Origin: a virus
Virus record (IMG/VR): IMGVR_UViG_3300046692_000161
Location: 1 to 61,963 of that record
Reading direction: 5' to 3' (one strand)
DNA: 61,963 nucleotides
Positions 1 to 61,963 of the stretch are shown one piece after another. A model generated the notes under the pieces. It had not been told where the DNA came from, searched no databases, and saw nothing but the letters and a program-made list of their open reading frames with translations. Position 1 is the first letter of the stretch. The number at the start of each line of letters is the position of its first letter. The translations under genes and the position numbers were made by a program.

Positions 1-61
1 CGCGACCCTGACCGATGAAATGGGCCGCCAGCAAACCGTCGCGCTACACAACCACTACTAA
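1..61 (+). CDS. 3' end of the gene at 61466-61897 (duplicate by circular overlap)
   Basis: The last 20 codons and the TAA stop (59-61) of the 143-residue protein at 61466-61897 are repeated here because the contig is circular. It is not a separate gene. Confidence 0.93.
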   Translation, partial: ATLTDEMGRQQTVALHNHY

Positions 62-127
62 GGAGTACGCCTGTGTTCGACCTGGCTAGCGAAGACCACA
101 CCCGCGTCAAGAAAGGCTTGGCTTCGC
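1..127. repeat. Terminal direct repeat, left copy (contig closure)
   Basis: Bases 1-127 are identical to 61837-61963. The repeat runs from inside the end of one gene into the start of the portal gene and so carries no biological boundary. A length of 127 is a common assembler k-mer size, so this is most simply the overlap of a circular assembly rather than a virion terminal repeat. The non-redundant genome is 61,836 bp. Confidence 0.95.
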
Positions 128-2346
128 GTGTTGGTGCCGAAGATGAGCTGTACACCGGCGATGAAGAAACCGCCCCGGAAGATCCGTTGGATGGCTCAGA
201 CGCCATGGACCTGCACGGGCGCCTGCTCGGCTACTACCAGCGCGAACTGGACCGCCAGAACGACAACCGTATCCAGATGGCGATCGACGAGGACTACTAC
301 GATAACGACCAGTGGAGCGAGGCCGACGCCGAGGAACTGCGCGAGCGCGGCCAGGCCGCCATTTGCTACAACGTCATCACGCAGTCCATCAACTGGGTGA
401 TCGGCAGCGAGAAGCGCGGGCGCAGCGACTTCAAGGTGCTGCCGCGTGGCAAGGAGGACGCCAAGCAGGCGCAGAAGAAGACGCAGCTCATGAAGTACCT
501 GAGCGACGTCAACCGCACCCCATTCAACCGCAGCCGTTCATTTGAGGACGCGGTGAAGGTCGGCGTGGGCTGGATTGAATCCGGCGTGACCGAGCGCGAC
601 AACGGCGAGCCGATCTACAACCGCTACGAGTCGTGGCGCAACATCCTGTGGGACAGCGCCGCGAATGAGTTCGACCTGTCCGATGCGCGCTACGTCATCC
701 GCATTAAGTGGATTGACCTGGACGTCGTGACCGCGATGTTCCCCAATCGCGGCATCCTGCTCGAACGCTCGGCCAGCATGAGCGAACGCTTCGGCACTGA
801 CCTTGCCAACGGCGATGAAGTCATGGACTACGCCGAGGACGAGCGCGAAACCCTGGCCCGCGGCGTGTCCGATCACAGCGCCAGCCGTCAGCGCGTGCGC
901 ATGATCGAGGTGTGGTTCCGCAAGCCTGAGCGCGTACAGAAGATCGTCGCCGGCCAGCGCGTGGGTGAAGAGTTCGACCCGAACGACCAGGCTCACGTCG
1001 ACCTGGTGCAAGGCGGTCAGTCCGTGGTGGCCGAACGGATGATGATGAGCATGAACCTGTGCATCATGACCACCACCGGCATCTGCTACATGGGCCGCAG
1101 CCCGTACAAGCACAACAAGTTCCCGTTTATCCCGGTGTGGGGTTACCGCCGAGGCCGCGACAACATGCCCTACGGCATGATCCGGGCAATGCGCGACATC
1201 CAGGACGACATCAACAAGCGGGCGTCCAAGGCGCTGTACATCCTGAGCACCAACAAAGTCATCATGGATGAAGGCGCCGTGGACAACATGGCCGACTTCA
1301 TGGAAGAGGTCAGTCGCCCTGACGGCGTGATCGTCAAGAAACAGGGCAAGATGCTTGAGTTGAACGTCGATCGCGACCTGGCCCCGGCCCACCTGCAGAT
1401 GATGAGCCAGTCGATTGGCATGATTCAGTCGATTTCTGGCGTCACCGATGAGCAGATGGGCAAGACCACCAACGCCAAGTCGGGCGTAGCCATCCAGGCG
1501 CGACAGGACCAGGGCAGCAAGAGCACGTCGAAGCTGTTCGACAACCTGCGCTATGCGTTCCAGGTGGACGGTGAAATCACCCTGAGCCTGTGCGAGCAGT
1601 ATTTCAGCGAGCAGAAACAGTTCCGCATCACCAACCAGCGCGGCACCCCCGAGTTCGTCGACGTCAACACTGGCCTGCCAGAGGACGACATCACCAAGAC
1701 GAAAGCCGACTTCATCATCAGCGACAGCGAATGGCGTGCCTCCCTGCGCCAGGCCAAGGCCGAGCAGCTGGCGCAAATGATGCCGAACCTGCCGCCGCAA
1801 GTGCAGCTGGTGGTCCTCGACCTGCTTATCGAAGAGCTGGACCTGCCGAACGGCGAGGAAATGGTCAAGCGTATCCGCCAGATCACCGGCATGCGCGACC
1901 CGGACGCCACCGAACTGACCCCGGAAGAGCAGGCCGCACAAGAAGCTGCCGCGAAACAGGCCGAAATGCAGCAGGCCATGGCCGACGCGCAGCTGCGCAG
2001 CCTCAACGCCAAGACCGCCAAGGACGAGGCCGGCGCACAGAAAACCATGGTCGATACCGTGGCATCGAGCGTCGAAGCCCAGCTCAAGGCCGTGGAAGCG
2101 GCGCAGGTGGCCACCCTCAACCCGGCGATCTTGCCCGTGGCCGACGCCTTGTTGCATGAGGCCGGCTATGTGTCCAAGTCCGAAGAGGAAGCCCAGCAGG
2201 TCATGGCCCAGCAGCAGCAACAGCAGGCCATGGCAGACCAGCAGGCGCAGCAGCAACAGATGCAGCAAGAGCAGCAGCCCGAACAGCCGCAGGCTCCAGG
2301 CAACCCGATGCAACAAGGCATCCCTCTGCCCGGTGGTCCGCAGTGA
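73..2346 (+). CDS. Portal protein
   Basis: A 757-residue protein of the size and composition of P22-type portals, which form the dodecameric DNA entry and exit ring of the capsid vertex. It starts at GTG (73), with AGGAG at 61-65 seven bases upstream. An acidic N-terminus is followed by a long alpha/beta core with a typical portal section (WDSAANEFDLSDARYV, around residues 193-210). The last 60 residues are a Gln/Met-rich low-complexity tail, as in long P22-like portals whose C-terminus makes the barrel; I infer the same here. It is the first gene after the join, downstream of terminase and upstream of scaffold and capsid, the classical head-gene order. The family is assigned by reading, not by search. 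Confidence 0.85.
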   Translation: MFDLASEDHTRVKKGLASRVGAEDELYTGDEETAPEDPLDGSDAMDLHGRLLGYYQRELDRQNDNRIQMAIDEDYYDNDQWSEADAEELRERGQAAICYNVITQSINWVIGSEKRGRSDFKVLPRGKEDAKQAQKKTQLMKYLSDVNRTPFNRSRSFEDAVKVGVGWIESGVTERDNGEPIYNRYESWRNILWDSAANEFDLSDARYVIRIKWIDLDVVTAMFPNRGILLERSASMSERFGTDLANGDEVMDYAEDERETLARGVSDHSASRQRVRMIEVWFRKPERVQKIVAGQRVGEEFDPNDQAHVDLVQGGQSVVAERMMMSMNLCIMTTTGICYMGRSPYKHNKFPFIPVWGYRRGRDNMPYGMIRAMRDIQDDINKRASKALYILSTNKVIMDEGAVDNMADFMEEVSRPDGVIVKKQGKMLELNVDRDLAPAHLQMMSQSIGMIQSISGVTDEQMGKTTNAKSGVAIQARQDQGSKSTSKLFDNLRYAFQVDGEITLSLCEQYFSEQKQFRITNQRGTPEFVDVNTGLPEDDITKTKADFIISDSEWRASLRQAKAEQLAQMMPNLPPQVQLVVLDLLIEELDLPNGEEMVKRIRQITGMRDPDATELTPEEQAAQEAAAKQAEMQQAMADAQLRSLNAKTAKDEAGAQKTMVDTVASSVEAQLKAVEAAQVATLNPAILPVADALLHEAGYVSKSEEEAQQVMAQQQQQQAMADQQAQQQQMQQEQQPEQPQAPGNPMQQGIPLPGGPQ

Positions 2347-2371
2347 TCAGCCCAAGTAAGGAGCGCGCAAG

Positions 2372-3040
2372 ATGACGGACAAAACTAAACGGACGACGAC
2401 CAATCAGGGCCAGGTTGTTGACACCAAGCTGGTGGATCGTGGTGACGGTACATTTGCCGATCGCGTAGAGGCGTACCCGCCGAAGCGCCTGATGACCAAC
2501 GCCGACGGCCCTAGTGCACGCTTGCGTGTCGATCCTGGTCAGACTGGCTTCTTCGCCGGCAACATGTTCCGCGCCTTCATGGAGGGTGTGATTCCGGTGG
2601 CCGGGCCTTCCGTGCAGTTCCGCTTCACCTCGCCGGTGGATTTTATCTTGTGGGCGCAATCCCTTGAGCTCACGCAAGGTGCGCTGCAACTGGACGTGTA
2701 TGTCGGCGCCACGCCATCCGGTTCGTGGGTTCCGGTGACATCCGGCGCACCGATTGGCGTGAACCGTATGGCTGAGCGCCCGCAGCCCTACTACGCGCCA
2801 CTGGTGACGATCGAGTCGGGTGGCAATTTCACCGGCGGCACCCGCGTGGACACCATGAAGGTGCGCACCTCTTCGGCCAACAACAGCGCCAACAACGTCG
2901 GTGGCCAGTTCCCTGAGCGCGGCCTGCCGGCGGGAGTGTATTACGGACGGTTGCTTACCCTGGCTGGTGGCCTGACCGTCAACGATGCCGCTCAATACAC
3001 CTATTCACTGACATGGGAAGAGCGCGTACCCGTCGCTTGA
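2372..3040 (+). CDS. Probable virion protein, unknown
   Basis: A 222-residue protein with GGAG eight bases before the ATG. No signal peptide or membrane segment is visible. It looks beta-rich (alternating hydrophobics, many Gly/Thr/Ser) and ends EERVPVA. Its place between portal and scaffold suggests a head or head-decoration protein, perhaps a jelly-roll, but I do not recognise the family. It is followed by a hairpin before the scaffold gene. Confidence 0.7.
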   Translation: MTDKTKRTTTNQGQVVDTKLVDRGDGTFADRVEAYPPKRLMTNADGPSARLRVDPGQTGFFAGNMFRAFMEGVIPVAGPSVQFRFTSPVDFILWAQSLELTQGALQLDVYVGATPSGSWVPVTSGAPIGVNRMAERPQPYYAPLVTIESGGNFTGGTRVDTMKVRTSSANNSANNVGGQFPERGLPAGVYYGRLLTLAGGLTVNDAAQYTYSLTWEERVPVA

Positions 3041-3056
3041 CCTGATTTAACACCGT

Positions 3057-3090
3057 AAAAAAGTGGTACGTATTACATAATACGTGCCAC
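3057..3090 (-). terminator. Strong hairpin with T-run on the minus strand
   Basis: GTGGTACGTATT (3063-3074) pairs with AATACGTGCCAC (3079-3090) over 12 bp (one G-U) around an ACAT loop. Six A's at 3057-3062 become a U-run on the minus-strand transcript, so it reads as an intrinsic terminator for leftward transcription. On the plus strand it is a hairpin without a U-run, between two head genes. It may insulate late genes from antisense transcription or act as an RNA processing or stability element. Confidence 0.5.
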
Positions 3091-3116
3091 TCCAACTACC
3101 AACCGAGGCTTTGAAA

Positions 3117-4115
3117 ATGTCGACAGTAGCAACCGAAAACGCTGGCTTGACCGATGAAGAAGTGACCGCCCTGGCGGAAATGGACGCGCAGATCGCTGGC
3201 GGCAACGAGGATGACCCGGTATTCAACATCGACGAGGTGGTGCGCACCAAGCAGACCGCCGAAGACGCCGGCATGCTTGACGCCAAGGTGGTACGCGAAG
3301 AGGCCGCCAAGGCTGCAGCGCTGACCACCGAAGAAGGCGCCGCCGCCAAGGCTGCCGCTGATGCCGCCGCCGCTGCCGAGAAGGGCGCCGCCACCGAGCT
3401 GACCGCAGAAGAGAAGGCCGCCGCCGAAGCTGCCGCCGCTGCCGTCACCACTGAAGAGCAGGAGCCGGCCAAAGCCAGTCAGCCGGTCCTGGTTGCGCAA
3501 GTTCCAGAGGGCACCGTCGAGCGCCTGGCCGCCATTGGCGACGAGAAGAAGGCCATCACCGCCAAGTTTGACGACGGCGACCTGACCGCCAGCGAAATGA
3601 ACGCGGAGTTGGACGCGCTGAACCGGGAGGAACGCAAGCTGGAGCGCGTGATTGACCGTGCCGAGATTGCCACCGACCTGGAGAACCAGCGCATCACCAA
3701 CGATCGGACCAATGAAATCAACACGTTCCTCAGTGACGTGAAGATCCCCAATGATCCGAAGAACCTGCGCTTCCAGACGTTGAACCAGGCAGTGATCCAT
3801 GTGGCCAACGACCCGGCCAACGCCGAGCTGGGCGCCACCGCGATCATGAAGAAGGCCTACGACTACTGCGTGCAGGAAGGTGTGCTGCCGCCGAAGACGC
3901 TCAAGTCTGACCCGATCCCACCGAAGGCGATCGTTGTTCCGCCCAAGCCGCTGAACGCACCGCCAACGCTGGGCAACCTGCCGGCATCGGACGTGTCGAC
4001 CACCGAAGAAAACCGCTTTGCTCACCTGAATCGCATGGGCCCCGACGCCCGCGAGGCGGCATTCGCCAAGATGAGCCCGGCCGACCAAGACGCCTATCTG
4101 TCTGCAGGAGCCTAA
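3117..4115 (+). CDS. Scaffolding-like protein
   Basis: A 332-residue protein between portal and capsid, the usual place of the scaffold that templates procapsid assembly and is then expelled. The start chosen is the ATG at 3117, with GAGG seven bases upstream; an upstream in-frame GTG lies inside the hairpin and lacks a ribosome site. Residues 60-130 are a very Ala/Glu-rich low-complexity stretch, followed by a charged helical region (EERKLERVIDRAEIATDLEN) and a Pro-rich C-terminal part. This pattern fits a scaffold by position and composition; there is no specific sequence family to cite. Confidence 0.65.
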   Translation: MSTVATENAGLTDEEVTALAEMDAQIAGGNEDDPVFNIDEVVRTKQTAEDAGMLDAKVVREEAAKAAALTTEEGAAAKAAADAAAAAEKGAATELTAEEKAAAEAAAAAVTTEEQEPAKASQPVLVAQVPEGTVERLAAIGDEKKAITAKFDDGDLTASEMNAELDALNREERKLERVIDRAEIATDLENQRITNDRTNEINTFLSDVKIPNDPKNLRFQTLNQAVIHVANDPANAELGATAIMKKAYDYCVQEGVLPPKTLKSDPIPPKAIVVPPKPLNAPPTLGNLPASDVSTTEENRFAHLNRMGPDAREAAFAKMSPADQDAYLSAGA

Positions 4116-4119
4116 CTAA

Positions 4120-4317
4120 ATGCTGCGACTCGACCTCAAACCCGGCGAAAGCGTGAAGATCGGCGAAGGCCCCAACGCCGTCGTGATCACACTGGAAGAC
4201 AAATCAGGCCGTAACGCGCGCGTCGCGTTTGATGCCGACCGCAGCGTGAAGATTGCCCGCGTCAAAGAAGACAGCACCCCGGCGCAGTTCTTGCGCCAGG
4301 GCTTGCTGGCTGGCTGA
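4120..4317 (+). CDS. CsrA/RsmA-like RNA-binding regulator
   Basis: A 65-residue protein that aligns end to end with the CsrA core. It has MLRL at the N-terminus, KPGES then IG at residues 7-15 (CsrA has GE then IG at the same places), SGRNARVAF for strand 4, and SVKIARVKED for the last strand. Arg47 matches CsrA Arg44 (the key RNA-contact residue) after a three-residue insertion, while the position of CsrA Arg6 is Leu. CsrA dimers bind GGA in hairpin loops at ribosome sites and repress or stabilise mRNAs. AGGAG lies ten bases before the ATG, just after the scaffold stop, so it is co-transcribed with head genes. It may regulate host or late phage mRNA; the target is unknown. Confidence 0.75.
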   Translation: MLRLDLKPGESVKIGEGPNAVVITLEDKSGRNARVAFDADRSVKIARVKEDSTPAQFLRQGLLAG

Positions 4318-4329
4318 TCTAACCGGCGG

Positions 4330-4358
4330 TTGCAAAACTGAACCGCCCGTTCGATAAT
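4330..4358 (+). promoter_or_regulatory. Sigma70-type promoter for the major capsid gene
   Basis: TTGCAA (4330-4335), a 17-base spacer and GATAAT (4353-4358). The -10 is preceded by GTTC, and the 13-mer GTTCGATAATCAA (4349-4361) recurs exactly at 57754-57766 in front of the small terminase. The predicted start is near 4365, leaving a leader of about 57 bases before the capsid ATG. Confidence 0.65.
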
Positions 4359-4421
4359 CAAACCAACGTAGAGCGCAGGAGCTGCCTATGTGATGAATCT
4401 TAATCACTAGAGGGTAGTCCA

Positions 4422-5519
4422 ATGGGCTCTACTGTCATCGCTTGGGGCGATCCCAAGGCGCAAAAAGCATGGTCGACCGGCCTTGCAGTCGATCAGATCA
4501 AGAAGGCGTACTTCGAGAAGAAGTTCGTCGGCACTGACGAAAACTCCATCATCCAGCGTAAGACCGAACTCGAAAGCGGCGCGGGCGACCGTGTGTCCTT
4601 CGACCTGTCGGTACAGCTGCGCGGTGAAGCCACCGAAGGTGATGCTCGCCTCGAAGGCAAGGAAGAGTCGCAGAAGTATTACACCGACGAAGTGGTCATC
4701 GACCAGGTTCGTCACGCGGTATCCGCTGGCGGCGCCATGACCCGCAAGCGCACCAACCTCAACCTGCGCGGCAACGCCCGTCGCTTGCTGTCGGACTACT
4801 GGTCCCGCTTCTACGACGAGATGATGTTCATCTACCTGTCGGGCGCTCGCGGCATCAACAAGGACTTCCTGTTTCCGCTGGACTGGCAGGGCCGCGCCAG
4901 CAACGCCATCCAAGCCCCGGACACCGGCCACCTGCTGTACGGCGGTGCTGCTACGTCCAAGGCTTCCATGGTTGCCGGCGACAAAATGACCACCCTTCTG
5001 ATCGAGAAGGCGCAGGTCAAGGCCACCATGCTGCAGGCGCAAGACCCTGAAGCCGCGAACATGGTCCCGGTCAGTCTCGACGGTGAAGAGCATTACGTTT
5101 GCGTGATGAACCCGTTCCAGGCTCACGACCTGCGCACCGCCGCCGGTTCCACCTGGATCGACATTCAGAAGGCCGCTGCTGCTGCTGAAGGCCGAAACAA
5201 CCCGATCTTCAAGGGTGGCCTGGGCATGGTTAAGAACGTGGTTCTCCACGAACACCGCAACGCCATCCGCTTCAGCGACTACGGCGCTGGCTCCAACGTG
5301 GCGGCCGGCCGTGCGCTGTTCCTCGGTCGCCAGGCTGGCGTCGTCGCCTACGGCACTTCTGGCGGTCTGCGCTGGAGCTGGAAGGAAGAGATGAAGGACT
5401 ACGACAACGAGCCAACCGTGGCCGCTGGCGCGATCTTCGGCATGAAGAAGTCCCGCTTCAACTCCCGCGACTTCGGCGTGCTGTCTCTCGACACCGCTTG
5501 CGTCGACCCTAACGCCTAA
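4422..5519 (+). CDS. Major capsid protein (N4 gp56/DUF4043-like)
   Basis: A 365-residue protein with GAGG eight bases upstream of the ATG and its own promoter. The N-terminus (VIAWGDPKAQKAWSTGL), the central DYWSRFYDEMMFIYLSGARG block and the NPFQAHDLR section match what I know of the N4 gp56 type of HK97-fold capsid proteins. It forms the icosahedral shell. It lies after the scaffold and before a small probable decoration protein, as expected. Codon use is strongly GC3-biased, as in a highly expressed gene. Confidence 0.85.
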   Translation: MGSTVIAWGDPKAQKAWSTGLAVDQIKKAYFEKKFVGTDENSIIQRKTELESGAGDRVSFDLSVQLRGEATEGDARLEGKEESQKYYTDEVVIDQVRHAVSAGGAMTRKRTNLNLRGNARRLLSDYWSRFYDEMMFIYLSGARGINKDFLFPLDWQGRASNAIQAPDTGHLLYGGAATSKASMVAGDKMTTLLIEKAQVKATMLQAQDPEAANMVPVSLDGEEHYVCVMNPFQAHDLRTAAGSTWIDIQKAAAAAEGRNNPIFKGGLGMVKNVVLHEHRNAIRFSDYGAGSNVAAGRALFLGRQAGVVAYGTSGGLRWSWKEEMKDYDNEPTVAAGAIFGMKKSRFNSRDFGVLSLDTACVDPNA

Positions 5520-5534
5520 TTCGAGGATTCACTC

Positions 5535-5978
5535 ATGGCTATTGTTCAATCTGCGTGGGGTGCCCTGAAGCGTCAGGCCCCTGTGTCGCACGAAGCGGGC
5601 ACCGTCAAGGCTGAGCGCTTCACCTACACCGTGCCGACCGGGCTGACCCTGGCGGCCGGCGACATCATCGAACTGGCTGTGCTGCCAGCTTTCCATACCG
5701 TGGTCGATGCCACCCTGATCGTCGACGAGGCGGGCACCGCCACCTACGACGTCGGCCTGATGTCGAGCATCCCGGGTGACACCACTCAGTCGCGCACCTG
5801 TGGCGCTGAGCTGTTCTCCGGCGCTGCCGATGCCAGCACCTCGCGCATGTCGCTGCCTGGTGGCTTCCGTATCGCCCCTAACGTCGCCAACGATCGATCG
5901 ATCGGCGTGAAGGTGGTCGGTGCGTCGGTGGTCGGTGCGGGCCAGGTCATCGACCTGATCCTCTACACCAAGCAGTAA
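5535..5978 (+). CDS. Probable capsid decoration/head protein
   Basis: A 147-residue protein starting 15 bases after the capsid gene (GAGG eight bases before ATG). It is beta-rich, with an N-terminal stretch leading to hydrophobic strands (ELAVLPAFHTVVDATLIVDE) and a C-terminal strand QVIDLILYTKQ. There is no signal peptide. Small proteins in this position in N4-gp56-type head modules are usually capsid-stabilising or cement proteins; the function is inferred from position only. A terminator follows directly. Confidence 0.65.
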   Translation: MAIVQSAWGALKRQAPVSHEAGTVKAERFTYTVPTGLTLAAGDIIELAVLPAFHTVVDATLIVDEAGTATYDVGLMSSIPGDTTQSRTCGAELFSGAADASTSRMSLPGGFRIAPNVANDRSIGVKVVGASVVGAGQVIDLILYTKQ

Positions 5979-5996
5979 CCGCGCGGTAACTACCCG

Positions 5997-6025
5997 AAAG
6001 GGCCGGTCTAGGCTGGCCCTTTTTT
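5997..6025 (+). terminator. Intrinsic terminator after the capsid genes
   Basis: AAAGGGCC (5997-6004) pairs with GGCCCTTT (6015-6022), with a T-run at 6020-6025. It should limit readthrough from the strong capsid promoter into the tail genes and so set the head/tail stoichiometry. Confidence 0.8.
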
Positions 6026-6048
6026 GTACCCACCCCAAAAGGCCCCTT

Positions 6049-6762
6049 ATGAAAATCGAGTGCATCCTGCGTCGCAACCCGCCGACAACTGTAATCCTCG
6101 GCTCTCTGGCCGGTGATAAACACTACAAATTCCAGCCTGATGAACTCGGCCGCCACGTCTGCGAAGTCGAAGACGCGCAGCACATTGCCCGCCTACTGAG
6201 CATCAGCGAGGCCTATCGCCTCCCAGGTGATGAGCCTATTCCGCAAGCGCTGATCCCGGCCATCGTCGAGCACTCGCTGCCGACCGCCGCGGCTACCTTG
6301 GCCCCGATCGACGAAAGCATCATCAAGGGCAGCAACGTGCACCCGGCCACCTTCGATCTGGGCGGCACTGAGCCGGCCGCCATCGAAGACGTCGTATTCC
6401 ATGCCCTGACCCTGTCCGGCCTGACCACGCCTGAGTGGAACAGCCTGCCGGATGAAGACCGCCACAACTTCATCGACATCGCCCTGGACGACCTAGACGA
6501 GCGCGACCTGTCCGACGAAGAGGACAAGCCCGAGCCGATGGCCCATGAAGCAAAGCCGACCCCCGAGACTGCGCCCGTTTCGGCCGCTGGGAGCTCGAGC
6601 GGCGCCGTGCCGAGCAGCGACCAGGCCGCTACGGCCGCTGAACTCGAAGGCCTGCGCGCTGACTACCTGGCCAAGTTCGGTAAGAAACCGCACTACAAGG
6701 TTGGCGCCGATAAGCTGCGCACCCTGATTGCAGCAGACGCGCCGCCCGACAACGAGGAATAA
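6049..6762 (+). CDS. Virion protein with C-terminal HeH/LEM-like domain
   Basis: A 237-residue acidic protein. The N-terminal 70 residues are compact; residues 145-185 are a Pro/Ala/Ser/Glu linker; the last 40 residues (LRADYLAKFGKKPHYKVGAD) look like the small two-helix HeH/SAP-like motif found at the end of several phage head-completion or structural proteins. It lies between the capsid terminator and the first fibre gene and is probably a head-tail joining or minor structural protein. This is a modest-confidence reading. Confidence 0.6.
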   Translation: MKIECILRRNPPTTVILGSLAGDKHYKFQPDELGRHVCEVEDAQHIARLLSISEAYRLPGDEPIPQALIPAIVEHSLPTAAATLAPIDESIIKGSNVHPATFDLGGTEPAAIEDVVFHALTLSGLTTPEWNSLPDEDRHNFIDIALDDLDERDLSDEEDKPEPMAHEAKPTPETAPVSAAGSSSGAVPSSDQAATAAELEGLRADYLAKFGKKPHYKVGADKLRTLIAADAPPDNEE

Positions 6763-6768
6763 ACCGTC

Positions 6769-8505
6769 ATGCAGAAGTACGCCGATGTTGTGCTAGATCG
6801 CAAAGGGAATGTTGTTCCAGGTGCCACGGTCCTGGTCAAAACGTCAGCCGGAGCCAACGCCGATCTGTTTTCGGCCAACGGAACCGGCCCGATCAGCAAC
6901 CCCGTGACAACCGACAGCTTCGGCCGCTTCTTCTTTTATGCCGCCAATGGTCGCTACAACTTACAGGTCTACATCGGTAGCGCACTGTTCACCGCGAGCA
7001 ATGACATTCTGCTGGAAGACCCGCTGGACGCCACGCCGGAAGTGATTGATGGCGGCACCATCAGAAACAGCGCTCTTCAAAACGTCACCATCGATGGTAA
7101 GGCGCCCGCCACCAATGAAGACTTGCTAAACAAGACCGACCCCGTAAAAGGTTCGGGAGGGATTGGGTTCTCTCAGGCATTGTCATACGCGGCCGGCACA
7201 CTGGGGGCGCATTCAAAGATCATTGTCAGCGTCACAGATTATCCGTTCAATGCGGTCTCTGGCACAAATGCCACTGCGGCGTTCCAGGCTGCGTTCGATG
7301 CGGTGGTCGAGGGTGGCGTAATTACCATTCCAGGCCCTGGCCCTTACACGGTTGGCGCGATCGTTGGCACCAAGAAGGTTACTTGGGAGGCTCTGTATGA
7401 TCTGAACTCAAACATTGGCCTTCTGAATTTGCCAGGCACTGTGCAATCACGCCTTGGTTCAGCAGTCAGTATCTACCGAACCAATGCGGCCGGCACAGAC
7501 TTTGCGAGCCTGCGTTCTACGCGACTGGCCAGTTATACGGGCGGTACGGCTGGCAACGTATGCAGCAACATCTACGCAAAAACAGCGGTGTCTAACAACT
7601 TGGCCGACTCATTCGAGTGGGTTGGGCTGTTCGTTCTGGATAATGCCGGGACCGGGCAAAACTGCGCAGTCTATGGCCAGGCGAATCGCAAGGCGTTATC
7701 AGCCATCACTCGCGGCGGTACATTCGGTGGTGTTTTTGAGTCTCGCGACCTCACGCTAGAAGCCAACCCGACATCCGGCCTGATTGGTATCGAGGTCGAC
7801 ATCTTTGCCAATGGCGGAGACTCGGTTGGTCGACGTATTGGCATGGACATGGTGATTGGCAAGGGCGTGTCGGAAGGTGATCCATGCGAAGTCTACGCAG
7901 GCTTGCGCTTTGGCCCAACTAACGGCATCAGCGCCAACGCCCGGTTCCGTAACGCCATCTTGATCAACGGCGCCAAAGACTACGGCATGCAGGTGCTGGG
8001 CACGGGGGTTGAAACGTCGATCAATATTACGGCCACCGGTGGCAAGATCGGCGTGGGCGTAGGGGGAACTAACTCGGATGCGGATTATGTGTCGTCAGGA
8101 ACGTCAAATTATGGTTTGCGTTTGTCTGGTAACTACGCCAGCGGTATAGCCATTCGCGTTATCACCGGCGCTGCAATCGCCCTAGAGAGCACGGGCGCGA
8201 TCAAGATGAATTACACCCTTGGAGCCATTCAGTTCCTGAACACCACGGTCGTGAAAAATTCATTCAACACAATCACGGGCGCCATATCGATCGGCAGCAA
8301 CCAGGTTCTTGGTCCGCGTATTACCGGGTGGACGGCCGACACAGGGACATCCAAGCGCGGCAGTAGCGCGACATTTTCTCAGACAGCTCCGGCCTCATAT
8401 AGCCAGTCAAGTATGCAGGCAGTAAACGATGCCGTCGCCGCTGTAACGCAAGCGATGAAGGCATTAAAAGACGATTTAATTACCCACGGATCTATTGGTA
8501 CTTAA
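6769..8505 (+). CDS. Tail fibre/tailspike-like protein
   Basis: A 578-residue protein. The first 80 residues (KYADVVLDRKGNVVPGATV, then FGRFFFYAANGRYNLQVY) are the N-terminal module typical of podovirus spikes and fibres that attach to the tail hub. The middle (residues 130-520) is Gly/Thr/Ser-rich with repeating short beta strands, as in a right-handed beta-helix. The C-terminal 30 residues form an alpha-helical coiled coil. It probably binds or degrades surface polysaccharide; no catalytic signature can be named by eye. A/T content is somewhat higher in its middle than in its neighbours, as is common in exchanged receptor-binding genes. Confidence 0.75.
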   Translation: MQKYADVVLDRKGNVVPGATVLVKTSAGANADLFSANGTGPISNPVTTDSFGRFFFYAANGRYNLQVYIGSALFTASNDILLEDPLDATPEVIDGGTIRNSALQNVTIDGKAPATNEDLLNKTDPVKGSGGIGFSQALSYAAGTLGAHSKIIVSVTDYPFNAVSGTNATAAFQAAFDAVVEGGVITIPGPGPYTVGAIVGTKKVTWEALYDLNSNIGLLNLPGTVQSRLGSAVSIYRTNAAGTDFASLRSTRLASYTGGTAGNVCSNIYAKTAVSNNLADSFEWVGLFVLDNAGTGQNCAVYGQANRKALSAITRGGTFGGVFESRDLTLEANPTSGLIGIEVDIFANGGDSVGRRIGMDMVIGKGVSEGDPCEVYAGLRFGPTNGISANARFRNAILINGAKDYGMQVLGTGVETSINITATGGKIGVGVGGTNSDADYVSSGTSNYGLRLSGNYASGIAIRVITGAAIALESTGAIKMNYTLGAIQFLNTTVVKNSFNTITGAISIGSNQVLGPRITGWTADTGTSKRGSSATFSQTAPASYSQSSMQAVNDAVAAVTQAMKALKDDLITHGSIGT

Positions 8506-8506
8506 C

Positions 8507-8674
8507 ATGAATAATAAAGAAACGATGTTGCTTATTCCGGTGCATGTAACTCAAGCGATCATGAATTACTTGGCGTCAAAGCCATGGGGCGAGGTTAAGG
8601 ATGTAATGCCAATCCTCCAATCATTGAGGCCCGCTCAAGAAAAATCGGTAGCCGAGGTTTCAGCAGAGGGCTAG
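8507..8674 (+). CDS. Small conserved phage protein
   Basis: A 55-residue protein (MNNKETMLLIPVHVTQAIMN at the start) beginning one base after the fibre stop codon and ending four bases before the next gene. The hydrophobic heptad-like pattern (LLIPVHVTQAIMNYL, then VMPILQSL) resembles small proteins of unknown function found behind spike genes in other Pseudomonas phages. The tight spacing supports it being a real gene. Confidence 0.6.
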   Translation: MNNKETMLLIPVHVTQAIMNYLASKPWGEVKDVMPILQSLRPAQEKSVAEVSAEG

Positions 8675-8678
8675 AAAA

Positions 8679-9362
8679 GTGCCAATCATCATTGATTACA
8701 ACGTCGAGGTTCGGCCTATTGCCGTGTCGAACCTGATCCTTCGGGCTGGAATCCTGTTGCAAGACGAGGCGCATGTGCGCTGGACCACGCCTGAGTTGTT
8801 CGAGTGGATCAACGAAGCGGCCGCCGCAGTGGTACGCCTGAAGCCGGCAGCCGGCGCGCGTCGTGCGTTGTTTTCCATGGAAACGGGTTCTTTGCAGCGC
8901 CTTGACGGCACGGTAGTGCAGCTGATCGACATTGTGCGCAACATCGCCAATGACGGTGTTACGCCAGGGCGAGCCGTACGCTTGACTGACCGGCACCTGC
9001 TTGATTCAGCCAATCCTGATTGGCACAGCATGACGCCGTCGGTCACGATCCGTCACTACACCTACGACGACCGTATGCCGTCGATGTTTTACGTTTACCC
9101 ACCAGCTGCCAGCGGTGCGCAGGTGGAAATCATTCGAGCCATTTTGCCGGACGAAATCACCACCATAAACGACGAGCTGCAGCTCAATGTGGAATTCGCC
9201 GACTCAATCCTCAACTACGTCCTGTTTCGCGCCTTCAGCAAAGACAGCGAATACGCCAGTGGAGCCATGGCCACCGGTTACTACCAGGCCTTCACCGCCT
9301 CTGTGGGCGCGGGTGACACGGGCGAGCAGGGAGCGACGCCAATCAATAAGGTGACCGCATGA
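8679..9362 (+). CDS. Head-tail adaptor protein (DUF6682-like)
   Basis: A 227-residue protein starting at GTG (8679), eight bases after GAGGG. Features of phage adaptor proteins are visible: an N-terminal helix-rich section (LLQDEAHVRWTTPELFEWIN), a central section ending in IRHYTYDDRMPSMFYVYPP, and a C-terminal helix region. Such proteins sit below the portal and connect it to the tail. Its stop overlaps the next start by four bases (ATGA). Confidence 0.75.
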   Translation: MPIIIDYNVEVRPIAVSNLILRAGILLQDEAHVRWTTPELFEWINEAAAAVVRLKPAAGARRALFSMETGSLQRLDGTVVQLIDIVRNIANDGVTPGRAVRLTDRHLLDSANPDWHSMTPSVTIRHYTYDDRMPSMFYVYPPAASGAQVEIIRAILPDEITTINDELQLNVEFADSILNYVLFRAFSKDSEYASGAMATGYYQAFTASVGAGDTGEQGATPINKVTA

Positions 9363-9973
9363 TCGAGCTAGAAGACTTCCTGCCACGCATTCTGCCTTAC
9401 GCGCCAGGATGCCCTGAGCCGACGGCGTTCGCCAACATCATCAAGGCGGCGCAATCCTTCTGTGAGCGCACGCGGCTGTGGCGAGGCAGCTCAGTTCTGG
9501 CCGTGACGCCCGATAGCCTAAACCTGGTCACGGTGCCGGCCGGTGCCGAACTGTTCGAGATTGAGAGCGCACGGTTTAATGATTGTGATCTAGAGCCAAT
9601 CTCCCTGCATGACCTGGACGCAAGACACCCCACCTGGCGGCAAATGTCGGCCGGTGATGCGCGCTGGATTACCCAAGTAGAGCCAGGCAGCGTGCTGTTG
9701 GTGCCGCCATGCACTGGCACGCTGGAACTGTCCACGCTCCTGCGCCCGAGCGACGAAGCCGAGCAGTTGCCGGACCTGTTCAATCAATACACGCAGGCGA
9801 TTGCCGACGGCGCATTGGGTGACATCCTGATGCTGCCGGCGCAGAGCTACACCAACCCGCAGAGCGCGCAGTTTTATGCGATGCGGTTTGATAATCGACT
9901 CGATAGTCTGTTAAATCGAACCATTCAAGGCCAGCAGCGCGCACCGATTCGTTCGCGGGCTCAATTCTTTTAA
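9359..9973 (+). CDS. Second adaptor/tail-completion protein
   Basis: A 204-residue protein, ATGA-coupled to the preceding adaptor gene. The N-terminus (IELEDFLPRILPYAPGCPEPTAF) and the PHxxL-like hydrophobic pattern resemble small tail-tubular or adaptor proteins that follow the first adaptor in podovirus-like clusters. It probably forms the next ring of the tail. The stop is followed by a 45-base gap before the second fibre gene. Confidence 0.65.
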   Translation: MIELEDFLPRILPYAPGCPEPTAFANIIKAAQSFCERTRLWRGSSVLAVTPDSLNLVTVPAGAELFEIESARFNDCDLEPISLHDLDARHPTWRQMSAGDARWITQVEPGSVLLVPPCTGTLELSTLLRPSDEAEQLPDLFNQYTQAIADGALGDILMLPAQSYTNPQSAQFYAMRFDNRLDSLLNRTIQGQQRAPIRSRAQFF

Positions 9974-10018
9974 AGGACAGGGACGTGTCTTTTAATCTGC
10001 GTGTCACGGAGTGCTGAA

Positions 10019-11155
10019 ATGACCGTACTACTGAGAAACAATGCGACCAGCGTTCTGGCATCGTCGATGTCGACGGGGATTACCACGATGTCGGTAACGG
10101 CCGGCGACGGCGGCAAATTCCCAGCGCCTGGCGCTGGCCAATGGTTTCCGGTCACAGTGGTCAAGTCGACCGGCGTGCTGGAAGTTATGCGCTGCACCGC
10201 GCGCACCGGCGATGTGCTTACCGTCATGCGAGCGCAGGAAGGCACCGCGGCACAAGCGTTCAGCGCAGGCGACCGCGTTGAATTGCGTATCACCAACCAG
10301 GCCATGGGCGAATTTGGCCAGCTGACGTCGGTGCAGTCGTGGACTGGGCTTCAGACGTTTAGCGTCGGCATGCAGTCTCTTGGCAATGTCAGCTTGTTAG
10401 GTAGCGTTTCTGACTCCCCAAGGTTACGGTTTGCCAACTCGGGACGCTCGATTAATGTTGACCTTTCGGGCGCTCTGTTTCGGGTTTTTTCGGACGATTC
10501 ATTACCGGTTGTATACCCGATTATCGCCGACCTGGCCTCGAAGACGTTTTATGTATTCGAGAATCCAGTATGGCACTCCGGCAACTTCAATCCTGCAGAC
10601 TACCTCCCGGCAAACGCTAAAGCCGCCGATTCCAACCTGCTCGACGGCCTGGACAGTACGTCTTTTTTGCGCAAGTCAGTTTCCAATAGTGCCACCGGCA
10701 CGCAACTGACCAGCCCGTCACCACCGAGTATCGCTGTCGCATCGGCTAGTCAGCCTGCGCTGACGATTAACAACGAGGGCAATGGTTCCGCCTCGGCGAT
10801 TATTGACTTCCGTCGCGAAGGGGTGTTTGCCGCCTTCTTCGGGATCGACACCGACAACCAGTTTAAGGTCGGTGGCGGATCGTTTGGCGCTGTGTCCTAC
10901 GCCATTTGGCATGACGGCAATGCAGACAGTCGCGCGATCCAGGCGCAGGCGCAGGCCGGTGTGGGTGGCGTGGGTAGTTATGCTTTTATGCGCAACATTA
11001 CCGGCGGCACGCTTGGCGTTGGCGTACTGGTGTCCGGCAGCAGCTTGCGCTACACCGACACCACGCAGTCCGGTGGCGCTGGCGCGTCAGGCACTTGGCG
11101 CTGTATGGGCGAATGCGTCAATGGCGCCGGCTCCCTATTTTTGAGGATTTCTTGA
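10019..11155 (+). CDS. Tail fibre protein
   Basis: A 378-residue protein. The start is the ATG at 10019 with GGAG nearby; an earlier in-frame GTG at 10001 has no ribosome site. The N-terminal 100 residues (NNATSVLASSMSTGITTMSV and then VMRAQEGTAAQAFSAGDRVE) are a well-known attachment module in phage fibres; the middle carries a KAADSNLLDGLDS block typical of collar repeats; the C-terminus (GTWRCMGECVNG) is a typical fibre tip. It is followed, with a one-base overlap, by a fibre-associated DUF4376-type protein. Confidence 0.75.
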   Translation: MTVLLRNNATSVLASSMSTGITTMSVTAGDGGKFPAPGAGQWFPVTVVKSTGVLEVMRCTARTGDVLTVMRAQEGTAAQAFSAGDRVELRITNQAMGEFGQLTSVQSWTGLQTFSVGMQSLGNVSLLGSVSDSPRLRFANSGRSINVDLSGALFRVFSDDSLPVVYPIIADLASKTFYVFENPVWHSGNFNPADYLPANAKAADSNLLDGLDSTSFLRKSVSNSATGTQLTSPSPPSIAVASASQPALTINNEGNGSASAIIDFRREGVFAAFFGIDTDNQFKVGGGSFGAVSYAIWHDGNADSRAIQAQAQAGVGGVGSYAFMRNITGGTLGVGVLVSGSSLRYTDTTQSGGAGASGTWRCMGECVNGAGSLFLRIS

Positions 11156-11673
11156 TGACTGACGTAGAGCAGGATCGTGAAGGATGGGCGCAGGAAGCCC
11201 CCGTTGCGCCACCGAAAGAAATTGAAGTGCGAAACCCGCGCCACACGGACGGAGGTATCGACTGCCACATCCAGCATGACGTGTATGGCTGGATACCTTT
11301 TTGTGCCAGGGCTGGCGATGGCGAAGCGTTTGGTCGCGAGCTATATGCTGACCTGGTGGCGGGCAAATACGGCGTCGTGGCGCCGCCGCGAGAACTGACC
11401 GAAGAACAAAAGCGCGAACTGCGCAAGATTGAGCGCGAGAGGCTGATGTCGGAAATTGTCGTGACCACCTTGGCCGGGAATCGCTTCGACGGCGACGAAC
11501 TGAGCCAGGGGCGCATGGCGCGCACCATCCTGACCTTGCAGGCCAAACCAGTTGGCGAGAAGACGGAATGGATCTCGGCTGACAATCGCTCTGTGCTGGT
11601 GGATGCCGCGGAGCTGATCGAGGCCCTAACACTGGCTGGCGCACGGCAAACCGAAATCTGGCTGCAGGAATAA
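11155..11673 (+). CDS. Fibre-associated protein with DUF4376-like domain
   Basis: A 172-residue protein starting at ATG 11155, overlapping the fibre stop (TGATG), with GAGG eight bases upstream. The C-terminal 90 residues (from KRELRKIERERLMSEIVVTT to the end) fit the DUF4376 helical domain found at the end of fibre-linked proteins. It is likely a chaperone or accessory of the preceding fibre. The N-terminal 60 residues hold a small separate domain with HIQHDVYGWIPFCARAGD. Confidence 0.6.
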   Translation: MTDVEQDREGWAQEAPVAPPKEIEVRNPRHTDGGIDCHIQHDVYGWIPFCARAGDGEAFGRELYADLVAGKYGVVAPPRELTEEQKRELRKIERERLMSEIVVTTLAGNRFDGDELSQGRMARTILTLQAKPVGEKTEWISADNRSVLVDAAELIEALTLAGARQTEIWLQE

Positions 11674-11724
11674 CAGTGACCGGCGATGGGAAACCTTCGC
11701 CTTTGCGGAAAAGGACGCTCATCA

Positions 11725-13476
11725 ATGTCAACCCTGAAGTTTATCGGTTTTATCGGTGAGAGCCCGAAGATCATCCCGCGCCTGCTTGGCGACATGTCGG
11801 CGCAGATGGCGTACAACACGCGACTGGATGATGGTGGCCTGAATCCGGTGCGGCAGTCGCGCGCCGACTTTCAATTTCCCGGCCCCCCACTGGGCGGCTA
11901 CCAAACTATCTACAAGAACGGCACGGACTGGCTAGGTTGGCCTGGCAACGTATACGCAGTGCCTGGGCCAGTCGCTGACGATCGCCTATACGTCATGGGT
12001 GATGGTGCTCCGAAGATGTTGGTCGCAGGCGCGACCTATCCGTTGGCCTTGCCGTTCCCGGCCGGGGCTTTGACAGCCAGTCTCAGTGGCACGCCAACGC
12101 CTGGAGCCACCGGAACCACGCGCCTCTACGTGTATACCTGGGTGACCGCGTTCGGTGAAGAATCGGAGCCGTCACCGGTGAGTGCCGATGTTTTTTGGAC
12201 GCCGGGTGAAACCGTGACCTTGTCCGGATTCGCGGCGACCCCCGCCGGACGCAATATCACCTTGCAGCGTATTTACCGGGCGCAGACTGGGAAGACCGGC
12301 ACGCAGTTGTATTTTATTGCCGAGCGTTCGGCATCAATGTCCAACTACGTCGATAACGTCAGTCCAGAATCTCTGCAAGAGGTCATCCCTTCGGTGGGCT
12401 GGACAGCGCCAGAGGCCGGTTTTACCGGGCTAATCGCCTTGCCCAACGGCATGATGGCGGCGTTCCAGGGTAAGGAGCTGTGTTTCTGCGAGCCATACCA
12501 CCCGCATGCCTGGCCGGAGGCGTACCGGCTGACTTTGGATTACGAGATTGTCGGCCTGGGCGCCTTTGGCATGACCGTCGTTGTCGTGACCAAAGGCACG
12601 CCCTACGTTGTGACGGGTACGTCCCCGGACAGCATGGCCAGCGAGCGCATCGAGCAGAACCTTCCGTGCATCAACCCGCGCGGGATTGTCGACCTGGGTT
12701 ACACCGTGGTTTATCCGTCGAGCGATGGCTTGGTGCAGGTCACCAGTTCCGGCGCAAGCGTGATCAGCACCAGCCTGTTTTCCCGGGATGACTGGTTAAG
12801 CCTGAATCCGTCCGGCATGACGGCGGGCCAATACAACGGGCGCTATTTCACCAGCTATAACTACGCGGATTCGGTCGGTAATGAATACATTGGTTCGTTC
12901 ATCATCGACCTGACTGGCGAACAGCCATACCTGTTACGCACCAATGCGCATGGCGACGCACTGTATTACGACCTGCCAACCGGACAGTTGTACATGCTGA
13001 TGGGCGCGGTAGTCATGGAGTGGGACTCCCTATCAATGCCTAACGCAATCCAGACATGGAAATCAAAATTGGTGGTGATGCCCAAGCCGACTAACTTCGG
13101 CATGATTCTGGTCGAAGCCGACAGCAGCATGACCACCGATGAAGAGCTCGCCCTGGAGCAGCGCCGCCAAGAAGTAATTGCCGCCAATGCCGCGATTTTT
13201 GCAGCGGGCAACCTCGGCAGCGCGCTCAATGGCGCAGCTATCAACAGCTACGACCTTAACGGCGACGCATTGCTTGCCATGCCTGACAATCAGCAGTCGG
13301 TATCTGTAAACGTCTACGCAGGTCGCAAGCTGATCGCATCGGTGGGCGCGGTCAACAAGGCGGCCCGGTTGCCGGCTGGCTTCCTTGAGCAGCTATGGGA
13401 AATCGAAGTGACCGGCGACATGCCGATTACACAGGTCACGCTGGCGACCACCGCCCGCGAATTGGCAGAGGTATAA
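11725..13476 (+). CDS. Tail hub/needle-type virion protein
   Basis: A 583-residue protein; ATG 11725 has AGGA nine bases upstream. It is almost wholly beta-rich, with an early GGYQTIYKNG section, a fibronectin-like segment around residues 115-200 (TRLYVYTWVTAFGEESEPSP), then repeated blade-like strands (VVVVTKGTPYVVTGTSPDSM) suggesting a beta-propeller. Large proteins of this type follow the adaptors in P22/N4-like modules and form part of the tail hub or DNA-stabilising complex. The exact role is inferred. Confidence 0.6.
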   Translation: MSTLKFIGFIGESPKIIPRLLGDMSAQMAYNTRLDDGGLNPVRQSRADFQFPGPPLGGYQTIYKNGTDWLGWPGNVYAVPGPVADDRLYVMGDGAPKMLVAGATYPLALPFPAGALTASLSGTPTPGATGTTRLYVYTWVTAFGEESEPSPVSADVFWTPGETVTLSGFAATPAGRNITLQRIYRAQTGKTGTQLYFIAERSASMSNYVDNVSPESLQEVIPSVGWTAPEAGFTGLIALPNGMMAAFQGKELCFCEPYHPHAWPEAYRLTLDYEIVGLGAFGMTVVVVTKGTPYVVTGTSPDSMASERIEQNLPCINPRGIVDLGYTVVYPSSDGLVQVTSSGASVISTSLFSRDDWLSLNPSGMTAGQYNGRYFTSYNYADSVGNEYIGSFIIDLTGEQPYLLRTNAHGDALYYDLPTGQLYMLMGAVVMEWDSLSMPNAIQTWKSKLVVMPKPTNFGMILVEADSSMTTDEELALEQRRQEVIAANAAIFAAGNLGSALNGAAINSYDLNGDALLAMPDNQQSVSVNVYAGRKLIASVGAVNKAARLPAGFLEQLWEIEVTGDMPITQVTLATTARELAEV

Positions 13477-13479
13477 CGC

Positions 13480-13671
13480 ATGAATCAATTGGAAAAACAG
13501 AAACTCGAAGTGCTCAACGGTGATCGCGGCGATAAACGACAGGCCGCGGTTCGTCTGGTCGCCGCGAAAGCGCTGGTAGACAACGTACCAGTCGAGCCCA
13601 CGGGCGACATGGCGGCTGACATTGCCGCCGTGTATTCCGCAATAAACGCTTTGCGCATCGCCTTGCGATAG
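13480..13671 (+). CDS. Small protein of unknown function
   Basis: A 63-residue, Ala-rich helical protein starting three bases after the tail-hub stop. No motif is recognised. Tight spacing and GC3-rich codons support coding. It is followed by the double TGGTTCTATA element. Confidence 0.55.
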   Translation: MNQLEKQKLEVLNGDRGDKRQAAVRLVAAKALVDNVPVEPTGDMAADIAAVYSAINALRIALR

Positions 13672-13674
13672 CAC

Positions 13675-13706
13675 TGGTTCTATACTGGCACCATTGGTTC
13701 TATAAC
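13675..13706 (+). promoter_or_regulatory. Paired TGGTTCTATA promoter-like elements
   Basis: TGGTTCTATA occurs at 13675-13684 and again at 13695-13704, exactly 20 bases (two helical turns) apart, just before the GNAT gene. Each copy holds a possible -10 box (TATACT at 13681, TATAAC at 13701) directly preceded by GGTTC, as at other promoters here. No good -35 is visible, so it may need an activator. Confidence 0.4.
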
Positions 13707-13717
13707 CGGAACAAGAC

Positions 13718-14146
13718 ATGACCCAACTGACATACGACGATCAACCCGAGTTGCTGCGCTGGGCCAGTGAGCGCATCGGCCTGGGGTGCTTCAGGTCAGA
13801 CGCCAAGGCCTTTGGCGTGCTGCGTCATGGCGAGTTGCGAGCCGTGGTGGTGTGGGACACCTTCTCTGCAGTGGACTGCTCGATGCACGTCGCCAGCGAG
13901 GGTGACGGTCACTGGCTCAGCCGATCCGTACTGATCCAAGCCTTCGGCTATCCGTTCATTGATTTGAACCTGCGCCGCATCACCGCGCTGATTCCGACCA
14001 AGAAGGTCGCCGCGATCCGCTTTAACGAACACCTGGGCTTCAAGCTCGAAGGCTTATGCCCGGAAGCCATGCCCGACGATGACATTCAAATTCGCGGCAT
14101 GCTCCGTCGAGAGTGCCGATTTATTCCCCCGGAGTATCGCCAATGA
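13718..14146 (+). CDS. GNAT-family acetyltransferase
   Basis: A 142-residue protein with the GNAT layout. A variable N-terminus is followed by a central strand-helix and then the typical late block INLRRITALIPTKK-like (residues 84-100), VAAIRFNEHLGFKLEG and a final strand region ending RRECRFIPPEYRQ. GNATs transfer acetyl from acetyl-CoA to amines on small molecules or proteins. It lies among virion genes, ATGA-coupled to the next ejection protein; similar genes occur in other podovirus structural clusters. The substrate is unknown; modification of a virion or host surface protein is possible. Confidence 0.75.
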   Translation: MTQLTYDDQPELLRWASERIGLGCFRSDAKAFGVLRHGELRAVVVWDTFSAVDCSMHVASEGDGHWLSRSVLIQAFGYPFIDLNLRRITALIPTKKVAAIRFNEHLGFKLEGLCPEAMPDDDIQIRGMLRRECRFIPPEYRQ

Positions 14147-15084
14147 TGATGCAAGATTTTTGGAGCCCGGCCGAACTGGAGCCTGGCAGCTTGCGCCAGC
14201 GGCCGACAAAGCTGGATCAGCGCCTGGCGGTGCTCGTCGTCGGTCGGCACATCTGCTTTGGCGGTGGCAAGGGTGGCGGCGGCGGCAGCTCATCGCCTGA
14301 CCCGCAGGTGGGCAAGGCCGCGCTGATGTCGGCCAAGACGGGCGAAGACTGGCTGACCTTCTCGCGTGAGGCGTATGCCGACAGCCAGGTGCGCCAAGAC
14401 GTCACCGATAAGCTGAGTAATGAGGTCACCACCCAGCAACTCGACGACATGCGCAAGGCCAGCACGCGCAGCGACACCGAGTGGGACCGTTACAACAACC
14501 TGTTCAAGCCCGTCGAAGACCGCATGGTGTCCGACGCAATGAGCTATGACACGCCCGAGGCGCAAGCCAAGGCAGCGGCCGAAGCCAAGGCCGATGTGAT
14601 GTCGAACGCCTGGCAGGCCCAAGGTCAAAATCAGCGGCAGATGGCGAGCATGGGTATCGACCCACGCAGCGGCCGTTATGCCAGTGTCGACCGGGCGAGC
14701 GACTTATCGACGGCCCTGGCCGCGGCGGGGGCACAGAACGGCGCGCGCGAGCAGGTCAAGGCGACCGGCATGGCTTTGCGTGAAGGGGTGGCCAACTTCG
14801 GCAAGGGATCGACCTCGACGGCGGCCCAGCAGGTCGGCCTCGGCTTGCAGGCGGGCAACTCGGCGACCGGCAACCAGCTGGCCACCGACGCCAGTTCGCG
14901 GGCGAACACCAGCATCATGGCCCAAGGGTTCCAGGGCGCGCAGAGCGGCTACAACAGCCAGGCGAGCATTCTCAGCAACCAGCGCCAGCAGAACCTGGCG
15001 GCGAACGGTACTGCGCAACAGGGGAATGCCGCGGCTGTCACGGGCATTGTCGGCCTGGCCGGCGCCGCAGCGGTGGCCTTCTGA
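14143..15084 (+). CDS. Internal virion (ejection) protein
   Basis: A 313-residue protein. ATG 14143 overlaps the GNAT stop, with GGAG eight bases upstream. It has a Gly-rich hinge (GGGKGGGGGSSS, about residues 41-52) followed by long Ala/Gln/Ser-rich helical stretches and a small hydrophobic C-terminus (AAVTGIVGLAGAAAVAF). This composition and its place upstream of a transglycosylase-bearing giant protein fit an ejection protein that leaves with the DNA to make the periplasmic channel. The stop overlaps the next start (TGATG). Confidence 0.65.
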   Translation: MMMQDFWSPAELEPGSLRQRPTKLDQRLAVLVVGRHICFGGGKGGGGGSSSPDPQVGKAALMSAKTGEDWLTFSREAYADSQVRQDVTDKLSNEVTTQQLDDMRKASTRSDTEWDRYNNLFKPVEDRMVSDAMSYDTPEAQAKAAAEAKADVMSNAWQAQGQNQRQMASMGIDPRSGRYASVDRASDLSTALAAAGAQNGAREQVKATGMALREGVANFGKGSTSTAAQQVGLGLQAGNSATGNQLATDASSRANTSIMAQGFQGAQSGYNSQASILSNQRQQNLAANGTAQQGNAAAVTGIVGLAGAAAVAF

Positions 15085-16433
15085 TGATTGAAGCCATTGA
15101 TCGTGCGACCGACCTGGCCCTGGCGAAGGGCCTTCGCGTCATGCAGACCGCCCTTATCGGCAGCCAGGCCGAGCACGTTGCCTATCTGTTGAAGCTGATC
15201 GCACCCGAGCAAGGTGCGCACATCGTCGATGCCGGGTGCGGCATTGGTGAAGTGGCGCGACTGATGCACGCCCAGCGCCCGGACCTGACGTTTGACCTGG
15301 TCAACATCAGCGAGTACCAGATTCGCCATACACCTACTGGTGCGGCGTTCAATCCGTGCCTGGCTGACTTCACGCGAACCACCTTGGCGAGCGCCAGCGC
15401 CGACGTGGTGATGTTCAATAGCGCGCTGTGCCAGATGCCCATCAATCAAGCTCTGAGCGAAGCAAGGCGCCTGCTCAAGCCGGGCGGTCAGCTGATCGTC
15501 TGTGACCTGTCGATTGCCGAATACCGCGAACTGCCGGAACTGTACGCGACGTTTATGCCGTGCGCGGTGTGGGGCGAGGTGATTGAGCGGCACGGTTTTG
15601 CCCCGCTGCAAACCATCCTCACGAACGGCGACATGAGCCACTTTGCCGAGTCCTTCGACAACTTCGAGCAAGCCCTGCCGGACGCCATGGTGTACATCGG
15701 TCGATTCCGCAAGCAGGGGATCGACGAGCATGTGGCGACCCGCATCGGCCAGCATGAGCGCATCGCCTTTCAATTCAGCGGGGGCAAGGATTCATTGGCG
15801 GCCCTGTTCCGGCTTCGGTCGTGCTGGTCGCGCATGACCGTGTACTGGACCAATACCGGCGACGCGGTGCCAGAAGTGCGCGCGGTGGTCGATCGGGTGC
15901 GCGACCTGGTGCCGAACTTTGTCGAGATCACCGGGCGTGTGGCTGAGCAGATCGCCGAGCATGGCTTGCCGTCGGACCTGGTGCCAACCACGGCAGGCCT
16001 GAGCGAGCGCCCGCGCCTGCAGGATCGCTTCAACTGCTGTTATCACGCCTTGATGGCGCCGATGCACCAGCGCATGCACGACGACGGCATTACCCTCATC
16101 GTGCGCGGGCAGAAGAGCGCCGACACCTTGAAGTCACCGTTGCGCTCCGGGGCCATCGAAAGTGGCGTTGAGCTGCTGTTTCCGCTGGAGCATTGGACCG
16201 ACGACGAGGTGTTTGCCTACCTGGAGAAACATGCCTTTGTGCCGGACTACTACCAGCACCTGGCTGCCTCGCCGGACTGCCTGACCTGCTCGGCCTACTG
16301 GTCCGAAGGTCGTGCCGGTTGGCTGAAGACGCACCACCCCGAGGCGTATCAGGCGTACCAGGGTAAGCTGGACATCATTCGCGAGGCGGTCATGCCACTC
16401 ATTACTTTGTTTAACCTGGAGGTGAACCAATGA
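15084..16433 (+). CDS. SAM methyltransferase fused to PAPS-reductase-like PP-loop ATPase
   Basis: A 449-residue two-domain protein. Residues 1-210 are a class I methyltransferase: motif I VDAGCGIGE (about 46-54), a later acidic strand region and a post-motif KPGGQLIVCDLS. Residues 225-449 are a PP-loop ATPase of the PAPS reductase kind: FSGGKDSLAAL (about 230-240). It has a Cys-Cys pair (about 316) and CLTC (about 398), the arrangement that holds a 4Fe-4S cluster in APS reductases. Such enzymes activate or transfer sulfur, or modify nucleic acid. It is coupled by overlaps to the ejection genes on both sides, so it may be packaged or act late. Substrate unknown; DNA modification is one option. 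Confidence 0.75.
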   Translation: MIEAIDRATDLALAKGLRVMQTALIGSQAEHVAYLLKLIAPEQGAHIVDAGCGIGEVARLMHAQRPDLTFDLVNISEYQIRHTPTGAAFNPCLADFTRTTLASASADVVMFNSALCQMPINQALSEARRLLKPGGQLIVCDLSIAEYRELPELYATFMPCAVWGEVIERHGFAPLQTILTNGDMSHFAESFDNFEQALPDAMVYIGRFRKQGIDEHVATRIGQHERIAFQFSGGKDSLAALFRLRSCWSRMTVYWTNTGDAVPEVRAVVDRVRDLVPNFVEITGRVAEQIAEHGLPSDLVPTTAGLSERPRLQDRFNCCYHALMAPMHQRMHDDGITLIVRGQKSADTLKSPLRSGAIESGVELLFPLEHWTDDEVFAYLEKHAFVPDYYQHLAASPDCLTCSAYWSEGRAGWLKTHHPEAYQAYQGKLDIIREAVMPLITLFNLEVNQ

Positions 16434-17674
16434 ACGGTTACGCCCTGAGCGGTATTGTTCAAGGCCTGAGCAACGGCTTGCAACTCGGCCAGCAGATCCG
16501 CGGCGCGCTGGATCAAGCGCAGGTGCGCAATGTCATGGCTGAAGGCCTGGAAGGCGCCAAGAAGGCGAGCGCCGATGACATCGAGGCCAACAGCCAGGTG
16601 GGCAGCAAGGCCAACGCTGAAAACACGATGACCATGCCGACCTTTGACGACACGCGCGGCAACAGCTACGCCAATGCCGACGAGCAGAAGAAGGCCGCCG
16701 TGAAAAACGCCCCGCTGCCGGACGACTTCTACCTGCGCGACGTGGTGCCCAGGATCAAAGAAACCTACATTGCCCAGGGCAACATGGCCGGCGCCGAGCA
16801 GTGGGACAAGTGGGCGCAGGACAAGAGCACGCAAAACGGCATGAAGCATTGGGCTCAAGCGCTGCGTGCTGGGCAGATGGGCGACTTCAAGGCCTACGCC
16901 GACAACATGGTCAAGGCCTACAACACGCCCGGTTATTATGACGACGGCTTGCACGCCGAGGGTTACGACCTGGTCAAGGACAAGGACGGCAACACCACCG
17001 GCCTGACCTTGAAGATGAAGAATAAGGACACCGGCGAGTCCTTCGCGCAAACCATTCACGGGCAAGACGACATGGTGCAGGCGGGTATCGGTTTGCTCGA
17101 TCCGCGCAACGCCTTTCAGACCACCATGGCCCGGGTTACCGCAGCGGAAGCGGCACAGGCCAAAGCCGGCCTAGAGCAGACCAAATTCCAGAACAACATG
17201 GCGCGCGATGACCGCAAGGCCGTGAATCAGGCGGCAGTGGCCAGCAAGATCGAAGACCAGCGCGCCGGCAACGCCATGGATCGCCTGAAGACCGGCAAGG
17301 AGCTGGATCAGCAGAACGCCGGGGCCGCGGTGACGGCCAAGGTCGACATGCTGAAGAAGGCCGGCTACGACGAGGGCTTTATCAAAGAAGCGCTGCCGCA
17401 AATCCTTGGTATCGGCCAGTACAAGAAGCCCGCAGACCCGCAGGAAGTCCGGCGCATGCTGTTCCAGGCGCGCTTGAGTGACTTCAATTTCTCGCGCAAG
17501 AGCCCGCAGGAGCAGGCCAAGCAGATCGAGCAAGACCTGCAGCTGATCAATGGCGGTAGTGCCGGCCAGGCCAACCCGATGACCGCCGGCCTGCCCGGAG
17601 CGCAAGCCTCGTCAGGCCAGGGCAAGCCGATGATCTACGACACCAAGACCGGGCAAATGCTGCCTTACCAGTAA
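16430..17674 (+). CDS. Internal virion (ejection) protein
   Basis: A 414-residue helical protein, ATGA-coupled to the methyltransferase fusion. It begins MNGYALSGIVQGLSNGLQLG and is rich in Ala/Gln/Lys/Asp with long predicted helices, then a Gly/Pro-rich C-terminus ending QMLPYQ. There is no membrane segment. It is placed directly before the giant transglycosylase gene, where podoviruses encode gp14/gp15-like core proteins. Function is inferred from position and composition. Confidence 0.6.
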   Translation: MNGYALSGIVQGLSNGLQLGQQIRGALDQAQVRNVMAEGLEGAKKASADDIEANSQVGSKANAENTMTMPTFDDTRGNSYANADEQKKAAVKNAPLPDDFYLRDVVPRIKETYIAQGNMAGAEQWDKWAQDKSTQNGMKHWAQALRAGQMGDFKAYADNMVKAYNTPGYYDDGLHAEGYDLVKDKDGNTTGLTLKMKNKDTGESFAQTIHGQDDMVQAGIGLLDPRNAFQTTMARVTAAEAAQAKAGLEQTKFQNNMARDDRKAVNQAAVASKIEDQRAGNAMDRLKTGKELDQQNAGAAVTAKVDMLKKAGYDEGFIKEALPQILGIGQYKKPADPQEVRRMLFQARLSDFNFSRKSPQEQAKQIEQDLQLINGGSAGQANPMTAGLPGAQASSGQGKPMIYDTKTGQMLPYQ

Positions 17675-17692
17675 GCCGATAGCCTCGGTCGC

Positions 17693-17736
17693 CGGTTGGA
17701 TATAGAATCGAACCATCTGATTCATTTATCCAACCG
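17693..17736. promoter_or_regulatory. Inverted repeat in front of the giant gene
   Basis: CGGTTGGATA (17693-17702) and TATCCAACCG (17727-17736) form a perfect 10-bp inverted repeat with a 24-base middle. The middle holds TCGAACCA (17708-17715), the element found three times at the repressor/AlpA region. It is a likely operator or promoter region for the giant gene; no consensus -35/-10 pair is clear. Confidence 0.45.
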
Positions 17737-17753
17737 CGCCGAGGACATCACCT

Positions 17754-20700
17754 GTGGCAGAAAATCTTTTTCTCAAGTCGCCTTCTGCGACCGGTCCAAC
17801 TGCCACGGTGCCCGCCGCACCCCCCCTTCCTGAAATCAAGACCCTGCCCGCGCGACAGACGCCCAATGCGGCCGTCAGCCTGAGCAAAGGTTTGTTGCCG
17901 CCGCCTGACCTGCAACCCCTCTTCGAGAAGTATTCCGCTGAATACGGCGTGCCGCTCAACGTGGTGTCGGCGCTGGCGCAGCAGGAATCGGGTTACGACG
18001 CCAATGCCATTGGTGAAATGACCAAGTGGGGCCAAGCCAAAGGCATGCTGCAAAACCTAGACAGCAACGCCAAGGCGCTGGGCATTGACCCGATGAACCC
18101 TGAACAGGCCATTGCCGGCGCCGCGCGCCAGTTGCGTGAGCGCCTGGACAAGGGTTACTCCATGGAAGATGCGGTGAAAGCGCACTTCGGCGGTGACAAT
18201 CGCAAGCAATGGGGCGAGAAGACCAATGCCTACGGCCAAGAGGTATTGGCCAAGGCCAGCATCATTGGCGACGAGCTGATGGCCGGAAAGAAGAAGGCCG
18301 CCCCAGGCAATGACCTGGCCGCGATCCAAGCCGAAATGGACGCCAAGGAGCCAGGCCGTTACAAGGTGATCGACCCGGCCGACATCGCCCAGCGCGACAA
18401 GCAGCGCGCTGCCATCGCCAGCGGGAAAGGTGCCCGACAGGACGCACAGCAGGCCATCGGCGACTATGAAGCCCCGTCACCGTACCCGGTCGACACGCAA
18501 GCGCGTATTGAAGACCGCGTGAACGCACAACAGCCACCGTCGCCGCTGACCATCACCAACCAGGATCGCGTGCGCGCTGGTATCGCGCCGAAAGAAGACC
18601 TGCCGCCTGACGGTTTCATGTCGGCCACCAGCAAGCAGCTGCAGAACGTCCCGGAGCACTTCAAGAACGCGGCCGGCGGCATCATCCGTCGCTTCGGTGA
18701 GCAGGTCGACGACCAGACCCTGGTATCGAACGCCGAGAACGCCGGCATCATCGGCCGGATGAAGGAGAACGGCGACATCACCATGGTGCAGGACGCGCGC
18801 GGCGACTTCACTCCGACCCTGCGCAACGGCAAGCCTGGCGATATTTCCGCCGTCGCGGCCTACATCCGCAAGAACGCGGACAGCCTGATGACGCCGGAAG
18901 AGGCCGGCGCCATGCTTGGTATGAAGCCCAACGAGGTGGCGGCCTACGGTGCCAACCTGAGCAAGGAGGCCCACCGCGACGAGCTGAAGGTCAACCCTGA
19001 CGGCCCGCTGGCCAAATACGGCAGCATGATCATCGGCTCGACCGCTGAAATGGTGCCGGCGATCGTGGCCGGTGTCGTGACCAAGAACCCGGCGACCGCC
19101 ATGGGCATCATTGGCGGCCAGGTCTATGGCCAGAGCTATGACCAGGCGCGCCAGGGCAAGCTGAGCCCGCAGGACGCCGCCAACTATGCGCTGGCCCAGG
19201 CCGCCGCCGAAGCGATCCCGGAAGCTTTGCCGCTGCACTTCATCCTCAAGCCCGGGCAGAACTTCTTCAAGGGCATCCTCAGTGCCGGCGCCGCCGAGGC
19301 CATGCAAGAGTCGGTGACGCAGCTCATTCAATCCGGCTTGGACAAAGGTTCGATCAGCCCGGACATGACGTGGGCGCAGGCGCGCGAGCAGCTGGTGGAC
19401 GCCGCGATCGTCGGCGCTGGTTCCGGTGCGGCGCTGCGTGCCGGTGTGCACGGCATTCAGAAGGCCGTCGATGCGATCCCCTCCCGCAACCGCGAAGCCG
19501 AGGGCGCCGACGCGGCCCAGGACACCCCGCAGGCCGAGCCCGCGCCTACAGCTGAAGCCCAGCCAGCACAGCCCCCTGCGCCCGTTTCAGAGGTCGAAAC
19601 CCCGGCCGCCGCTCCTGCAGGTCCGCTGACCCGCGCCGCGCAGAAGTACGTCGCTCCCGAGCCAGCCCCGGCCGGCGAGCCTGTCACCGTGCGCAGTTCC
19701 GACGGCGAAATGGCCGGCACCCTGGAAAGCTACCAAGAGGACGGCAAGGGCGGCTGGACGGCGCGCGTGCTGGCTGACGACGGCAACGCCTACGACTTCA
19801 CCCAGGACGATGGCGTGTCGCTGGATCGCGCTGGCGCGCAGCCTGAGCAGGCGCCGGCCGCGCCAGCGCTGAACATTCCAACCAGCGGCCCGGTCGGCAA
19901 GATTCCGACCCTGACTGACGTGGTCAAGCCGGGCGTGGAGATTCCAACGCTGACCGAGGAAGTTCCAACGCTGACGGATGTTGTCGAACCTGAAGCGCCC
20001 GACTATTCGTCTATGGACGTTCCGGCCCTGCGCGGCGAACTGAAAGCCATTGCCGCCAAGATCAAGGCCGAGCCGAAAAACAAGGCGCTGACCAAGCAAC
20101 GCAGCACCATTGAAAAGGCGATCAAGGCCAACGTCGAAAACGCCACCAGCAATCCTGCCGTGGCCGAACTGACTGGCGATCCGCTGGCGGCAAAACGCGC
20201 TATTTACACCGCTCACAAGGATACCGGGGCGCCTGACGATGTAGCTGCCAGCTCGGTCTTGAAGGCGCAAGAGAGGGCTAACGAACGCGGCGAGCCGATG
20301 ACGCTGTGGCGCTCCAATGGTGGAACGCTTGGCCTTACCCCTGCATCGGGTAAGCCACCGTTCACCAATGGCACCAAGGTGGCGACAATTCATCCTGAGC
20401 AGTCTACCCAGCCGCCCGCTGTGGACGACCTGACGGGCGACAAAATCGACAAGGAATGGTCGCGCTTCCCTGAAGGTTCGGGCAGCCTGAACATCCCGCG
20501 CGCCGATATGCCGCAGATCAAGGCCGAGCACCGTGGCGCACTTGTGAACTTCCTGAATGCCCGCGGCATTGCCCACAAGGAAGAAACGGTATCGCCAGGC
20601 AGCGTGAAGCCGACGCAGGCTGAGTTCTCCCGTAACAAAGTGAACAAGGCGAAGGCATACGAGGGCGGCAACCGTTCGATCCTGGTGTCGAGTGACGGCC

Positions 20701-23700
20701 ATGTTCTGGATGGCCACCATCAATGGCTTGCAAAGCGTGAGTCGCGCGACGACATCAAGATCATTCGCCTGGACGCACCGATCAAGCAACTGCTCGACGA
20801 GGTGCGCGAGTTCCCGAGCGCCACCACCGCCGACGGTGCCAAGGAATCGAAGCCTACCGCTCAGCGCGACCTCAAATATGAAACTAAAGCCGTGCGTGAG
20901 GCGATTCACAAGACCGGCAAGGACAGCATCAAAGACGTCCATGCCGCGCTCAAGACAGCCCAATGGCCGAAGGTGACGGACGAAGAAGCGCAGGCCATTC
21001 TCGACAGCCTGAACACGCCGGCCGAGCGCAAATCGCGCGAACTGAACGATCAGTCGAAGGCGGAATACAGCAAGGGCCACGCGCTCACGCACAACAAAAA
21101 CGGCCTGCGCATGCGCGACAACGATCCAATGTCGCCGGCCGAGCAGCTTGAAGCCGAAGAGCACTTCTTGGAAAGCTTCCGCCTGGACAATGAGGCGAAG
21201 TTGGCACGCGGCGAACCGATTGGCGACATCGCCAAAGCCAACTACGCCCGCGATGTCGAGAAAGTTGCAGCCAAGCGCGCCAGCCTCAAGGAAAAGGCTG
21301 AACCAGATGCCCGCGCAGAACGTCGCAAACTACCGTCAGCGGTAGAAGGCGAGCTGCATACCGCGCTGCACACGCTGAACCAGGCCGAGCAGCGCCTAAA
21401 GGCCGCGTTCAAGGCCCGCGGCAAAGATGATCCAGCAGTAAAGGCGCTGGTCGAAGAGTTGCGCCCTAGCGTCACCAAGGCCCGAGAAACCCTGAGCAAG
21501 GTTCAGCAGGTCGCAACCGAAAGCGGCGCAGATTACAGCAAGGTGCTTGCCGAAACTGAAGGCGTGCCGGACCTATCTGCTTATGGTTTGACCGAAACAA
21601 AACCGGCCGAACCTGCATCAGAAGTGCCGAAAACTGCAACGCCAGCGGCCAAACCTGCATCAACCGCAGCGGAACCGGCATTAAAACCGAAGACGCCCAA
21701 GCAGAAAGCCAAGGCGCGCAAAGAGCGCATGCAACGGACCAGCCTCGACACCATGGGCGTCAATGTCGACGACCAGTTCACCGTGTCGGCCGACGTCGGT
21801 TATGTCAGTCCTGGCAAGGTTTACACGTTGGAGTCGATTGACAGCGCCGGCACCGCGCACGTCACCAGCCCAACGGGCGGCACCACCTTGTCGATGGCCG
21901 ACCTTCTGCGCGCCAAGCACGACGGCGTGACCTTCACCAAGGTAGAAGAGCAAGCGCCGAAGGCTGAGCAAGCCATGGAAGCACCGCTACTCCCGGCAGA
22001 AACCGCGAGAGAACTGGTGAAAGCCGCCGAGTACGGCGCCAGCAACAAGCTGGTCAGCCAGGATCGTGCGGCTGAACTGCGCGAGAAGCTGAAGAAGAAG
22101 CTCAACGGCTCGCAACTGAACGCCGGCATTGATCCGGAAATTCTGGCGATGGGCGCCGAGCTGGCGGTGTTCCACATCGAGGCCGGCGTGCGCAAGTTCG
22201 CCGACTTCGCCAAGACCATGGCCGGCGACCTGGACATGCCGCTGGAGAAGGTGCGCCCGTATCTGCGCAGCTGGTACAACGGTGCCCGCGACATGATGGA
22301 AGACAACGACGTGTCGATTGCCGGCATGGACGATGCGACCGAAGTGCGCGCCGCGCTGGCCCGCCTGGACGCTGGCGAGACTGCGCCAGAACCCACCGCC
22401 CTGGAGCAATGGCAGGCGCGCATGGAGAGCAACGGCGCCAAGCGCATCGAGCACGATGGGGAGCAGTGGTTTTATTACCCTGGCTCGGCCGGCGTGGTGC
22501 GTGAGGACGGCAAGCAGTTCACCCACTTGTCGAGTGTTGACCAGGGCAAGCAACAAAAGAACGGCTGGACGCCTCGGCAGGCCAGCGATTACGTCGACCG
22601 TGATGGCAAGGCAACTGAGGCGAAAAATGCCCCAGTTCAAACGCCGACCGATACCGTGGTCACGCCGGGCGGCAAAGAGTTCGAGGTGCGTGAGGAAGTG
22701 GTCGAGGCATCGAGCCTGATCACGTCGAACAGCGCCGACGGCAAGGTCAACCCGGCCTACCCGAAAGCCTTGCAGCCGCGCGATCGTTCGCGCTCGGCAT
22801 CGCTGACGCAGGTCAACGACATCGCCGCCAACCTGAACCCCAAGTTGCTCGGCAAGAACGCCAGCGTTACCGACGGTGCGCCGATCGTGTCGCCGGACAA
22901 CGAGGTTGAAAGCGGCAACGGCCGCACGCTGGGCATTCAGCAGGCCTATGCCCGGGGCAATGGCGACAAGTACCGGGCCTGGGTTGAAAGCCAGGGCCAC
23001 GACACCAGCGGCATGACTGAGCCGGTACTGATCCGCCGCCGCGTGACGCCAATGACCGACGCCGAGCGCGTCGACTACACCACCGCTGCCAACGAGCGCA
23101 CCACCCTGGCCTTGAGCTCTACTGAGCGCGCCGTCGCCGATGGCAAGAAGATGGCGCCGATCCTGCACCTGTTCCATGGTGGCGACGTAGCGGGCGCGGC
23201 CAACCGTGAGTTCGTTCGCGCCTTCATGGGCGACGTGGCGAGCAAGAGCGATCGCGGCAACCTGATGGACAGCGACGGCATGCTTTCGCAGGATGGCCGT
23301 CGGCGCATCGAGGCGGCATTGCTGGCTGCCGCCTACGACGACCCAGCCCTGGTTAATGACATCTTCGAGAGTGCCGACAGCGACATCAAGTCGATCGGTG
23401 GCGCGCTGCTCGATGCCGCCGGCCCGTGGGCGCAGATGCGCCAGGAATCGCGCGACGGGCAAATCTCCAAGTCCGTCGACGTCACCCCGAACCTGATGGA
23501 AGCGGTGAACCTGGTGCGCCAGGCCCGCGCCCAAGGCAAGTCGGTGTACGAACTGGTGAATCAGAACGACATCTTCAGCGGCGAGCTGGACCAGGCGACC
23601 AAGGACTGGGTGAGCGTGTTCTATCGCGGCGCCAGCTTGGCACGCGCCCGTGGCCGGGATAAGGTGGCGGACGCACTTCTAACCTATACTCAGCTGGCCC

Positions 23701-26700
23701 GCGCTACCCAGCCGGGCGCCAACCTGTTCGGCGACCCTGAAGTCTCGAGCGCTGACCTGATCAGAGGCACACATGACAAACTCGACCGCCAAGAGTCCCA
23801 AGCCAGCCAGCAACAAGGCCTCTTCGGAGACGCACGACCTGATGACCAAGGTACTGGCGCACGTCGCGCAGACGGACAGCGACCAGCACCTGGCGCGCGT
23901 AGTGAAACAACGCCGGAAGGGGACGAAGTAAATGCAACAAGTACCCGCCAGCGTGTGGAACCAGATCGCGCAGACCCAACCGCTGCGCAACCCGTCGATG
24001 CAAGCGCTGTTTCCGATGAGCCAGCCGCAGCTGGACGACGCCCTGACCGCGCAAGCCCTGACGCTGGAGTCGCACGGACTGACGGACAGCGTGATCAACG
24101 CCTACCAACTGATGGCGCCGTTGCTGGCCGAGAATCAGGCGATCAGCGCGTACATCAACCAGACGGGACATTCCGACCTGAGAGCGGCCCTGCCGGAGGT
24201 GCTGAACGCGCCCGAAGCGGTGGCGATCGCGTCGCAGGAGAACCCGTTGAGCGAGAGCGAGCAGAGCGAATTGTTGGAACTGCTCCTGCCGCTGACACCC
24301 GCGAGTTCGATCAACGTCTAGCGGCGCAGAAAAAGGCGAGCGGCACCAAGACCGTTCGCGGCGACAAAGCCAACATCGATAAAGCCCTCCCCCTGTTGCT
24401 TGATCCCCAGCGCGACGACGTGCTGAAGGCCGAGCAACGCTTTGCCGTGGGCAACGGCATGCTCTTGACTAACGGCACCGGCACCGGCAAGACCGCCAGC
24501 GGCATGGGTGTCGTGGTCCGCTCGATCAACGCCGGCAAGCCCAATGCCCTGGTGATCGTACCGAGCGACAAGATTGCCGCCGACTGGATCAAGTTTGCCA
24601 AGATGCTGGGCGTGGACCTGAAGTTGCTGGAAAGCACCAGCGACAACGGCAAAGACGGCCAGGTCATCACCACCTATGCCAACTTCGGCGCCAACGATAG
24701 CCTGGCCCTGCGTGACTGGGATCAGTTCGTGGCCGACGAGGCGCATTACCTGTCGAGCAACGAGAAGGGCGAAGGCACCGCGGCGCTGGCTCGCCTGCAA
24801 GCGCTGAGCGGCCACCATGACGGCTTCTATCAGTGGGTGCGCCAGCGTAACGCCAAGGAATGGCAAGCGCTTCAGCAAGCCCAAGCGGCGATGCCTGACC
24901 AGGAACAGATTGCCAACTACTCGGCCAAGGACCTGGACGCGCTGACCGAAACCCGCGACGCCGCCGCTGAAGCCTGGGCGGCAATCGAAGAGCCGGCGAA
25001 GAAAGCCTGGCAAGAGCGCTGGGCCAAACAGCAAGACCTGCCGAAAACCCTGTTCCTGTCGGCCACCCCGTTCGCCTACGTCAAAAGCGTGGACTACGCC
25101 GACGGCTACCTGTTCGATTACGTCGACCCGGCCGAGCGCTACAGCAACAAGGCAGAAATGGCCGGCTCCGCGTACAACAGCGGCGATGCGCGTGAAAAGT
25201 TCTTCATGCAGCACTTCGGCTACCGCATGCGTTACAACAAGCTGACGGCACCGGAAGCCGGGGTTGACTCCGAACTGATGGAGCAGAATTTCAACCAGCA
25301 CCTGAAGGAAGTCGGGGCGCTGTCCGGCCGCCGCCTGGAAGTGCCGTATGACTACGACCGCAAGTTTGTCGTGGTTGACGATGCCGTGGGGCAGAAGATC
25401 GACCAGGGCCTGGCCTACCTGCGCGAACACGCCGACGGCAAGTACCGCGAGGTGTACGACGCGGTGGCGGCGACCTTCGATTACCAGAAGCGCATGTACC
25501 TGCTCGAATCGATCAAGGCCAGGGCCGTGGTGCCGATGATCAAGGAGCACATGAAACTCGGCCGCAAGGTCGTGGTGTTCCATGACTTCAACAAGGGCGG
25601 CGGCTTCGACCCGTTCAACGCCGGCCTGGCCAGCATCACCGAGCCCGACGTGCGGGCGCTGGCGCGTGAAGCCTTCGATGCGCGCCCGGACATCTTCAAG
25701 AAGATGGACCTCAAGGGCCTGTATTCTCCGATCGACACCCTGTCGGCGGCCTTCCCTGACGCGCTGTTCTTCAACGGCACCGTGCCCAAGGCCAAGCGCC
25801 GGGCCAATGCCGACACCTTCAACGACGACGCCAGCGGCAAAGACCTGATTGTGCTGCAGTCGGACGCCGGCCGCGAAGGTGTGAGCCTGCACGACACCAC
25901 CGGCAAGCACATGCGCGTGCTGATCAACCTCGGCATGCCAGGCAAGCCGGTGGCGGCGATCCAGATCGAGGGCCGCACCTACCGCACAGGCCAGGCCAGT
26001 GACGCAGCGTTTCGCTACCTGACCACCGGCACCGCCTGGGAGGCGAGCGCCTTCGCCAGCAAGATCGCCGAGCGCGCATCGACCGCTGAAAACCTGGCGC
26101 TGGGCACCGACGCCCGCGGCCTGAAGCAATCCTTCATCGACGCCTACAACGGCGCCGAAGACCTGGCCCCGGGTGCCGACGACGGCAAGGGCGGCAAGGC
26201 GCTGGACCGGGAGCTGGCCGCCAGCTCGACGCTGAGCCCGTTCAACAAGGCCAAGGCCTACTACTTCGCCCAGCAGAAGAACACCAAGCGCCGCGACCAA
26301 CGTGAAGGCGTGGACTACTTCGCCACCCCGGAGCCGGTCGGCTTCAAGATGGCCGAGTGGGCCAACATCCAGAAGGGCGACGACGTGCTGGAACCGTCGG
26401 CCGGGCATGGCGCGATCGCGCGGTTCTTCCCGCCGCTGAGCAACGTCACCATGGTTGAGCCGAGCTATGACCTGTCGCAGCGGGCGGCCCTGGCCAACGG
26501 CAACGCGCGGATCATCAACGACAACTTTGAAGCGCTGCACTTGACCAACAAGTACGACGCCATTGTCATGAACCCGCCTTACGGCAACGGCGGCAAGACT
26601 GCCATCGAGCACGTCGCCAAGGCCGCCAAACACCTGCGCGAGGGCGGCCGGATCGTCGCCTTGATTCCGCGCGGGGGTTTGACTGACAAACGCCTGCAAG

Positions 26701-29700
26701 CCTTCCTGGAGAGCGACGAGGCGGCGAACCTGTACCGCGTGGCCACCGTCGATATGCCGGCGGCCACCTTCGAGCGCGCCGGCACATCGGTCAACACGCA
26801 GATCCTGGTGCTGGAAAAGCACAGCAACCCGGACGATGCGCAGAACATCCATGCCCGCACCATCAACCTGAGCAACGCAGAGTCGACCGCCGAGCTGTTC
26901 GACCGCATCGAGCACCTTGACCTGCCTGACCGGTCGCCGACCAGCAAGCCGGAACCCAAGGTTGAACTGATCGAGCACATCACCGGTAAGGGCAAGCGCC
27001 TGACCGGCATCGTGCGCACCGACCTGACCAAGGCCGAAGCGCAGGAAATCGACGCCTACACCTTCGCCAAGGATGGCGGGTGGTTCATCCGCTCCAAGCA
27101 CCTGGGCGATGGCAACCGGTTGTCGGTGGCCACCCCGATCGGCGAGCCGGCTTCGCACCAGGAAGTGCGCGACGCGATTACCCAAGGCCCGTTCGGCCCG
27201 GTGGTCAAGAAGCTGATCGACGCCGGCCACATCGTTATCCATGGCAACGTGCAATCGCTGCCGGATGGCGTGGCGGCAGTGCGCGGCATTCAGGCCGTGA
27301 CTACCCCCGACGGCAAGGTTCACCTGGTCGCAGCCAACCTGACCCCGGGCAACGCCAACGGCGTGTTGCTGCATGAAATGTTTCACAGTGGTGTCGAGCA
27401 GCTGGTCGGCTCGCAGCGCTGGGAGGCCCTGACCAAGCGCCTGGATGGCTTGTATCGACAAGCCGAGCAATCCACCGGCAAGGCCCGCGCCGTGTTCGAT
27501 CGAGCGCGTGAGCGCGTCCAGCAGGCCATGGAGCAGGGTGCGGTGGCCGAAGACATGACCGCCGAAGAGTTTGGCGCCTACGCGATCGAGGAATACGAGC
27601 AACTGCCGGGCGCCTTCCGCAAGTGGGTGGATGACCTGGTGGGCGCCGTCAAGGCCTGGCTGTTCAGCCGCTACGGCAAGCAACTGGGCCAAGTCACCCC
27701 GGCGCAGCTGCGCGCCCTGGCCAAGGACGCGCTGGTGTCGATGGCCCTGGCCAAGCGTGGCGAGCTGTTCGGCTCAGCCGGCACCATGTTCAGCGTGCGG
27801 CCGTCGAAGGTATTCCAAGACCTGACCGATAAGCAGAAGTCGTTCCTCGACAAGATCGGCCCGGAGAAACTGCCGAAGGTGCTGGCCGATCGCTGGCGCC
27901 AGCTGACCGACAACCTGGGCCTGCGCATCCGCCAGGCCGGTGTCGACCGCTATGCCGCCTTGCTGCGCAACGACCAGGCCTTGTACGGCGCCGACACCCT
28001 GGAAGGTTCGATTGCGTCCAGCGCCTGGGTGCTGGCGCGCATGAGCCCGGCCGCCGGTGGCGCGGTGCATGCCTTGCTGAACAACGGTCGCATCTACCTG
28101 GACCGCGACCAGAAGGTGATCGACATCAAGGACAACACCACCGGCCTGGGCGCCACCCTGCGCAAGCTGGGTAACCCGGCCGAGATTGACCGCTTCATGG
28201 GTTGGATCGCGGCCAACCGTTCCAAGCGCCTGCTCGGCGAAGGCCGGGAGAACCTGTTCACCCCGGAAGAAATCGAGGCCGGCATCAAGCTGTCGGGCGG
28301 CAAACTGCTCGACGGCAAGCCGCGCGGCATTCTCTACCAGCAAGCGTGGAAAGAGTTTCAACAGCACCGCGACGACGTGCTGGGCATCGCCGAGGCTACC
28401 GGGATCATCACCCCGGAGCAGCGCGAAACCTGGAGCGAAGAGTTCTATGTTCCGTTCTACCGGGTGATGGATGAAGAGAACCTGGGCGGGCCGACGTCCG
28501 GCGGTTCGGGCCTGTCGCGCCAACAAGCCTACAAAAAGCTCAAGGGCGGCAAGCAGCACCTGAACGACCTGCTGGAAAACACCCTGCTGAACTTCCATCA
28601 CCTGCTGCAGGCCAGCTTGCGCAACCAGGCCTCGGCCATGGCCATGACCAACGCCGAGCAGCTGGGCATCGCCAGCCCGACCACCGAAAGCCGGCGCGAC
28701 AAGAAGTCGAGCACCTTTGTCATGGTTGACGGTGAAAAGCAGTGGTACAACATCAACGACCCGATGACCTTCAAGGCCGTCACGGCGCTGACCGATACCG
28801 GCATGAACACTATCGCCATGCGGGTGATGCGCGGCTTCAAGCGCTTCTTTACCAACATGACCACCGTGACCCCGCAATTTGTGGTGGCCAACGCCATCCG
28901 CGACACCCTGGCGGCCATGGCCACGTCGCCGACCAGCGCTATCCCGCTGAAAAACGCCTTCCAGGGTGCGCTGACCTACGGCAACAAACACCAGCGCGCG
29001 CGGATGATGGCCAGCGGCGGCGCGTTTTCCTTCGGTCACGTCTATGGCCAGGGCGCGCACGAAATGAAAGTGGCGCTGACCGGGACCATGCGCACCGCGC
29101 AAGTGCTGCGCGATCCGAAGCTGATCCCGAACACCCTGCTCAATGCCTGGCGCAAGTACCACAACATCACCGACTTCGCCGAGAACATGAACCGTGCGGG
29201 CATCTGGAAACAGAATGAGTCGCGCGGCAAGCTCAAGGCGGCCTTTGAAGCGCGCGACCTGATGGACTTCAGCGCCCACGGTGACGCGGCCGCGGTGCGC
29301 TTCTTCATTGACGTCGTGCCGTTCCTCAACGCGCGTATCCAGGGCCTGGACAAGCTCTATCGTTCGGGCGGCAAGCCGGCGCTGAAAACCATGTTCGGCA
29401 AGGGCAGCGAGTCGGACAAGAAAGCCTTTGCCCGCTTCGCCGCGGTGGTCGGTGCGCTGACCGCCTTTAGCGTCATGCTGTACCTGCGCAACAAGGACGA
29501 TGAGGATTACCGCAAGCTCGAGGACTGGCAGCGCGACACCTACTGGGTGATCAAGATCGGCGAGAACATGTTCTTCATTCCGAAGCCGTTCGAGGTGGGT
29601 TCGATCGCCACCATGGGCGAGCGCCTGATGGAACAGTTTGTTGATCCGACGGTGGGCGGTGAGAAACTGGCCAGCCGCGCCGGGCACATGCTGATGGACA

Positions 29701-30434
29701 CCTTCTCGATGAACCCGATGCCGCAGGCGTTCAAGCCGGTGATCGAACTGGGCATGAATGAAAACAGCTTCACCGGGCGCCCGATCGAAGACCAATCCAT
29801 GTCGCGCCTGAGCCCAAGCCTACGCTCGCGCCCGGACACGTCGCGCCTGTCGGAAGCGTCGAGCCGTGGCATTGAAAGCGCGCTCGACCTGGTGGGCGGC
29901 AAACAGTCGGCGCTGTCGCCGGTGCAGATTGACCACCTGATTCAAGGCTACTTCGGTGCGGTGGGCGCTACAGCGGTCGGCCTGGCTGATGGCTTCTGGC
30001 GACGTGCGCAGGGCGAATCCTTGCCGGCGCGCAGCTGGGACGAATACCAACCGGTGAAGCGCTTCTACAAGGATTTGACCAAGGAGGATAACTACACCCG
30101 CTACGGCACCGACTTCTACAGCGCGCTGAAGAAAGCCGACCAGGCCTATGCGGACCTGCAGCACCTGGCCAAGTTTGGTGAAGAGGAAAAGGCGGTGGCC
30201 CTGGAGAACAAGCAGGCCGACGTTTTGGCCCTGCGCGGCACCTTGGCCGGCGTGAATCGCAACCTGGCGCGGATCAATGCGGAAATGAAGCGCGTGCAAA
30301 TGGATAAGGACATGGACGGCGACGGCAAGCGCATGGAGCTGGATCGCCTGCGCTCGATGCGCAATCTGATCACGGAAGAGGTGGGCAAGGAGCTGGAACA
30401 GCAGAAGGTTAAGCGCGGTTCCGCGCCACAATAA
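17754..30434 (+). CDS. Giant polyvalent ejection protein: transglycosylase, ParB-like, SNF2 helicase, N6-adenine methylase, zincin
   Basis: A 4,226-residue protein from GTG (GAGGA eight bases upstream). Domains in order: lytic transglycosylase SLT (about 47-165, catalytic Glu78 in QQESGYDANAIG); hydrophobic helical block (about 420-570); ParB/sulfiredoxin-like segment (about 960-1015, HVLDGHHQW); DdrB-like ParB domain (about 1640-1790, ESGNGRTLGIQQAY); disordered linker (about 2007-2189) overprinted by two other genes; DarB-like SNF2 helicase (Walker A GTGTGKT about 2240, DEAH about 2327, LFLSATPF, QIEGRTYRTGQ); N6-adenine methylase (LEPSAGHGAI about 2880, NPPY about 2938); zincin (HEMFH about 3205); LPD38-like and helical C-terminus. 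These are known parts of phage and plasmid polyvalent proteins injected with DNA. Inferred job: open the wall, then protect incoming DNA from restriction. Confidence 0.85.
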   Translation: MAENLFLKSPSATGPTATVPAAPPLPEIKTLPARQTPNAAVSLSKGLLPPPDLQPLFEKYSAEYGVPLNVVSALAQQESGYDANAIGEMTKWGQAKGMLQNLDSNAKALGIDPMNPEQAIAGAARQLRERLDKGYSMEDAVKAHFGGDNRKQWGEKTNAYGQEVLAKASIIGDELMAGKKKAAPGNDLAAIQAEMDAKEPGRYKVIDPADIAQRDKQRAAIASGKGARQDAQQAIGDYEAPSPYPVDTQARIEDRVNAQQPPSPLTITNQDRVRAGIAPKEDLPPDGFMSATSKQLQNVPEHFKNAAGGIIRRFGEQVDDQTLVSNAENAGIIGRMKENGDITMVQDARGDFTPTLRNGKPGDISAVAAYIRKNADSLMTPEEAGAMLGMKPNEVAAYGANLSKEAHRDELKVNPDGPLAKYGSMIIGSTAEMVPAIVAGVVTKNPATAMGIIGGQVYGQSYDQARQGKLSPQDAANYALAQAAAEAIPEALPLHFILKPGQNFFKGILSAGAAEAMQESVTQLIQSGLDKGSISPDMTWAQAREQLVDAAIVGAGSGAALRAGVHGIQKAVDAIPSRNREAEGADAAQDTPQAEPAPTAEAQPAQPPAPVSEVETPAAAPAGPLTRAAQKYVAPEPAPAGEPVTVRSSDGEMAGTLESYQEDGKGGWTARVLADDGNAYDFTQDDGVSLDRAGAQPEQAPAAPALNIPTSGPVGKIPTLTDVVKPGVEIPTLTEEVPTLTDVVEPEAPDYSSMDVPALRGELKAIAAKIKAEPKNKALTKQRSTIEKAIKANVENATSNPAVAELTGDPLAAKRAIYTAHKDTGAPDDVAASSVLKAQERANERGEPMTLWRSNGGTLGLTPASGKPPFTNGTKVATIHPEQSTQPPAVDDLTGDKIDKEWSRFPEGSGSLNIPRADMPQIKAEHRGALVNFLNARGIAHKEETVSPGSVKPTQAEFSRNKVNKAKAYEGGNRSILVSSDGHVLDGHHQWLAKRESRDDIKIIRLDAPIKQLLDEVREFPSATTADGAKESKPTAQRDLKYETKAVREAIHKTGKDSIKDVHAALKTAQWPKVTDEEAQAILDSLNTPAERKSRELNDQSKAEYSKGHALTHNKNGLRMRDNDPMSPAEQLEAEEHFLESFRLDNEAKLARGEPIGDIAKANYARDVEKVAAKRASLKEKAEPDARAERRKLPSAVEGELHTALHTLNQAEQRLKAAFKARGKDDPAVKALVEELRPSVTKARETLSKVQQVATESGADYSKVLAETEGVPDLSAYGLTETKPAEPASEVPKTATPAAKPASTAAEPALKPKTPKQKAKARKERMQRTSLDTMGVNVDDQFTVSADVGYVSPGKVYTLESIDSAGTAHVTSPTGGTTLSMADLLRAKHDGVTFTKVEEQAPKAEQAMEAPLLPAETARELVKAAEYGASNKLVSQDRAAELREKLKKKLNGSQLNAGIDPEILAMGAELAVFHIEAGVRKFADFAKTMAGDLDMPLEKVRPYLRSWYNGARDMMEDNDVSIAGMDDATEVRAALARLDAGETAPEPTALEQWQARMESNGAKRIEHDGEQWFYYPGSAGVVREDGKQFTHLSSVDQGKQQKNGWTPRQASDYVDRDGKATEAKNAPVQTPTDTVVTPGGKEFEVREEVVEASSLITSNSADGKVNPAYPKALQPRDRSRSASLTQVNDIAANLNPKLLGKNASVTDGAPIVSPDNEVESGNGRTLGIQQAYARGNGDKYRAWVESQGHDTSGMTEPVLIRRRVTPMTDAERVDYTTAANERTTLALSSTERAVADGKKMAPILHLFHGGDVAGAANREFVRAFMGDVASKSDRGNLMDSDGMLSQDGRRRIEAALLAAAYDDPALVNDIFESADSDIKSIGGALLDAAGPWAQMRQESRDGQISKSVDVTPNLMEAVNLVRQARAQGKSVYELVNQNDIFSGELDQATKDWVSVFYRGASLARARGRDKVADALLTYTQLARATQPGANLFGDPEVSSADLIRGTHDKLDRQESQASQQQGLFGDARPDDQGTGARRADGQRPAPGARSETTPEGDEVNATSTRQRVEPDRADPTAAQPVDASAVSDEPAAAGRRPDRASPDAGVARTDGQRDQRLPTDGAVAGRESGDQRVHQPDGTFRPESGPAGGAERARSGGDRVAGEPVERERAERIVGTAPAADTREFDQRLAAQKKASGTKTVRGDKANIDKALPLLLDPQRDDVLKAEQRFAVGNGMLLTNGTGTGKTASGMGVVVRSINAGKPNALVIVPSDKIAADWIKFAKMLGVDLKLLESTSDNGKDGQVITTYANFGANDSLALRDWDQFVADEAHYLSSNEKGEGTAALARLQALSGHHDGFYQWVRQRNAKEWQALQQAQAAMPDQEQIANYSAKDLDALTETRDAAAEAWAAIEEPAKKAWQERWAKQQDLPKTLFLSATPFAYVKSVDYADGYLFDYVDPAERYSNKAEMAGSAYNSGDAREKFFMQHFGYRMRYNKLTAPEAGVDSELMEQNFNQHLKEVGALSGRRLEVPYDYDRKFVVVDDAVGQKIDQGLAYLREHADGKYREVYDAVAATFDYQKRMYLLESIKARAVVPMIKEHMKLGRKVVVFHDFNKGGGFDPFNAGLASITEPDVRALAREAFDARPDIFKKMDLKGLYSPIDTLSAAFPDALFFNGTVPKAKRRANADTFNDDASGKDLIVLQSDAGREGVSLHDTTGKHMRVLINLGMPGKPVAAIQIEGRTYRTGQASDAAFRYLTTGTAWEASAFASKIAERASTAENLALGTDARGLKQSFIDAYNGAEDLAPGADDGKGGKALDRELAASSTLSPFNKAKAYYFAQQKNTKRRDQREGVDYFATPEPVGFKMAEWANIQKGDDVLEPSAGHGAIARFFPPLSNVTMVEPSYDLSQRAALANGNARIINDNFEALHLTNKYDAIVMNPPYGNGGKTAIEHVAKAAKHLREGGRIVALIPRGGLTDKRLQAFLESDEAANLYRVATVDMPAATFERAGTSVNTQILVLEKHSNPDDAQNIHARTINLSNAESTAELFDRIEHLDLPDRSPTSKPEPKVELIEHITGKGKRLTGIVRTDLTKAEAQEIDAYTFAKDGGWFIRSKHLGDGNRLSVATPIGEPASHQEVRDAITQGPFGPVVKKLIDAGHIVIHGNVQSLPDGVAAVRGIQAVTTPDGKVHLVAANLTPGNANGVLLHEMFHSGVEQLVGSQRWEALTKRLDGLYRQAEQSTGKARAVFDRARERVQQAMEQGAVAEDMTAEEFGAYAIEEYEQLPGAFRKWVDDLVGAVKAWLFSRYGKQLGQVTPAQLRALAKDALVSMALAKRGELFGSAGTMFSVRPSKVFQDLTDKQKSFLDKIGPEKLPKVLADRWRQLTDNLGLRIRQAGVDRYAALLRNDQALYGADTLEGSIASSAWVLARMSPAAGGAVHALLNNGRIYLDRDQKVIDIKDNTTGLGATLRKLGNPAEIDRFMGWIAANRSKRLLGEGRENLFTPEEIEAGIKLSGGKLLDGKPRGILYQQAWKEFQQHRDDVLGIAEATGIITPEQRETWSEEFYVPFYRVMDEENLGGPTSGGSGLSRQQAYKKLKGGKQHLNDLLENTLLNFHHLLQASLRNQASAMAMTNAEQLGIASPTTESRRDKKSSTFVMVDGEKQWYNINDPMTFKAVTALTDTGMNTIAMRVMRGFKRFFTNMTTVTPQFVVANAIRDTLAAMATSPTSAIPLKNAFQGALTYGNKHQRARMMASGGAFSFGHVYGQGAHEMKVALTGTMRTAQVLRDPKLIPNTLLNAWRKYHNITDFAENMNRAGIWKQNESRGKLKAAFEARDLMDFSAHGDAAAVRFFIDVVPFLNARIQGLDKLYRSGGKPALKTMFGKGSESDKKAFARFAAVVGALTAFSVMLYLRNKDDEDYRKLEDWQRDTYWVIKIGENMFFIPKPFEVGSIATMGERLMEQFVDPTVGGEKLASRAGHMLMDTFSMNPMPQAFKPVIELGMNENSFTGRPIEDQSMSRLSPSLRSRPDTSRLSEASSRGIESALDLVGGKQSALSPVQIDHLIQGYFGAVGATAVGLADGFWRRAQGESLPARSWDEYQPVKRFYKDLTKEDNYTRYGTDFYSALKKADQAYADLQHLAKFGEEEKAVALENKQADVLALRGTLAGVNRNLARINAEMKRVQMDKDMDGDGKRMELDRLRSMRNLITEEVGKELEQQKVKRGSAPQ
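23773..23931 (+). CDS. Small gene nested in another frame inside the giant gene
   Basis: A 52-residue basic protein (starts MTNSTAKSPKPASNK, ends KQRRKGTK) in the +1 frame relative to the giant gene. It has an excellent ribosome site: AGAGG at 23763-23767, five bases before ATG. It is followed with no gap by the next nested gene (TAAATG). The giant frame here encodes a low-complexity Arg/Asp/Ala/Gly linker. No family is recognised. Confidence 0.6.
   Translation: MTNSTAKSPKPASNKASSETHDLMTKVLAHVAQTDSDQHLARVVKQRRKGTK
23932..24321 (+). CDS. Nested gene inside the giant gene, helical protein of unknown function
   Basis: A 129-residue protein in the same frame as the 52-residue nested gene; ATG directly follows that gene's stop, with AAGGGG nine bases upstream. 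The protein has normal globular composition with amphipathic helices (QLDDALTAQALTLESHGL, VINAYQLMAPLLAENQ) and an LLELLLPL C-terminus. In this frame third codon positions are overwhelmingly G or C, the Pseudomonas pattern, while the giant gene's own frame here has many A/T third positions. So selection appears to act on the nested frame. Role unknown; perhaps an ejection or head accessory protein. Confidence 0.65.
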   Translation: MQQVPASVWNQIAQTQPLRNPSMQALFPMSQPQLDDALTAQALTLESHGLTDSVINAYQLMAPLLAENQAISAYINQTGHSDLRAALPEVLNAPEAVAIASQENPLSESEQSELLELLLPLTPASSINV

Positions 30435-30633
30435 ACACCAGGGCCACGATCAGCACCGGGATCATTATTTCCGGTGTCTTGATCACGCAGATGGTCAGGA
30501 TCGCCAGCGGCAGCCAGCCGAAGACGATCAGCAGGAAGCCGCGCAGGCTTTGCCAGTGCGGTGGCACCTGCGTGTAAATAAAACAACCCAGGACAGCGGC
30601 AAGCACGCCCAGGCCGGCGAAGTCGGAAAGCAT
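30409..30633 (-). CDS. Small three-helix membrane protein (possible moron)
   Basis: A 74-residue protein on the opposite strand, its 3' end overlapping the end of the giant gene by 26 bases. Three hydrophobic segments are clear (FAGLGVLAAVLGCFIY; GFLLIVFGWLPLAILTICVI; IMIPVLIVALVFIVA). GGAG lies ten bases before ATG, and an extended -10 (TGC-TATCAT) lies 31 bases upstream. A lone reverse gene with its own promoter between late genes is typical of morons expressed in the lysogen, for example for superinfection exclusion. It could instead be part of lysis. Function is not shown. Confidence 0.5.
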   Translation of the reverse strand: MLSDFAGLGVLAAVLGCFIYTQVPPHWQSLRGFLLIVFGWLPLAILTICVIKTPEIMIPVLIVALVFIVARNRA

Positions 30634-30663
30634 TAAGGTCGTGCTCCAGTCATCAGTGCTGAT

Positions 30664-30672
30664 ATGATAGCA
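30664..30672 (-). promoter_or_regulatory. Extended -10 promoter for the reverse membrane gene
   Basis: On the minus strand TGC then TATCAT (30672 down to 30664), an extended -10 with 5 of 6 -10 matches. GCTATCAT recurs just upstream on the same strand, suggesting a second site. Confidence 0.4.
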
Positions 30673-30708
30673 CCGCCGAATGATAGCGCCTCCAGGTGCT
30701 CATCAGAT

Positions 30709-30747
30709 ACGGCTCGGGAACTGGCGCGTGATCTGGCCCCGAGCCGT
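30709..30747. other. Perfect 10-bp inverted repeat in the 30.6-30.9 kb gap
   Basis: ACGGCTCGGG (30709-30718) pairs with CCCGAGCCGT (30738-30747) around 19 bases. There is no T-run on either side, so it is not a standard terminator. It lies in the 312-base gene-free stretch between the reverse membrane gene and the holin; I see no convincing gene there. Confidence 0.45.
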
Positions 30748-30883
30748 CCAACCTTAGCGACGGTGCGCGGGGTTGGGCCTCTGAACAGTGACGGCAGCCA
30801 CTGAATTGCGCTCCAGCTGCCACCACCCCTCTCCTACTCCCCATACCCCTCATCTGGCGATCGGCCATTACGTCGCCCTTTGG

Positions 30884-30929
30884 TTTCGTATCAGCACCAA
30901 TGAGTCTATTATCTGACCATTATCTGACC
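30884..30929 (+). promoter_or_regulatory. Probable lysis promoter and tandem 11-mers
   Basis: TTTCGT (30884-30889), 17 bases, TATTAT (30907-30912), before the holin gene. ATTATCTGACC is repeated back to back at 30908-30918 and 30919-30929, overlapping the -10 and the likely start site, as an operator would. Confidence 0.4.
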
Positions 30930-30945
30930 GGGCCAGGGGCACCGC

Positions 30946-31329
30946 ATGAACGAAGAACTTAAACAGGTCGCCGACGCGATCAGCAAAGACCCCACGGGTT
31001 ACGGATGGATGACCTACTTGTGGGTGTGCCTGATTGCCGCGTGGGGCGGCCTGGTTCGGTTCCTCAACTCGATGCGCGAGCGCAAAGAATCCTTCAGCGC
31101 CGCGCTGGTCACGCTGATCACCGGCCTGGTGACGTCAGTGTTTGTCGGCGTGCTGACCTTCTACGCCTGTGAAATCGCCAATTTCGACAAGTTGACGTCG
31201 GCCATTTGCGTGGCGGTCACGGGCCACCTTGGCGCCCAGGCCATGCAAGTGTTCGAGAAAGCCATCCTGAGCCGGCTCAAGCTGGTGTTTGGCGTACCCG
31301 CCGCTCCCGATCAAGGTAACACTCCATGA
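30946..31329 (+). CDS. Holin (phage_holin_3_3/LydA-like)
   Basis: A 127-residue protein with three hydrophobic segments (WMTYLWVCLIAAWGGLVRFL; ALVTLITGLVTSVFVGVLTFY; LTSAICVAVTGHLGAQAMQ), a charged RERKES loop between the first two and a charged C-terminal tail. It fits the LydA/phage_holin_3_3 type that forms membrane lesions to release endolysin. It overlaps the endolysin start by four bases, completing a holin-endolysin cassette. Confidence 0.8.
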   Translation: MNEELKQVADAISKDPTGYGWMTYLWVCLIAAWGGLVRFLNSMRERKESFSAALVTLITGLVTSVFVGVLTFYACEIANFDKLTSAICVAVTGHLGAQAMQVFEKAILSRLKLVFGVPAAPDQGNTP

Positions 31330-31916
31330 AAACCCCGTTGATCCTGGCCGACTTTGAACTGGCGGCCGCCACCCTGCGCGTGCCAGTGGCCGCCATCCGC
31401 GCCTTTGCCGAAGTCGAGTCGCGCGGTACTGGCTTCCTGCCTGACGACCGGCCTGTGATCCTGTTCGAGCGGCATGTGTTCCGCCGCCAGCTGATTGCGC
31501 ACGGTGCCAACCTGGCCACCGTCACCGGCTTGGAAAAGTCCCGGCCGGACATCTGCAACAAGACCCCTGGCGGCTACGGCACCAGCGTCAAGGAATGGCA
31601 GCGCCTCGATGACGCGGTGCAGATCAATCGCGCGGCGGCCTTGGAGTCGGCCAGCTACGGCGCCTTCCAAGTGATGGGCTTCAACTGGAAGCGTTGCGGC
31701 TATGCCAGCGTGCAGGAGCTGGTAAACGCCATGTACAAGAGTTCGGCCGCGCACCTGGACAGCTTTGTGCGCTACATCCAATCCGACGCCAAGCTGCTGG
31801 CCGCCTTGCGCGCCCAGGACTGGCCGACGTGCGCGCGCCTGTACAACGGCGCCAATTTCATGATCAACCAATACGACACGCGCCTCGAACGGGCCTTTGC
31901 CCGCTACAGCGCCTAA
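31326..31916 (+). CDS. Endolysin, N-acetylmuramidase
   Basis: A 196-residue protein matching the N-acetylmuramidase family (formerly DUF3380). The N-terminal catalytic section RAFAEVESRGTGF holds the catalytic Glu and is followed by RPVILFERHVFRR, both typical. The middle ASYGAFQVMGFNW and the late YNGANF segment are also characteristic. There is no signal peptide, so release depends on the holin. No separate peptidoglycan-binding domain is present. Confidence 0.88.
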   Translation: MKTPLILADFELAAATLRVPVAAIRAFAEVESRGTGFLPDDRPVILFERHVFRRQLIAHGANLATVTGLEKSRPDICNKTPGGYGTSVKEWQRLDDAVQINRAAALESASYGAFQVMGFNWKRCGYASVQELVNAMYKSSAAHLDSFVRYIQSDAKLLAALRAQDWPTCARLYNGANFMINQYDTRLERAFARYSA

Positions 31917-31928
31917 AGGAGTTTCACC

Positions 31929-32120
31929 ATGCAACTGATCGACAACGCGCACCAACTTATGAAAATGGGCAGTGTCCAGGTCGCCACCGTGACCGCCGGC
32001 CTGGCGATCGCCGAACAAGTCCTGCCAGGCCTGCAAGCATTCCTGCCGCCTGGCGTGTATGCCGGCCTGATGGCCATCCTGGTGATCGTCCGCGCCATCA
32101 AGCAGACCAAACTCAGTTAA
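31929..32120 (+). CDS. Small holin-like membrane protein
   Basis: A 63-residue protein, with AAGGAG shortly before ATG, after the endolysin. It has a hydrophobic middle (VATVTAGLAIAEQVLPGLQAF) and a second segment (YAGLMAILVIVRAI), ending in a short basic tail. Such proteins often follow endolysins as a second holin or antiholin. No Rz/Rz1 spanin pair is seen. The gene ends tail-to-tail with the RepL-like gene, overlapping by eight bases. Confidence 0.65.
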   Translation: MQLIDNAHQLMKMGSVQVATVTAGLAIAEQVLPGLQAFLPPGVYAGLMAILVIVRAIKQTKLS

Positions 32121-32613
32121 ACGGCAATTCATCCTGGCGCGGTACGGCGACCGTTTCGACTTCGCGACCGCGCTCGGCGGAATAGGTAACACGCAACTGA
32201 AAGGCCTGGCGCTGCATACAAATCTTGCGCCATTCGCCCCGGGCAAAGTACAGCGGGTTGACCTGGTACTCGTTGGTCGACACCCGCTGAATCAAATCCT
32301 TTTTGCATAGTTCGTTCAGGCGATTGCGAAAGGTCTGGTCGGCGATCACCAGCTTGGCGGCAATCTCCTTGCGTGATCGCGGTGACAACAGGATGTAACC
32401 CTCGAAGTCGAGCCGGCGCAGCAGTGACAGCAGCAGGGTTTTCAGCGAGTCGGACACGTTGACCAGGACGCACAGGTCGTCGAGGTACAGCTTGACGTAG
32501 GGTGGTTCACTGGGCAGCTGAAACACATTGCTGGTCGTGCTCTCGACCACTTCCCCGCTTTTCATGTCGACCACCTGAGAGCTGGTGGTGCGTACGATCT
32601 TCTTGTTGCTCAT
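32113..32613 (-). CDS. RepL-like plasmid replication initiator
   Basis: A 166-residue protein with the layout of RepL-type initiators. An N-terminal strand region (VDMKSGEVVEST) is followed by EPPYVKLYLDDLCVL, a helical section LLLSLLRRLDFEGYILL, a winged-helix reader (SRKEIAAKLVIADQTFRNRL) and the late YQVNPLYFARGEWRKI motif that is highly characteristic. It is the last gene of the leftward operon. Directly upstream lie an inverted GGTACAA repeat at the start region and 23-bp iterons of GGTACAAAT, the classic arrangement of an initiator that binds an origin and represses itself. With no integrase in the genome, it points to plasmid maintenance of the prophage. Confidence 0.75.
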   Translation of the reverse strand: MSNKKIVRTTSSQVVDMKSGEVVESTTSNVFQLPSEPPYVKLYLDDLCVLVNVSDSLKTLLLSLLRRLDFEGYILLSPRSRKEIAAKLVIADQTFRNRLNELCKKDLIQRVSTNEYQVNPLYFARGEWRKICMQRQAFQLRVTYSAERGREVETVAVPRQDELPFN

Positions 32614-32627
32614 GCTGAAGGCCTCGT

Positions 32628-32780
32628 TTGTACCTATCGTTTAGGTACAAGCGTAGCAGGCTCGCCGGTTCAGATGTACTCAAGCCGATGAGTACACAGG
32701 CGCCGGCCATTTGTACCGTGTGGACGGTACAAATCTAACCGCCTGGAAGGTACAAATCTAACCGTGTGGACGGTACAAAT
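32628..32780. other. Iteron-type plasmid origin/operator
   Basis: GGTACAAAT occurs at 32726, 32749 and 32772 (period exactly 23 bases; the intervening CTAACCG and TGGA are also kept), with an inverted copy ATTTGTACC at 32709. Nearer the repL start, TTGTACC (32628-32634) and GGTACAA (32644-32650) form an inverted pair, suited to autoregulation by a dimer. Between them TGTACTCA/TGAGTACA (32675-32696) is a perfect 8-bp inverted repeat. The region 32614-32925 holds no gene. Confidence 0.75.
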
Positions 32781-32925
32781 AATCGAGCCAGGGCCCGATC
32801 CAGAGCGATCGCCCTATCTCTTATATTAAGGGGGCTTCAGGGGGTGGGGGAGCCTGTCGCCTCGCTGCGCTCGTTGACCGCTGCCGGTGGCCACCTGGTC
32901 GTGCCGCCCAGGCATCCCCCGCCAG

Positions 32926-33312
32926 CTAATCCAATCCGGCCAGCAGGTCGGCAAAGGATTGGGGTTTGGTCGCGGGGGTGCGGGTAATGCTGGGGGGTGG
33001 TGGCGGGGCGATCAGCTTGGATTCTTCCAGGTTGATCAGGCGCTCGATGGCGGCGATCAGGCGCAGCGCGGTGGCCTCGGTCATGGGCGCGTCAGGGTGT
33101 GCAACTGGCGTGCAAACCTGTGCAGCTTCTGGCGCCGGGGGCTGTGCAACGGTGTGCAACGCCCCGTAAACCCGGATCAGTTCCGAGGTTTCAATGTACC
33201 GGCGATCATCCGGACCGACGCTATACGACACGCGGCCCGAGTCGCAGTGGTTGTAGATCGTTCGCCGTGATTTGCCGGTCAGTGCAACGGCTTCTTGAAG
33301 GGTGTGCAACAT
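32926..33312 (-). CDS. Helix-turn-helix protein linked to the replicon
   Basis: A 128-residue protein; I chose the ATG at 33312 over an upstream TTG. The first 50 residues (LHTLQEAVALTGKSRRTIYN, then DRRYIETSELIRVYGAL) form a MerR/excisionase-type helix-turn-helix as in DNA-binding proteins beside plasmid replication genes. Residues 60-90 are Pro/Ala-rich; the C-terminus is helical. It lies just upstream of repL in the same operon, and its own coding sequence holds a helically phased TGTGCAA array that it may bind. Confidence 0.65.
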   Translation of the reverse strand: MLHTLQEAVALTGKSRRTIYNHCDSGRVSYSVGPDDRRYIETSELIRVYGALHTVAQPPAPEAAQVCTPVAHPDAPMTEATALRLIAAIERLINLEESKLIAPPPPPSITRTPATKPQSFADLLAGLD

Positions 33313-33344
33313 GGGCAAGGCCCCGGTGTGCAATGGTGTGCAGA
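33098..33344. repeat. Phased TGTGCA array
   Basis: The core GTGCA recurs at 33099, 33110, 33120, 33144, 33154 and then 33304, 33328, 33338. Spacings are 11, 10, 24, 10 and 24, 10, near multiples of the helical turn and not multiples of three, so they are not a peptide repeat. It is a likely multi-site protein-binding region (copy control or partition). Confidence 0.55.
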
Positions 33345-33345
33345 A

Positions 33346-34035
33346 TCAGGCGTCGACGGGTTCGGCTGCGCATGGACCTGAATGCCCGGCGCGGCGCGAG
33401 CACGCCCAGCCGGCCGGCGGCAAGTTGCATTTGTGCGGTTCGGCGAGGCTGTTCAAGAACAGCTCTTGCTGCTCAACCCAATACTCGCCATTCATTTGAA
33501 CGGACGCCAACCACCGGCCATCCTTGAACAGCATGTACTGGTTCGCCTCGCCTTGCGCTTCCCAGGTCACGCCCGGCACTGGCTGGGGTACTGGCGCGTT
33601 AACCATAGTGCGCACCACTTCGCTGATCCTTGTCAGAAATTCGGCGGCGAGCGGGTTCTTGAATACCATCAAGCCCTGGTCGGTTTTCACCGGCGGCGGG
33701 TCAATCAAGCCGAGCAGGGTAATCAGGTGCTCGGTCGGCACAGCGCGGTGTTTCGGCAAGTTTTTCTGGTAGTCAACGTGGAAAGGCTGGCAATCAGGGC
33801 ATGGCGCTTCACCCTGGTCGAATGATTCCGGCGTTTGCCCGGTGGTCCAACCAATCACCTCGTTATCTTGGCAGGTGGCGCAGGCCGGGGGCTTGACCGG
33901 GTTCCTCATGAAATACGATTGCACCGCGGTACGCATCTGCGTGAACACGGCGTCACGCTCGATCTTGTTGCCCATGATGTCGCGCTCGAGCTGGTCGAAT
34001 CGGTCGCGCAAGACTTGCGGAATTGGATGGCTCAT
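33346..34035 (-). CDS. Unknown protein with Cys clusters
   Basis: A 229-residue protein with a CATC...CPDC arrangement (about residues 52-80) and a C-terminal C...CSRRAGHSGPC cluster, suggesting zinc binding. The N-terminus is helical (RDRFDQLERDIMGNKIERDA). It is member of the leftward operon, 11 bases after the small zinc-ribbon gene. No family recognised. Confidence 0.6.
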   Translation of the reverse strand: MSHPIPQVLRDRFDQLERDIMGNKIERDAVFTQMRTAVQSYFMRNPVKPPACATCQDNEVIGWTTGQTPESFDQGEAPCPDCQPFHVDYQKNLPKHRAVPTEHLITLLGLIDPPPVKTDQGLMVFKNPLAAEFLTRISEVVRTMVNAPVPQPVPGVTWEAQGEANQYMLFKDGRWLASVQMNGEYWVEQQELFLNSLAEPHKCNLPPAGWACSRRAGHSGPCAAEPVDA

Positions 34036-34045
34036 AGATCACCTC

Positions 34046-34231
34046 TTAAATGGTTTCAGGAATGGAGCGGTCACAGCTGCTGGTCACAAGGGGCGCCTGG
34101 CCATCGCTCAGCGGCCAGGGCCAGGTCGCGGCGCACTTGCCATTGGTGCACAGCCGGATGAACTGGCTGCTGATTTCGCTCAGCGGCTCAGTGCAGTACG
34201 GGCAGCGCTTGCCCTTGGCGTCGTCATGCAC
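34046..34231 (-). CDS. Small zinc-ribbon protein
   Basis: A 61-residue protein with CPYC and a later C...C pair (LCTNGKC), the pattern of a zinc ribbon. Its start overlaps the end of the preceding gene by eight bases. Function unknown. Confidence 0.6.
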   Translation of the reverse strand: MHDDAKGKRCPYCTEPLSEISSQFIRLCTNGKCAATWPWPLSDGQAPLVTSSCDRSIPETI

Positions 34232-34580
34232 GGGCGGCCTCCTGACGCTGGCAGTCAGCGGCCAACTTCAACAGGTTTTTGGTGGTAGGTTTGAACCCTT
34301 CAGTATTCGGGAAGAATTCAAATTTATGCCCTGCTTGGTATTCATCGAACGGGCCATGCCAGGGCCAATTCATTTTCCAGTCAGCCCATAGCGTATATGC
34401 CGCCTGACTTTCCCCCCAATAGTCGGTTCCGCCGCCGACACTCCAGATATGGCTAACCCTGGTTCGCTGCTCATAAGCCAGCTCGCTTGGTTCGTCCTTG
34501 TCGATCCAGGCGCGGCGATAGAGCGATGGGTGCAATTGGACCAGTCTGTTGCTGAGCTTCTTCTCGATGCGCGCCTTCAT
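34224..34580 (-). CDS. Unknown phage protein
   Basis: A 118-residue protein, rich in aromatic residues (TDYWGESQAAYTLWADWKMNW). It overlaps both neighbours by a few bases (ATGA with the upstream gene), supporting translation from the same mRNA. No domain recognised. Confidence 0.6.
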   Translation of the reverse strand: MKARIEKKLSNRLVQLHPSLYRRAWIDKDEPSELAYEQRTRVSHIWSVGGGTDYWGESQAAYTLWADWKMNWPWHGPFDEYQAGHKFEFFPNTEGFKPTTKNLLKLAADCQRQEAARA

Positions 34581-34996
34581 TCCTTCGACTCCTTGGTCAC
34601 TCCAAGTTCGCCCAGCACCAGGGCGGCAATACCGAAGGCCTCGCTACCCAACGGGGTGACACGCAGAATCTCGTTCATTGCGTCGACCAGTTCGACGTGG
34701 CCAGCCTTCAGCGCCTTGACGACTTCATGCAGGTTTTCACCAGGGGTTGAAAGCCCGAGCATGGCGCGCAATTCGCCACGGTTGGCCAGGCACGCTTCGC
34801 CAATGGGTTGAAACTCCTTGGCGGCGTACAACTCAGCCTTCAGCTGTTCGATCTGCAGGTTAAGCTCAACCACGCCGGCGCCCTGGACGGCATAGGCGAT
34901 AGTTTTCATCGCCTCGAAGTCCTCGGCCCGTACAAAGCGGCCGCCTTGGGTTTCATACCGAATCTCGGCGGTGGTGTAGCGCTTCACATTGTCCAT
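34577..34996 (-). CDS. Unknown phage protein, helical
   Basis: A 139-residue protein beginning MDNVKRYTTAEIRYETQGGR, with a central coiled-coil-like stretch (LNLQIEQLKAELYAAKEF). The N-terminus resembles small accessory proteins common in Pseudomonas phages. ATGA-coupled to the next gene. Function unknown. Confidence 0.6.
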   Translation of the reverse strand: MDNVKRYTTAEIRYETQGGRFVRAEDFEAMKTIAYAVQGAGVVELNLQIEQLKAELYAAKEFQPIGEACLANRGELRAMLGLSTPGENLHEVVKALKAGHVELVDAMNEILRVTPLGSEAFGIAALVLGELGVTKESKE

Positions 34997-35035
34997 GCCA
35001 ATGTCCTCGGTGGGGCGCCGTAGCGCCCGGGTTGG

Positions 35036-36136
35036 TTACGCCAGGTCGGTCATCGCCACTACGCGGTTAAGATGGTCCTCGGTCACGTCCTTACCTATGA
35101 AGTCATCGAGCTGCGCCCGGGTGAACTTGCCGGCGTCGTGCGTGTTGTTCGAGTACCCGCTGAAGCATGCGCGGTGATACAGGTTGTGGCCGGTGTGGTA
35201 GAGCATGAACAGCGGCTCGACCTTCGGGAACAGGATGTCACGCAGTTGGGCGGCGCGCTCGAAACGCATTTCCTTGATGGCCTTGTTCATTTCATTGTTC
35301 AGGCGCTTCTCACGATAGTCATGGCTCAGGCGGTCGCGCAGGTTCGCCGGTTGGTTGGCATATATTTCATGGGTGTGCACCACGCTATGGCCATATTTGC
35401 CGCTGACCAGATACCAGGCGGTGTTCAGGTCGTAGTAAGCCGTTCCCTGGAAAATACGCTTGGTGGCCCAATCCTTGTACCAGACGGTCGCCCCGTGCTC
35501 GATCGTTCCGCCATCCCTCGCTGTCGCGTTGCTTTTCGAGTGAATCCGCGCATGGCCCAGCTCGGCGACGTAGTGGCCGCTCTTGCGAGTGTTGTGGTCC
35601 TTCCATTCCAGCGCGGTCATGCCGGTAGGGCCTACCACCAGCGGGCCGAAGTGTTCAGGGTTCAGCTGGTAGCCGGTGAACACGTTGCACAGGTACTGCG
35701 TGATGCGGTTGCGCGTGCGCTGCATTTCCAGGCGCATCAGGTACGTCATGTGCTTTTCCAGGTCGCTCTGATACCGGCCTTCATGGTCGGCGCGATCCGG
35801 CGTGTTGATGCTCTGGAAGAACTTCAGGGTGATCGAGCAGCCAGTCATTTCAAGGTCGGCTTTCAAGTCGCCTTTCTGGCAGAAGCGCTTGCGGCGTGCG
35901 GATTCCTCGGCTATGCCATAGCCATATTGTTTCTTTGCGTGCTGGTCGACTTCCGGCATGGTGCAGGTCCAGCCGATATTGCGCATCATCCACACGATGC
36001 GCTTGAACACCTGGTTCTTGTATTCGTGCTCCCACGCCTTTTGCACCTGGTAGTCGCGCACGTTGTAGGAACCTTCCTCGACAACGGACAGCGAAGCGGT
36101 TCCCAGGTTGATCTTGCCGGTACGTTCGATTTGCAT
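35036..36136 (-). CDS. Unknown phage protein with UVR-like helix pair
   Basis: A 366-residue protein. Residues about 300-325 (NEMNKAIKEMRFERAAQLRD) read like the UVR helical hairpin seen in UvrB/UvrC and clamp loaders, which mediates protein-protein contact. The rest is mixed alpha/beta with many Tyr and His residues and no catalytic motif I can name. GAGG precedes the start. It lies in the recombination operon, so a DNA-metabolism role is plausible. Confidence 0.6.
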   Translation of the reverse strand: MQIERTGKINLGTASLSVVEEGSYNVRDYQVQKAWEHEYKNQVFKRIVWMMRNIGWTCTMPEVDQHAKKQYGYGIAEESARRKRFCQKGDLKADLEMTGCSITLKFFQSINTPDRADHEGRYQSDLEKHMTYLMRLEMQRTRNRITQYLCNVFTGYQLNPEHFGPLVVGPTGMTALEWKDHNTRKSGHYVAELGHARIHSKSNATARDGGTIEHGATVWYKDWATKRIFQGTAYYDLNTAWYLVSGKYGHSVVHTHEIYANQPANLRDRLSHDYREKRLNNEMNKAIKEMRFERAAQLRDILFPKVEPLFMLYHTGHNLYHRACFSGYSNNTHDAGKFTRAQLDDFIGKDVTEDHLNRVVAMTDLA

Positions 36137-36179
36137 GATGCCTCAAGAGGGCGCCCGTGGACGCCCGGTAGCAAGTTGA

Positions 36180-37301
36180 TCAGTAGGTGATGGTGACGGC
36201 TGGAATCTGCCCGCGGATGATCGCGGCCACGATGTTCTTGGCGACCTCCGGTTTCAGGAAGGCTTCCGGTTGACCTTCGGGGGCCATGTTGATGGCCAGG
36301 ATCGCATCGAGCGCGGCCTTGTTGATCTTGCCCTGGTGCACGCGGTTGGCTGCCCGGGCTTCATCGTCACGGCGCTGCTGCTCTTCCTGCTCACGTTGCA
36401 GGCGCTCTCGCTCGGCCTGTTCCTGCTCCAGGCGCTCACGCTCCAGGCGAACGGCGTTCTGCTGGCGCTGCTCGGACTGGCGGCGCTCGTCTTCCAAGCG
36501 CTGCTCGGCTGCAATGCGGTCCTGCTCGGCCTGGCGGGTGGCCTGCTCGGCATCCCGTACACGGCGGGCGTCGTCGTCGCGCTTCTGCTGCTGCTCTTGC
36601 TCAACCCGGGCGCGCTCGTTGGCCACTGCCAGGTCGGCGGCGTCCTTGATGCGCTTCTCTTCTTCCAGAGCGGCGATCTTGCGGCGGTTCTCGACCAGCT
36701 CGGCCTGTTCGCGCTCGTACTGCTGACGCTTGGCCAGCTGCTCGGTCAGCACGGTGATGCCGTAGGTGCGCTTGGCTTCAGCCTCTTCCAGGCGCTCGCC
36801 GAACATTTCGACGGTCAGCGGTTCCTGTTCCAGGCCAAACAAGGCGCCTTGAATCTCGTCGGCATTGGCGTCGGCCGGCAGGGTGAAGTTATTCACCACC
36901 TGGTCAATGGCGGATTGCACGGCGGCCTCTTCGGCTTCCTTCTTGGCTTCCCAGTCGTTCAGGGGCTTGCGCACCTCATCGCGCAGGGCGTCCATGTCTT
37001 CGCCGAACTTGCGCAGCTCGGCCTCGATCACCTTCGGCTTGGCCTTGAGCTCACGCAGGTAGTCGCGGCCCTTGCCGTCGAGCGCCGTCTTGGAGCGCGC
37101 CACGGTGGCGGCCAGGCTGGCGATACGCTTGCGGCCGGCGGCGGTGGTCAGGTCCGGTACTTCGCCGATCACCGAGGCGCGGGCCATGGCCACGAACTGG
37201 TCAAGGCTGTTGTGGCCGAAGATCGCCGGCGCGTTCTCGGCGCTGATGCTGTCGATGGTGATCGCCTTGTCGGCGTCAATGCTGGTTTCTTGGACGGTCA
37301 T
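36180..37301 (-). CDS. Coiled-coil protein of the recombination operon
   Basis: A 373-residue protein; ATG 37301 has GAGG seven bases upstream (a longer in-frame start at 37457 lacks one). Residues 45-130 (GRKRIASLAATVARSKTALD, then RELKAKPKVIEAELRKFGED) match the helical proteins that commonly lie beside RecT-type annealases. Residues 190-320 are a long Gln/Arg/Glu coiled coil often misnamed TolA-like. The C-terminus is a small helical domain. It is probably an accessory to the exonuclease/RecT pair. Confidence 0.65.
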   Translation of the reverse strand: MTVQETSIDADKAITIDSISAENAPAIFGHNSLDQFVAMARASVIGEVPDLTTAAGRKRIASLAATVARSKTALDGKGRDYLRELKAKPKVIEAELRKFGEDMDALRDEVRKPLNDWEAKKEAEEAAVQSAIDQVVNNFTLPADANADEIQGALFGLEQEPLTVEMFGERLEEAEAKRTYGITVLTEQLAKRQQYEREQAELVENRRKIAALEEEKRIKDAADLAVANERARVEQEQQQKRDDDARRVRDAEQATRQAEQDRIAAEQRLEDERRQSEQRQQNAVRLERERLEQEQAERERLQREQEEQQRRDDEARAANRVHQGKINKAALDAILAINMAPEGQPEAFLKPEVAKNIVAAIIRGQIPAVTITY

Positions 37302-37323
37302 GGTGATGCCTCTGTTCAAACGA

Positions 37324-37605
37324 TTAGGGTTTTTTGGCTTTGCGGCTGGCCTTGCGGGCTGCCACGCCCAACTCGCGGTGTTCTTCTTTGAACACATGCT
37401 TGGGCGGGTGCCGGGTGCCGGGCTCTTCGGCCTGGGCCTCTTCATACGCCAGGACATCGCAGAGCCGGTAGCCGGTGCGGCCGATCTTCACGCGCTTGGG
37501 GCCTTTGCCGATCTTGTGCCAGTGCTGCAGGGTGCGCGGGGTTACGCCCCAGCGCGCTGCCAGTTCTATCTGGCTCAGCAGGCGGTCTTCAGTGTTATCG
37601 GTCAT
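37324..37605 (-). CDS. MerR/excisionase-type helix-turn-helix protein
   Basis: A 93-residue protein starting at ATG 37605 (GGAG ten bases upstream), overlapping the recT end by 11 bases. SQIELAARWGVTPRTLQHWH followed by GPKRVKIGRTGYRL is the typical helix-turn-helix plus wing of excisionase and AlpA-type proteins. The C-terminus is a basic tail ending KAKKP. Possibly a directionality or transcription factor. Confidence 0.65.
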   Translation of the reverse strand: MTDNTEDRLLSQIELAARWGVTPRTLQHWHKIGKGPKRVKIGRTGYRLCDVLAYEEAQAEEPGTRHPPKHVFKEEHRELGVAARKASRKAKKP

Positions 37606-38521
37606 ACGGTGGGCACTCTCCAAAATGGTCGTCGTCGCCGAAATACACAGGCTCTTCGGCGGTTTTCGCGCTGACCGGTTGTTCTGTTGGTTCTACAGTG
37701 GTCGGTTGCGCCTGATTGATAATAGCCTTCAGGCGCGAAGGTTGGCCGGGTTGGGCGTCGATCTTCAGCAACTCGGGTTTGTCCTGCTCCAGGTCGAAGT
37801 GCATGTTGTCGTGATGGATCACCCGGGCCAGGTCTTCACTGTCAGTTGGCATCTGCTTGAAGGCGCGCTTGATCACAGCCTTGATCGCGAACTGGTCCTC
37901 CCAGTTGTTCCAGCCTGGGCCGTTCTTCGATTTGGACATGGCACGCACCGCGGCGATGTCGCGGGCGTTCATGACTTCGCGCTTAATCTCGCCATTATTC
38001 AGCTTGATGACGCAGTAGGCGGCGATCACCGGGCCGGCGTCGTCGGCACCCATGTACGGGCTGTGGACGATGCGCGGGCTGTCACCGCGCTCGTAAATGA
38101 ACGTGTCCTTGGCGCGCACGGCCACGCCGTCGACCATGGCCACGTCGCCGGTGCGGTACAGAATGTTGATCAGACCGCGCACCATCGGCATGTACTGGGC
38201 TTGCTTCTCCCAGCGCTCCGGCTTGCCGTGCTCTTTGATCTTGCAGTTGTAGACCTGAATCACCGCCTCTTTGCCGTCGGGCAGCAGGCCGTCTTTGGCC
38301 GCCAGCATGATCGAGCCCATCAGACTGGGCATGGTGCAGGTCAGCAGTTCCGGGTTCATGCTCACCACCGTCATGGCGGTGCGCACGAAGCGATCGACGT
38401 CGATGCCCTTCGGCAGCTGGGCGGCGATCTGCTCGCGCTGGTTGCCGGCCATAACATTTTTGAACGCGGCTGCCGGCGATAGCTTTTTGGTTTCTTCGGT
38501 GGTGGCGACGGTGGTGGTCAT
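37595..38521 (-). CDS. recT: RecT single-strand annealing protein
   Basis: A 308-residue protein of the RecT family, which anneals complementary single strands made by its partner exonuclease. Recognisable blocks: LPKGIDVDRFVRTAMTVV, LLTCTMPSLMGSIMLAAKDG (typical), and the central KAQYMPMVRGLINILYRTGD-like sheet. It has the usual length. It is encoded directly after the YqaJ-type exonuclease in a leftward operon, as in Rac and many temperate phages. Confidence 0.9.
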   Translation of the reverse strand: MTTTVATTEETKKLSPAAAFKNVMAGNQREQIAAQLPKGIDVDRFVRTAMTVVSMNPELLTCTMPSLMGSIMLAAKDGLLPDGKEAVIQVYNCKIKEHGKPERWEKQAQYMPMVRGLINILYRTGDVAMVDGVAVRAKDTFIYERGDSPRIVHSPYMGADDAGPVIAAYCVIKLNNGEIKREVMNARDIAAVRAMSKSKNGPGWNNWEDQFAIKAVIKRAFKQMPTDSEDLARVIHHDNMHFDLEQDKPELLKIDAQPGQPSRLKAIINQAQPTTVEPTEQPVSAKTAEEPVYFGDDDHFGECPPYDR

Positions 38522-38553
38522 GATGAAAGCCTCTGCAAATTAAATGGTTACGG

Positions 38554-39543
38554 TTACGACTTCGCGTAGATCCGCATCATGCGATAACCCGAACGGCCGC
38601 CGACGCGCTGGCCAATGTGGGCCGGGGTGATCAGGGTGCCGGCGCTGTCCTTGGTGGTCCCGGCGCTGATGCTGAAGCCAGGCACCAGCACTTTGGCGTG
38701 ATGGCCGATCAGGGTCAGAATCTCGGCCTTCAACGCCTTCTTCTTCTTCTCGGCGTCGCTGTAGGTGCTGTTGGCTTGTTCGTGCAAGGCAATCAGCTCT
38801 TTCAGGCGCGCGTTCTCGCCCATGTCGACGGTCTTGCCGTTGTCCTGGTACAGCAACTGGCCGATGGTGTCGGCGTCCTGGTTGAAGTCCGGCGCCGGGG
38901 CCTTGCCGGTGTCGACCATGTGCCAGAACTCGCCGACCTTATCGATGATGGCGCGGCCAATGGTGCGATCGCGCTGGCGCATGAAGGGCATCGGCGCGTT
39001 ACCGCCCACCAGTGGCGCGATCAACGTCCACTCCATGTCTGCCGCCTCTTGCTGGTGCTGCACCTGCAATTCGATGTGGGGCGGGGCTTCCATCAGCTGG
39101 CCGTCGTTGATCCAGGCGCGCTTGAACTGCAGGCCGTCGACGTTTTTTACTTCCATGATGCCCGGGCCATTGTCCCGGAAGGCATCGCGATAGGTTTCGT
39201 CTGTGCCCTTGTAGTCGTCAGCCAGGCCGACGATTTTGAAGTCGAACGACGAGCCCATGCGCAGCTCGGTGATGCGGGCGTACACCTTGAACGGCTCAAC
39301 GACCAATCCGGTGTCTTCAGCGATGCCATAAGCAATGGCCGCTTCCAGACGGTTGCCCCAACGAATCCGGTCGTTCAGTTCAAAGTCCACTTCGAGCTGG
39401 CCGGTCTTGGCGTGAAACAACTGGTACGCCGAGCTGTATGGCGAGCAGCCGAACAATGCGGATGCCTCGGTTGAAGTGACGTCGGCGGCGCGCATGGCCA
39501 ACCATTCGGCTTCGGTGTTGAAGGTCAGAAATTCGCGTTTCAT
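38554..39543 (-). CDS. YqaJ-type viral exonuclease
   Basis: A 329-residue protein. The start chosen is ATG 39543, with GAGG five bases upstream; an ATG 63 bases earlier has none. Motifs of the lambda-exonuclease/YqaJ fold are seen: RAADVTSTEASALFGCSPY, RIRWGNRLEAAIAYGIAED, and the core acidic plus GPGIMEVKNVDGLQ (Glu-x-Lys) followed by a HIELQVQHQQEAADMEW block. It resects double strands for RecT. Confidence 0.85.
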   Translation of the reverse strand: MKREFLTFNTEAEWLAMRAADVTSTEASALFGCSPYSSAYQLFHAKTGQLEVDFELNDRIRWGNRLEAAIAYGIAEDTGLVVEPFKVYARITELRMGSSFDFKIVGLADDYKGTDETYRDAFRDNGPGIMEVKNVDGLQFKRAWINDGQLMEAPPHIELQVQHQQEAADMEWTLIAPLVGGNAPMPFMRQRDRTIGRAIIDKVGEFWHMVDTGKAPAPDFNQDADTIGQLLYQDNGKTVDMGENARLKELIALHEQANSTYSDAEKKKKALKAEILTLIGHHAKVLVPGFSISAGTTKDSAGTLITPAHIGQRVGGRSGYRMMRIYAKS

Positions 39544-39577
39544 AGATGCCTCAAGCGTTCCTAGTGAGTGAGGCCCC

Positions 39578-39606
39578 ATTGTTTCGAATTCCATTCGTCT
39601 TTGCAA
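39578..39606 (-). promoter_or_regulatory. Probable leftward promoter for exonuclease/recT operon
   Basis: On the minus strand TTGCAA (39606-39601), 17 bases, AACAAT (39583-39578). The -35 is the same as at the capsid promoter; the -10 matches 4 of 6. Confidence 0.4.
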
Positions 39607-39645
39607 TGCTTATTTTCGCTTTTCCATTGCTTTAGTTCGTGCACA

Positions 39646-40221
39646 TCAAGGGCGCGCCATCAGCACCGGTGCAGCCCACTCCAGGGTCACCGATTCCGCT
39701 GCGTGCGGTCCGGACAAATTGAAGGTGCCCAGGTGATAACCCCGGCGCACGGTCGCCAGCGCCACCGGCCCGTCCACGATCTTGACGTAACAGAAGCGCC
39801 CCACGGCATCGGCGGCCACGTCCACCGGCTTCAGGCAATAGAAGCTCCAACCATCGAGCCAGGCATTCGGCGAATCAGCGGTGCGCGCCTGGATGGCGAT
39901 AACGCCTTCGGGCAGGCCGTCGGGGGAGGGCGTGCGCTCAGGCTTGTCGAGCAGTTCCACCGTCCCATCACCGCGCATGCAGCCGATCATGGGAATGCGC
40001 GCATCACGCACCATCGCGATCCCGGCCGCCTCGGCAATCCGCGCCAGGGGTACGCCGAAGATTTTCGCCAGCTGCGCCGCCTCGTCGAGTTGCATCCGGC
40101 GCTTGTCGCTGAAGGTCAACGACAGTTGGGAGTGGCCCAGGCCCATCATCGACGCGACGGTGCGCATGGAAAGTTTTTGCTGTGCCATCAATGCCCTAAA
40201 GAAACGCTTGTCAGTTGCCAT
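39646..40221 (-). CDS. CI/Cro-type repressor, degenerate S24 fold
   Basis: A 191-residue protein. Residues 8-60 are an XRE helix-turn-helix (MRTVASMMGLGHSQLSLTF). The C-terminal half (GVIAIQARTADSPNAWLDGW, then GRFCYVKIVDGPVALATVRR) keeps the S24/LexA-like strand pattern. I see no Ala-Gly cleavage site or Ser/Lys dyad, so it is probably not self-cleaving. It is divergent from the AlpA-like gene; the region between them holds the CGAACCA repeats. Likely the lysogeny repressor; induction may use an antirepressor rather than RecA-driven cleavage. Confidence 0.75.
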   Translation of the reverse strand: MATDKRFFRALMAQQKLSMRTVASMMGLGHSQLSLTFSDKRRMQLDEAAQLAKIFGVPLARIAEAAGIAMVRDARIPMIGCMRGDGTVELLDKPERTPSPDGLPEGVIAIQARTADSPNAWLDGWSFYCLKPVDVAADAVGRFCYVKIVDGPVALATVRRGYHLGTFNLSGPHAAESVTLEWAAPVLMARP

Positions 40222-40258
40222 AAATGCCCCCGTAAAGCTGTTTTTGGAATGAAACCAG

Positions 40259-40287
40259 TTGATTAGAAAATCGCACAGTTATAAGAT
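40259..40287 (+). promoter_or_regulatory. Rightward early promoter
   Basis: TTGATT (40259-40264), 17 bases, TAAGAT (40282-40287); the alternative -10 TATAAG lies two bases earlier. It drives the AlpA-SSB-RdgC operon, with three operator-like repeats immediately downstream. Confidence 0.45.
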
Positions 40288-40297
40288 GTCACCAGGT

Positions 40298-40324
40298 CGA
40301 ACCATATCGAACCACACCGAACCA
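40298..40324. promoter_or_regulatory. Triple CGAACCA operator
   Basis: CGAACCA at 40298, 40308 and 40318, spaced exactly 10 bases, so all three lie on one DNA face. They sit between the early promoter and the AlpA start and would block transcription when bound. The reverse complement TGGTTCG recurs at other promoters of this genome. Confidence 0.6.
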
Positions 40325-40339
40325 AACAGAGGCTAGCAG

Positions 40340-40531
40340 ATGAATGAACGGCTGCTGAATAAAAAAGAAGTCGTGCAGATCACCAGCTTGTCGGTAACGG
40401 AAATTCTCCGACAAGAAAACGCAGGAACCTTCCCGAAACGCATCGCCATCACCCCCAAAAAAGTGGTGTGGGTCGGATCGGAAATTGAGGCTTGGGTACA
40501 AGCGACAATCAAAACAGCAAGAGGGAATTAA
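40340..40531 (+). CDS. AlpA-family regulator
   Basis: A 63-residue protein with AGAGG seven bases upstream. RLLNKKEVVQITSLSVTEIL then NAGTFPKRIAI and VVWVGSEIEAWVQ is the standard AlpA winged helix-turn-helix. AlpA proteins switch on or off prophage genes. First gene of the rightward early operon, opposite the repressor; it probably acts as the counter-regulator. Confidence 0.8.
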   Translation: MNERLLNKKEVVQITSLSVTEILRQENAGTFPKRIAITPKKVVWVGSEIEAWVQATIKTARGN

Positions 40532-40534
40532 CCA

Positions 40535-41020
40535 ATGGCAGATTTAAACGAATGGCAAGGCATCGGGCGCCTCGGCAAAGACCTGGAAGTGCGTTTCCTG
40601 GGCAATGGCGACGCCGTGACCGGCTTCAGCATTGCCTGTGACGACAGCTACAAGGACAAGCAAACCGGCCAAAAGGTCGAGCGCACCGAATGGGTTCGCT
40701 GTGTAGCGTTCCGCCAAACCGCCGAGTTTCTGGGCGAGTGGCTGCGCAAAGGCGCCCGCGTGCTGATCAAGGGCAAGCTGAAAACCCGCGAGTACGAAAA
40801 GGATGGCGTGAAGCATTACGTCACCGAGATTCACGTCGCTCAAGGTACGCAAATCCTCGACTGGCCTGAGCGCAACACCAACACCCAGCAACAACAGCGC
40901 CCGGCGAGCAATGGTCAGCAGACCGCCCGCACTGGCCAGAACACCCAACAGCAACAACGCCAGGCCGCCCCGCAACCGCAGCCTGACTTTGATAGCTTCG
41001 ACGACGACATACCCTTCTAG
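40535..41020 (+). CDS. ssb: Single-stranded DNA-binding protein
   Basis: A 161-residue bacterial-type SSB. An N-terminal OB fold (IGRLGKDLEVRFLGNGDAVT, then RTEWVRCVAFRQTAEFLGEW) is followed by a Gln/Asn-rich linker and the acidic tip DDDIPF that recruits replication and repair proteins. It is of usual length. Three bases after the AlpA gene, so the same operon. Confidence 0.93.
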   Translation: MADLNEWQGIGRLGKDLEVRFLGNGDAVTGFSIACDDSYKDKQTGQKVERTEWVRCVAFRQTAEFLGEWLRKGARVLIKGKLKTREYEKDGVKHYVTEIHVAQGTQILDWPERNTNTQQQQRPASNGQQTARTGQNTQQQQRQAAPQPQPDFDSFDDDIPF

Positions 41021-41077
41021 AATCACTTGTAAATCAATAACTTACGCAAATAAATCAATCTGAAATGTAGGCATCGA

Positions 41078-42247
41078 ATGAACCTGGTAAAGAATGCAAT
41101 TATTTTCTCCGCTGAACTCCCGTCCCGCGACCTGATGCTCAACCACCTGGCTGAGATTCCTTTCGAGCCAGTGGGCGAAGCCTTCGTGTCCCGGGCCGGC
41201 TTTATTCCGAACAAAACCACCGGCGAGCTGGTGACGCCGATCGATGGCGGTTATTCCTTCAGCGTGCGCCTGGATGAAAAGATGCTGCCGAAGGCCGCGG
41301 TGCGCCGTGCCATGGATGACGCGGTCCAGGCCTACGCCGATGAACATGAACTGCTTGTTGCTGACCTGGATGAAGACCTGGTGGGCATGCTGAGCGAGCA
41401 GACCATGGCAAAGCTGATCGCCAACGCCTTGATCAAGACCACCATCGTGCATTGCTTCTACAGCGACACGGCGCAGTACCTGATCGTGCCGACCACCAAC
41501 AAGCCGCTGGCGCAAACCGTCATGAGCCTGCTGATCAAGGCGGTGGGCTCGGTCAAGACGTCGACCATTCATGTGTCGAACATCAAGGGCGGCCTGACTA
41601 CCCGCTTGAAAAACTACTTCGGCATTGACGGCGAGCCTGGCGACGAAAGTGCGTTTGACGGCTTCGAGCTGGGCGCCTCCTGCCTGCTCAAGTACAAGAC
41701 CGATAAAGCAAAGTTCGACATGGATGACCTGAGCATTGCTAAGGCCGGGATCATCGAAGCGCTCGATGCCGACATGGAAGTTGAGCTGATGGAGCTGCGT
41801 CACAATGACCTGGCGTTCAAGCTGACCCATGACTTCAAACTGCGCAGCCTGAACTTCGGCGGCGAACTGACCGAAGACGAGCAGGAAAAACTCGAAGAGG
41901 CGGACAGCGCCTTTGCCTGGCGCCTGACCGCCGCCACCCAACTCCTGCAGGTGGTGGCCCTGATCGATGCCCTGTGCGCGCTGTTCGAGTACAAGCGCGA
42001 GCCGCTGACCGACGACCATATCCAGACTGCGCCAACCCCAACCCCGGAGCCGGAAGACGATGAAGTGGACTCGCTGTATGTGGAGGCCGTGGCCTACGTC
42101 CGTGAAAGTAATCGCGCATCAATCTCGGCGATTCAGCGCCAGTTCAAGGTCGGTTACAACCGCGCGGCCCGGCTGATCGAGCGCATGGAAGTGGAGGGCG
42201 TGGTGACGCCGATGAACACCCACGGCGCCCGCGAAGTGATGATCTAA
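41078..42247 (+). CDS. rdgC: RdgC recombination protein fused to an FtsK gamma domain
   Basis: A 389-residue protein. Residues 1-310 follow RdgC ([19 protein letters not shown] at the start, [39 protein letters not shown]). RdgC is a ring-forming DNA-binding protein that holds back RecA. An acidic Pro-rich linker (about 310-330) leads to residues 330-389, which read as an FtsK gamma winged helix ([20 protein letters not shown], then [17 protein letters not shown]). In FtsK this domain reads the polar KOPS sequence and activates XerCD. The tail resembles the Pseudomonas host domain closely, suggesting capture. It may give RdgC sequence specificity or engage XerCD to resolve circular dimers. 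Confidence 0.85.
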
Positions 42248-42249
42248 CC

Positions 42250-42447
42250 ATGGCCGTGTATGACATGAACGACGTTATGGTTTGCCTGGCGCTCGCTCTA
42301 CGCATCCACGGCTCAGACGCGGCGGTCCTGGCGACCGCCCACCGTCTAAGGCCCAACGTGCGGCGCGACCTGCAACCGCTGGTGAACAAGATCATTCGGT
42401 GCGGATCGCCTGGCAAGTTTGTCGAAGCCTTTCTGCGAGAGTGGTAA
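42250..42447 (+). CDS. Small unknown protein
   Basis: A 65-residue protein beginning two bases after the rdgC stop and overlapping the next start (TAATG). It is helical and basic (LRPNVRRDLQPLVNKIIRCG). Tight packing in the early operon supports it; no family recognised. Confidence 0.6.
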   Translation: MAVYDMNDVMVCLALALRIHGSDAAVLATAHRLRPNVRRDLQPLVNKIIRCGSPGKFVEAFLREW

Positions 42448-42920
42448 TGAAAGCGTATTTCCGCAAGATGCCCGGCGGCATGCTGGCGCCGGACAACGAT
42501 GAAACCGTCGAGTACCTGCAGAAGGTCAAGACCGGTGCCGTCGTCAGCTGCAAACTTGTCCAGCCGCGCAACTACAAGTTCCTACAGAAGACTATGTGCC
42601 TGTTCAATTATTGCTTCGAGCACTTCGCCGAAAACATGGCCAGCGCCGAGGTTGATTACAAGGGCATGAAGGCGGCGCCGTCGCTCGATCGCTTCCGGTA
42701 TGACCTGACGATCTTGGCGGGCCACTACACGGCAACCTTCGACATCATGGGCAACCTGAAGTTGGAGGCCAAGAGCCTGAGCTACGGCAAGTGTTCCGAG
42801 CAGGAAGCGGAGCGCATCTACAGCGACGTGATCAATGCCGCACTCAAGCAAGTGTTCAAGCTGAGCATGACCGAAGAAGAACTACGAAAAACCGTTGATA
42901 CCATCTTGGGGTACGCATGA
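42447..42920 (+). CDS. DUF1367 family phage protein
   Basis: A 157-residue protein whose start overlaps the previous stop. AYFRKMPGGMLAPDNDETVE, the KVKTGAVVSCKLVQPRNYKF block and the C-terminal SMTEEELRKTVDTILGY match the DUF1367 family found in lambdoid nin-type early regions. Biochemical role unknown, probably in DNA metabolism. ATGA overlap with the PP-loop gene. Confidence 0.75.
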   Translation: MKAYFRKMPGGMLAPDNDETVEYLQKVKTGAVVSCKLVQPRNYKFLQKTMCLFNYCFEHFAENMASAEVDYKGMKAAPSLDRFRYDLTILAGHYTATFDIMGNLKLEAKSLSYGKCSEQEAERIYSDVINAALKQVFKLSMTEEELRKTVDTILGYA

Positions 42921-43837
42921 CCGAGCACAACATCATAAGCATCAGCGGCGGTAAGGACAGCACAGCGCTGTTATTGCTCGCCATTGAGCGGCAGACGGAA
43001 AATATGCAAGCGGTGTTTGCGGACACCGGCAACGAGCATCCACAAACCTACGAATATTTGCAGTACCTGGAGCAAGCCACCGGGGTGGCGATTCGCTGGG
43101 TCAAGGCCGACTTTGCGGTAGACATCGCGCGCAAGCGTGAATACGTCACCCATAAGTGGCCTGAAAAAGGCGTGCCCGACGAGGTTATCCAGGCCGCGCT
43201 GGGGGCGCTGGTGCCTACGGGTAATCCGTTCCTCGACCTGTGCATTTGGAAAGGTCGGTTCCCATCCTCACAAGCGGCATTCTGTTCGGAACAGTTGAAG
43301 CAACTGCCGATCATGAGCCAGGTCCAAGAGCCGCTGCTGTTGGCTGGCGATGACGTAGTGTCGTGGCAAGGTGTACGCGCTGACGAATCACCGCGTCGGG
43401 CATTACTGACTGAAAGGGAGTGCAAGGGCCAGCGGGAAAGCGGCGCGGAACTTTGGAATTACCGGCCAATCCTGAGCTGGAACGTAGAGCAAGTCTTTGC
43501 CATGCACGACAAGCACGGCATTAACAAAAACCCGCTCTACTCCCAAGGTATGGGGCGGGTTGGCTGCATGCCCTGCATCAATTGCAGAAAGGATGAATTG
43601 CTGGAGATTAGTCGGCGCTTCCCCGACCAGGTGGAGCGCATCGCAGAATGGGAACGTGCCGTAGGTAAAGCCAGCAAAGGTCAATCAGCGACCTTCTTCA
43701 CTTCGGATCGGCGCGGCCACGGCGTTCATGAGTTGGTTCAGTGGTCAAAAACCAGCAAGGGTATGGATAACCTGGACATCTTCCGGTCGGAAGACATCTA
43801 CCCGTCGTGTTCATCCATCTACGGCCTGTGTGAGTAA
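42917..43837 (+). CDS. PAPS-reductase-like PP-loop protein
   Basis: A 306-residue protein with the PP-loop SISGGKDSTALLLLA at residues 7-21, an ADTGNEHPQTYEYL second motif, a later SWQGVRADESPRRA and a Cys cluster GCMPCINCRKDEL near residue 215. These are shared by PAPS/APS reductases and DndC-type sulfur-transfer enzymes; phages often carry such genes in early regions. It could act in sulfur or nucleotide chemistry or in DNA or tRNA modification. Second PP-loop protein of this genome (see 15084). Confidence 0.8.
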   Translation: MTEHNIISISGGKDSTALLLLAIERQTENMQAVFADTGNEHPQTYEYLQYLEQATGVAIRWVKADFAVDIARKREYVTHKWPEKGVPDEVIQAALGALVPTGNPFLDLCIWKGRFPSSQAAFCSEQLKQLPIMSQVQEPLLLAGDDVVSWQGVRADESPRRALLTERECKGQRESGAELWNYRPILSWNVEQVFAMHDKHGINKNPLYSQGMGRVGCMPCINCRKDELLEISRRFPDQVERIAEWERAVGKASKGQSATFFTSDRRGHGVHELVQWSKTSKGMDNLDIFRSEDIYPSCSSIYGLCE

Positions 43838-43841
43838 TTGT

Positions 43842-44126
43842 ATGAACGCCGCCGAAAGGAAGCATTTGAGCAGGGTGGCCGCGTTTGGCTGTATTGCCTG
43901 TTACAAGCAAGACACACCGGGTACACCGGCCGAGATTCATCATCCTCGCGCCGGGGCTGGCATGAGCAAGAAGGCGTCGCACTTTGACGCCATTGGCTTG
44001 TGTCCGCCGCATCATCGAGGAACGGCAGGGTTGAGCATTCCAAGTATTCACGCTAGCAAGAACGCTTTCATCGAGGCCTTCGGCACCGAAGCGGAACTGC
44101 TGGAACTGTCGAAAGAACTGATCTAG
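43842..44126 (+). CDS. Ref-type RecA-dependent HNH nuclease
   Basis: A 94-residue protein. FGCIACYKQDTPGTPAEIHH, then ASHFDAIGLCPPHHRG and FGTEAELLELSKELI, match the P1 Ref family, HNH nucleases that cut at RecA-made displacement loops and stimulate recombination. The Cys pairs would bind zinc, and the His residues form the catalytic site. The start is ATG 43842; the ribosome site is weak, so translation may be coupled to the upstream gene. Confidence 0.8.
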   Translation: MNAAERKHLSRVAAFGCIACYKQDTPGTPAEIHHPRAGAGMSKKASHFDAIGLCPPHHRGTAGLSIPSIHASKNAFIEAFGTEAELLELSKELI

Positions 44127-44135
44127 GAGAATCAT

Positions 44136-44648
44136 ATGATTATTGGTGTTGACCCTGGCGGAACTGGCGCCCTTGTAGCGCTGGAGCATGATGGTTCTAT
44201 TATCGAAACGCTGATGATGCCGACGATCAAAATCGGCACCAAGACGCGCATCAACGGCGCGGCGATCGCGGGTTGGCTGGATGAACTGCGCAAGGACTCG
44301 AAGGCGATGTGTCATGCCTACCTGGAGCAGGTCAACGCCATGCCGAGTGGCCCACCAGGTAAGCGCCGGGCGATGGGGGTGGGCTCTGCCTTCACCTTCG
44401 GCCATGCCGCTGGTCTGGTTGAGGGGGTGCTGATGGGCGCGGGCATTCCGATAACCCTGGTCACACCGCAGGCCTGGAAGAAAAGCGCCGGCCTGATCGG
44501 TTCTGACAAGGATGCGGCTCGATCGCGTGCGATACAGCTCTACCCATCCTGTCGAATCTTAGACCTGAAGGGCAAAGGCCAGGCCGTCGCGGACGCCTTG
44601 CTAATTGCCCGACACGGGCTTTCGCGTGACCACGGTGGTTCTGTTTAA
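44136..44648 (+). CDS. RuvC-like Holliday junction resolvase
   Basis: A 170-residue protein with the RNase H-fold start IIGVDPGGTGALVALEHDG (first catalytic Asp6), AYLEQVNAMPSG with the second acidic residue, and a C-terminal KGQAVADALLIARHG with the last Asp. These are the four-acidic-residue landmarks of RuvC-like phage resolvases, which cut branched DNA before packaging. AGGAG precedes the ATG. Confidence 0.83.
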   Translation: MIIGVDPGGTGALVALEHDGSIIETLMMPTIKIGTKTRINGAAIAGWLDELRKDSKAMCHAYLEQVNAMPSGPPGKRRAMGVGSAFTFGHAAGLVEGVLMGAGIPITLVTPQAWKKSAGLIGSDKDAARSRAIQLYPSCRILDLKGKGQAVADALLIARHGLSRDHGGSV

Positions 44649-44678
44649 TTACCGTTCGGTCCTGTCAAGAAAAATAAC

Positions 44679-44687
44679 TGCTATATC
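44679..44687 (+). promoter_or_regulatory. Extended -10 promoter for the small RNA
   Basis: TGC then TATATC (44679-44687), an extended -10 that can work without a good -35. The predicted start (about 44693) coincides with the first base of the 5' hairpin of the structured RNA. Confidence 0.4.
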
Positions 44688-44692
44688 TGGTT

Positions 44693-44864
44693 GGAGTGCC
44701 GCGAGTTTTACGCGGTACACTCCCGCCGTGTGAAAAACGTGAACACACCCACCTTGGCGGGTGGTATTATTGGCATCAGGTCTTTCCAAGATCAGTGCAG
44801 GTTCGTTGCCCACCTGTCCGCCAACACCCTCACGGGTGACTGCTCTTGGAAAGGCCTTTTTTAT
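44693..44864 (+). ncRNA. Structured small RNA (about 170 nt) with branched terminator
   Basis: No credible protein lies between 44649 and 44886. Hairpin 1: GGAGTG+CCGCG (44693-44703) with CGCGG+CACTCC (44711-44723). Then CACCC/GGGTG. The 3' domain is closed by a 14-bp stem, AGGTCTTTCCAAGA (44778-44791) with TCTTGGAAAGGCCT (44844-44857), enclosing CAGGT/ACCTG and CACCC/GGGTG hairpins, so a three-way junction, and ends in T6. It could be a regulatory RNA or an attenuating leader for the downstream helix-turn-helix gene. No known family recognised. Confidence 0.55.
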
Positions 44865-44886
44865 TGGGCTTGTGAAAGTGAAAGGA

Positions 44887-45108
44887 ATGCAGTCGCAGTG
44901 CGCGTCAATCCTCAAGTGGTTGCGCGAAGGAAAGCCTCTTACCCCTCTGTTGGCCCTGGAAAAATTTGGCTGCTTACGTTTGGCCGCCAGGATCAACAAC
45001 CTGCGTGATTCAGGTCACGCCATCAATTCCACCATGATCGTCGTCACCAACCGCGACGGCAGCCAATCCAGGGTTGCCGAGTACCGCGCGGCCGGGGGTG
45101 AATCATGA
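44887..45108 (+). CDS. Winged-helix protein (HTH_39-like)
   Basis: A 73-residue protein. SILKWLREGKPLTPLLALEK, FGCLRLAARINNLRDSGHAI and SRVAEYRAA match the small winged-helix domain common in phage early regions. GGA lies close to the ATG; in-frame GTGs at 44872 and 44878 are possible starts. It follows the branched terminator, so its expression may depend on readthrough. ATGA overlap with the next gene. Confidence 0.7.
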   Translation: MQSQCASILKWLREGKPLTPLLALEKFGCLRLAARINNLRDSGHAINSTMIVVTNRDGSQSRVAEYRAAGGES

Positions 45109-45470
45109 TGCCCGCTTGCTCGAACACCGTGCACCGCACCGCGCGGCGCCAGCACACTTGCATCGAATGCCGCACCACCATCCAGCCGGGTGACGTCTAC
45201 GAATACGCCTCGGGCGTGTGGGAAGGGCGGCCGGAGAGCTTCAAGACCTGCCAGCCGTGCGTCGATGCGCGCAACTTCTACGAGGGCGATTGCGACTCGG
45301 TGTCGTTCCGTGACAACGAGGAAGGCGCGTTTTGCTTCGGTCAGGTGGAACAAGACCTGATCGACTTCGCGGGGGATTGCCAACCAGGTACTGGCTTGAA
45401 GTTCGGCGCCTATCGCCATGCCATTGGCATCAAGCGCCGCCGTGCCGCTGCGTTCGGGGGTAAGTCATGA
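45105..45470 (+). CDS. Unknown phage protein with zinc-type Cys pairs
   Basis: A 121-residue protein with HTCIECRTTIQPGDVYEYAS and a later CQPCVDARNF pair, the pattern of a small zinc-binding domain widely seen in Pseudomonas and enterobacterial phages. Function unknown. Overlaps both neighbours by four bases. Confidence 0.65.
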   Translation: MMPACSNTVHRTARRQHTCIECRTTIQPGDVYEYASGVWEGRPESFKTCQPCVDARNFYEGDCDSVSFRDNEEGAFCFGQVEQDLIDFAGDCQPGTGLKFGAYRHAIGIKRRRAAAFGGKS

Positions 45471-45850
45471 GCGACGTAATCGCAAAGGAAAAACTCGCCT
45501 ACCAGGCCTTTCGTGAGTTCATCGAAGACAATCGGGATCTTCTCGCGCTCGTAGCGAGCCAGGGTGATGGTGAGTGCGGGGCATTGCTCGAAGTGATGAA
45601 GTCAATTCTGCTTGTGCCTGAGCCTGAGCTGGCGCGCGGGCGTCGAAAGCAAAAGATCAGCGGCACACTTCGGACGGCTGTATTTGAACGCGACATGTAC
45701 CGCTGCAAGCGTTGTGGCGATCACCGCGACCTGTGCGCCGATCACATCCACCCTGAAGCGCTTGGCGGCAAGGCAACCATGGACAACCTTCAGACGCTAT
45801 GCCGCCCCTGCAACTCCAAGAAGGGCGCAAAGGTCGAGGTGGCATCATGA
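45467..45850 (+). CDS. HNH endonuclease
   Basis: A 127-residue protein. The C-terminal half is a classic HNH domain: RDMYRCKRCGDHRDLCADHI, HPEALGGKATMDNLQTLCRP, CNSKKGAK, with two CxxC pairs for structural zinc and the D/H-I-H core. The N-terminal 60 residues are helical. In an early operon it may act in recombination or against competing DNA. Confidence 0.83.
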   Translation: MSDVIAKEKLAYQAFREFIEDNRDLLALVASQGDGECGALLEVMKSILLVPEPELARGRRKQKISGTLRTAVFERDMYRCKRCGDHRDLCADHIHPEALGGKATMDNLQTLCRPCNSKKGAKVEVAS

Positions 45851-46629
45851 GCATGCTTTTCAACTTCCGGCCGCTAGTGGTCAATCCAGGGCTCGCGTCG
45901 TCGATCGGTTTGAACGAGGCGATCGTGCTGCAGCAAATCAAGTATTGGACGATCGAGACAGATGCGGGGGTCGAGCATAAGGGCTTGCGCTGGGTCTACA
46001 ACACGCATGAGCAGTGGGCCGAGCAGTTCCCGTTCTGGTCAGTGGATACCGTCAAGCGCACCTTGTCGTCGCTGGTCAAGCAGGGTTTGGTGTTCGTTGA
46101 AAAGCTGAACAAGGCCAAGCATGACCAGACGAATTACTACGCGATTAACCACCGCTCTAATGCCCTGATCGATCAGGGCAACTTACCCCCAATCGATGAG
46201 GGCAAAACACCCCCCATCGATCAGGGCAATTTGCCCTCATCGAGCGGGGCAAAACGCCCTGATGTTACAGAGACTACAACAGAGATTACTACAGAGACTA
46301 CACAACAAGCCTTTGGTCTATTCTGGGAATCAAGCCTGAAAAATGGCAGCAAGAAGAAGGCTCACGAACTGTTCACGAACTACTGCAAGCGGACCAAGAC
46401 CGACCCTATGGCGTTCGCCCTGGTGCTGGTCAACGACACCGCCGCTCGCAAGAAGGCCAATCAGTTCGGCTTCGACAAGCTGCATGTGACGACCTACCTG
46501 AATCAGGAGCGCTGGAACGACACCGTGCAGGCCGCCGCACCAGGTAAGCCAACGCTCAATCAAGACTTCGCCGCCAAGACCTACGAGGGCACTGCCAATG
46601 ATGACTTCGCCGATTTCCTCAAGGACTGA
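45847..46629 (+). CDS. Replication initiator, lambda O-like
   Basis: A 260-residue protein, ATGA-coupled to the HNH gene. The N-terminal 105 residues are a winged-helix DNA-binding domain (SSIGLNEAIVLQQIKYWTIE, then SVDTVKRTLSSLVKQGLVFV) as in phage replication proteins. Residues 107-138 are four eight-residue repeats (LIDQGNLP, PIDEGKTP, PIDQGNLP, SSSGAKRP) encoded by DNA iterons. A Thr/Glu linker and a C-terminal helical domain with NQFGFDKLHVTTYLNQERW follow. It is upstream of a DnaC-like loader, as lambda O is upstream of P. Confidence 0.8.
   Translation: MSMLFNFRPLVVNPGLASSIGLNEAIVLQQIKYWTIETDAGVEHKGLRWVYNTHEQWAEQFPFWSVDTVKRTLSSLVKQGLVFVEKLNKAKHDQTNYYAINHRSNALIDQGNLPPIDEGKTPPIDQGNLPSSSGAKRPDVTETTTEITTETTQQAFGLFWESSLKNGSKKKAHELFTNYCKRTKTDPMAFALVLVNDTAARKKANQFGFDKLHVTTYLNQERWNDTVQAAAPGKPTLNQDFAAKTYEGTANDDFADFLKD
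46161..46310 (+). other. Probable lytic origin inside the O-like gene
   Basis: ATCGATCAGGGCA-type repeats start at 46168, 46192, 46216 and 46239 (spacing 24, 24, 23). The first lies in a perfect 20-bp palindrome, TGCCCTGATCGATCAGGGCA (46161-46180). An A/T-richer stretch follows (46261-46320, many ACAGAGACTAC-like units). Iterons within the initiator gene followed by an A/T-rich unwinding region is the lambda ori design. Confidence 0.65.
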
Positions 46630-46633
46630 GCCC

Positions 46634-47602
46634 ATGGACGATCTGAAACTGGTAAGCGTCCGCGGCATGTGCCAAACCCACGGCGCCTGGTCGCATGAAG
46701 TCCCGCGCATCAGCGCCGAGCAAGCCAAGGGCCAGTGCCCGGAATGCACGCCGGTGCCCAAGCCGGTGCGCTTCGACATCGTGGAACTCAAGGGCCATTG
46801 CGAACAACACGCCGCTTGGGTCAACCAGGTGCCGGCAGTCCTGGCCAACCGCATGGCCGATCGTTGCCCGACCTGCGCCAACGAGGCGGCCAGCGCCAAG
46901 GAGCGCGACCAGGCCCAAGCCCAACGCGCAGGCCTGGTCGGCAAGCGTGCCAGCCAGATGCGCAAGCTGTTCGACGGCGCCGAGATTCCGAAGCGCTTCA
47001 CCGCGCGCACCTTCGAGAACTATCGAGCCGAAGAGGGCAACCCGAACCAGGCCCTGGCGCTGACGCGCTCGAGGAAATTCGCCGAGAACTTCCCGCGGGC
47101 CACCGAGCTGGGCGCCAACTTCGTGTTTTGCGGCAAGCCTGGCACCGGCAAGACGCACCTGGCCTGCGCGATCGGTAACGCGGTGATGCGCAACCATGGC
47201 GCCAGCGCCCTGTTCATCACCGTGTTCGATGCGATCCAGCGCGTGAAGGCGACCTACAGCGACAAGGACCAATCGGAGCGCTCGGTGATGCAGAGCTTTG
47301 CCGAGCCGGACCTGTTGATTCTCGATGAGGTGGGCGTGCAGTTCGGGACCGACTACGAGAAGGTGATCATCACCGACATCATCAACCGCCGGTACAACGA
47401 CATGCGCCCGACCATCATCCTGTCCAACCTGGACGAAAAGGAACTGGGCGAGTACCTGGGCGCGCGGGTCATGGATCGCATGTTCGAGGGTGGCGGCGGG
47501 GTGATCGCCTTCGATTGGGACAGCTACCGGGCCAAGGTGGCCAAGGATGAAAACCTACCGTGCGGGACGTACCAGGCGCCGGATTGGATGCACGCCGAGT
47601 AA
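46634..47602 (+). CDS. DnaC-like helicase loader ATPase
   Basis: A 322-residue protein (ATG 46634, AGGA nine bases upstream). The N-terminus has two tandem small zinc modules (CQTHGAW...GQCPEC and CEQHAAW...DRCPTC). The AAA+ core has Walker A FCGKPGTGKTHLACAIG (about 175-190), Walker B LLILDEVGVQ and sensor 1 TIILSNLDEKEL. DnaC-type proteins load the replicative helicase at the origin. Last gene of the early operon. Confidence 0.85.
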   Translation: MDDLKLVSVRGMCQTHGAWSHEVPRISAEQAKGQCPECTPVPKPVRFDIVELKGHCEQHAAWVNQVPAVLANRMADRCPTCANEAASAKERDQAQAQRAGLVGKRASQMRKLFDGAEIPKRFTARTFENYRAEEGNPNQALALTRSRKFAENFPRATELGANFVFCGKPGTGKTHLACAIGNAVMRNHGASALFITVFDAIQRVKATYSDKDQSERSVMQSFAEPDLLILDEVGVQFGTDYEKVIITDIINRRYNDMRPTIILSNLDEKELGEYLGARVMDRMFEGGGGVIAFDWDSYRAKVAKDENLPCGTYQAPDWMHAE

Positions 47603-47679
47603 TGCACGCCGGGCGGCCGGACCAATCCGCCGCCTGGCTTCGCCGCTTGGGGCAAGCCGAGATTTAACCGATAAAGTCT

Positions 47680-47713
47680 AGGCCACGGTAGGGCTTTTGC
47701 CCTATCGTGGCTT
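47680..47713. other. Strong hairpin after the early operon
   Basis: GGCCACGGTAGGGC (47681-47694) pairs with GCCCTATCGTGGCT (47699-47712) with two G-U pairs around a TTTT loop. There is no trailing T-run. Probably an mRNA 3'-end or processing element. The 194-base gap 47603-47796 shows no gene. Confidence 0.45.
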
Positions 47714-47796
47714 AGGCGCGCTCTCAGAGCGTTCCAGCAAGCTAGGGTTTTTTGGGGTTGTCGGGGAGGGCAGGCCCACCAAACAGGAGAAAGCAC

Positions 47797-47958
47797 ATGA
47801 CGTATGTGAAGGGCTACGGGCTGCTGGCGGGGTATTGGCTGCTGACACAGGTGGCGGGGCTGAATTACTGGCAGATCGACGGCGCCAGTCGGCCCGTTTG
47901 GATTGCGGGCGCGCTGGCGGTGTTGGTGTTGGCGCCCAGGCGGCGCCAGGTGACTTAG
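47797..47958 (+). CDS. Small two-helix membrane protein
   Basis: A 53-residue protein with GGAG seven bases upstream. Two hydrophobic segments (GYGLLAGYWLLTQVAGL and PVWIAGALAVLVLA) are followed by a basic tail (PRRRQVT). It overlaps tail-to-tail with the reverse gene at 47955. Function unknown. Confidence 0.55.
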   Translation: MTYVKGYGLLAGYWLLTQVAGLNYWQIDGASRPVWIAGALAVLVLAPRRRQVT

Positions 47959-48164
47959 GGTTTTTTCAACCAGGCGAGGCCGAACTGCTCGCAGCGCCTG
48001 ATGTTGCGGTAAATGGTCCGGTCATGGACGCCGAAGACGCTGGCGATGTTCTTCCAGATCACGCCAGCGTGGTACATCTCGTAGGCCAGCGCCAGGTCAG
48101 CGCGCCCCATCCGGCAATCGATGCCGATGCGCCGACCGACTACGCGCGGGAAGCGATCCGTCAC
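47955..48164 (-). CDS. Small helix-turn-helix protein
   Basis: A 69-residue protein starting at GTG 48164, overlapping the upstream stop (GTGA) with GGAG eight bases before. YEMYHAGVIWKNIASVFGVH then DRTIYRNIRR is a helix-turn-helix of the resolvase/sigma kind. Last gene of the leftward accessory cluster; likely a regulator. Confidence 0.65.
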   Translation of the reverse strand: MTDRFPRVVGRRIGIDCRMGRADLALAYEMYHAGVIWKNIASVFGVHDRTIYRNIRRCEQFGLAWLKKP

Positions 48165-48526
48165 TGCTGCTCTCCATCGCGCTGCATCATGAAAGCCAGG
48201 CTTTCGTTTGTGATGCGAGGCAAGTACATGCGGTTCGATGCGTGGCGATGCCGAGCACAAAACAGGCTACCGTTGGCGCGTGATGCTTGGCAGTGGACGC
48301 CACCTAAGCTGGCCGCGCACACCTTGGGCTCGCTGTGCGCCAGGCTGAGAAGGCGCAACTTGTCGCCTTCGCGGCTGAACACGGCAGTAGCGGTCATGTC
48401 GCTGCCGGGCTTGCCCGGGTCGATTGACATCAACCCAGCCTTGATCCCGGTGTTGTCGCACCAGGCGCAATCGTCAAAGCCAGGCTCCGTGCAGGCGCCT
48501 TCGCAGAATTCGCAATTAACGGTCAT
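48161..48526 (-). CDS. Unknown protein with zinc-type Cys clusters
   Basis: A 121-residue protein starting at ATG 48526 with GGAGG six bases upstream. CEFCEGACTEPGFDDCAWC at the start is a four-Cys (DnaJ-type) zinc module; a second cluster lies around residues 75-100 (C...C...C). Function unknown. Confidence 0.65.
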   Translation of the reverse strand: MTVNCEFCEGACTEPGFDDCAWCDNTGIKAGLMSIDPGKPGSDMTATAVFSREGDKLRLLSLAHSEPKVCAASLGGVHCQASRANGSLFCARHRHASNRMYLPRITNESLAFMMQRDGEQQ

Positions 48527-48668
48527 AGTTGGCCTCCAGTCGGCGGTCGTGTTCGTCCGAGCGGTAATCGCCGCACGACTCCAGGTCGGTGTCGGGTTCG
48601 TCGAAGTCGCAGCTCGGGCCGGCGTCCGGCTCGTCGTCCGGCTCCAGGTACAGGTCATAGGGGGTCAT
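48516..48668 (-). CDS. Small acidic protein
   Basis: A 50-residue very acidic protein (starts MTPYDLYLEPDDEPDAG). Its ATG overlaps the upstream stop by four bases (ATGA), GGAG lies nine bases before, and its end overlaps the next gene by 11 bases. This packing makes it a likely real gene. Function unknown; a DNA mimic is conceivable but not shown. Confidence 0.55.
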   Translation of the reverse strand: MTPYDLYLEPDDEPDAGPSCDFDEPDTDLESCGDYRSDEHDRRLEANYDR

Positions 48669-49255
48669 TGCTGCGCTCTCCGCTGTGCTTCACGTTTTGC
48701 GTGGTCGCGCGAATACAGGGCCAGGTCGGCAACGGCATAGGCTTCGTTGGTCATGTCGAGCATGGCCTTCTTGAGGGGGTTGTTTGCGATCAGCCCCACC
48801 AGGATGCGCATCGCGAAGTCGTCGCGCAGGTCGTCGAGGAATTGATTCGTTGGTTCCGGCGCAGGCTTGGCGATCAGGCTGGCAATGTATTCCTCCAGCG
48901 ACACGGTATCGCGCCACCAGTCGACCGGGTCATGCGTGGCGCCGAAGCGCTCGCACAGCGAACGGTGGAAATTCTTGAAAGCCTTTTCACCTTTGTGTGG
49001 CGCGTGATCGGCCGGGACGGTGTTCACCGCCTTCAGCCAGCTTTGAAACCCGGTTGCCACTTGGCGCAGTGCCGGCGGCGACGTGACGACGCCAGCCTCA
49101 CTGACGCACAGCGCTTGCCAGCCGACGCCGGGCAGATTGATTTGCAGCAGTTGGTGGGCGCCCTTGCCGTCGCGGTACTCGATGCCGGTGGAGCTCAGGA
49201 AGGCGCGCAGGGGTTGAATCTGGTCTTTTTTGAATCGGTTGCGGTCGTGTGCCAT
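48665..49255 (-). CDS. Unknown phage protein
   Basis: A 196-residue protein starting at ATG 49255 (GAGG eight bases upstream; an earlier in-frame start lacks one). The N-terminal 80 residues form a compact domain (RNRFKKDQIQPLRAFLSSTG, then VGWQALCVSEAG); the rest is helical. Not recognised. Confidence 0.6.
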   Translation of the reverse strand: MAHDRNRFKKDQIQPLRAFLSSTGIEYRDGKGAHQLLQINLPGVGWQALCVSEAGVVTSPPALRQVATGFQSWLKAVNTVPADHAPHKGEKAFKNFHRSLCERFGATHDPVDWWRDTVSLEEYIASLIAKPAPEPTNQFLDDLRDDFAMRILVGLIANNPLKKAMLDMTNEAYAVADLALYSRDHAKREAQRRAQQ

Positions 49256-49269
49256 GGGGAAAACCTCGA

Positions 49270-49623
49270 TTAGTCGCAATAAAAACAGGTGGTGTAGCCC
49301 TTGTTGACGCGGCGCTTCAGGCACGACTGGCACCAGCCAGCCAGGCCTTTGCGCTCGGCCAGCTGGTCGGCATTGAGCTTGCCGTTGAAGTTCTGCGCGC
49401 GGTCTACGATCTTGTTGTGCTTCGGTTTGTGCTTCTGAATCAGGCGGAACTCTTCGGCCAGCATTTCCTGGGCGTTGTCGAAGGTGCGCAACACGGTGAA
49501 TTTGAACGGTTTGCCGTTCGCCTTGTGCCAGCGAAAGCGCGCCGCGGGCTCTTGAACGGTCGTGCCGATGTAGACGATTACGCCATCGACTTCGCCCTTG
49601 TAGACGCTGTGTGTACGGCTCAT
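49270..49623 (-). CDS. GIY-YIG-like nuclease with C-terminal zinc finger
   Basis: A 117-residue protein (ATG 49623, GAGG seven bases upstream). VYKGEVDGVIVYIGTTVQEP and the following RFRWHKANGK give the GIY-YIG-like core with a conserved Arg; EEFRLIQKHKPKHN supplies the Glu helix. The C-terminus has CQSCLKRRVNKGYTTCFYC, a four-Cys zinc finger. A small mobile or defence-type nuclease; the first Y of the motif is replaced, so activity is uncertain. Confidence 0.65.
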   Translation of the reverse strand: MSRTHSVYKGEVDGVIVYIGTTVQEPAARFRWHKANGKPFKFTVLRTFDNAQEMLAEEFRLIQKHKPKHNKIVDRAQNFNGKLNADQLAERKGLAGWCQSCLKRRVNKGYTTCFYCD

Positions 49624-49693
49624 GTGGGGCCTCGTTTGGTGTTGGTGGTGCTTCAGGAAAGCGCTCTCGCGGGAAAGCGCAGACCTCAAACGC

Positions 49694-49924
49694 CTAGATC
49701 AACTTGGCGGCGTGGGCGATCCACCAGGCGATCAAGCTGAGAATGCCGACGATGATGACCAGGCCCAGCAGGGCATCGCGGACCGGATGCTTGATGGTGT
49801 TGGTGGGCGCGATCAGCGTCGTCAGCGGTGGCTTTTCGCCGGGTTGGAAGCGGTGGCCCTTGGCGGTCCAGTGGTCCCAAAACCGGGCTTCCTTGCGGGT
49901 CAAACGGGTGGCTTGCGTTTTCAT
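49694..49924 (-). CDS. C-terminally membrane-anchored small protein
   Basis: A 76-residue protein (ATG 49924, GGAG nine bases upstream) with a basic N-terminus (RLTRKEARFWDHWTAKGHRF) and one C-terminal membrane segment (LLGLVIIVGILSLIAWWIAH). Function unknown. Confidence 0.6.
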   Translation of the reverse strand: MKTQATRLTRKEARFWDHWTAKGHRFQPGEKPPLTTLIAPTNTIKHPVRDALLGLVIIVGILSLIAWWIAHAAKLI

Positions 49925-50013
49925 CCGGCGAAACTCCATAAGGCGAAGAGGGTGGCCACCAGGTGGGCGGCCATGACCAAAACGGCAGTCAGGTACAGCG
50001 TCAGGCGGCACAT
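49921..50013 (-). CDS. Tiny membrane peptide
   Basis: A 30-residue open frame that is almost entirely one membrane helix (LTLYLTAVLVMAAHLVATLF). Its TGA overlaps the next ATG by four bases and its start lies inside the end of the upstream gene, which suggests coupled translation. There is no clear ribosome site of its own. Confidence 0.4.
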   Translation of the reverse strand: MCRLTLYLTAVLVMAAHLVATLFALWSFAG

Positions 50014-50219
50014 GCGCGGTTACGGCGCTGCGCTCGAATGAGGCTGATCAGGACGGTTTCGTTCGCGTGTTCGCGCGGCTTGATCAGGTCGGCGGCCAGG
50101 GCAAAGCCCAACATGGACTCGGCGGCGTGCAACATGCGCTCGGCAAAGTCGTCGCGTTCGGTCTTGCGGGCTTGCTCCAGGTGATCATCGATCAGGGCGC
50201 GGGCGGCTTTAGGGATCAT
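50001..50219 (-). CDS. Small unknown helical protein
   Basis: A 72-residue helical protein (ATG 50219, GGAG seven bases upstream) with ARALIDDHLEQARKTERDDF and AAESMLGFALAADLI. Of a kind common in accessory clusters of Pseudomonas phages; function unknown. Confidence 0.6.
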   Translation of the reverse strand: MIPKAARALIDDHLEQARKTERDDFAERMLHAAESMLGFALAADLIKPREHANETVLISLIRAQRRNRACAA

Positions 50220-50230
50220 GGTCGGGCTCC

Positions 50231-50569
50231 TTAAAACCAAACGCGGCGGGCGAACACGACGGCAGGGCCGACGATCCATGGCAGGGTTTCCGGGTTGGTG
50301 CCAGGGTTTTGCTTCAGGTGGTTGGTGCGATAGATCGCGGTGGCCCGTTCGTTGCGCGGCAAACCCTTCAGCTTGCCGTTTTCATCGACAAACATGTCGA
50401 CGGCCTTGCCGTTGTGCAGCACCGCGACGCGCTCGAAGTCGTTGCGCTCGCCAATGATTGGGGTGATCAGCGCCTTGAGCTGGAAGTAGTCCGGCTCGGC
50501 AGGCAGCTCGACGCTGCGGGTTTCTTCGTCGCCGTTGGCGCGGATGATGGTGAGCTCGGTGGTTTGCAT
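50231..50569 (-). CDS. DUF3846-like protein
   Basis: A 112-residue protein. ADYFQLKALITPIIG-like and FERVAVLHNGKAVDMFVDEN, GLPRNERATAIYR and GPAVVF blocks fit DUF3846. Its leader GAGGCATCACCATG is the same as that of the coiled-coil gene at 37301. Function unknown. Confidence 0.7.
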   Translation of the reverse strand: MQTTELTIIRANGDEETRSVELPAEPDYFQLKALITPIIGERNDFERVAVLHNGKAVDMFVDENGKLKGLPRNERATAIYRTNHLKQNPGTNPETLPWIVGPAVVFARRVWF

Positions 50570-50604
50570 GGTGATGCCTCAGTGTTGGGGTGTTGGTACT
50601 GGCA

Positions 50605-50624
50605 AAGCCCCAGTTAAGGGGCTT
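50605..50624 (-). other. Hairpin between two reverse genes
   Basis: AAGCCCC (50605-50611) and GGGGCTT (50618-50624) with a six-base loop. Only a short T-run follows on the minus strand, so it is a weak terminator or processing site after the first gene of the cluster. Confidence 0.35.
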
Positions 50625-50641
50625 GAGGTGGGCGGGGTTGG

Positions 50642-50845
50642 TTAGGCATAGCCAGGGTAGTAACGCGATAGCGCATTAATGCGGCAGCAAGTGAAAGGGA
50701 TATGAATGGTTTGTGGAAAAGGGCCGACGAATTTTGATTTCCACTCAGAAACAAATGCGTCCTCAACCCTGGCGGCTTCCTGATAGTGCGTTGCCTCTGC
50801 AACTACTTGCTTTGTGCAGGTGTTCAAAATGGCCCAAATGTTCAT
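50642..50845 (-). CDS. Unknown small protein, first of the leftward cluster
   Basis: A 67-residue protein (ATG 50845, GGAG nine bases upstream) starting MNIWAILNTCTKQVVAEATH. A compact alpha/beta pattern; not recognised. Its codons are less GC3-biased than those of its neighbours, hinting at recent acquisition. A promoter lies 38 bases upstream. Confidence 0.55.
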   Translation of the reverse strand: MNIWAILNTCTKQVVAEATHYQEAARVEDAFVSEWKSKFVGPFPQTIHIPFTCCRINALSRYYPGYA

Positions 50846-50882
50846 CTCGTCTTGCTCCGTTGCTGTCTCTGTATGTGTGCAA

Positions 50883-50911
50883 ACTGTAGATAACTATTGC
50901 CAGTGGTTCAA
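50883..50911 (-). promoter_or_regulatory. Leftward promoter of the accessory cluster
   Basis: On the minus strand TTGAAC (50911-50906), 17 bases, TACAGT (50888-50883). The -35 lies in the left arm of a 9-bp inverted repeat shared with the divergent promoter. Confidence 0.55.
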
Positions 50912-50966
50912 TAGCAGAACCAAAAAAAAGACGAAATAAACCAACAACGGCACGAATGCTATTGAA
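50907..50966. promoter_or_regulatory. Inverted operator arms between divergent promoters
   Basis: TTCAATAGC (50907-50915) and GCTATTGAA (50958-50966) are a perfect 9-bp inverted repeat; each arm overlaps the -35 region of one of two divergent promoters. One regulator could control both clusters. Confidence 0.5.
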
Positions 50967-50988
50967 TCGAAGGCGAAGACTGTATAGA
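50960..50988 (+). promoter_or_regulatory. Rightward promoter of the accessory cluster
   Basis: TATTGA (50960-50965) or TTGAAT two bases on, then TATAGA (50983-50988). The 17-base spacing fits the first -35. It precedes the TerB-like gene by 57 bases. Confidence 0.4.
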
Positions 50989-51044
50989 GTTCGGTTTGTC
51001 GGCGGGCAATGGTGCCCACCGGACAACTTAACGAGGCAAAATCA

Positions 51045-51497
51045 ATGGGTCTTTTGGGTGCAATTTTCGGCAAGGCCGTCAAAAAGAAAACTTCGGAAAT
51101 CTCGGCTGAAGTAGCCAAGAAAGTGAACCGCGACCTGGTGCAAGCTGCCGTTTACGGTTGCTTCTTTGTTGCGTCCGCCGATGGCGAGCTGGAAGAGTCG
51201 GAAATCAAGAAGACGCAGAAGCTGGTCAGCAATGAACCGCTGATGAAAGGCTTCGGCGCCGAGCTGAACAACTTGATTGATTCGGCTGAAGCCAGCTACA
51301 CCGATGGCGGCCCGCGCATCATCCGTCGCCGTGCCAAGACCGAAATGGAAGACCTGGCGCATGACAGCGTCGCGGCTGACATCGTGATGACCATTATCTG
51401 CACCGTCGCCGACGAGGGCGGTATCGGTGACGCCGAACGCGCCGCACTGGTTGAGTCGGCCGGCTGGATGAACCTGAACATCAAGGATTACCTGTAA
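51045..51497 (+). CDS. TerB-like protein
   Basis: A 150-residue protein (ATG 51045, GAGG eight bases upstream). The TerB helical fold is suggested by AAVYGCFFVASADGELEESE (with its metal-binding Asp/Glu), and by IVMTIICTVADEGGIGDAER, the second conserved block. TerB proteins occur in tellurite-resistance and phage-resistance loci and sit near membranes. The next gene encodes a membrane protein, so the two may act together, perhaps in superinfection exclusion or stress response. Confidence 0.75.
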   Translation: MGLLGAIFGKAVKKKTSEISAEVAKKVNRDLVQAAVYGCFFVASADGELEESEIKKTQKLVSNEPLMKGFGAELNNLIDSAEASYTDGGPRIIRRRAKTEMEDLAHDSVAADIVMTIICTVADEGGIGDAERAALVESAGWMNLNIKDYL

Positions 51498-51499
51498 CC

Positions 51500-51718
51500 A
51501 TGGCCGTCAGCCGCAAGGTCAAGATTCAACTTTGGCTTCTGGTGGCTGCCGTGATCCTGGGCATCTGGCTGTTCTTTCGCCTGATCGCCTGGGGCCAGTG
51601 CAGCTGGTACGGCCACCAAACCGCCCGCGACACCCGATATGCCGCCTTCATCGGCTGCATGGTGAAGATCAATGAGCATTGGATACCCCGCTCAGAAATC
51701 CGCACCGCCAACGAGTAA
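51500..51718 (+). CDS. Small membrane protein
   Basis: A 72-residue protein two bases after the TerB-like gene. One N-terminal membrane helix (LWLLVAAVILGIWLFFRLIA) is followed by a 45-residue polar domain with two Cys. Possible membrane partner of the TerB-like protein. Confidence 0.65.
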   Translation: MAVSRKVKIQLWLLVAAVILGIWLFFRLIAWGQCSWYGHQTARDTRYAAFIGCMVKINEHWIPRSEIRTANE

Positions 51719-51763
51719 CACCCGTCCAGTGCCCGCCCACGCGGGACTTTCCTTGAGTACCGT

Positions 51764-51916
51764 ATGACTTTTAAACAATGGCTTTCCCAGCAGTGGGAAA
51801 TTCTGCAGGCCCACGGCCTGATAGAGGCAACTGAAGATGAGCACAGAGAAGAAGTACGGCGGCGAAGACTTCGGCAAGACCCTGGCGCAGCTGAAACGCA
51901 TCGCGCCACTGGCTGA
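51764..51916 (+). CDS. Possible short gene, overlapping
   Basis: A 50-codon open frame (starts MTFKQWLSQQWEILQAHGLI). The first 24 codons look protein-like, but the second half overlaps the next gene in another frame and is Arg-rich. No clear ribosome site. It may be a leader peptide; doubtful. Confidence 0.25.
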   Translation: MTFKQWLSQQWEILQAHGLIEATEDEHREEVRRRRLRQDPGAAETHRATG

Positions 51917-52154
51917 AACAATCAATGGGGTTAGCTTCGAGGGTAACGCGGCAAAGGTAGGCGCCATTCTTGAGCTGGCCGGCGTGTCGGGCGAGCTGAT
52001 CGCCGACATCGAGGGTTTGACCTCTCAGCGCGACACCCTGAAGGCTGCCTTGCAGGCGATGATCGACAAGGCCACCAAGCAGAACTGGAACGACGCTTAC
52101 CCGGAATTGCTCGAGCAGGCTTACCAGGCGATGGCCGTAGTGGTGGCGACATGA
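51837..52154 (+). CDS. Unknown phage protein
   Basis: A 105-residue helical protein (GAGG nine bases upstream) with NGVSFEGNAAKVGAILELAG and a C-terminal helix pair. First of a chain of genes coupled by four-base overlaps to about 53.4 kb. Not recognised. Confidence 0.6.
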   Translation: MSTEKKYGGEDFGKTLAQLKRIAPLAETINGVSFEGNAAKVGAILELAGVSGELIADIEGLTSQRDTLKAALQAMIDKATKQNWNDAYPELLEQAYQAMAVVVAT

Positions 52155-52351
52155 AGACGCAATCGCGAATTCTCAAGAAGAAGAACGGCCCAGTTGCCGT
52201 GCTGGCTGAAAGCACCTATATCGGTACTAAAAGGCACTTTTGGGTTGTGCTGTCAGGTTTCAGCGTCCACGTCTGCCATAACCCCAAGGAAGCAAAAGCG
52301 GCATGGCGCAAGATCAATGCCCGTGAATGGCAGAAGAAGGTGGCGCCGTGA
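52151..52351 (+). CDS. Small basic protein
   Basis: A 66-residue basic protein (starts MKTQSRILKKKNGPVAV), ATGA-coupled to its upstream gene and GTGA-coupled to the next. Function unknown. Confidence 0.55.
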   Translation: MKTQSRILKKKNGPVAVLAESTYIGTKRHFWVVLSGFSVHVCHNPKEAKAAWRKINAREWQKKVAP

Positions 52352-52914
52352 GCAAGCGCTTCGGACGAAACCAAAAGCGCGCCCTGGTGGCGCAGCTGGA
52401 TCAAAAAGAAAGCGACATTGGCCTGCTGCGGCGGATGGGCGAAAGCGCTCGCACCGCGATCCGCCAGAAAGATAAAGACCTGCGCGGCATGACGATCAAC
52501 CTGGAAACCGCGATGGAAGCGATCCAGGAAGCGCGAACGATACTCGGTGAGTATTTCGCCGGGTTGCCGCCGACGGTGCTTGAAGTGGCGCACATCCCTA
52601 AGTTCGTGACGCTCCCGCGCCGCGTGCTGTTATCCGACGTTTCTGGCTGCGCAGACGAGTTTGTTCAAACTGCACGCATGGTCGAAAGGCTGGAAGCTGT
52701 CGAGGGCGGCGCCTGGGCGGATGACCTGCTGGGGAAAATGCACGTTCAATTCAAGACGCCGCTGGGCGATGTCGCCTATGCCTTCAACCATCGCACGTTC
52801 ATGGGCGAGCCAAAGCACCGCGTAGTGCGCTTTCTTGCTGATCAGATGGCCAATCACCTTTGGCATTCAGCCCAAACGATCGGTGTGCTCAAAAAGGCCG
52901 GGGTGAAGTCATGA
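52348..52914 (+). CDS. Unknown protein with coiled-coil N-terminus
   Basis: A 188-residue protein starting at GTG 52348 (GTGA overlap). Residues 5-70 are strongly helical (RALVAQLDQKESDIGLLRRM); the C-terminal part (FKTPLGDVAYAFNHRTFMGE) is a separate compact domain. Not recognised. Confidence 0.6.
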   Translation: MSKRFGRNQKRALVAQLDQKESDIGLLRRMGESARTAIRQKDKDLRGMTINLETAMEAIQEARTILGEYFAGLPPTVLEVAHIPKFVTLPRRVLLSDVSGCADEFVQTARMVERLEAVEGGAWADDLLGKMHVQFKTPLGDVAYAFNHRTFMGEPKHRVVRFLADQMANHLWHSAQTIGVLKKAGVKS

Positions 52915-53240
52915 ACAAGCGTGACGCCAAGATCGTGGCCGAAACGATCACCGTCGAGCAGCTGGCCGCGATGTTCGAGAACGCCAAGGCCTCGATCACT
53001 GACTGGCGCGAGCCGAGCAAGGTCAACCCGACCATCAGCCTGGGCGCTGCCTGGAACATCTACTATCCGTGCCTGGTGAAGGGCATGCGCCCGATCAATC
53101 TGCCGCACGTCAAAACCAACATGGTGTGGCTGTTCGGCGACTACCTGCCGGCCGAGCTGAAGCCGGACAAGAAGAACAACTGCCGCAAGCCGGCGGTTGA
53201 CGTGTTCCACCAGGAACCGGTGTTTGAGGTGCTGCCATGA
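52911..53240 (+). CDS. Unknown phage protein
   Basis: A 109-residue protein, ATGA-coupled on both sides, with ETITVEQLAAMFENAKASIT and AAWNIYYPCLVKGMRPINLP. Resembles accessory proteins of Pseudomonas phages; function unknown. Confidence 0.6.
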   Translation: MNKRDAKIVAETITVEQLAAMFENAKASITDWREPSKVNPTISLGAAWNIYYPCLVKGMRPINLPHVKTNMVWLFGDYLPAELKPDKKNNCRKPAVDVFHQEPVFEVLP

Positions 53241-53419
53241 ATCGCGCCAGCCCGATCGACCTGCGCAAGGCCTTGGAAATGGTCAACGCCATGGTCAAGG
53301 CCGGCATCCTGTTCGTTCCCATGCCGGTGTTGAGTGAGGCCGATCACGCGAACCTGGTGGCGAAGGCTGCAGATCGCCTGGAGCAGATCGCCGAAGAAGC
53401 GGAAGCGGGCCAGGCATAA
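53237..53419 (+). CDS. Small helical protein
   Basis: A 60-residue protein, ATGA-coupled. IDLRKALEMVNAMVKAGILF and a C-terminal acidic helix. Common type of short phage accessory protein. Confidence 0.55.
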   Translation: MNRASPIDLRKALEMVNAMVKAGILFVPMPVLSEADHANLVAKAADRLEQIAEEAEAGQA

Positions 53420-53461
53420 CAAGTGCGTCACCACGTCAACAACAACCAAGAGGCAAATGTG

Positions 53462-54160
53462 ATGAGCGATCAAATCGGCAAGGACCGGATCAAGGCCATA
53501 TTCCTGGCCAATGGCTTCAAAGAGAAGCCGCAGGCCGACGGCAGCACCGACCTGAACCCGTATGTGTACGACGCGGCGAAAGCGCTTGCTGATGCCGTCA
53601 TGCACGGCACAGGCGCCATGCTGGTCAGCGCTGAAGGCGTCGAGCATGTGCCGCACTCGGCTTTCTTCAAGAAGTATGACCGCGCCGTGAACGATACCGA
53701 TGCCTTGCGTGATGCGCTGTCAGCAATCGTCGAGAAGGTTCAAGAAAGCCGCTCAGAAACGCGCCGGTTGAACTGGATCGAAGGCCGCGCAACGGCTGCG
53801 CTCGAAGGCAAACCATGGGTGAAAGTCGTGTTCCAGATGCCCGACCCAAAGAACGGCGCGCCCAAAGCCGAGCGCCTTTCGCGCGAGCTGGCTGCTTTGC
53901 GGGAAGAGCTGGCCGCGGCAAAGGTTCGCGAAAATCTGCTACTGAACAACCCGCGAAACGTCTTCAAGCAGATGTGTGACTTGGCACTAAAGCAACGCGA
54001 CGAAGCACGTCAGCGCCTTACGGACGCCGAGCGGCGGAATGCGGAACTGGAAGGTTTGCTGGTGCGCTGCCACAACAGTGACAATCTTTCGCAGAATTGC
54101 GGCCTATGGAAAGATCTGGACGCCACCCTCAAATCCACAGAATCGGGAGCAAGCGAATGA
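53462..54160 (+). CDS. Unknown accessory protein with coiled coil
   Basis: A 232-residue protein (ATG 53462; GAGG eight bases upstream). Residues 145-215 form a coiled coil (LSRELAALREELAAAKVREN). A modular protein of the kind that recombines between Pseudomonas phages. ATGA overlap with the next gene. Confidence 0.6.
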   Translation: MSDQIGKDRIKAIFLANGFKEKPQADGSTDLNPYVYDAAKALADAVMHGTGAMLVSAEGVEHVPHSAFFKKYDRAVNDTDALRDALSAIVEKVQESRSETRRLNWIEGRATAALEGKPWVKVVFQMPDPKNGAPKAERLSRELAALREELAAAKVRENLLLNNPRNVFKQMCDLALKQRDEARQRLTDAERRNAELEGLLVRCHNSDNLSQNCGLWKDLDATLKSTESGASE

Positions 54161-54756
54161 GCGGGAAAATTGAGATTTCGCGGGAGCTGGCGGAGCGATG
54201 GACCAAAATGGCCGAAGTCTTCGATGATGGTGGCGACGGTGCCGATCCAGAAACTGCGCGCACCTTGGCTCAAGAGATTCGTGCCCTGCTCGCCGCCCCA
54301 GTCGTCGAGCGCCAAGAGCCGGCCGCCTGGGCGAATGACCAGCAGTTGCTGTTGTGCCGCAAGTCTCCGCGAGAGGATCAGCCGAACAACCCGATGCTGC
54401 ACAACTTGCCTCGCAACATCGCATCGAGCGCGCGGAAGACGGATTACTGCAATACGCCGCTCTACACATCGGCGCCCGTGTCGACGGTCTGGAGCTATTG
54501 CCCTGAATGCGGCAGTGAAGACCTGCAACATGAGAAAGGCGAGCACAAGCAGTGCGCGAACTGCCATCAGGAGTGGTTCAGCGACATCGACTATTCGGAA
54601 GTTGTTCGCGTGAACCTTGCAAGGCTAAAGGCTGCGCGGGTGGTGCTGCCTGAGCGCAAGACAGTTCCTCGATCAGACTTTGAGCCATTTGAAGCCGCAG
54701 AAGCAAAGGGTTGGAACGCCTGCCTTGACGACGCAATCGAGGCCTCGAAGCAATGA
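54157..54756 (+). CDS. Unknown accessory protein with zinc ribbon
   Basis: A 199-residue protein. An N-terminal helical segment (ISRELAERWTKMAEVFDDGG), a central YCPECGSEDLQHEKGEHKQC...C zinc ribbon (about residues 112-138), and a C-terminal EAAEAKGWNACLDDAIEA helix. The end pieces are typical of composite phage proteins. Function unknown. Confidence 0.6.
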   Translation: MSGKIEISRELAERWTKMAEVFDDGGDGADPETARTLAQEIRALLAAPVVERQEPAAWANDQQLLLCRKSPREDQPNNPMLHNLPRNIASSARKTDYCNTPLYTSAPVSTVWSYCPECGSEDLQHEKGEHKQCANCHQEWFSDIDYSEVVRVNLARLKAARVVLPERKTVPRSDFEPFEAAEAKGWNACLDDAIEASKQ

Positions 54757-55061
54757 CAACGCTCGAGAAAGACCTGCTCGGCCTGCTCAGGCAGTGGATC
54801 GAGCACGCCAAGAAAGGCAACCAGGACATCAAGCAATTGCTCGAAGTGAGCCAGCACACGCTGGCAACCCGTCCGGCGCCGATGGTGTTCACCACCGCCA
54901 CCCAGCGCATGGAAGCCGATCGTCTGCGCGCCGCGGGCAAGACCTGGGAGGAAACCGGCGAAGCGCTGGGCCTTGATGGCACCTGCCTGCGCAAGAGCAT
55001 GGCGCGTTACGGGTACAAGCCGCACGGCCGACACAAGAAAACAGCCAGCATGGAGCAATAA
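54753..55061 (+). CDS. Helix-turn-helix-like accessory protein
   Basis: A 102-residue protein, ATGA-coupled. DRLRAAGKTWEETGEALGLD then GTCLRKSMARYGYKPHGR reads as a helix-turn-helix with a basic tail. Possibly a regulator. Confidence 0.6.
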   Translation: MTTLEKDLLGLLRQWIEHAKKGNQDIKQLLEVSQHTLATRPAPMVFTTATQRMEADRLRAAGKTWEETGEALGLDGTCLRKSMARYGYKPHGRHKKTASMEQ

Positions 55062-55064
55062 CCA

Positions 55065-55595
55065 GTGATGAAAGAATCGAGGCAACGGCAATTGTTAGAA
55101 GGTCAGGGCAGTGTGGCGCGCAAGGTATTCGATGGCGTGCCGATTCAAGAGGCCTGGGCGGAGAAGGAAATTGTCCTCGCCATGCGCACCAGTGGCATGG
55201 CCATCGCCTCGCACACCGTCCGCGCCTGCCTGCTGGACATGAAAGACGTCGGCTTGATCAAGGAGCCGAAGAAAGGCCAGTTCCAGCGCGTGCCGGTGCA
55301 GCCATACCTGCGCCTGACTGAAAAGGCCGTCAACGAATCCACCCCAACCCCAGTTATCGAGGCATCCATGCAAACCACCACCGCGAAGAAAGCCGAACAA
55401 ACCCCGCTCGACATGCTGGGCACCATCGCCACCGAACTTACGCTGATGGCCACCGAGTATGGTGAGCGTATGCGTGCCCTGGCCCTGCGCCTGGAAGAGG
55501 TAGCGCTGAAGGTGGAAGAGCAGCGCGAGGCTGATGACGCAGTGATGATCAAGGCGCACAAGATCCAGGCCCTGATGAAAGAGGTGCTGAGCTGA
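55065..55595 (+). CDS. Unknown protein, winged-helix-like N-terminus
   Basis: A 176-residue protein. Start GTG 55065 (GGAG nine bases upstream) or ATG 55068. Residues 20-75 (EAWAEKEIVLAMRTSGMAIA, then HTVRACLLDMKDVGLIKEP) look like a winged helix; residues 115-176 form a long amphipathic helix. The stop overlaps the next start (TGATG). Confidence 0.6.
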   Translation: MMKESRQRQLLEGQGSVARKVFDGVPIQEAWAEKEIVLAMRTSGMAIASHTVRACLLDMKDVGLIKEPKKGQFQRVPVQPYLRLTEKAVNESTPTPVIEASMQTTTAKKAEQTPLDMLGTIATELTLMATEYGERMRALALRLEEVALKVEEQREADDAVMIKAHKIQALMKEVLS

Positions 55596-55762
55596 TGGCC
55601 CCGGCACAACAAAAGACCGTCAATGCTCGCCAGGCTGAAGGCTTCAAGGTCGTGGGCAAGGATCGTGACGGCGTGATTCGCATCACCAACGGCGCCGACA
55701 AGCGCGTGGTGTTCCAGGACGGCAGCGAGAAGCGCGGCCACCATTACGTTGTTAGGGGTTGA
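55595..55762 (+). CDS. Small basic protein
   Basis: A 55-residue protein (starts MAPAQQKTVNARQAEGFKVV) with a small beta-rich pattern (GVIRITNGADKRVVFQDG). Overlaps the upstream stop by one base and ends just before the next gene, so likely real. Confidence 0.55.
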   Translation: MAPAQQKTVNARQAEGFKVVGKDRDGVIRITNGADKRVVFQDGSEKRGHHYVVRG

Positions 55763-55764
55763 TC

Positions 55765-56127
55765 ATGGATTTCAGCGAGCTGAAGAAGGCGGCCGAGGAT
55801 TACCGAGACCGGCCAGGCGAGGCTAATTTCGAGCAGCTTGCAGCGATTGCCAGCGATGAAGAGTGCGGCGTGCTGGCGCTACTGGCCGAGAACGATGCGC
55901 TTCGAGCTGTGCAGCTGGGCAAGATCACGCTGTCAGGCTGTGAGCTCAAACTGCGCGATCTGATCGAGGGCGTGGTGCGCAACGTCGAAGGCCCGAGCAA
56001 GTACCGCAACAAATACGGCTCGCCGCGTTGGGCCCTGGTGCGTGATGCGTTCGGCGTAGGTTCCGGCGTGGCGACTGCCCTGTGCCGTGAGTTCGGCTAT
56101 GACCCTGACGAGTACCTGCGCTCATGA
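55765..56127 (+). CDS. Unknown accessory protein
   Basis: A 120-residue protein (ATG 55765, AGGGG seven bases upstream). The middle (FEQLAAIASDEECGVLALLA) and C-terminus (YGSPRWALVRDAFGVGSGVA) suggest a helix-turn-helix. ATGA overlap with the next gene. Confidence 0.6.
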   Translation: MDFSELKKAAEDYRDRPGEANFEQLAAIASDEECGVLALLAENDALRAVQLGKITLSGCELKLRDLIEGVVRNVEGPSKYRNKYGSPRWALVRDAFGVGSGVATALCREFGYDPDEYLRS

Positions 56128-56324
56128 AGTGGAAAGCATCCGGCCCGCACGCCGTTCAAAGCGATGAGGGTTACAAGGTCGCGCGCTTTCGTACCGGCCA
56201 CACCGAGCAGTACCGCCCGAGCTTGCGCGGTAGTTTCATCGGTGGTTCGTACAAGACGGCCGAAGACGCCAAGCGCGTGTGCATCGATCACCACAAGGAG
56301 GCGACATGCCCAGCCCAATCCTGA
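56124..56324 (+). CDS. Small AP2/integrase-N-like protein
   Basis: A 66-residue protein with a three-strand plus helix pattern (GYKVARFRTGHTEQYRPS, then FIGGSYKTAEDAKRVCIDH) as in small AP2-like DNA-binding folds. It overlaps both neighbours. Function not established. Confidence 0.5.
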   Translation: MKWKASGPHAVQSDEGYKVARFRTGHTEQYRPSLRGSFIGGSYKTAEDAKRVCIDHHKEATCPAQS

Positions 56325-56497
56325 AACACTTCGCGGCCAAGCACCTGCCGATCCAGCTGCGCGCCATTGCCAGGCCCTTCGAGGACATGGCCAGCAACCT
56401 GGACGCACTCTTGCCTGAAGGTCCGGAGAAAACCACGGCTCTGCGCAAGTTGCTTGAATCGCTGGACTGCGTGATACGCGCGGCGGTAGACACCTGA
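56306..56497 (+). CDS. Tad1/Acb2-like hairpin protein (possible cyclic-nucleotide sponge)
   Basis: A 63-residue protein with a strong site (AAGGAGG, five bases before ATG 56306). FAAKHLPIQLRAIARPFEDM, then ALLPEGPEKTTALRKLLESL and DCVIRAAV make a two-helix hairpin with the P-E-x-T-x-A-L-R-K-L-L-E signature I associate with the Acb2/Tad1 hairpin family. Family members sequester cyclic nucleotides or cyclic ADP-ribose signals of CBASS and Thoeris. It is shorter than characterised members, so it may be only a relative. Last gene before the tRNA. Confidence 0.55.
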   Translation: MPSPILKHFAAKHLPIQLRAIARPFEDMASNLDALLPEGPEKTTALRKLLESLDCVIRAAVDT

Positions 56498-56505
56498 AAG
56501 TAATG

Positions 56506-56541
56506 TTGGCGTGCCTGGAGTGGTTCGCTATACTAACCACT
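56506..56541 (+). promoter_or_regulatory. Sigma70 promoter with operator for tRNA-Asn/large RNA
   Basis: TTGGCG (56506-56511), 17 bases, TATACT (56529-56534); predicted start about 56541. AGTGGTT (56519-56525) and AACCACT (56535-56541) form a perfect 7-bp inverted repeat around the -10, an obvious operator; the left arm contains TGGTTCG. Confidence 0.75.
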
Positions 56542-56544
56542 CTT

Positions 56545-56619
56545 AGGCGTGTAGCTCAGTGGTAGAGTAGTCGGCTGTTAACCGATTGGTCGCAGGTTCG
56601 AATCCTGCCGTGCCTGCCA
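56545..56619 (+). tRNA. tRNA-Asn (anticodon GTT)
   Basis: Full cloverleaf: acceptor AGGCGTG (56545-56551) with CGTGCCT (56609-56615), D stem GCTC/GAGT, anticodon stem GTCGG/CCGAT with loop CTGTTAA (anticodon GTT at 56577-56579), T stem GCAGG/CCTGC with loop TTCGAAT, discriminator G and encoded CCA (56617-56619). Two G-U pairs in the acceptor. It is the first element of the transcript leading into the large structured RNA. Confidence 0.93.
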
Positions 56620-57332
56620 GTTCGTTCTGAAGCGCGAAAGACGCGGCTCCCCAGCTGCCAGCCCGCACATGCGGGATTCGTCTTTATCCGTGTAATGCCT
56701 TCCCGGTGGTAGAGTTGGATTCGCAGATTCTTGCTTCCGACAAGTGCAGCGATGCAGAGGCGTTACACGGATACAGATGAACGCGACCTGCTTAGGCGCT
56801 AAGTCGGAAGGAGCCTTGGTTAATCCCGTGCGGACACTGACCGAGTGCGCGATGAGAGGGTGGAGGTAAATGTCTCCTGTGAGTCCACCCTGAAGCTGGA
56901 GTTGAGCGCCAGCCATTTTGTATCCTGATTCAGTCCTGGGATGCGGTCCCGCGCGGGAGTTAGTGCCGCTGTAAGTCCAGGCTGTATCGGTAGTGTGATC
57001 GAAGGCTTCGGCGCAACGCTCCTATGTTGTGTGACGGAGCCACGGTCACACTACCGATGCAGATGAATGTGCAGGCTGATGTACGGGGAGTGGAATCAAC
57101 AGGTGGTAAGACTTCCTAGGCCGGCAAGCCCGGCTGCCATGAAAGACAGCGCCCCACCTTGTGCCGGGATCAGCACCGGCCATCTGTACCGAGCAACGCA
57201 AAACCGTATGAGCCATGGTGGAAGGCGTGGGAGGGTTAGCCCACACGACCAGAAATGACGGTGACAGTGAGCGGGATAGACCGACCGAGTGGGAAGGCCC
57301 ACAAGCCCAGCCCTCAACACGCTGGGCTTTTT
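56620..57332 (+). ncRNA. Large structured non-coding RNA downstream of tRNA-Asn
   Basis: About 710 bases with no credible gene. Helices seen: 56662-66/71-75; a 15-bp stem 56685-56699/56759-56773 capped by TGCA-GCGA-TGCA (GNRA loop, 56745-56756); CTTAG/CTAAG (about 56791); AGGGTGGA/TCCACCCT 56857-64/84-91; GCTGG/CCAGC 56895-99/909-13; nested CCTGG/CCAGG and GCGG/CCGC (56935-56981) around a 12-bp palindrome; a 15-bp stem 56984-56998/57046-57060; AGGTGG/CCACCT 57101-06/57154-59; GCCGG/CCGGC 57120-34; GTGGG/CCCAC 57227-44 and 57289-302; terminal terminator. Both 15-bp stems are followed by CAGATGAAYG. Size and tRNA linkage recall the giant phage RNAs GOLLD and ROOL; identity not verified. Confidence 0.65.
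57303..57332 (+). terminator. Intrinsic terminator of the large RNA
   Basis: AAGCCCAGC (57303-57311), nine-base loop, GCTGGGCTT (57321-57329), T-run 57328-57332. A perfect 9-bp stem; it defines the 3' end of the tRNA/ncRNA transcript. Confidence 0.88.
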
Positions 57333-57376
57333 AATGAGCATGACCTTTGCTAATCCCTAACCAGATGGAGCTGTAC

Positions 57377-57661
57377 ATGATGATCAAGCGATTCCTCACC
57401 TATGCCGCGCTGGCTATCTGCGCATGCTTCGGCCCGTCCGTGTTCGCCCTGGAGCGACCGGTAAGCTACCTGGCCGCCTCGATCGACCGAATGGCCGACC
57501 TGCACGCCACTGCCACCACCCGCCTGGAGCTGACCCTAGCCCAATGGCGAACGGGTAGCGAAGGCACCGATAAGGCTTTGAGTTCCAACCTGCGCGCATC
57601 GAGCAATCACTTTGTCATGGATACAGTCCAGCCGTTGCCAGCGGACCCCGTTCAGGTATAG
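57377..57661 (+). CDS. Small exported protein
   Basis: A 94-residue protein; ATG 57377 has GGAG six bases upstream. A clear Sec signal peptide (IKRFLTYAALAICACFGPSVFA) with probable cleavage after A-L at about residue 24, leaving about 70 residues that form one or two helices (YLAASIDRMADLHATATTRL). It stands alone between two terminators, next to the large RNA. It could be a lysogenic-conversion or envelope factor; no family recognised. Confidence 0.6.
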   Translation: MMIKRFLTYAALAICACFGPSVFALERPVSYLAASIDRMADLHATATTRLELTLAQWRTGSEGTDKALSSNLRASSNHFVMDTVQPLPADPVQV

Positions 57662-57694
57662 TGAATCGGTGGACGCTTTCAGCGAGTAACACCC

Positions 57695-57727
57695 AGCCCC
57701 GTGGCTTCCAACCCCGGGGCTTTTTTT
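57695..57727 (+). terminator. Intrinsic terminator before the late promoter
   Basis: AGCCCCG (57695-57701) pairs with CGGGGCT (57715-57721), followed by seven T's (57721-57727). It separates the exported-protein gene from the terminase promoter. Confidence 0.8.
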
Positions 57728-57734
57728 ATGCCTG

Positions 57735-57763
57735 TTGCTTAGCGCCCGCTATGGTTCGATAAT
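57735..57763 (+). promoter_or_regulatory. Late promoter for the terminase/head operon
   Basis: TTGCTT (57735-57740), 17 bases, GATAAT (57758-57763), preceded by TGGTTC. GTTCGATAATCAA (57754-57766) is identical at the capsid promoter. The start of transcription is about 57770, 30 bases before the terS ATG. Confidence 0.7.
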
Positions 57764-57799
57764 CAAGCCTATCGTTTCCATTACGCACCAGAGGCCATC

Positions 57800-58354
57800 A
57801 TGCCCACCAAGGCCACGACCAAGTCCGCAGCACCAGGTAACAAACCCAAACCAGCTAAGGCGAAGACCGCACCAAAGGCTAAGGCCGCGGTGAAGCCCAA
57901 GACCGGCCGCCCAACCGCTTACAAGGTCGCCTATGTCAAGCAGGCCGCCATGCTCGCGCAGATGGGTGCCACCGATATTGAAATGGCCGCCTTCTTTGAA
58001 GTGGCTCTGTCGACCTTCAACCTTTGGAAGCTCAAACACCCGGCCTTTTCGGAGTCCTTAAAAGTCGGCAAGGATTCAGCTGATGACCGAGTGGTGTCCT
58101 CGCTGTATCACCGCGCGATCGGTTACTCGCACCCCGAGGTGGATATTCGAGTGGTTGACGGTGCGATCGTCCAGACGCCGATCACCAAGCATTACCCGCC
58201 CGATCCCACGTCGATGATCTTCTGGCTGAAGAACCGTCGCAAAGATGAGTTCCGCGACCGGGTTGAGCACAACCATGGTGTGGATGAAGGCAACCCACTC
58301 TTGACGCTGATGGGTCAGATGGCGGGCAAAGTCCTGAAACCGGTGGCCGAATGA
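57800..58354 (+). CDS. terS: Terminase small subunit
   Basis: A 184-residue protein with AGAGG six bases upstream. The first 35 residues are Lys/Ala/Pro-rich and disordered. Then GRPTAYKVAYVKQAAMLAQM and TDIEMAAFFEVALSTFNLWK form the helix-turn-helix that recognises packaging sites, followed by SADDRVVSSLYHRAIGYSHP and TSMIFWLKNRRKDEFRDRVE, standard for phage small terminases. First gene of the late operon. Confidence 0.87.
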   Translation: MPTKATTKSAAPGNKPKPAKAKTAPKAKAAVKPKTGRPTAYKVAYVKQAAMLAQMGATDIEMAAFFEVALSTFNLWKLKHPAFSESLKVGKDSADDRVVSSLYHRAIGYSHPEVDIRVVDGAIVQTPITKHYPPDPTSMIFWLKNRRKDEFRDRVEHNHGVDEGNPLLTLMGQMAGKVLKPVAE

Positions 58355-58662
58355 GCCGCTGCGTGAAATCTGGCAAGTCGCGTGGGGCATTGGCCTGCAC
58401 TTTTCTCGTAGGCGCGTGGCAAAAGCTGCTTTGCCGGCTCAATCGGCATGACGACGGCATGGGAACCTGGTTTGACTTGATCCTGGTGACCGATGGTCAG
58501 GGCAGTAGCGGCACGCTTGTTGGTACTCGCATCGACTGGACTTGCGCCTGCTGTTACTCAAGCCATCACCTCATCACCTTTGCCTCGGATGCCGATCGCC
58601 TGCGCTGGCATTCAACCCCTGGCAATAAGCGCCGCATGATGCTTCGCGATTGGAGTGCCTGA
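58351..58662 (+). CDS. Unknown protein between terminase genes
   Basis: A 103-residue protein, ATGA-coupled to terS and overlapping the next ATG by one base. CWxxH-like and Cys-rich patches (LLCRLNRHDDGMGTWFDL, then WTCACCYSSHH) suggest metal binding. Seen only by context; function unknown. Confidence 0.55.
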   Translation: MSRCVKSGKSRGALACTFLVGAWQKLLCRLNRHDDGMGTWFDLILVTDGQGSSGTLVGTRIDWTCACCYSSHHLITFASDADRLRWHSTPGNKRRMMLRDWSA

Positions 58663-59078
58663 TGAACATCTACATTGATTGCGAGTTCAACGACTTCCAG
58701 GGTGCGCTGATCAGCATGGCGCTGGTGGCGCAGGACGGCCGCGAGTTCTATGGCGTGCTGCTCTGCGCCGACCCTAGCCCATGGGTTAAAGAGCATGTGA
58801 TGTCGGTCCTGGTCGAGCTGCCTATCGCCTATGAGCACTTCCAGGAAGACCTGGCCGAATACCTGGCGCAGTTCGAGCGAGTGAACATCATCGCCGACTG
58901 GCCCGAGGACATCGCCCACTTCTGCCAGGCGCTGATCACCGGCCCCGGCTACCGGATGAGCACGCCACCGCTGACCATGGAAGTGCGCCGCGACCTCGAT
59001 GCCGTGTCAAAGCTGCCGCACAACGCGCTGGAAGATGCGCGCGCCATCCGCCTGCTGGCCATCGAGAAGGGGTTGTAA
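58662..59078 (+). CDS. 3'-5' exonuclease-like (DnaQ/RNase H fold)
   Basis: A 138-residue protein; ATG 58662 with GGAG seven bases upstream. NIYIDCEFNDFQGALISMAL carries the D-x-E catalytic pair of the DEDD fold, VNIIADWPEDIAHFCQAL the middle Asp, and LPHNALEDARAIRLL the final H...D. It matches small DEDD 3'-5' exoribonucleases encoded by phages. Its place between the terminase subunits is unusual. Confidence 0.75.
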   Translation: MNIYIDCEFNDFQGALISMALVAQDGREFYGVLLCADPSPWVKEHVMSVLVELPIAYEHFQEDLAEYLAQFERVNIIADWPEDIAHFCQALITGPGYRMSTPPLTMEVRRDLDAVSKLPHNALEDARAIRLLAIEKGL

Positions 59079-60658
59079 TGGCCGCCGTCGTCGCCTACAA
59101 GCCGATCGAGGACATGACGGCCGACGAGTTCAAGGAAGCGCTCGGCGACCCGCACTGGCGCCTGTCGAACCTGTATTACATCAAGACCAAGGACGCATCG
59201 GGCAACGACGACGAGGATGAAGGCGGCGAAGGCGTGGTGGTCAAGTTCAAGCCCAACCGCGCCCAGCAGGTGCTGATGAAGCGCCTGTGGTTCCGCAACC
59301 TGATCCTCAAGGCGCGCCAGCTCGGCTTCACCACCTTCATCCAGATTTACTTTCTCGACGTCGCGCTGTTCTCGCCCAACCGCAACCTGGGCGTGATCGC
59401 CCACACCGAGGACGCGGCCAAGAAGATTTTCAAGAAGATCAAGTTTGCCTATGACCGCCTGCCGCTGGCTGTGCGCCAGGCGATGCCGCTGAAGACCTGC
59501 AACCTACTGGAAATGACCCTCGCCAACGGCTCGACCATCCAGGTGGGCACGTCGATGCGGGGCGACACCATCCACTACCTGCACGTTTCCGAGTACGGAA
59601 AGATCTGCGCGAAGACGCCCGAGAAGGCCGAAGAGGTTGTGACGGGTTCGTTCCCGGCTGTGCCTGATAGCGGGATCATCTTCATCGAGTCCACCGCTGA
59701 AGGCCGTGGCGGCGACTTCTACGACAAGTCCAACCGTGCCGAGGCCCTGCACAACGCTGGCGCCAAGCTGCGCCCCAAGCAGTTCCGCTTTCACTTCTTC
59801 CCATGGCACGACGAGGACGGCTATCAGTGCGACCCGGCCGGCGTGATCATCAGCAAGAAGGAGCACGAATACTTCGACGAGCTGGAAGGCAAGTTGAACA
59901 AGGTGCTGACCTTGCCGCAGCGCGCCTGGTGGATCACCACCCGCGACGAGCTGTTCAGCGGCCAAGACGAGCGCATGTGGCAGGAATACCCATCGACATC
60001 GAGCGAGGCGTTCCAGCAGTCCACCGAAGGCACCTACTACAAGCAGCAGTTCATTGCCGCGCGCAAACAGAAGCGCATCACCACCGTGCCCTATCACCCG
60101 GGCATTCCGGTCAACACCTTTTGGGACATCGGCCACGGCGACGGCACGGCCATCTGGCTGCACCAGCGCGTGGGCCAGCGCAACAACTTCATTGGCTTCA
60201 TTGAGAACTGGGAAGAACCCTATTCCTGGTACGTCGCCGAGATGCAGAAGACCGGCTATGTGTGGGGTACGCACTACCTACCGCACGACGGCAACCATAT
60301 CCGTCAGGGCGAGGCCGTCAATGCGTCGCCACAAACCATGCTCGAGAACCTGGGCCTGCGCCGCATTGAAATCGTCCAGCGCGTCAGTGAGTTGCAGCAC
60401 GGTATTCAGGCAACACGTAACGCTTTTAGCACCTACTGGTTCGATGAGGTAAACTGCAAGGAAGGCCTGGCACACCTCGAGTTGTACAAGAAGGCCTTCA
60501 ACACGCAGACCCAAACGTACAACGACCGCCCGTTGAAGGATGGCCACACCGAAGCCGCCGATGCCCTACGCCAACACGCGCAGGGCTTTGTTGATCAAGG
60601 CCCGCAGAAGAGCGCATCGAGCGTTCGCGGGGCTCGCAAGTCCTGGAGGACAGCATGA
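59078..60658 (+). CDS. terL: Terminase large subunit
   Basis: A 526-residue packaging ATPase-nuclease whose ATG shares a base with the preceding stop. ATPase: an atypical Walker A region LKARQLGFTTF (about 77-87), Walker B GIIFIESTAEG with catalytic Glu204, and HVSEYGK at about 169. Nuclease: FWDIGHGDGTAIWL (first Asp about 349) and a later KDGHTEAADALRQ block. Normal length. It cuts and pumps DNA into the procapsid through the portal. Confidence 0.93.
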   Translation: MAAVVAYKPIEDMTADEFKEALGDPHWRLSNLYYIKTKDASGNDDEDEGGEGVVVKFKPNRAQQVLMKRLWFRNLILKARQLGFTTFIQIYFLDVALFSPNRNLGVIAHTEDAAKKIFKKIKFAYDRLPLAVRQAMPLKTCNLLEMTLANGSTIQVGTSMRGDTIHYLHVSEYGKICAKTPEKAEEVVTGSFPAVPDSGIIFIESTAEGRGGDFYDKSNRAEALHNAGAKLRPKQFRFHFFPWHDEDGYQCDPAGVIISKKEHEYFDELEGKLNKVLTLPQRAWWITTRDELFSGQDERMWQEYPSTSSEAFQQSTEGTYYKQQFIAARKQKRITTVPYHPGIPVNTFWDIGHGDGTAIWLHQRVGQRNNFIGFIENWEEPYSWYVAEMQKTGYVWGTHYLPHDGNHIRQGEAVNASPQTMLENLGLRRIEIVQRVSELQHGIQATRNAFSTYWFDEVNCKEGLAHLELYKKAFNTQTQTYNDRPLKDGHTEAADALRQHAQGFVDQGPQKSASSVRGARKSWRTA

Positions 60659-60780
60659 CACCTGAGCAATTCGCCTACTGGTTGCAGAATTTGAGCGTCC
60701 AGGCCTGCGCACGCTTGAGCTGCGCCAGAGCGACGTCTATCCCACCGGCCAACCTGTCATCACCTGCTAAGAGGCATCAC

Positions 60781-61149
60781 ATGACCCAGCACTACGTCAG
60801 CACCAAGATCGTTACCGCCTGGCCAGAAGCGCGCCAGGACATCGCCGGCTATGCCGTCAAGTACGAGGACGGTTACACCAGCTGGAGCCCGGCGCCCCAG
60901 TTCGAGGCCGCATCCGTGGCGCTGGGCCAGATTGGCCACCTGCCGCCGCACCAGCAGCGCGTCGTCGCCGAGCTTGAACAGCTGGCCGATCGCGTCACCA
61001 AGCTGGAAGCGTTCCTGCACACGCCGCTCTATGCCAGCCTGCCGCAGGCCGAGCGCGTCCTGATGAAGTTGCAGGCTGACATCATGGTCGTGTACATGGG
61101 CATCCTCAACGATCGCGTGAGTCTGTTCGGCCATGGTGGTTCTAAATGA
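60781..61149 (+). CDS. crAss001_48-related phage protein
   Basis: A 122-residue protein; ATG 60781 with GAGG six bases upstream. An in-frame ATG at 60655 overlaps the terL stop and would add 42 residues beginning MTPEQFAYWLQ, itself a common phage N-terminus, so a longer form is possible. GYAVKYEDGYTSWSPAPQFE and the C-terminal HQQRVVAELEQLADRVTKLE and VLMKLQADIMVVYMGILNDR helices match the widespread crAss001_48-related family of unknown function. Confidence 0.65.
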   Translation: MTQHYVSTKIVTAWPEARQDIAGYAVKYEDGYTSWSPAPQFEAASVALGQIGHLPPHQQRVVAELEQLADRVTKLEAFLHTPLYASLPQAERVLMKLQADIMVVYMGILNDRVSLFGHGGSK

Positions 61150-61469
61150 GCACCGCACATACCGAAAACCTAAACTTCTGCGACGCGCTCCGTGCAATCA
61201 AGGCCGGCAAGCGCGCCCAACGTGCTGGCTGGAACGGTAAAGGCCTGTTCGCCTTCCTGCAGCCTGGCAGTGTGCACGGACCCTACTTGTTGCCGAGCAA
61301 CGTCCCGACCATTGAGGGGGTGAGCGTAGGCCTGTTCAATGTCGACGCCGCCGAAGGCACCGCCATGCGCCTGCCGCACGTCTGCCTGTCCTACCCGACC
61401 GGCACCTTTGTCGCTTGGGCGCCGAGTCAGACCGACATGCTGGCCAGTGACTGGGCGATCGCCGAATGA
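61146..61469 (+). CDS. Tad2-like (DUF2829) Thoeris anti-defence protein
   Basis: A 107-residue protein, ATGA-coupled. FCDALRAIKAGKRAQRAGWN, GKGLFAFLQPGS and the C-terminal LPHVCL...VAWAPSQTDMLASDW blocks are the DUF2829 signature. Characterised members (Tad2) bind the signalling nucleotide of Thoeris and stop the host defence. Located in the late operon near the portal gene. Confidence 0.82.
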   Translation: MSTAHTENLNFCDALRAIKAGKRAQRAGWNGKGLFAFLQPGSVHGPYLLPSNVPTIEGVSVGLFNVDAAEGTAMRLPHVCLSYPTGTFVAWAPSQTDMLASDWAIAE

Positions 61470-61897
61470 ACAAGCCAGTCCTCGACCTGACCAACCGCGC
61501 CTTCACCCGCGAGCTGGGCGACATCACGCTGATCGGCACCTGGTACGGCGTCGACATCGATGAGTCCGTGCCGGTGCTGTGCATCGTGCCGACCTACCGC
61601 GTGCTGTTCGATGGCGTGCAACTGCGCTCGAAGCCGTGCTGTGTCGCGCTGTCCAGTGCCCACCTGTACGACGACCCCAACTATCTGCTGGCCCGATCCA
61701 TGGAATTCAGCAAGGCGCTGGGCTTCGAGGACTCGATGCAGCGCACGCACAAGATCGCCGAGGCGATTCACGGCTCATTGCTCGACCTGATCAAGATGCC
61801 GCCGCGCCCGGTGCTCGGCACCTACGTCGGCGCCGACGCGACCCTGACCGATGAAATGGGCCGCCAGCAAACCGTCGCGCTACACAACCACTACTAA
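61466..61897 (+). CDS. Unknown phage protein before the portal gene
   Basis: A 143-residue protein, ATGA-coupled to the Tad2-like gene; it ends 11 bases before the portal GTG. Beta-rich N-terminus (ITLIGTWYGVDIDESVPVLC) and helical C-terminus (AEAIHGSLLDLIKM). Its last 61 bases are repeated at the left end of the contig. Function unknown. Confidence 0.65.
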   Translation: MNKPVLDLTNRAFTRELGDITLIGTWYGVDIDESVPVLCIVPTYRVLFDGVQLRSKPCCVALSSAHLYDDPNYLLARSMEFSKALGFEDSMQRTHKIAEAIHGSLLDLIKMPPRPVLGTYVGADATLTDEMGRQQTVALHNHY

Positions 61898-61963
61898 GGA
61901 GTACGCCTGTGTTCGACCTGGCTAGCGAAGACCACACCCGCGTCAAGAAAGGCTTGGCTTCGC
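61837..61963. repeat. Terminal direct repeat, right copy
   Basis: Identical to 1-127; marks circular closure. The true map joins 61836 to 1. Confidence 0.95.
61909..61963 (+). CDS. 5' end of the portal gene (duplicate by circular overlap)
   Basis: The first 18 codons of the portal gene at 73-2346, repeated because the contig is circular. Not a separate gene. Confidence 0.93.
   Translation, partial: MFDLASEDHTRVKKGLAS

Follow-up and report, generated by a model that had tools for sequence, protein, structure and literature searches.

The window, meaning the whole 61,963-base virus record that was analyzed, very probably contains a dual-coding stretch in which the frame of a giant gene (frame 0) and a nested gene, B, are read from the same bases. 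Frame 0 would give a disordered linker within a giant DarB-like polyvalent protein, and the +1 frame would encode B, a separate protein of about 14 kDa that is acidic and all-helical. We infer that B is expressed from the giant mRNA by ribosomes that initiate internally, at a site belonging to B; some of the relatives have another small gene, A, that abuts B in the same manner. Judged from sequence comparisons, B is a real, deeply conserved gene, and it seems to be a compact protein of a new family missed by annotation programs. It was unannotated in every public record that we looked at, though it is as constant as the helicase that it accompanies. Gene callers reject overlapping ORFs, and B is missing from annotation for that reason. 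The features discussed below are as follows.

17754..30434, + strand: giant polyvalent (DarB-like) protein gene, frame 0, 4,226 codons (4226 aa)
22671..23042, + strand: ddrB-like ParB domain (PF18763), upstream flank of the overlap, giant-frame residues 1640-1763 (E 2.7e-34)
23763..23767, + strand: AGAGG, Shine-Dalgarno-like site of ORF A, five bases before its ATG
23773..23931, + strand: ORF A, +1 frame, 52 codons plus stop; candidate second overprinted gene, restricted family
23805..24290, + strand: giant-frame linker, predicted disordered (pLDDT <50), coinciding with A and B
23914..23931, + strand: CGGAAGGGGACGAAGTAA, Shine-Dalgarno-like site of ORF B and stop of ORF A (duplex energy -7.9)
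23932..24321, + strand: ORF B, +1 frame of the giant gene, 129 codons plus stop; nested gene, universal in the helicase family
24354..25553, + strand: start of the SF2 helicase domain of the giant protein, just 3' of B in nearly all relatives

The giant gene and its nested frames

The giant protein matches the Pfam families SLT (lytic transglycosylase), ddrB-ParB, ResIII/DEAD (SF2 helicase), Helicase_C_4, MTS (methylase), and LPD38. By these matches an SF2 helicase, an adenine-type methylase, and LPD/ddrB-type domains lie on one polypeptide, which places it among DarB-like proteins. In relatives, the giant gene adjoins virion and lysis genes, and a GNAT-type acetyltransferase gene recurs amid virion/tail genes a few genes upstream of it (L001, L002, L003, and L065). 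Two relatives carry in-frame stops in this reading frame: in the metagenome-assembled contig of L062, the helicase frame is split by a TAG (8615-8617), which is either a sequencing error or a real break, and in L123 a stop at 5669-5671, upstream of B, separates the ddrB-like part from the remaining giant frame.

Two genes overprinted within the giant gene had been proposed in the initial annotation, and this proposal is now strongly supported for B and more weakly for A. The coordinates, lengths, and +1 frame given there for the 52- and 129-residue ORFs were exact on recheck, as was the claim of good ribosome sites, with AGAGG five bases before ORF A and AAGGGGA upstream of the ATG of ORF B. 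The TAA of ORF A abuts this ATG, and none of 108 background ATGs has a Shine-Dalgarno-like site as strong as that of B. The nested codons had also been described as GC3-rich; over the same bases GC3 is 0.86 in the B frame versus 0.41 in the giant frame, and the relative codon log-likelihood is higher for the B frame, with host-like usage, at 39 of 46 loci. A 129-codon open frame is by itself unremarkable in GC-rich DNA. With the giant amino acids and codon usage taken as given, the B frame of the window would stay open with a probability of 0.49; its openness alone is weak evidence, and conservation across relatives is what decides.

Structure predictions set the two frames apart. AlphaFold, supplied with 41 B sequences, returned a confident all-helical model with eight helices (mean pLDDT, 92; pTM, 0.86). 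The giant-frame model covering 23631-25130 is disordered at residues 59-220, corresponding to 23805-24290, and this disorder is flanked by less certain helices and by a helicase core with values of >90. The giant linker, earlier noted as low in complexity, is also poorly conserved and predicted to be disordered. These results invert the usual picture of overlapping genes, with the inner frame folded and constrained and the outer frame flexible, and suggest a screening rule for missed genes, namely, to look within the disordered linkers of giant phage proteins.

Family searches with B gave nothing consistent in Pfam, PHROGs, NCBIfam, or PADLOC, and comparison with PDB sequences gave only chance-level matches. 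Foldseek searches of the PDB and BFVD returned no matches with an E value of <0.001, and a second look with VIA-align gave no Z score above 3.6. The modeled B therefore carries no fold assignment, although the fold need not be new just because matches are weak or absent. No description of B was found in open-licence papers.

Conservation of B and selection on the two frames

A tblastn search with B matched Serratia phage Parlo, Klebsiella phage ZX1, Pseudomonas phage Skulduggery, two Vibrio phages, and Ruegeria phage 45A6; each of them has B, with its ATG aligned, in the +1 frame relative to the matching giant gene, and in none of these records is it annotated. Loci L008-L064 were added by scanning viral and bacterial contigs with profiles. 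Two further scans that were independent of B and used the helicase region yielded 80 and 79 readable loci, all of which had B nested within the helicase ORF in the +1 frame. Altogether, B occupies the +1 frame on the same strand at 227 of 227 helicase loci, with none lacking it; as these include many repeated contigs and close relatives, the meaningful counts are the 103 distinct B proteins, which form 63 clusters at 70% identity and 33 at 50%. No relative was found in which the nested frame is broken and the linker kept. Weak genome matches at L234/L235 were set aside, L234 reading as a methyltransferase-like ORF that we took as a chance match.

B has its own start, ribosome site, and stop, all kept across relatives. 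The start is ATG in 102 of the 103 distinct proteins, the ribosome-site energy is -4.5 or lower in about 90% of the B loci (103 distinct), and at 39 of 46 loci the site of B falls within the top 10% of background ATGs from the same region. The predicted proteins are 119 to 141 residues long and acidic (median pI, 4.9). These signals bear on programmed frameshifting, by which ribosomes would either slip to the B frame and return, or begin at B and then shift to the helicase; B would then be an optional domain within the giant protein rather than a protein in its own right. The position of B directly before the helicase, in frames one base apart, would suit such a mechanism, but the conserved ATG, the ribosome site, and the stop of B before the helicase all speak against it. 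In addition, in-phase slippery heptamers are limited to 5 of 46 loci, where their positions are scattered, and none is conserved; frameshifting is accordingly considered very improbable.

The substitution pattern points to selection on the inner frame. Among the nine closest relatives, changes synonymous in B and nonsynonymous in the giant frame occurred at 1.85 times the expected frequency and changes of the opposite class at 0.55 times, whereas seven control windows in the same gene showed the reverse (0.2 to 0.6 and 1.9 to 2.9, respectively); these figures are sums over sequence pairs, so the counts are non-independent and descriptive. When the giant amino acids of each relative were held fixed and codons redrawn, the identity of B to the window exceeded the null in 45 relatives with z values of 6.5 to 19; for the giant frame, with B held fixed, the excess over the corresponding null had a median z of only 1.7. 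B was the more conserved frame in 1,034 of 1,035 pairs. Purifying selection thus acts on B beyond what the outer frame demands. The idea that conservation of the +1 frame simply follows from that of the giant protein draws on the conservation of the giant gene downstream of B, but given identities this far above the giant-fixed null, together with substitution classes reversed relative to the control windows, we regard it as scarcely credible.

The outer frame, in turn, is kept open. Under a reading as three ordinary genes, the upstream gene would end before B, the helicase gene would start after it, and the giant frame would be open only as B avoids T-ending codons. The low complexity, poor conservation, and predicted disorder of the giant frame over B fit such an arrangement. 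However, frame 0 is open across B in 33 of 33 clusters, although synonymous codon shuffling within B leaves it open with a median P of only 0.13 per cluster (joint P of about 10^-32, within-gene codon shuffling), and the third frame is open in 0 of 33; with giant-gene codon usage instead, the per-locus median P of an open frame is 0.03. Three separate genes are hence highly unlikely. Selection in this stretch is mainly on B, with frame 0 weakly constrained in sequence but kept free of stops. Because frame 0 is open in all 33 divergent clusters, both frames are probably translated and both products probably made, with selection maintaining the sequence of B and the continuity of the giant frame. 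The case provides a rare long same-strand overlap with enough divergent lineages for a statistical test of both frames.

ORF A appears to be a second overprinted gene with a narrower distribution and weaker support than B. Homologues of A abut the ATG of B, with zero bases between them, in the close relatives of the window, in L030/L036, and in L035; L076/L077 have, by resemblance, an A homologue abutting B as well. In a 5'-anchored test, the identity of A to L030 and L035 was above the null (z, 5.0 to 7.5), and in close relatives both frames look constrained over A, on fewer sequences than for B. In the A cases inspected, the upstream giant protein is ddrB-like. A is absent from Parlo, ZX1, Skulduggery, and the Vibrio phages, and ORF A of L030 had no matches among GenBank phages.

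Module boundaries and the history of the overlap

The two sides of B differ in their neighbors. The 3' neighbors belong to essentially one family (101 of 103 loci). On the 5' side there are at least six groups of unrelated flanks, and DNA similarity to Skulduggery sets in exactly at the ATG of B (window position 23932), where the module boundary lies. B and the helicase therefore appear to behave as a cassette, to which various upstream modules have been joined in frame. At window position 23932, the upstream modules look as if exchanged at the start of B. In L155, the segment before B (6270-6580; AKEFDPYAFYYQGEILVRSKHL) bears a by-eye resemblance to the segment of the window giant protein after the methylase domain (AQEIDAYTFAKDGGWFIRSKHL), which suggests domain shuffling around B.

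The initial annotation had envisaged two ordinary genes between two large ones, with loss of stops in the other frame fusing the flanks. Part of this proposal stands: the codon usage of B (39 of 46 loci) fits B as the older frame, and a disordered giant linker is what would be expected if B is older. Old de novo genes, however, likewise gain host-like codon usage (review PMC8227390). Separated flanks, as fusion would predict in related phages, did not appear; flanking domains on separate genes, or free A or B between them, were found at none of the 227 loci, and there was no unfused relative even among Acinetobacter prophages with a 1,283-codon helicase gene. Because the helicase frame runs through B at 227 of 227 loci, including short forms of 1,245 to 1,283 codons without the N-terminal half of the giant protein, the overlap is ancient and maintained and not a product of local loss of stops. 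Fusion of two free genes is compatible with the cassette history and is only partly supported.

Possible role of B and comparison with known systems

B may be a dedicated partner of the helicase-methylase protein, for instance, an adaptor or chaperone that would hold or package it before ejection. Partnership with this DarB-like protein is the role we favor, because B accompanies the helicase at every locus while the upstream flanks swap at its start codon, and we put it forward tentatively, at somewhat under an even chance. Any specific step (adaptor, chaperone, or packaging) is more speculative still, and physical overlap alone can explain the co-occurrence of B and helicase. Alternatively, B may be an independent effector, such as an anti-defence protein, that shares the transcript by chance and does not act as a partner of the helicase protein. 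The acidity of B agrees with such a role, as does a free-standing B-like gene with no helicase after it in bacterial genome G092 (contig C88; L231:7563-7934, + strand), although that contig ends about 330 bases past B. The L231 gene follows a Sel1-repeat/protease-like gene, and the frame equivalent to the giant frame is open through B, with a stop 44 bases later; it may be an escaped copy. Set against an independent effector are the unbroken linkage to the helicase while upstream flanks change and the lack of any match to PADLOC models, and we consider this reading rather unlikely.

The partner role can be compared with phage P1. DarB-type polyvalent proteins such as P1 DarB (Iyer et al. 2017, PMC5512222) are matched by the giant frame in its SF2 helicase, DNA methylase, and LPD/ddrB-like domains; unlike the window gene, P1 darB and ddrB contain no nested B homologue, and the word "overlap" is not mentioned in PMC5512222. 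The P1 head packages the Dar proteins together (PMC9024508, PMC12810830); they are incorporated in order and leave with the DNA on ejection (PMC12810830). Among these proteins, Ulx and DdrB are listed as helping to localise or add DarB (PMC9024508), DarB-Ulx neighbors recur in Thermus phages (PMC11437467), and JC1 virions contain a DarB-like giant protein (PMC9144972). By analogy only, the window giant protein may likewise be packaged in the virion and ejected. B resembles Ulx and DdrA in being small; their genes adjoin darB or ddrB as separate genes, whereas B overlaps. No similarity between B and P1 Ulx or DdrA was detectable (hhalign probability of about 0.1, against single sequences), and the partner role is therefore an analogy, since B is not a detectable homologue of either.

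Within these bounds, B is a concrete candidate for a component by which phages handle giant injected anti-restriction proteins. We see roughly equal weight for and against a broader view, in which B is an unrecognised family, perhaps with an unreported fold, that is present in all examined phages and prophages of this helicase lineage and serves an injected anti-restriction machine as its obligate, cis-encoded partner, with the overlap kept across alpha-, beta-, and gammaproteobacterial phages and N-terminal modules swapped at the start codon of B.

Nested genes are known from related settings. P1 iddB ("internal to ddrB") is a small annotated ORF that, like B, lies inside another gene, here ddrB, but it is antisense; it was rejected as a B homologue, its sequence being unrelated and B lying on the same strand at 227 of 227 loci. 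A closer formal parallel is Rz1 inside Rz, a pair of same-strand nested phage genes noted for JC1 (PMC9144972), in which, as with B, a complete inner gene is read from the same strand in a different frame. The two cases have nothing in common in function or fold, and in the case of B the inner gene, under constraint and predicted to be folded, lies within an outer frame that encodes a disordered linker of a giant protein.

What the first reader, a model, noticed from the sequence alone, without database searches (positions are those of the whole stretch)
56506..57332. tRNA-Asn plus a ~710-nt densely structured RNA in one transcript: candidate giant phage RNA
A near-consensus promoter (TTGGCG-17-TATACT) starts just before tRNA-Asn, and a perfect intrinsic terminator ends about 790 bases later. 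Between them there is no credible gene but more than a dozen helices, including two 15-bp stems and a GNRA-capped hairpin. Large ornate RNAs such as GOLLD and ROOL are known to be phage-borne and tRNA-linked. This could be a member, a distant relative or a new class.
Basis: partly seen in the sequence, partly recalled or inferred. Interest (0 to 1): 0.88.

Follow-up and report, generated by a model that had tools for sequence, protein, structure and literature searches.

The report
Modular phage RNA with swappable tRNA-like cargo
Behind a phage tRNA gene lies a ~700-base structured RNA built from repeatable modules; relatives of it, missing from the Rfam library of RNA families, occur in many phages including the textbook phage P1, so an overlooked RNA class can now be tested in a standard laboratory phage.

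Summary
In detail: tRNA-Asn (56545-56619) is followed by ~710 bases with no credible gene, very stable folding (z -5.7) and a terminator. It is not GOLLD or ROOL, and Rfam reports only the tRNA there. Comparative work shows a real, unlisted modular RNA. Each module has strand A, a long hairpin ("cargo") whose sequence is unrelated even between close relatives, strand B, hairpin K1 (loop AGGCUGAU), a variable domain, hairpin K2 (loop AGAUCAGCA) and strand A'. B:A' is strongly covarying. A and A' both complement B, so the two helices exclude each other: a built-in switch. The window has one canonical module (57054-57191) and one diverged module (56768-56925). The module occurs in phages of Pseudomonas, Klebsiella, Salmonella, Aeromonas, Burkholderiales and others, in phage P1's tRNA operon (~930 nt, z -8.1), and in 842 of 5,426 E. 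coli genomes without annotation under the matches seen. A minority of cargo loops hold tRNA parts, on the sense strand. In P1 the array ends with a module of the layout of the known sRNA STnc100, the nearest known relative. Function is inferred, not shown: most likely a scaffold that displays tRNA-like decoys.

The parts
56506..56534 (+). Promoter-like site TTGGCG-17-TATACT
   Evidence: 9 of 12 consensus matches, weak alone
56545..56619 (+). tRNA-Asn (GTT)
56643..56675 (+). 5' leader hairpins GCGGCTCCCCAGCTGC and CCCGCACATGCGGG; the second is a plain terminator (followed by T7) in relative L010, which lacks the tRNA and modules
56679..56688 (+). Strand A of module 1 (CGTCTTTATC)
56688..56771 (+). 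Cargo hairpin 1: stem of about 14 bp; the loop holds a tRNA D-arm-like GGTGGTAGAG (56705-56714)
   Evidence: the stem is kept with unrelated sequence in L002, L003, L007, L008, L011 and L017
56770..56779 (+). Strand B of module 1 (GATACAGATG)
56768..56925 (+). Diverged module 1 (model R1, 21.1 bits, E 6e-4): no canonical K1; K2-like hairpin GCTGGAGTTGAGCGCCAGC 56895-56913; A' strand CATTTTGTATC 56914-56924
56931..56981 (+). Linking hairpin domain CAGTCCTGGGATGCGGTCCCGCGCGGGAG...TCCAGG, conserved in relatives
56982..56988 (+). Strand A of module 2 (CTGTATC)
56982..57062 (+). Cargo hairpin 2: 17-bp stem 56982-56998 with 57046-57062, loop of 47 nt
57056..57065 (+). Strand B of module 2 (GATGCAGATG), complementary both to A and to A'
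57069..57084 (+). Hairpin K1 GTGC-AGGCTGAT-GTAC
   Evidence: model R1 70.4 bits, E 2e-17 over 57054-57191
57085..57162 (+). Variable domain V (78 nt)
57163..57180 (+). Hairpin K2 GCCGG-GATCAGCA-CCGGC; its loop is complementary to the K1 loop
57181..57190 (+). Strand A' of module 2 (CATCTGTACC); the B:A' helix covaries across homologues
57191..57302 (+). 3' domain with hairpins GTGGGAGGGTTAGCCCAC (57227-57244) and GTGGGAAGGCCCAC (57289-57302)
57303..57332 (+). Intrinsic terminator
   Evidence: by reading the sequence

Best explanation
SHOWN (about 0.95): 56620-57332 belongs to a widespread, previously unlisted class of modular structured phage RNA. Each module is A - cargo hairpin - B - UGAAY - K1 - V - K2 - A'. 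B:A' is a conserved, covarying helix. Where the upstream cargo hairpin exists, strand A usually copies A' and competes with it for B. SUGGESTED: K1 and K2 loops pair (GCUGAU:AUCAGC) when B:A' is formed. INFERRED (about 0.35): the RNA is a scaffold made with or like the phage tRNAs. During transcription A:B forms first and holds the cargo hairpin as an extended acceptor-like stem; A' then displaces A, closing the K1-K2 domain. The cargo, which turns over fast and is recognisably tRNA-like in a minority of modules (T-arms, D-arms, an initiator-type CAU anticodon hairpin, near-complete tRNAs), is displayed as a decoy or sponge for host factors that act on tRNA (anticodon nucleases and other tRNA-directed defences, or tRNA-processing enzymes).
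For: B:A' in 48 modules fetched with no constraint on B beyond its last two bases (TG) and none on A': 94% of cells paired, 6 of 8 pairs with changes on both sides, covariation score of the whole structure 0.27 against 0.07 shuffled and at most 0.10 when slid; 8.3 of 10 pairs against 5.8 with partners shuffled. Confirmed in 58 sequences. Model R1 finds modules, without fixing the loops, in 13 of 149 Enterobacteriaceae and 10 of 399 Pseudomonadota species genomes. Strand competition: 61 of 145 modules have a strong A:B stem, and in 41 of these A uses at least 4 of the 8 B bases while B:A' also pairs in at least 6 of 8. Computed energies of the two states differ by 2-7 kcal/mol in either direction. 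Cargo stems are rewritten wholesale between relatives yet stay paired. tRNA-derived 15-mers, tRNA genes masked: 24 exact positions on the sense strand against 0 antisense; 96 against 22 at one mismatch, many of them T-arms about 40-45 nt before K1. Initiator-anticodon-like hairpins: 9 sense against 1 antisense (at least one of the 9 lies in a real tRNA). tRNAs within 1.5 kb: 35 on the same strand, 3 opposite. Phages are known to escape tRNA-targeting defences with tRNAs (PMC10264068, PMC11555353).
Against: No expression, binding or phenotype data were available. Most cargo loops are not recognisably tRNA-like. Many modules lie far from tRNAs. The K1:K2 loop pairing is invariant, so covariation does not support it. 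The extreme conservation of K1 and K2 could instead mark a protein site. The strand competition is absent from stand-alone modules.
Confidence: 0.4

Rival explanations
1. An RNA-only assembly scaffold (GOLLD/ROOL-like): modules use conserved loops and swapped strands to build a multimer or cage, with cargo hairpins enclosed or displayed.
For: Phage-borne, often near tRNAs, large, with variable regions that sometimes hold tRNAs, as described for the GOLLD linker (PMC12286853); invariant complementary loops K1/K2 could pair between molecules; arrays of several modules.
Against: No match to the GOLLD or ROOL models; number and order of modules vary widely, which suits a fixed symmetric cage poorly.
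Confidence: 0.2
2. A cis-acting regulator of the tRNA operon or of the following genes: terminator-like hairpins plus the A/B/A' switch control read-through and processing.
For: Strand A directly follows a terminator-like hairpin, which is a complete terminator in L010; A:B and B:A' exclude each other; in phage Shamal the module sits between the antiterminator Q and the lysis genes.
Against: Downstream genes differ from phage to phage; many modules end in their own terminator or have none of this context; a regulator does not explain the cargo turnover or tRNA pieces.
Confidence: 0.17
3. Base-pairing regulatory sRNAs, as proposed for STnc100 and PasD, with V or cargo as seed regions.
For: STnc100 shares the layout GGUGAAU-hairpin-V-hairpin-CACC with a closing helix and an STnc100-like module sits in the same P1 array; PMC13192938 treats STnc100 and PasD as prophage sRNAs.
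Against: V and cargo differ completely between close relatives; the RNAs are long and strongly folded.
Confidence: 0.15
4. A DNA-level element: folded single-stranded recombination sites or a mobile repeat, not a functional RNA.
For: Mosaic exchange of stems, A and A' repeats, sporadic presence, module loss in L010.
Against: Strand bias towards co-directional tRNAs (35 against 3), sense-strand tRNA pieces, no recombinase partner noticed.
Confidence: 0.05

Closest known systems
STnc100 (RF02076), prophage sRNA; relative of PasD
   Same: Closing helix of about 6-9 bp with strands ...GGUG/CACC..., linker UGAAU, hairpin directly after it, variable stretch, hairpin directly before the 3' strand; found in prophages, often in tandem; stands in the same RNA region as the new module in Klebsiella phage Magnus, and an STnc100-like module ends the P1 array.
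   Different: Different K1 and K2 sequences (STnc100 K2 loop AGGCA, no 6-bp loop complementarity); R1 does not detect STnc100 loci (one hit at E<=1, not at an STnc100 core) and Rfam does not call the new modules STnc100 at E<=0.1.
GOLLD RNA (RF02032)
   Same: Large phage/prophage RNA, often next to tRNAs, variable region that may contain tRNAs (PMC12286853).
   Different: No model match; here the unit is a repeatable ~130-nt junction with strand competition.
ROOL RNA (RF03087)
   Same: Large ornate phage RNA near tRNA islands.
   Different: No model match (the control set was silent too); different anatomy.
Phage tRNAs that evade tRNA-targeting defence
   Same: Same transcripts; cargo includes tRNA-like pieces.
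   Different: Most cargo are fragments locked in a hairpin, not functional tRNAs; no test of function here.

Membership tests
GOLLD | Match to the Rfam covariance model (conserved 3' domain) | tested here: not met
   none at E<=10 in the record; also absent
GOLLD | Forms a 14-mer cage | not testable with these tools
   needs mass photometry or cryo-EM
GOLLD | Phage-borne, near tRNAs, variable region with tRNAs | tested here: met
ROOL | Match to the Rfam covariance model | tested here: not met
   (control genomes also silent); searches cover all Rfam families
STnc100 | Match to RF02076 | tested here: not met
   new modules not matched; reverse search with R1
STnc100 | Layout: closing helix, UGAAU linker, hairpin, variable, hairpin, CACC strand | tested here: met
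STnc100 | Base-pairing sRNA activity | not testable with these tools
   needs experiment
tRNA / tRNA-like cargo | Sense-strand tRNA arms in cargo beyond chance | tested here: met
   24 against 0 exact, 96 against 22 at one mismatch; a minority of modules
New modular class | B:A' helix covaries | tested here: met
New modular class | K1:K2 loop pairing covaries | tested here: inconclusive
   almost invariant; variants keep CUGA:UCAG, none clearly compensatory

The most novel reading that the evidence does not exclude
A new class of switchable RNA scaffold, present in P1 and many other phages, that presents rapidly evolving tRNA-mimic decoys against tRNA-targeting immunity; STnc100 would be one surviving single-module form. 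In Klebsiella Taipeivirus phages a ~3.3-kb gene-poor, module-bearing region would be among the largest phage RNAs.
Probability: 0.3. Interest if true: 0.95.

Novelty: new variant of a known kind. Interest (0 to 1): 0.87.

Why it matters
A conserved, covarying RNA present in phage P1 and in roughly one in six complete E. coli genomes is absent from Rfam and left unannotated under every match displayed, and no held paper contains its core sequences. It connects large ornate phage RNAs, the orphan sRNA STnc100 and the phage-tRNA question, and its function can be tested in a standard laboratory phage.

Tried and rejected
GOLLD and ROOL membership. A protein-coding reading of the region: only overlapping chance ORFs. 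Folding energy in 240-nt tiles as proof: not discriminating. Compensatory kissing loops via STnc100: its K1/K2 loops offer only 2-3 complementary bases and vary, so I do not claim it. Identity with the Pas sRNAs: read and rejected. Protein-based retrieval gave only close relatives; a first DNA pattern on the 5' leader found nothing. A strict T-arm hairpin count gave few hits (3 cargo, 1 V; shuffles about 0.02-0.03), so tRNA likeness is claimed for a minority only. tRNA linkage as a defining feature: rejected.

Full report
OBSERVATION. The 716 nt fold at -312.6 kcal/mol against -265 for shuffles (z -5.7). In 240-nt tiles the region is not unique in the window, so I went to homologues.

NOT A LISTED FAMILY. 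A full Rfam 15 scan of the window gives only tRNA, and a permissive scan of the locus gives only tRNA and two chance hits. GOLLD and ROOL models find nothing at E<=10 (in the ROOL search the control genomes were silent too). Rfam scans of 20 and 15 homologous loci give only tRNA, one abiF RNA and one STnc100.

RELATIVES. The window is a Bcep22-like podophage (terminase large subunit at 59078-60658). Relatives fetched by the terminase carry the same RNA in mosaic form. L010 has no module and no tRNA at that place: only the leader, ending in a terminator hairpin with T7. A pattern from module 2 then found 53 stretches in unrelated phages, 199 phage records, 321 plasmid records, over 100 genome stretches and over 100 more viral ones. 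Named carriers include phage P1, mEp460, Klebsiella phages (KP591P1; Taipeiviruses Magnus and UPM 2146), Salmonella STGO-35-1, Aeromonas ST4 and Pseudomonas PS-1, AH02, Shamal, PAE2 and Aurca01. A 140-nt P1 core matches 842 of 5,426 complete E. coli genomes, with no annotated feature under any of the matches displayed.

ANATOMY. Reading 163 modules gives: strand A; a cargo hairpin; strand B ending UG; AAY; hairpin K1 (GCGC-AGGCUGAU-GCGC and variants); variable V (6 to about 200 nt); hairpin K2 (GCCGG-AGAUCAGCA-CCGGC); strand A'. In 48 modules retrieved with a pattern that fixed only the last two bases of B, eight B:A' pairs form in 94% of cells; six of the eight show changes on both sides with up to four Watson-Crick types. 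The score collapses when partners are shuffled or slid. A second alignment of 58 sequences agrees. K1 and K2 stems vary little in the pattern-selected sets; hits found by the covariance model, which fixes no loop, include K1 stems such as GCUA/UAGC. The loop-loop complementarity GCUGAU:AUCAGC is almost invariant, so it is suggested, not proven.

SWITCH. In 61 of 145 modules a strong stem upstream closes the cargo. In 41 of these its 5' strand A takes at least half of the B bases that A' also takes. In P1: A = CACAAC, B = GUUGUGAUG, A' = CAUCACAAC. The two states were computed for six modules, without the loop-loop contact, and differ by 2-7 kcal/mol in either direction.

CARGO. Between close relatives of the window the cargo stems have unrelated sequences but stay paired. 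Some cargo is plainly tRNA: an almost complete tRNA-Ile in L011, and a tRNA with an insertion in L003 that still reaches the tRNA model. With annotated tRNAs masked, 15-mers from phage and host tRNAs occur on the sense strand 24 times exactly against 0 antisense, and 96 against 22 with one mismatch; many are T-arms about 40-45 nt before K1, where a T-arm would stack on an acceptor stem. Hairpins of the form GGG-NNCAUAN-CCC, like the initiator tRNA anticodon arm, occur 9 times sense and once antisense; at least one of the nine lies in a real tRNA, and six are in P1 (twice), mEp460 and three enteric loci. Window cargo 1 holds GGTGGTAGAG, like a D-arm.

P1 AND STnc100. P1 carries about 930 nt of this RNA between tRNA-Thr and tciA (z -8.1), with matches of 92, 65 and 25 bits. 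By reading, its last module has the STnc100 layout (K2 CCGGGAGGAACCCGG). STnc100 itself has a closing helix, UGAAU linker, hairpin, variable part, hairpin and CACC strand, lies in tandem in several genomes, and in phage Magnus sits about 1.3 kb from a new module. Neither model detects the other family's loci, so I treat STnc100 as the nearest known relative in layout, not as the family.

WINDOW. Module 2 is canonical (57054-57191, 70 bits); module 1 (56768-56925, 21 bits) is diverged, with a K2-like hairpin and no canonical K1. Where K1 is missing in relatives, the K2 loop also loses AUCAGC (L002 module 1), which fits a loop-loop contact.

FUNCTION. Nothing here shows function. The commitment to a decoy scaffold rests on co-transcription with tRNAs, rapid turnover of the cargo and sense-strand tRNA pieces, set against the published role of phage tRNAs in escaping tRNA-targeting defence (PMC10264068, PMC11555353). 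Assembly, cis-regulatory and sRNA readings remain open. That the RNA class is real and unlisted I hold at about 0.95; the decoy mechanism at about 0.35.

LITERATURE. No held paper contains the core sequences; the one hit is an unrelated insect paper. The Pas sRNA study (PMC13192938) describes STnc100 and PasD but not this RNA. bioRxiv is not held as a library and most subscription papers are missing, so a description elsewhere cannot be excluded.

Noticed in passing
L356 1890-5220 (Klebsiella phage UPM 2146): About 3.3 kb without a credible gene, with many long-range stems, one canonical module and, by reading, an STnc100-like module, directly before tRNA-Met/Arg; a possible multi-kb RNA.
   Followed up: partly
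L075 2414-3340 (phage P1, OP279344 about 65552-66480): Structured array inside the P1 tRNA operon; small ORFs annotated there (a hypothetical protein; Plp in RCS47) overlap it and may be spurious.
   Followed up: partly
L010 1162-1250: Relative without tRNA or modules: leader hairpin followed by T7, as if the site were empty.
   Followed up: partly
window 57347-57661; L022 reverse strand about 3190-3490: Small exported-looking protein (MIKRFLTYAALAICACFGPSVFA...) next to modules in several phages; unknown function.
   Followed up: no
window 46161-46243: Strongest local folding of the window (minus strand z -7.0) with 13- and 14-bp inverted repeats.
   Followed up: no
L074 9877-9913: abiF RNA (47 bits) directly next to a module.
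   Followed up: no
L212 about 6450-6900; other enteric loci: Further recurring elements upstream of modules (GGTAGCCGGAATGTGCAAG; GCCGGAAAGACGGC), so the RNA is often longer than one module.
   Followed up: partly
plasmid hits: Matches in Rhizobium and Mesorhizobium plasmids, not examined.
   Followed up: no
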